Source: Clostridia bacterium (GTDB lineage Bacteria; Bacillota_A; Clostridia; Oscillospirales; CAG-272). From it: a DNA stretch of 10,806 nt. The position numbers were made by a program, and so were the translations under genes. The stretch lies in contig JAGDAM010000165.1 in assembly GCA_017959485.1 (NCBI GenBank), forward strand, positions 1-10,806, written 5' to 3'. The notes below the pieces were generated by a model that did no database searches, was not told where the DNA came from, and saw nothing but the letters and a program-made list of their open reading frames with translations. Shown here piece by piece: positions 1 through 10,806 of the stretch (position 1 is its first letter; every line of letters starts with the position of its first letter).

Positions 1-42
1 ATAATCGGCATTGAGCCAGCAGCAGTGTAATCATTCGCCGGG

Positions 43-82
43 TAAAAAAAGAAAGACCGATTTCCGCGAAGGAAACCGGTCT
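43..82 (-). terminator. Intrinsic terminator of the tRNA-Arg gene
   Basis: Read on the minus strand, a 12-bp stem (AGACCGGTTTCC pairing with GGAAATCGGTCT, one G-T wobble, 5-base loop at 66-70) is followed by TTTCTTTTTTT at 44-54. It begins 3 bases after the CCA end of the tRNA. On the plus strand there is no T-run after the stem, so it should terminate only minus-strand transcription. Confidence 0.88.
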
Positions 83-85
83 GCG

Positions 86-162
86 TGGCGTCCCCGATTG
101 GATTCGAACCAACGGCCTGTCGCTTAGGAGGCGACCGCTCTATCCTGCTGAGCTACGGGGAC
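86..162 (-). tRNA. tRNA-Arg (anticodon CCT)
   Basis: The reverse complement folds into a complete cloverleaf of 77 bases including an encoded CCA. It has a 7-bp acceptor stem GTCCCCG/CGGGGAC, a D stem GCTC/GAGC, an anticodon stem GTCGC/GCGAC with loop CTCCTAA, a 5-base variable region AGGCC, and a T stem GTTGG/CCAAT with loop TTCGAAT, discriminator G, then CCA at 86-88. The loop positions put CCT at the anticodon, which reads the AGG arginine codon. It is transcribed away from the nif3-murB-dnaE operon, with its own promoter and terminator, so it is a single-gene unit. Confidence 0.97.
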
Positions 163-174
163 GTATTATTCATT

Positions 175-204
175 CGAAGCGCGGGATATAATCCCCCGCC
201 TTCG
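175..204 (-). other. Hairpin in the 5' leader of pre-tRNA-Arg
   Basis: CGAAG (175-179) pairs with CTTCG (200-204), and GCGGG (181-185) pairs with CCCGC (195-199), with one bulged base at 180 and a 9-base loop. The structure lies between the predicted transcription start near 211 and the mature tRNA 5' end at 162. It has no T-run after it on the minus strand, so it does not look like a terminator. It may affect leader folding or RNase P processing; that role is inference. Confidence 0.5.
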
Positions 205-217
205 CTGAAGCTCAAAT

Positions 218-246
218 ATTATACCACACCGACCGCAAAAAAACAA
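218..246 (-). promoter_or_regulatory. Sigma-A-type promoter for tRNA-Arg
   Basis: On the minus strand, a TTGTTT -35 box (241-246) is separated by 17 bases from a perfect TATAAT -10 box (218-223). A TG one base upstream of the -10 makes it an extended -10 promoter. The expected start is near 211, giving a leader of about 49 bases before the tRNA. The block GTGTGGTATAATATT is identical to the one in front of the PBP gene at 6879-6893. Confidence 0.85.
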
Positions 247-270
247 GCGTTTTTTTCGTGCGATCCGGAA

Positions 271-317
271 CCGTCCGCGGGACGGAGAGAAGGGAAGTTT
301 CCCGCACAAGTCGTGCG
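271..317 (+). other. Two short inverted repeats upstream of the nif3-like gene
   Basis: CCGTCC-GCG-GGACGG (271-285) forms a 6-bp stem with a 3-base loop, and CGCAC-AAGTC-GTGCG (303-317) forms a 5-bp stem. They lie in the probable leader of the operon. Neither is followed by a T-run. The word TCGTGCGAT occurs twice here (256-264 and 311-319). I see no convincing promoter for the operon: a TATAAT occurs at 187-192 on the plus strand but has no -35 partner. These could be leader structures or chance palindromes in GC-rich DNA. Confidence 0.3.
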
Positions 318-344
318 ATATTGCCGCAAAAAAGGAGCAGAAAG

Positions 345-1103
345 ATGAACGTTGCGGAATTTTACGCGTTTCTCTGTGAAAAGATTCCGTCGGAACTGTC
401 TCTTCCGGGAGACGCCGACGGTATGTCCTGCTGCCCGGATCCTTCGGTCGAAGTCGAAAAAGTGCTGATAGCGCTCGACGTCACGGCCGACGTCGTCGAG
501 GAGGCCTGCGCCGAGGAGTGTCAGGTCTTTCTCGCGCATCATCCGATGCTCTTCGGCGGAATCGGTTCGGTCTGCCTTGACGACCCGCGCGGCGCCAAGC
601 TGATTAAACTGATAGAGAACCGCATTGCCGTTATGAGTTTCCATACGCGGCTCGACGCGGCCGACGGAGGCGTCAGCGACATGCTCGCCGGACTTATCGG
701 CGTGCGCGATACCTTTAAGGCCGGAGAGGGAGATCTTCTCCGCGTGGGAGTGCTCGAGCGGCCTATGTACGCCGAGGAGTTCGCAGATCTCATAAGGGAA
801 AACCTCGGCGCTCCCTTCGTTTCCTATTCGGATACGGGGAGGCCGATCCGCAGAGTCGCGGTGGCGGGCGGTTCGGTCAAATCGCTCATCGGCGACGCGA
901 TCGACTGCGGAGCCGACGCCCTGGTCGGAGGCGAGGTCGGTTATCACAATCTGACCGATTCGTCCGACTCTGGGATCTGCCTGTTCGAGGCGGGACATTT
1001 TTATACCGAAAATCCGATATGCGCCAGACTGTTCGAACTTGCCTCCGAGGCGGGAGCCGTCCCGGTGATTACCTTCAGCGACAGGATAAGAGTGTCCAAA
1101 TGA
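345..1103 (+). CDS. Nif3-like dinuclear metal-center protein (YbgI/YqfO family)
   Basis: This 252-residue protein belongs to the Nif3/DUF34 family, hexameric proteins that bind two metal ions. Some members have been linked to GTP cyclohydrolase I type 2-like functions, but the cellular role is unsettled. The metal ligands are all visible in family order: HHP at 65-67, H100 and D104 in HTRLDAADGGV, and the C-terminal GHFYTE with H218 and E222 in the family's HxxxE spacing. The usual TGE-x-x-YH segment appears as GGEVGYHN near 196-202. Length fits the short form (E. coli YbgI type), without the extra PII-like insert of YqfO. The ATG at 345 is chosen because AAAGGAG ends 7 bases upstream and the family N-terminus follows; an in-frame ATG at 258 would add 29 residues unlike the family. 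It is the first gene of the operon, and its stop overlaps the next start in ATGA. Confidence 0.9.
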   Translation: MNVAEFYAFLCEKIPSELSLPGDADGMSCCPDPSVEVEKVLIALDVTADVVEEACAEECQVFLAHHPMLFGGIGSVCLDDPRGAKLIKLIENRIAVMSFHTRLDAADGGVSDMLAGLIGVRDTFKAGEGDLLRVGVLERPMYAEEFADLIRENLGAPFVSYSDTGRPIRRVAVAGGSVKSLIGDAIDCGADALVGGEVGYHNLTDSSDSGICLFEAGHFYTENPICARLFELASEAGAVPVITFSDRIRVSK

Positions 1104-1807
1104 GTCCTTTCAAAAGATACGGCGTTCTCCTTATGGACGCAGACGACACGCTGTTCGATTTCGGCAAATGCGAGAGGGACACGCTGCGCTCGGTCCTCGA
1201 CTCGGCGGGGCTGCCGTCGGACGACGGGATTATCGCCTCCTACAGCGCAATAAACAAAAAATACTGGCAGATGCTCGAGCGGAGGGAGATCACCAAGGAG
1301 CGGCTCAAATACGCCCGCTTCGAGGAGTTTCTCCGCACTCACGGATTCGCAGCGGATCCTAAGGAAATCGCCGAGAAATACGCCGACTGGCTCGCGTTTC
1401 AGCACAGTCTGCTTCCTGGCGCCGAGGAGACGGTGCGTCGTCTCTCACGCGACCGCGACCTATATATTATTACCAACGGTATCGGACCGGTCCAGGAGAG
1501 GAGAATAGCCGACAGCGGACTTCTCCCGTATCTGCGCGGAGTGTTCATCTCCGACGTGATCGGATTCGTCAAGCCCTCGCGCGGATTCTTCGAGGGAGTC
1601 GCGAAAGCCATTCCGGGATTCGATCCCGACTGCGCGCTGGTCGTCGGCGATTCGCTTTCGTCAGACGTCAAAGGCGGAATCGGTTTCGGACTCGACGTCT
1701 GCTGGATCAACCGCGGCGGACACGCCGCTCCGGATGATATCAAGATCAATTACGTCATCGACTCGGTGACAAAACTGCCGGAACTGCTCGACAGTATCGG
1801 AAGATAA
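1100..1807 (+). CDS. HAD-family hydrolase, YjjG-like noncanonical pyrimidine nucleotidase
   Basis: This 235-residue haloacid-dehalogenase hydrolase most resembles YjjG, a nucleoside 5'-monophosphatase that removes phosphate from dUMP, dTMP and noncanonical pyrimidine nucleotides. All four HAD motifs are present: I, DADDT at 13-17 (nucleophile D13, acid/base D15) followed by the LFDF typical of YjjG; II, TNG at 125-127; III, K158 in VKPS; and IV, GDSLSSD at 183-189. A helical cap domain spans about residues 20-100, and the later CWINRGG segment also matches YjjG. The ATG at 1100 overlaps the nif3 stop by 4 bases, which suggests translational coupling. An upstream in-frame ATG at 1019 lies inside nif3 and is unlikely. 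The substrate is assigned by family resemblance only; other HAD phosphatases share the motifs. Confidence 0.85.
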   Translation: MSPFKRYGVLLMDADDTLFDFGKCERDTLRSVLDSAGLPSDDGIIASYSAINKKYWQMLERREITKERLKYARFEEFLRTHGFAADPKEIAEKYADWLAFQHSLLPGAEETVRRLSRDRDLYIITNGIGPVQERRIADSGLLPYLRGVFISDVIGFVKPSRGFFEGVAKAIPGFDPDCALVVGDSLSSDVKGGIGFGLDVCWINRGGHAAPDDIKINYVIDSVTKLPELLDSIGR

Positions 1808-1837
1808 AAAGAATATTTCCCGAAAGATTTTTTCATC

Positions 1838-2764
1838 ATGAACGCTTCTCTCGCCAAAGCAGCCGCGCTGCTCGAAAAACTGAATATCCGCGCGGCGGCG
1901 GATGAACCGCTCGCCGGTCACACCTCTTTCAGGATAGGAGGACCGGCGGATCTCGCCGTCTTTCCGTCGGACGCTTCGCAGATCTGCGCCGGCGTCGCGG
2001 CTCTCGACGGGTGCGGCGTGCCTTTCTTCATCGTCGGACGGGGAACGAATCTGCTCTTTTCCGACGCCGGACTGCGCGGGGCCGCGATAATCACCGCCGG
2101 CGCAGACAGCTGTTCGGTCCGCGGAAACCGCATCTCCGCCCCGGCGGGCTGCCGCCTGTCGACGATGGCGTCTCGGGCCGCGGCGGCGTCGCTCGCCGGC
2201 CTTGAGTTTGCTCACGGTATACCCGGAACGGTCGGCGGAGGAGTGTTTATGAACGCCGGCGCCTACGGAGGCCAGCTCTCCGACCGGCTCGTGTCGGTCA
2301 CCGTCCTCGACAGGGAAAAGATGACGGTTTACGAGCTTCCCGCAGAACGGCTCGGTCTGTCCTACCGCCGCAGTATTCTGCAGGAGCGGAGCAATCTACT
2401 GCTTCTCGAGGCCGAATTCGAGGCGGAAGAGGGAGACCCGGAGAGCATTTACGCTCTCATGAAGGAACTCGCGTCGAAGAGGCGCGAAAAGCAGCCGCTC
2501 GAATATCCGAGCGCGGGAAGCGTTTTCAAGCGCCCGGCGCCGGATATGTACGTAGGCAAAATGATAGAGGAAGCCGGGCTCAAGGGCTGCCGGGTCGGCG
2601 GAGCCGAAGTCTCGGTAAAGCACGCCGGCTTTATCGTAAACCGCGGCGGAGCCACCTGCTCCGACGTGCTCCGGCTGATAGAAACAGTACAGGACACCCT
2701 CGAACGGATTTACGGAGTGAGACCCGAATGCGAAATCCGGCGAGTACCGGAGAATCTCGCCTAA
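1838..2764 (+). CDS. murB: UDP-N-acetylenolpyruvoylglucosamine reductase (MurB, type II)
   Basis: MurB is a cytoplasmic FAD enzyme that reduces UDP-GlcNAc-enolpyruvate to UDP-N-acetylmuramate with NADPH, the second committed step of peptidoglycan precursor synthesis. The 308 residues show the FAD-binding signatures HTSFRIGGPAD (28-38), VGRGTNLL (66-73) and GIPGTVGGGVFMNAGAYGG (127-145), SYRRS at 175-179, the catalytic-serine motif GSVFKRP with S228, GKMIEEAGLKG (240-250), HAGFIVN (262-268) and a C-terminal PE (E297) at the catalytic-glutamate position. The lack of the type I inserts and the overall length indicate the type II (Staphylococcus aureus-like) form. The gene begins 30 bases after the HAD gene with only a weak Shine-Dalgarno (AAAGA, 10 bases upstream). 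Its stop is 5 bases before the whiA start. Confidence 0.95.
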   Translation: MNASLAKAAALLEKLNIRAAADEPLAGHTSFRIGGPADLAVFPSDASQICAGVAALDGCGVPFFIVGRGTNLLFSDAGLRGAAIITAGADSCSVRGNRISAPAGCRLSTMASRAAAASLAGLEFAHGIPGTVGGGVFMNAGAYGGQLSDRLVSVTVLDREKMTVYELPAERLGLSYRRSILQERSNLLLLEAEFEAEEGDPESIYALMKELASKRREKQPLEYPSAGSVFKRPAPDMYVGKMIEEAGLKGCRVGGAEVSVKHAGFIVNRGGATCSDVLRLIETVQDTLERIYGVRPECEIRRVPENLA

Positions 2765-2769
2765 AACCT

Positions 2770-3666
2770 ATGATCAGTTATACTCAAAAGATCAGAAGCG
2801 AGATAATCGGGAAACTTCCGGCGGCCGCGTGCTGCCGCCGTTCGCTGCTCGCGGGACTGCTCGTCAACGCCGAGACTGGAATCGGAGGGACGGTATACGT
2901 CAGACTGTCGGGAAAAGAGACGGTCGGGCTCGCGTCAGCGCTGCTTTCCGAAATCTACGGAAGATGCGCAGACCCCGAATACGTCTCGTCCTACGGACGC
3001 GTCTGCGCCGAGTTTATCGTTGATTCTCCCAAACTTACAAAGCTGCTTTCGGGTCTCTCGGATCCGGACAGAATATCCGAAACGCCCGATTTCTTTAAAT
3101 GCCGGAACTGCTCCAGAGCTTTCACGGGAGGGGTCGTTCTCGCGTGCGCATCCTTTTCGGATCCCGTGAAAGAAGCGCGGGCGGAGATAAGAATCAAGGA
3201 CCCGGCGAGAGCTTCGAAACTGACCGAGATCCTCTCGCGCGACGGGATATTTCCCTGTATGTCAAGCCGGCGGGGAGACACGGCTCTTCTTCTGCGGACC
3301 GCGGAGGGAGTCGAGGGTCTTGCGGCCGCGGCGGGGGCCCCGGTATGCGCGATGGAACTGATGCAGTACGGTCTGATGCGCGGATATAAAAGAGAACTTC
3401 AGCGCCAGTCGAACTGCGAACTGAAAAACTTAGGAACCGCCGCGAAGGCGTCGGCCGCTCAGCTTAAGGCGATCGCGTATCTGCGCGAGTCGGGAAAATT
3501 CGGAATGCTCAGCGACGAACTGAGGGCGACGGCGGAGCTCAGGGAAAGAAATCCCGACGCGTCGATGACCGAGCTCGCGGCCATGCACGCCCCCCCGATT
3601 TCAAAATCGGGTCTTAATCACCGTATGGAAAAAATAATCAGGTTTGCCAACGATCAGCAGGTATGA
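2770..3666 (+). CDS. whiA: WhiA-family DNA-binding regulator
   Basis: WhiA combines an N-terminal domain with a LAGLIDADG homing-endonuclease fold, without nuclease activity, and a C-terminal helix-turn-helix. It controls sporulation septation in Streptomyces and affects division and chromosome segregation in Bacillus. The 298-residue product has the duplicated N-terminal domain (about 1-200), including CSRAFTGGVVLACASFSDP (114-132), the counterpart of the family's CKRAFLRGAFLAGGSVSDP. The C-terminal signature is strong: NCELKNLGTAAKASAAQ (215-231), LRERNPDASMTELA (257-270) and PPISKSGLNHRM (275-286). The ATG at 2770 is chosen because MISYTQKIRSEI aligns with the usual short N-terminus. An in-frame ATG at 2728 inside murB has a GGAG 10 bases upstream and cannot be fully excluded. 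The absence of rapZ and yvcK just upstream is unusual. Confidence 0.9.
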   Translation: MISYTQKIRSEIIGKLPAAACCRRSLLAGLLVNAETGIGGTVYVRLSGKETVGLASALLSEIYGRCADPEYVSSYGRVCAEFIVDSPKLTKLLSGLSDPDRISETPDFFKCRNCSRAFTGGVVLACASFSDPVKEARAEIRIKDPARASKLTEILSRDGIFPCMSSRRGDTALLLRTAEGVEGLAAAAGAPVCAMELMQYGLMRGYKRELQRQSNCELKNLGTAAKASAAQLKAIAYLRESGKFGMLSDELRATAELRERNPDASMTELAAMHAPPISKSGLNHRMEKIIRFANDQQV

Positions 3667-3670
3667 CCGT

Positions 3671-6600
3671 ATGACCGATTTTTGCCATCTTCACGTAAAC
3701 AGCGAATATACACTGCTCGACGGCGCCTGCCGCGCGGACGCGTTGCCCGCGGCGGCCGCCGCCCTGGGTCAGCGTGCCCTGGCGCTGACCGACGTCGGGA
3801 CGCTTTCCGGCTGTCCCGCCTTTTTCCGCGCCTGCGCCGACGCCGGAATCAAGCCGATAATTGGGTGCGAGCTGTCCTTTTCGGTCTTCGGGGGTTCATC
3901 CGGAAGCGTTGTCCTGCTTTGCGAAAACGCCAAGGGATATTCGAATCTTGTGTCACTTGTGAACGAGTCGTCCGCGGCGGAGGGAGCGCTTCCCGCGGAG
4001 CGTCTGCGCGGAAGAACGGAAGGAATAATCGCGCTTTGCGGAGCGAGCTCCGGAGAGGTGTTCGCGCATCTGTCGGAGGGCGACTATCCGCGAGCCGTCG
4101 AGACCGCGAGAAAGTACGGGTCTCTTTTCGGGCGCGAAAACTTTTTTATAGAGCTTGAAAACCATCTTCTGCCCGCGGAAACCGGAATGCTCCCGCTGCT
4201 CGCGAGAGTCGCATCCACCGCCGGCCTCTGCTGCGTCGCGTCCAACCGGGTGAAATTCATTTCCGCCGGGGATTCCGCGACGAGAGACGCGCTGACGGCG
4301 GTCAGAGAGGGCAGACGGCTCGGCGAGCTGCCTCAGTCGTCTCCGGAATACCGACTCAAATCGGGAGACGAGATGGCCGGGCTTTTCGCCGATTACCCGG
4401 ATGCGCTGGAACAGACGGCGAGAATCGCCGACAGATGCGTTTTTGAATACGACACTTCGTCAAGGCACCTGCCGAAGTTTCCGCTGCCCGCGGGAACCGT
4501 CGCGGAGGAGCGGCTTCTCTCGGTCGCCGCGGCGGGGCTCGACCGGCTTGTCGCGTCTGGTTCGGTTCCCGCCGGGGGACACACGGTGGACGAGTACGCC
4601 GACCGGCTTGCCCGCGAGCTTGAAGTGATCGGGGCAATGGGTTTTTGCGATTATTTTCTGATCGTCGCCGACTACGTCGCCGCCGCCCGGAGCGCCGGGA
4701 TCAGGGTAGGTCCGGGAAGGGGCTCCGCGTGCGGGAGTCTTGTCGCATTCTGCGCCGGAATCACCGACGTCGATCCCGTCGCGTACGGCCTGTATTTTGA
4801 AAGATTTCTCAATCCCGACCGCGTAAGCATGCCGGATATCGACGTCGATTTCGACAGCGCCCGGCGGGACGAAGTCATAGAGTACGTCAGAAACAAGTAC
4901 GGAGCAGGGCGCGTGGCCCATATCGTGAGCTACGGCACTTTCGCTCCGAAGGCGGCTCTGCGCGACGCCTGCCGCGTCTGCGGGGTGTCGCAGGAACTTG
5001 CCGACCGCGCGGTGTCGCAGCTTCCGTCCGACGCCGAAGGGCTGGACGGTATGATGAAAGACGGGCGGCTCGATCCGATCCTCTCGCTCGGGCGGGAGGT
5101 CGCGGACGCGGTCTCAGTCGCCGCGAGAATCGAGGGATTTCCGAGAAATCTGTCGGTTCACGCCGCGGGAATAGTTATCACCGACGGCAGCGGCGGCGAC
5201 GGCGGAGAGATTCCGCTGTTTCTCAGCGGCGGCGAAGCCGTTACGCAGTACGATATGAACGACCTCGCGGAACTCGGCTTTCTGAAATTCGATTTTCTCG
5301 CTCTAAGATATCTGACTGTTATCGACGAGGCGGAGAAATCCGCTAAAAGGGAGATCCCGGGTTTTGATCCCGACGCCGCCGGACTTTCCGATCCCGACGC
5401 ATATCGGGTGATATCGTCCGGATATACGCTCGGAATCTTCCAGCTTGAAAAAGGCGGGATAACCTCTCTTGTAAAGCGTATGCGTCCCGCGTGCCTCGAG
5501 GATCTGGTTGCCGCGATAGCGCTCTACCGTCCGGGCCCGGTCGATTCGATACCGAAGTATCTCGAGGGAAGGCGCGATCCGGGAAGGATCGGATATCCGC
5601 ACCCTCTTCTTCGCGAAGTGCTTGAGCCGACGTTCGGCTGCGTTGTCTATCAGGAGCAGGTTATAAGCATATTCAGGGTTCTCGCCGGATACACCGCCGG
5701 CCACGCCGATCTCGTCCGCCGGGCGATGTCGAAAAAAGACCGCGGCGCGCTCGAGAAGGAAAAGGGAGAATTCATCCGCGGAGCGGGGGAGAAGGGCATG
5801 GAGGAAACCGCCGCCGCGGATCTGTTCGATTCGCTCGTTTCCTTCTCCGGATACGCTTTTAACCGAAGCCACGCGGTGGCTTACGGAATGATAACCTACC
5901 GCACCGCGTTACTCAAGGCGAAGGCGCCGGCACATTACTACGCCGCGCTGCTCGGATCCTGGGGAACCGACAGAATAGGAGAGATTGTTTCCGAGGCGTC
6001 GCGCCTCGGAGTGACGCTGACTCCTCCCGACGTAAATCTCAGCGAAGCGGATTTTTCGGCCGCCGGAAAAGAGATCAGGTTCGGACTTGCAGGAATTCGC
6101 GGGTGCGGGCCGCGTCTCGCGGAGGAGATAGTAAGCGAACGGAAAAACGGCGCTTTCGAATCGCTCGGAGATTTTCTCGCGAGGATGCCGTCTCACGATC
6201 TTTCGCGCCAGGCGGCGTGCTCTCTCATATCGTCCGGCGCTTTCGATTTCACCGGAGAAACGAGAGCGTCACTCTGCAAAACGCTCGACCGCGAACTTGA
6301 AAATCTGCGCGGCGCCGGCGGGTCGGGGCAGCTCGATATCTTTTCTGCCGCCGAGGATAATCCGCCGGAGGAAGAGAGAATTCCCGAGTTTTCCCGCGAC
6401 GTTATCGAAAAAGGCGAACGCGAAGCGTGCGGAATCGTTTTTTCGGTAAAACCGCGCGCGGCCGAAACGCCGGCGGGCGACACGGGCGACCGCGGCGATT
6501 CGGCGGCGGAAGGGAAGCGCGGCCTCGGAACGGAGACTTCCGCCGCGCCGAAAAAGCATGACTCGGAGGGGGAAGAGTTTTCCGCTGTCGGACAGGACAC

Positions 6601-6829
6601 CGTCGTCTTCGTCAGGGTACCGTCGCGTGACAGCGACGAATACCGCAGGTGCGACAATCTCGCGAAGATTTTCGACGGTCGGGTGCCGCTGGTCTGGTTC
6701 TTCTCGGATACCCGGGAATACCGTCCCGCCGACGCGGGAGTCGACGGGCAGAAAAGTCTGCTCGACGCGCTCAACGAGGCGGCAGGACCCGGTTCGGTGG
6801 CGCTCAGGAAAAGAAAAAAGACCACGTAA
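3671..6829 (+). CDS. dnaE: DNA polymerase III subunit alpha (DnaE), short C-terminal form
   Basis: DnaE is the catalytic alpha subunit of the replicative polymerase III. The 1052-residue product has an N-terminal PHP domain (1 to about 220, starting FCHLHVNSEYTLLDGA), a C-family polymerase core (about 300-800) with GPGRGSACGSL at 348-357, PDIDVDF at 388-394 and FDF at 540-542 carrying the catalytic aspartates, and ALYRPGP at 617-623. A helix-hairpin-helix region spans about 804-840. QLDIF (887-891) fits the internal beta-clamp-binding motif (QADMF in E. coli). After the family's conserved lead-in to the OB-fold (EREACGIVFSVKP) there is only a Gly/Asp/Ser/Glu/Lys-rich linker of about 45 residues and then the C-terminal domain (about 975-1045). 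The OB-fold therefore seems missing, matching a length about 100 below normal. The ATG at 3671 follows AGCAGG by 9 bases and lies 4 bases after whiA; a TTG at 3644 is less likely. Confidence 0.94.
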   Translation: MTDFCHLHVNSEYTLLDGACRADALPAAAAALGQRALALTDVGTLSGCPAFFRACADAGIKPIIGCELSFSVFGGSSGSVVLLCENAKGYSNLVSLVNESSAAEGALPAERLRGRTEGIIALCGASSGEVFAHLSEGDYPRAVETARKYGSLFGRENFFIELENHLLPAETGMLPLLARVASTAGLCCVASNRVKFISAGDSATRDALTAVREGRRLGELPQSSPEYRLKSGDEMAGLFADYPDALEQTARIADRCVFEYDTSSRHLPKFPLPAGTVAEERLLSVAAAGLDRLVASGSVPAGGHTVDEYADRLARELEVIGAMGFCDYFLIVADYVAAARSAGIRVGPGRGSACGSLVAFCAGITDVDPVAYGLYFERFLNPDRVSMPDIDVDFDSARRDEVIEYVRNKYGAGRVAHIVSYGTFAPKAALRDACRVCGVSQELADRAVSQLPSDAEGLDGMMKDGRLDPILSLGREVADAVSVAARIEGFPRNLSVHAAGIVITDGSGGDGGEIPLFLSGGEAVTQYDMNDLAELGFLKFDFLALRYLTVIDEAEKSAKREIPGFDPDAAGLSDPDAYRVISSGYTLGIFQLEKGGITSLVKRMRPACLEDLVAAIALYRPGPVDSIPKYLEGRRDPGRIGYPHPLLREVLEPTFGCVVYQEQVISIFRVLAGYTAGHADLVRRAMSKKDRGALEKEKGEFIRGAGEKGMEETAAADLFDSLVSFSGYAFNRSHAVAYGMITYRTALLKAKAPAHYYAALLGSWGTDRIGEIVSEASRLGVTLTPPDVNLSEADFSAAGKEIRFGLAGIRGCGPRLAEEIVSERKNGAFESLGDFLARMPSHDLSRQAACSLISSGAFDFTGETRASLCKTLDRELENLRGAGGSGQLDIFSAAEDNPPEEERIPEFSRDVIEKGEREACGIVFSVKPRAAETPAGDTGDRGDSAAEGKRGLGTETSAAPKKHDSEGEEFSAVGQDTVVFVRVPSRDSDEYRRCDNLAKIFDGRVPLVWFFSDTREYRPADAGVDGQKSLLDALNEAAGPGSVALRKRKKTT

Positions 6830-6860
6830 CGCCCCTTTTTAATCTTTTTTGGCGCTCCTT

Positions 6861-6890
6861 CACACAATCGTCAAATGTGTGTGGTATAAT
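6861..6890 (+). promoter_or_regulatory. Extended -10 promoter of the PBP gene, with overlapping inverted repeat
   Basis: A perfect TATAAT (6885-6890) has TG one base upstream, which makes an extended -10 promoter. No good -35 hexamer stands at 16-18 bases; TTCACA at 6859-6864 would need a 20-base spacer. CACACA (6861-6866) and TGTGTG (6876-6881), 9 bases apart, form an inverted repeat over the -35/spacer region that could be an operator. The start should fall near 6897, giving a leader of about 29 bases to the GTG codon. GTGTGGTATAATATT is shared with the tRNA-Arg promoter. Confidence 0.7.
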
Positions 6891-6908
6891 ATTATGATTC
6901 CGCGGGTG

Positions 6909-6916
6909 AAAGGAGG
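6909..6916 (+). promoter_or_regulatory. Strong ribosome binding site for the PBP gene
   Basis: AAAGGAGG ends 9 bases before the GTG at 6926. This near-perfect Shine-Dalgarno decides the GTG as the start, since no in-frame ATG lies nearby upstream and the predicted cytoplasmic tail begins at once. Confidence 0.85.
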
Positions 6917-6925
6917 ACGTCCCGA

Positions 6926-9694
6926 GTGGAAAAAAAGATAAACTGGCCGGAAGAACTGCTGCGGGCGTGGAAAACGCTTCTGCGCGGCGCCGGACTTATA
7001 GTTAAAGTCGTCGCAGACGTGCTCATCACCCTTTTGCTCATCGTTTCGCTGGCCGGGGTAATCGTCGGATGCGCTCTGACGATTTATATAAAGAATTACG
7101 TCAATACCGAAATCGACGTTTCGCTCTTCCGGATGACGATGGCGGGCGGCACGACGGCCACCACTGTTTACTATTACGATTTTGAGGACAGAATCAACCG
7201 CGTCGGAGAAGTCAAAGCGCTGGAAGGCGAAAAGATCTCCGCCGACAAGGAGACCGTCTACGTAAAGCTCGATCAGATTCCCGACGATCTGAAATACGCG
7301 GTTATCGCGATCGAAGACAAGCGCTTCGAGACGCATCAGGGCGTTGACTGGAAGCGAACTTTCGGAGCCGCGCTAACCTTCCTCACCGGAAGTTCGTCGT
7401 TCGGCGGTTCGTCGATCACTCAGCAGCTTATCAAAAACATAACCGGCGAGGACGACTACACCATCCAGCGTAAGATACAGGAGATTTTCTGGGCTCTCGA
7501 CCTTGAAACCAAGATGGACAAGGACGAGATACTCGAACTGTATCTGAACAAAGTCAACTTCGGCGGAAGCAACTACGGCGTTCAGTCGGCGGCTTACAAT
7601 TACTTTTCGAAAGACGTTTCCGAGCTTACGCTTCTCGAGTGCGCGGCTATAGCCGGGATAACGCAGAATCCGTCGTATTACAATCCGATCAATTACCCGG
7701 AGCACAACGAGGAGCGCCGCGGATGGATCCTCTACGAGATGCTCGACCAGGGAAGGATCTCGAGGCGGAGATACGACGAGGCGATGAACTCCGAGCTCGT
7801 CATCAAAACGCCTTCCGAGAATGAAAAGCTTACCGAACAGCAGGCAAGCGGAATCATCTCCTGGGGAACCGAATATGTCATCTCGGAGATAGTGTCCGAC
7901 CTTGTTTCCGAAAAGGGGATGACGGTCAGCGACGCCGAGAAGCTGGTGTACAGCGGCGGTCTTAAGATTTATACGACGATTGTCCCCGAGATCCAGCAGC
8001 TGCTTGACGACGTCTTTTCAAACGAAGACAACTTCCCGGACAAAGACGCGGGATACAAGGCGCAGTCCGCGGGAATAGTGATGGATCCCTACACGGGCGA
8101 CATACTGGGAGTCGCCGGCGCCAGGGGACAGAAGACGGGCAACCGGCTCTGGAACTACGCCTGGCACACCAAACGTCCCTCGGGTTCGGCAATCAAGCCG
8201 CTGTCGGTCTACGCCCCGGCACTTGACTCCGGATCTTACACCTGGGCGAGCGTGCTGGACGACACGCCGGTAAACTATACCGTTTCCTTCGACGGCTGGC
8301 CGCGAAACTCCGAAACATTCGACGGCGGAAACAGATATCTCGGACTGACGAATATCTACAACGCCGTCCGGCTGTCTCTCAACACCATACCTGTGAAGCT
8401 GCTCAACCGCACCGGTCTGCGCCGCTCCTTCAACTTCTGTTACGATACGCTCAATATGAAGAGCCTGATCGAGTACTCGGAACTCGCTGACGGAACCGTG
8501 GTCTCGGATATCGGACAGGCGGCGCTCGGGCTCGGACAGCTGACCTACGGCGTTAAAATCGCCGAACTCACCGCGGCGTATTCGATTTTCCCGAACGACG
8601 GCGTTTATAACGATTATCACGCGTATCTGAAAGTCACCGACAACGCCGGAAACGTCATACTCAGCCACGACGTCGAAAGCACTCTCGCCATCAAGGCGGA
8701 GACCGCCGAGATCATGAACAAGATGCTTTCCCGTGTCATCTCGGCTCCCGGCGGTACCGCCTACGGAACACCGGGCACAGAGTCGGGCGTTCAGTTCGGC
8801 AATATCACCGGAATCGACGTAGCCGGTAAGACCGGTTCCGCCGGCGATTACTACGACCGCTGGTTCGTCGGATACACTCCCTATTACCTTTGCGGACTCT
8901 GGTTCGGTTATCCTCAGCAGAAAGCGTGGAAGGACGCCAACCCGACCCTCCGGCTGTTCGACAAGATCATGCTTCCGCTTCACGAGGAGTACGCCGCCCT
9001 CCCTGACGAGCAACGCGAGCATTTCACCGATTCGGATCAGATAATCACCGCGACCTACTGCAAGGATTCCGGCCTTCTGATCACCGACGCCTGCCTGCTC
9101 GATCCGCGCGGCAGCCGCGCCGAGACCGGATACTTCATCAGGGGAACCGAACCCACCGAAAAGTGCGATACGCACGTAGTGTTCAACTACGACAGCGTGA
9201 CCGGAGGCCTCTGCCTTCCCGGATGCAACTGCCCCGAAGAGAATATCACACGCGTTTCGCTTGTCCGGGTCAACAAGTCCGACCGCCTTTTCGACGCAAA
9301 CAAATACCTTCCCATTCTCGACGCTCAGTACACCTGGTTCGATCTGACGCCGGGAGTCAAACCCTACTCGTCGCACAAGAGCTGGCCGTATTACACCAAT
9401 ATGCGTTTTGTCGCCGGCACCGACCCCAAGACGGGGAAAGCGAAAACGATCGTCCTGACTCTTCCGTACACTTCGAGCTACCGCGATTCGCAGCACGTCC
9501 AGTTCAACGCCACCTGCAACGATCACTTCGACGCCGATCTCTGGGCGTCTCTCAGCGCGGCGTACGTCGCTTCGGTGTCGCCGATGTCGGATATTCTTTC
9601 ATCGCGAAGTCTCTCCGATTCGGCGTCGTCGGTGTCGCTCGAACGGATAGGACTGCTCTTTAGGGCGAAACCTCTCTCAATCGCCGCAAATTAG
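6926..9694 (+). CDS. Bifunctional class A penicillin-binding protein (glycosyltransferase/transpeptidase)
   Basis: This 922-residue wall synthase polymerises lipid II into glycan strands and cross-links the stem peptides outside the membrane. A short basic cytoplasmic tail (1-22) is followed by one membrane segment (about 23-55). The GT51 domain carries EDKRFETHQGVD (130-141, catalytic E130), GGSSITQQLIKN (160-171), RKIQEIFWALDLE (182-194) and KDEILELYLN (199-208). The transpeptidase domain has all three active-site motifs: SAIK (421-424, acylated serine S421), SLN (484-486) and KTGS (635-638). After about residue 700 comes a C-terminal region with seven cysteines (712, 723, 747, 763, 767, 769, 864), including CLPGCNC, and a serine-rich end. 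It starts at GTG with a strong ribosome binding site and has its own promoter. I see no terminator directly behind it. It is PBP1a/PonA-like; the exact subclass is not assigned. Confidence 0.95.
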   Translation: MEKKINWPEELLRAWKTLLRGAGLIVKVVADVLITLLLIVSLAGVIVGCALTIYIKNYVNTEIDVSLFRMTMAGGTTATTVYYYDFEDRINRVGEVKALEGEKISADKETVYVKLDQIPDDLKYAVIAIEDKRFETHQGVDWKRTFGAALTFLTGSSSFGGSSITQQLIKNITGEDDYTIQRKIQEIFWALDLETKMDKDEILELYLNKVNFGGSNYGVQSAAYNYFSKDVSELTLLECAAIAGITQNPSYYNPINYPEHNEERRGWILYEMLDQGRISRRRYDEAMNSELVIKTPSENEKLTEQQASGIISWGTEYVISEIVSDLVSEKGMTVSDAEKLVYSGGLKIYTTIVPEIQQLLDDVFSNEDNFPDKDAGYKAQSAGIVMDPYTGDILGVAGARGQKTGNRLWNYAWHTKRPSGSAIKPLSVYAPALDSGSYTWASVLDDTPVNYTVSFDGWPRNSETFDGGNRYLGLTNIYNAVRLSLNTIPVKLLNRTGLRRSFNFCYDTLNMKSLIEYSELADGTVVSDIGQAALGLGQLTYGVKIAELTAAYSIFPNDGVYNDYHAYLKVTDNAGNVILSHDVESTLAIKAETAEIMNKMLSRVISAPGGTAYGTPGTESGVQFGNITGIDVAGKTGSAGDYYDRWFVGYTPYYLCGLWFGYPQQKAWKDANPTLRLFDKIMLPLHEEYAALPDEQREHFTDSDQIITATYCKDSGLLITDACLLDPRGSRAETGYFIRGTEPTEKCDTHVVFNYDSVTGGLCLPGCNCPEENITRVSLVRVNKSDRLFDANKYLPILDAQYTWFDLTPGVKPYSSHKSWPYYTNMRFVAGTDPKTGKAKTIVLTLPYTSSYRDSQHVQFNATCNDHFDADLWASLSAAYVASVSPMSDILSSRSLSDSASSVSLERIGLLFRAKPLSIAAN

Positions 9695-9706
9695 CTCCTT
9701 ACCGAC

Positions 9707-9735
9707 TTGACAAACCGGAAATAAAGAGATATAAT
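9707..9735 (+). promoter_or_regulatory. Consensus sigma-A promoter of the lipoprotein gene
   Basis: A perfect TTGACA (9707-9712) and a perfect TATAAT (9730-9735) are separated by exactly 17 bases. Transcription should start near 9742, leaving a leader of about 94 bases before the ATG at 9836. It is the strongest-looking promoter in the window and suggests high constitutive expression. Confidence 0.93.
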
Positions 9736-9763
9736 AACGATCGGAGACTGTTCGGTGTGTCAC

Positions 9764-9805
9764 GCCGCGCCGCGACCCGAAAAACGTTCCGGCAATTCGC
9801 GCGGC
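9764..9805 (+). other. Stem-loop in the lipoprotein mRNA leader
   Basis: GCCGCGC (9764-9770) pairs perfectly with GCGCGGC (9799-9805) across a 28-base loop. A second pairing, GATCGG (9739-9744) with CCGATC (9811-9816), would close around it, but the predicted transcription start falls within its left arm. The ribosome binding site at 9825-9829 lies outside both stems. I recognise no known riboswitch. Confidence 0.35.
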
Positions 9806-9835
9806 AGATCCCGATCTCAAAAACGGAGGATAAAA

Positions 9836-10324
9836 ATGAATAAGAGAACCGTCAGAATCATTGCAGCCTGCCTTTCCGTGCTCATGCTTGCCGGAGTCCT
9901 TGCCGCGTGCGGCGAGCCCGCGGTGCCCAAACTTACCGTCTACATCGAGATTGACGGAGTGGTGACTGAGGACGACAAAGACATTATGATCCTTAACCGC
10001 AACTTCGTTGTTGAAGAGGGAACGACCGCATTCGACGCCGTCGCCCGTCTCTGCGAAGAGAGAAAAGCCACTTACGAGGTCGATATGGACGGAATGTTCA
10101 TGAGTTTCTCGAACGAGACGAAAAAACTCACGCCGCCCGCACAAAAGGCCCTTTCCAACGGCAACGTGATCGTTTACAATTTCGTCTGGTCGCTTAACGG
10201 CGTCCTTAAGTCGGCTACGCAGGCCAATCCCGACGGAGTCGCGATGAAGGACTACGTCCTCAAGGACGGAGACAAGGTTGTGATTTACGTTTACGGTGAG
10301 GAAGTAACTCCCTCGGCTTCGTAA
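9836..10324 (+). CDS. Small secreted lipoprotein with DUF4430-like domain
   Basis: The 162-residue product has a lipoprotein signal peptide: MNKRTVR, a hydrophobic stretch (8-24), and the lipobox LAAC with C25 as the predicted lipidated cysteine. The mature part looks like one DUF4430/transcobalamin-C-like domain. It has a beta-strand start (PKLTVYIEID, 31-40), EEGTTAFDAVARLCEE (60-75) matching the family's 'G-T-hydrophobic-DAL' helix, then FVWSLNGVL (116-124) and YVLKDGDKVVIYVYG (140-154), matching the family's 'W-x-x-x-vNG ... l-x-dGD-x-v-x-x-Y' pattern. Such domains occur in surface proteins and near cobalamin or transport genes, but nothing nearby fixes a ligand. GGAGG (9825-9829) stands 6 bases before the ATG at 9836; upstream in-frame starts would destroy the signal peptide. 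It is a single-gene unit with its own promoter and terminator. Confidence 0.82.
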   Translation: MNKRTVRIIAACLSVLMLAGVLAACGEPAVPKLTVYIEIDGVVTEDDKDIMILNRNFVVEEGTTAFDAVARLCEERKATYEVDMDGMFMSFSNETKKLTPPAQKALSNGNVIVYNFVWSLNGVLKSATQANPDGVAMKDYVLKDGDKVVIYVYGEEVTPSAS

Positions 10325-10341
10325 TCGTCCTGTGAATAAAC

Positions 10342-10380
10342 GGCTGTCAGAGGCCCTTGCGGGTTTCTGACAGCCCTTTT
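10342..10380 (+). terminator. Intrinsic terminator after the lipoprotein gene
   Basis: A 15-bp uninterrupted stem (10342-10356 with 10361-10375, two internal G-T wobbles) closes a TTGC loop and is followed by CTTTT. It begins 17 bases after the lipoprotein stop codon. The T-run is short, but the stem is long and GC-rich. Confidence 0.9.
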
Positions 10381-10384
10381 GATA

Positions 10385-10422
10385 TGCGTCAGTCAAAACA
10401 GCCGGATGTTTTGACTGACGCA
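10385..10422. repeat. 16-bp perfect inverted repeat beside the hairpin array
   Basis: TGCGTCAGTCAAAACA (10385-10400) is the exact reverse complement of the arm at 10407-10422, with a 6-base centre GCCGGA. No T-run follows on either strand, so it is not a standard terminator, and the gene's own terminator ends 5 bases earlier. It could be a protein-binding site, a transcript-end hairpin, or the boundary of the repeat element to its right. Confidence 0.8.
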
Positions 10423-10429
10423 GATGAAT

Positions 10430-10564
10430 TCGCCGTTCCGGCGAGCTGAGTTCGGCTTCGCCGAGCTAAATTTGCTTCGCAAGCTAAATTCGGCATCGCC
10501 GAGCGAAATTATGCTGCGCATAGCTAAATTCGCCGTTCCGGCGAGCGAAATTCGGCTTCGCCGA
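10430..10564 (-). repeat. Hairpin-repeat array, first block (7 units, minus orientation)
   Basis: Seven small stem-loops follow one another: 10430-10444, 10452-10464, 10472-10482, 10490-10502, 10510-10522, 10530-10544 and 10552-10564. Stems are 4-6 bp with 3-base loops (TTC in five, ATC and TGC in one each). They are separated by AGCTAAATT or close variants (AGCGAAATT, AGCTGAGTT). Stem sequences differ (TCGCCG/CGGCGA, TCGGC/GCCGA, TTGC/GCAA, TATGC/GCATA) but pairing is kept in every unit. On the minus strand the loops read mostly GAA and the spacer reads AATTTAGCT, the same orientation as the second block has on the plus strand. Confidence 0.85.
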
Positions 10565-10589
10565 GCTATAAGGTCGAATTTAATGTGGC

Positions 10590-10806
10590 TGCCGCGAAGC
10601 GGCAATTTAGCTATCGAGCGAAGCGAGATAATTCAGCTGCCGCAAAGCGGCAATTTAGCTGTCCCGAAGGGACAATTTAGCTATCGAACGAAGTGGATAA
10701 TTCAGCTGTCCCGAAGGGACAATTTAGCTATCGAGCGGAGCGAAACATTTTAGCTGTCCCGAAGGGACAATTTAGCTATCGAGCGAAGCGAGATAATTTA
10801 GCTGCC
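10590..10806 (+). repeat. Hairpin-repeat array, second block (9 units plus a partial, plus orientation)
   Basis: Stem-loops lie at 10590-10604, 10612-10630, 10638-10652, 10660-10674, 10682-10699, 10707-10721, 10729-10747, 10755-10769 and 10777-10795, with a partial unit starting near 10803 and cut by the window end. Spacers are AATTTAGCT or variants (AATTCAGCT, CATTTTAGCT). Two types mostly alternate: A, a perfect 6-bp stem with GAA or AAA loop (TGCCGC/GCGGCA or TGTCCC/GGGACA); and B, TATCGAGC-GAA-GCGAGATA, whose stem holds two opposed G-A mismatches. The unit at 10729-10747 is degenerate. The two blocks together occupy the gene-free 10425-10806; the long reading frame across them is a by-product of the repeats. 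Confidence 0.88.

Follow-up and report, generated by a model that had tools for sequence, protein, structure and literature searches.

Short dispersed repeats with a 7-bp unit are known from cyanobacteria as STRR, and the intervening sequences (IVS) of 23S rRNA are excised by RNase III. As portrayed in parts of three papers, REPINs and REP-RAYT systems are miniature inverted palindromic interspersed repeats that occur in many copies per genome and are linked to a partner gene whose lineages match repeat classes (PMC3116915, PMC2817692, PMC3733652); the REP itself is a short palindrome with a GTAG or CGTC tag (PMC3733652). Excerpts of PMC4990558 describe the 23S rRNA IVS as a selfish element lodged within one of the 23S helices, report tandem heptamers upstream of its gene in Coxiella, and give the S23/IVP proteins no known function as of 2016. 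PF05635 is said, in part of a further text, to resemble Avd of diversity-generating retroelements (PMC10053308). Dispersed heptamer repeats of Nostoc and Xanthomonas (PMC4692102) and of Beggiatoaceae (PMC4679880) are described without a mechanism in the available portions of those two papers, where the terms S23, "intervening" and "four-helix" have 0 occurrences; the Xanthomonas heptamers mostly comprise four units, often in convergent pairs (PMC4692102). Searches of the open-access PMC literature turned up no account of a link between IVPs and repeat words.

The window, by which we mean the whole 10,806-nt stretch of DNA analysed here, carries a single copy of a repeat element at 10422-10806, truncated at the window's end. 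The features of the window are given below.

86-162, minus strand: tRNA-Arg(CCT), ordinary window content.
6926-9694, plus strand: 922-aa frame, penicillin-binding-protein-like by eye, ordinary window content.
10338-10379, plus strand: terminator-like hairpin followed by TTTT, downstream of the open reading frame at 9755-10324 (from inverted repeat and sequence).
10385-10422, strand unassigned: long palindromic hairpin adjoining the outermost word of the short-hairpin arm (from its inverted repeat; similar hairpins adjoin other copies).
10422-10552, minus strand: short-hairpin arm, with AGCTAAATT and variants between six hairpins, TTC loops, and degenerate outermost words (from the word/hairpin parse).
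10553-10581, minus strand: centre, consisting of the hairpin CGGCTTCGCCG and AGCTATAAGGTCGAATTT (minus strand AAATTCGACCTTATAGCT), kept across the family (from the element parse).
10582-10806, plus strand: long-hairpin arm, with AATTTAGCT and variants, nine complete hairpins and a tenth cut short by the window's end (from the word/hairpin parse).
10424-10753, plus strand: 109-aa open frame spanning the array, judged spurious (from the ORF list and repeat spacings).

A first-pass annotation had reported about sixteen stem-loops separated by a conserved 9-base word, and this central observation is confirmed and was, if anything, understated. The window copy contains 16 complete mini-hairpins, 7 in 10431-10563 and 9 in 10591-10794, and a further one begins at the window's end. 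Allowing at most one mismatch, AATTTAGCT has 15 matches in the window, 14 of them within 10464-10803 and one isolated outside the array at position 9688; 200 dinucleotide shuffles gave a mean of 1.40 and a maximum of 5 (0/200 reached 15). Folding 10424-10806 as single-stranded DNA yielded z = -4.73, with an equally good fold in 0/100 shuffles. The copy is not the single tandem array that had been proposed. Word orientation flips around 10553-10581, such that 10422-10581 is reverse-complement and 10582-10806 forward, which makes the element an inverted one, with two arms about a distinct centre. In its canonical orientation, which for the window copy is the minus strand, a long-hairpin arm is followed by the conserved centre (AAATTCG..AGCT) and a short-hairpin arm. 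The window copy is expanded, with more units than the usual copy. The first-pass annotation had missed this inverted layout, together with the 7-nt core, the IVP partner gene and the wider class of word-specific arrays described below.

We rejected the idea that the array derives from coding sequence, because hairpin-plus-word spacings of 22 and 26 nt break the 109-aa frame. Frames of this kind may get annotated as proteins in MAGs. Contigs start or end inside arrays in the window (at 10806) and in loci L014, L015, L025, L067, L080 and L086, and the repeats seem to break assemblies. The window holds no IVP gene. At gathering score, Rfam gave no match within the element in the window copy or in 12 element loci (the window returned tRNA only, the 12 loci tRNA and T-box only), in agreement with the suggestion of a new repeat family.

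Further copies, sought with a word-hairpin(GAA)-word pattern, came to at least 117 stretches, nearly all from gut or rumen Clostridia MAGs, and viral contigs gave one match. Loci L006 and L056 and the viral L118 were rejected as members, since they lack hairpins and look like chance matches. The family has a common anatomy. Under a tolerant parser the commonest layout, seen in 35 of 94 parses (some elements being counted on both strands), comprises three long hairpins, the centre and three short hairpins, with 4+4 words, and the centre begins AAATTCGC in 54 of 67 complete elements.

The hairpins covary. Across the 67 distinct complete elements, pairing in the six outer hairpin slots, scored over up to four outer pairs, reaches 84, 72, 93, 92, 97 and 99%; controls with exchanged 3' halves have means of 46-52%, or 81% in the last slot, and 0/1000 shuffles match the observed value in each slot. 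Structure is kept over sequence, as had been surmised from the window alone. Of the outcomes named beforehand as refuting the first-pass annotation, namely an absence of other copies, a lack of covariation or membership of an already named family, none appeared in the tests run. Slot lengths cluster across the 67 elements. Loops vary, GAA and TTC being the commonest beside CTTG, TTT, CAAG, GTCA, GCA, ATA and others, and neither the GAA loop nor its GCGAAGC heptamer holds up as an essential feature. The 9-mer does recur, but only part of it is the conserved core. Its end bases usually form the closing pair of the adjoining hairpins (369 T-A, 13 G-C, 1 C-G and 19 unpaired, n = 402 in 67 elements), and because they belong to that pair and change together, the core is the 7-nt ATTTAGC. 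The word is nearly invariant within the family.

Palindromes perfected by template switching could leave such pairing as a by-product, with no selection for the fold. The terminal hairpin in genome G026 has this character, changing in both arms jointly between copies that are 94-97% alike elsewhere. We nonetheless find the idea scarcely credible as an account of the family, given the slot-specific lengths, the compensation in closing pairs, the conserved words, and the recurrence of identical anatomy with other words. Cross-arm word pairing was also considered and rejected: in its minimum-energy fold, L096 does join left words to right words through successive four-way junctions, but the word variants come without compensation (0 compensated changes among 268 levels, with 23 left and 14 right variants and both sides varied at 2). 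Uncompensated words fit sites that are read singly. Judged by their sequences, the words appear to behave as recognition sites, near-invariant per family, switched all together between IVP lineages and uncompensated across arms, and the hairpins appear to behave as structure, being paired, sequence-free and length-kept.

The most recurrent gene family beside the elements is PF05635, the 23S rRNA-intervening-sequence protein (IVP), at 8 of 108 element loci; the next family reaches 3 loci. This census covered 833 ORFs within 1.2 kb of the 108 loci among the matches listed, after 9 of 117 loci with fewer than four clustered words were dropped. The neighbour gene matches PF05635 at E 1.6e-28 (8/117 loci among the matches listed), and its solved relatives 2rld (E 3.9e-32) and 2gsc (E 0.019) have five chains per entry. 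No transposase family and no RAYT recurs within 1.2 kb of the elements. IVP genes are present in 25 of 26 element genomes, at 1-8 each, versus 0 of 14 control genomes; in G013 the element is present and no IVP match was found. When IVP loci were taken by protein match alone, 13 of 30 had a family element adjoining the gene, six of these 13 being places already seen. A scan of the viral contig collection confirmed no IVP relative there, and 0 of the 38 IVP loci searched (18 and 20) gave an rRNA match. Linkage between element and IVP is thereby shown at the level of gene neighbourhood and genome content.

In all eight gene-bearing loci the element lies 11-43 bp upstream of the IVP 5' end, with the gene reading away from it. 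Such placement would suit an operator or landing pad for IVP autoregulation, in which case the gene-less copies would owe their spread to slippage or recombination in the host, or to a transposase as yet unseen, and not to IVP. The promoter-like sequence noted by eye between array and gene in L134 and L120 points the same way; it also means that the array need not belong to the IVP message. We consider autoregulation unlikely, since many gene-less copies have the full anatomy and in other lineages the gene is flanked by heptamer arrays on either side, the plasmid words there having been picked after inspection. The reading that we prefer is an array recognised, and helped to spread, by its own IVP.

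Many other IVP loci have the same anatomy with different words, such as AGTGATATT/AATATCACT and ATGAAATA/TATTTCAT. The locus set comprised 84 of 89 protein matches and 28 loci from a class draw (196 genomes, 64 with IVP), of which 3/112 with less than 300 nt upstream were dropped, and was scored for at least 3+3 exact inverted 7-mers; a one-mismatch version was too loose, with shuffles nearly as high, and the exact version was used instead. Upstream, inverted 7-mers accompany 33/109 IVPs, compared with 0/1090 shuffles and 1/297 other genes, and within -400 to +250 they accompany 50/109, compared with 1/1090. The class draw alone passed the upstream test at 3/27 loci, a low figure because the best-scoring matches fall in an array-less clade. 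The exact test detected no array at any of the 16 IVPs of one deep clade, 2 of which do show period 7. Between words other than AGCTAAA, the inserts are again hairpins (84% paired in 24 loci, against a mean of 45% and a maximum of 51% for exchanged halves). Within the class draw, the element pattern occurs in 6 of the 7 genomes that carry a close IVP, and the remaining one has a decayed array (L168); among genomes without a close IVP, 9/189 match it, and one of the nine, G158, looks like chance. G001, G006 and G013 had already entered the sample through the first pattern search.

Words and IVPs diverge in parallel. A tree of 106 IVPs, with 6/112 left out for length or internal stops and many forks unresolved, places the IVPs with GCTAAAT-type words in one clade of 20 rows (SH-aLRT 94); three of these rows, L165, L168 and L172, stem from the class draw. 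Word similarity correlates with IVP identity in 49 upstream arrays (Mantel r 0.66, 0/2000 permutations) and in 16 flanking arrays (r 0.36, 2/2000 permutations). Among the upstream arrays, 91% of pairs whose IVPs are more than 75% identical have words that match at 6 or more of their 7 letters; at 40-60% identity the share is 2%. Word and protein thus show co-divergence; co-inheritance of array and gene could alone produce the correlation.

Beyond the window family, in which the 7-nt cores are split by hairpins, plain tandem 7-bp units are present in plasmid and gammaproteobacterial IVP arrays. We examined IVPs on 10 of 26 IVP-bearing plasmid records (Spirochaetota, Bacteroidota, Bacillota, Cyanobacteriota and Chloroflexota) and on both phage records, and saw arrays in 12/12 by eye and in 7/12 by the exact 3+3 test. 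With the array word of each plasmid chosen by eye after inspection, all 90 of 90 same-word spacings of 40 nt or less in the plasmid loci were multiples of 7; the period-7 test was passed by 8/10 plasmid loci. Among 30 gammaproteobacterial loci, drawn from 274 genomes of one class (57 with IVP) and controlled by other lags only, period 7 occurs beside 20/30 and periods 5, 6, 8, 9 and 10 beside 0/30, with at least 3+3 inverted words beside 6/30. In Clostridia, period 7 is found beside 11/96 array-clade IVPs and 2/16 others, and other lags beside none. Control ORFs in L001-L117 show period 7 near 8/400, perhaps marking gene-less heptamer arrays, and no other period from 4 to 11. Repeats at IVP loci thus follow a period-7 rule. 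Several plasmid arrays stand with their IVP in defence-like gene sets: between cas2 and cas1 in L297 (Anabaena cylindrica plasmid), between hsdS and hsdR in L293 (Monoglobus plasmid), and between helicase and methylase genes in L300 (Chlorohelix plasmid).

Two heptamers could be followed across genomes. Doublets of TGGTGAA, a word beside the G469 IVP, number 64 in G469 and 134 in G467; G277 has 1, and a further 17 IVP genomes have none. The G467 IVP's own word is the near-identical TAGTGAA. Doublets of GAGTTCT number 67 in G344; G356 has 5, every one at its IVP, G260 has 1, and 17 genomes have none. These counts bear on the idea that the IVP gene is a hitchhiker within or beside arrays kept by another factor. 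Its appeal lies in the 100 of 108 element loci, among the matches listed, that have no adjoining IVP, and in G013, with elements and no IVP match. It is improbable all the same, because the word tracks IVP lineage and because G469 and G344 carry same-word arrays both beside the IVP and dispersed.

Element copies are dispersed at unrelated sites. Exact word-hairpin-word matches, of which one element may yield several, number 1-158 per genome across the 26 element genomes, and the reversed pattern gives 0; these genomes exclude the window's own species, and their best protein identity to the window is 47%. Four copies in G026 (L251-L254) are 94-97% alike at unrelated sites and end in AATTnCAGTTT..AAACTGnAATT. 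As in a MITE, these four G026 copies have inverted repeats at their termini and are near-identical although their sites are unrelated; the AATT at both ends may be terminus or target. To the right of the array, the terminal hairpin of L251-L254 differs in both arms jointly, as if whole stems had been swapped at once. The L022 unit of about 362 bp recurs at 91-95% in G018, G009 and, on other contigs, its own genome G010. With near-identical copies at unrelated sites, the first-pass comparison to interspersed REP/MITE repeats was apt. In one subfamily (L018, L022, L024, L028, L034, L043, L044, L083, L084, L094, L099, L111 and L114) a conserved imperfect palindrome of about 85 bp lies to the left of the element. 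In L147, a terminator-like sequence and the array start (about 40 nt) occur both upstream and downstream of the IVP, possibly an insertion duplication.

Some copies sit inside terminators. In 7 of 100 elements the two flanks pair over arms of 10 bp or more, placing the unit in an intrinsic terminator loop, compared with a mean of 0.3 and a maximum of 1 over 10 swaps of flanks (3/103 elements with repeated flanks were dropped). Such placement is limited to a subset; most elements lack it. Together with the terminator that precedes the window copy, it might suggest that the host keeps the element to terminate transcription or to stabilise 3' ends. This too is very improbable. The gene end that carries the L114 copy is empty in two relatives, copy number varies widely inside one class, and neighbouring genes show no clear orientation bias (10 convergent, 5 divergent and 24 tandem, a weak count from a crude ORF caller). 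A count of 28/94 elements inside ORFs was discarded, since masked bases kept frames open in that caller.

We therefore return to the preferred reading, which we hold to be fairly probable: the array is a miniature mobile repeat copy whose words would be recognised by its own IVP and which the IVP would help to copy, with binding, bound form and copying mechanism all inferred. Its working parts would be two opposed sets of the 7-nt word (ATTTAGC/GCTAAAT), most often 4+4, spaced by small hairpins able to fold once the DNA is single-stranded or transcribed. Each IVP lineage would recognise its own word, and an IVP may grip several words together on a folded single strand, whether ssDNA or RNA. 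That grip could promote copying into new sites, some of them hairpin loops, and gene-less copies would be mobilised in trans. As IVP has no known catalytic function, another enzyme would have to act. The same principle may hold for the simpler form, in which plain tandem heptamers stand in inverted orientation around the IVP gene.

A broader proposal, which we advance tentatively and with less assurance, is that a class of mobile DNA found across bacteria is recognised through IVP/S23 four-helix-bundle proteins. Each lineage would have its own 7-nt word in inverted sets. The arrays would take two forms: simple tandem heptamers, which would account for some of the heptamer repeats long known without explanation, and, in Clostridia, a form with hairpins between the heptamers. 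Gene-less copies would spread in trans, some into terminator-type loops, and rRNA intervening sequences would be a special case. The word- and period-7-specific IVP link brings together two puzzles, the function of S23/IVP and the dispersed heptamer repeats. If the proposal is true, it describes a widespread mobile-repeat system with natural word-protein pairs from which a recognition code could be deciphered, and, with IVP being a bundle protein that has no known catalytic function, a mobile-element class recognised in this way would be of a new kind. It may also explain why contigs end inside arrays and false open frames run across them, as in the window.

The comparison with known systems places the element under none of REPIN-RAYT, the 23S rRNA IVS or the heptamer repeats. 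Its IVP open frame, limited to gene-bearing copies, is the PF05635 frame of the 23S rRNA IVS, and a subset likewise sits in hairpin loops, here of terminators; unlike the IVS, the family is interspersed, has hairpin-spaced word arrays and shows no rRNA match at 38 IVP loci. With the dispersed heptamer repeats it shares a 7-nt unit and dispersal, and its 4+4 inverted sets recall the four-unit arrays and convergent pairs of Xanthomonas; it differs from the Nostoc, Xanthomonas and Beggiatoaceae repeats in having hairpins between words. Unlike at diversity-generating retroelements, no gene family other than IVP recurs beside the elements. Like REPIN/REP-RAYT, it consists of inverted palindromic repeats, is multicopy, and is tied to a partner gene whose division into lineages parallels that of the repeats, here of the words. 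The partner differs, being IVP, and eight words with several variable hairpins replace the two short conserved palindromes found there; by eye, the parsed elements are built of the 9-mer and of hairpins that vary, with no GTAG- or CGTC-tagged palindrome seen. The element would work like REPIN-RAYT with a different partner. It would belong to the broad type of miniature mobile repeats that have a linked partner, and there is a real chance that it represents a new kind.
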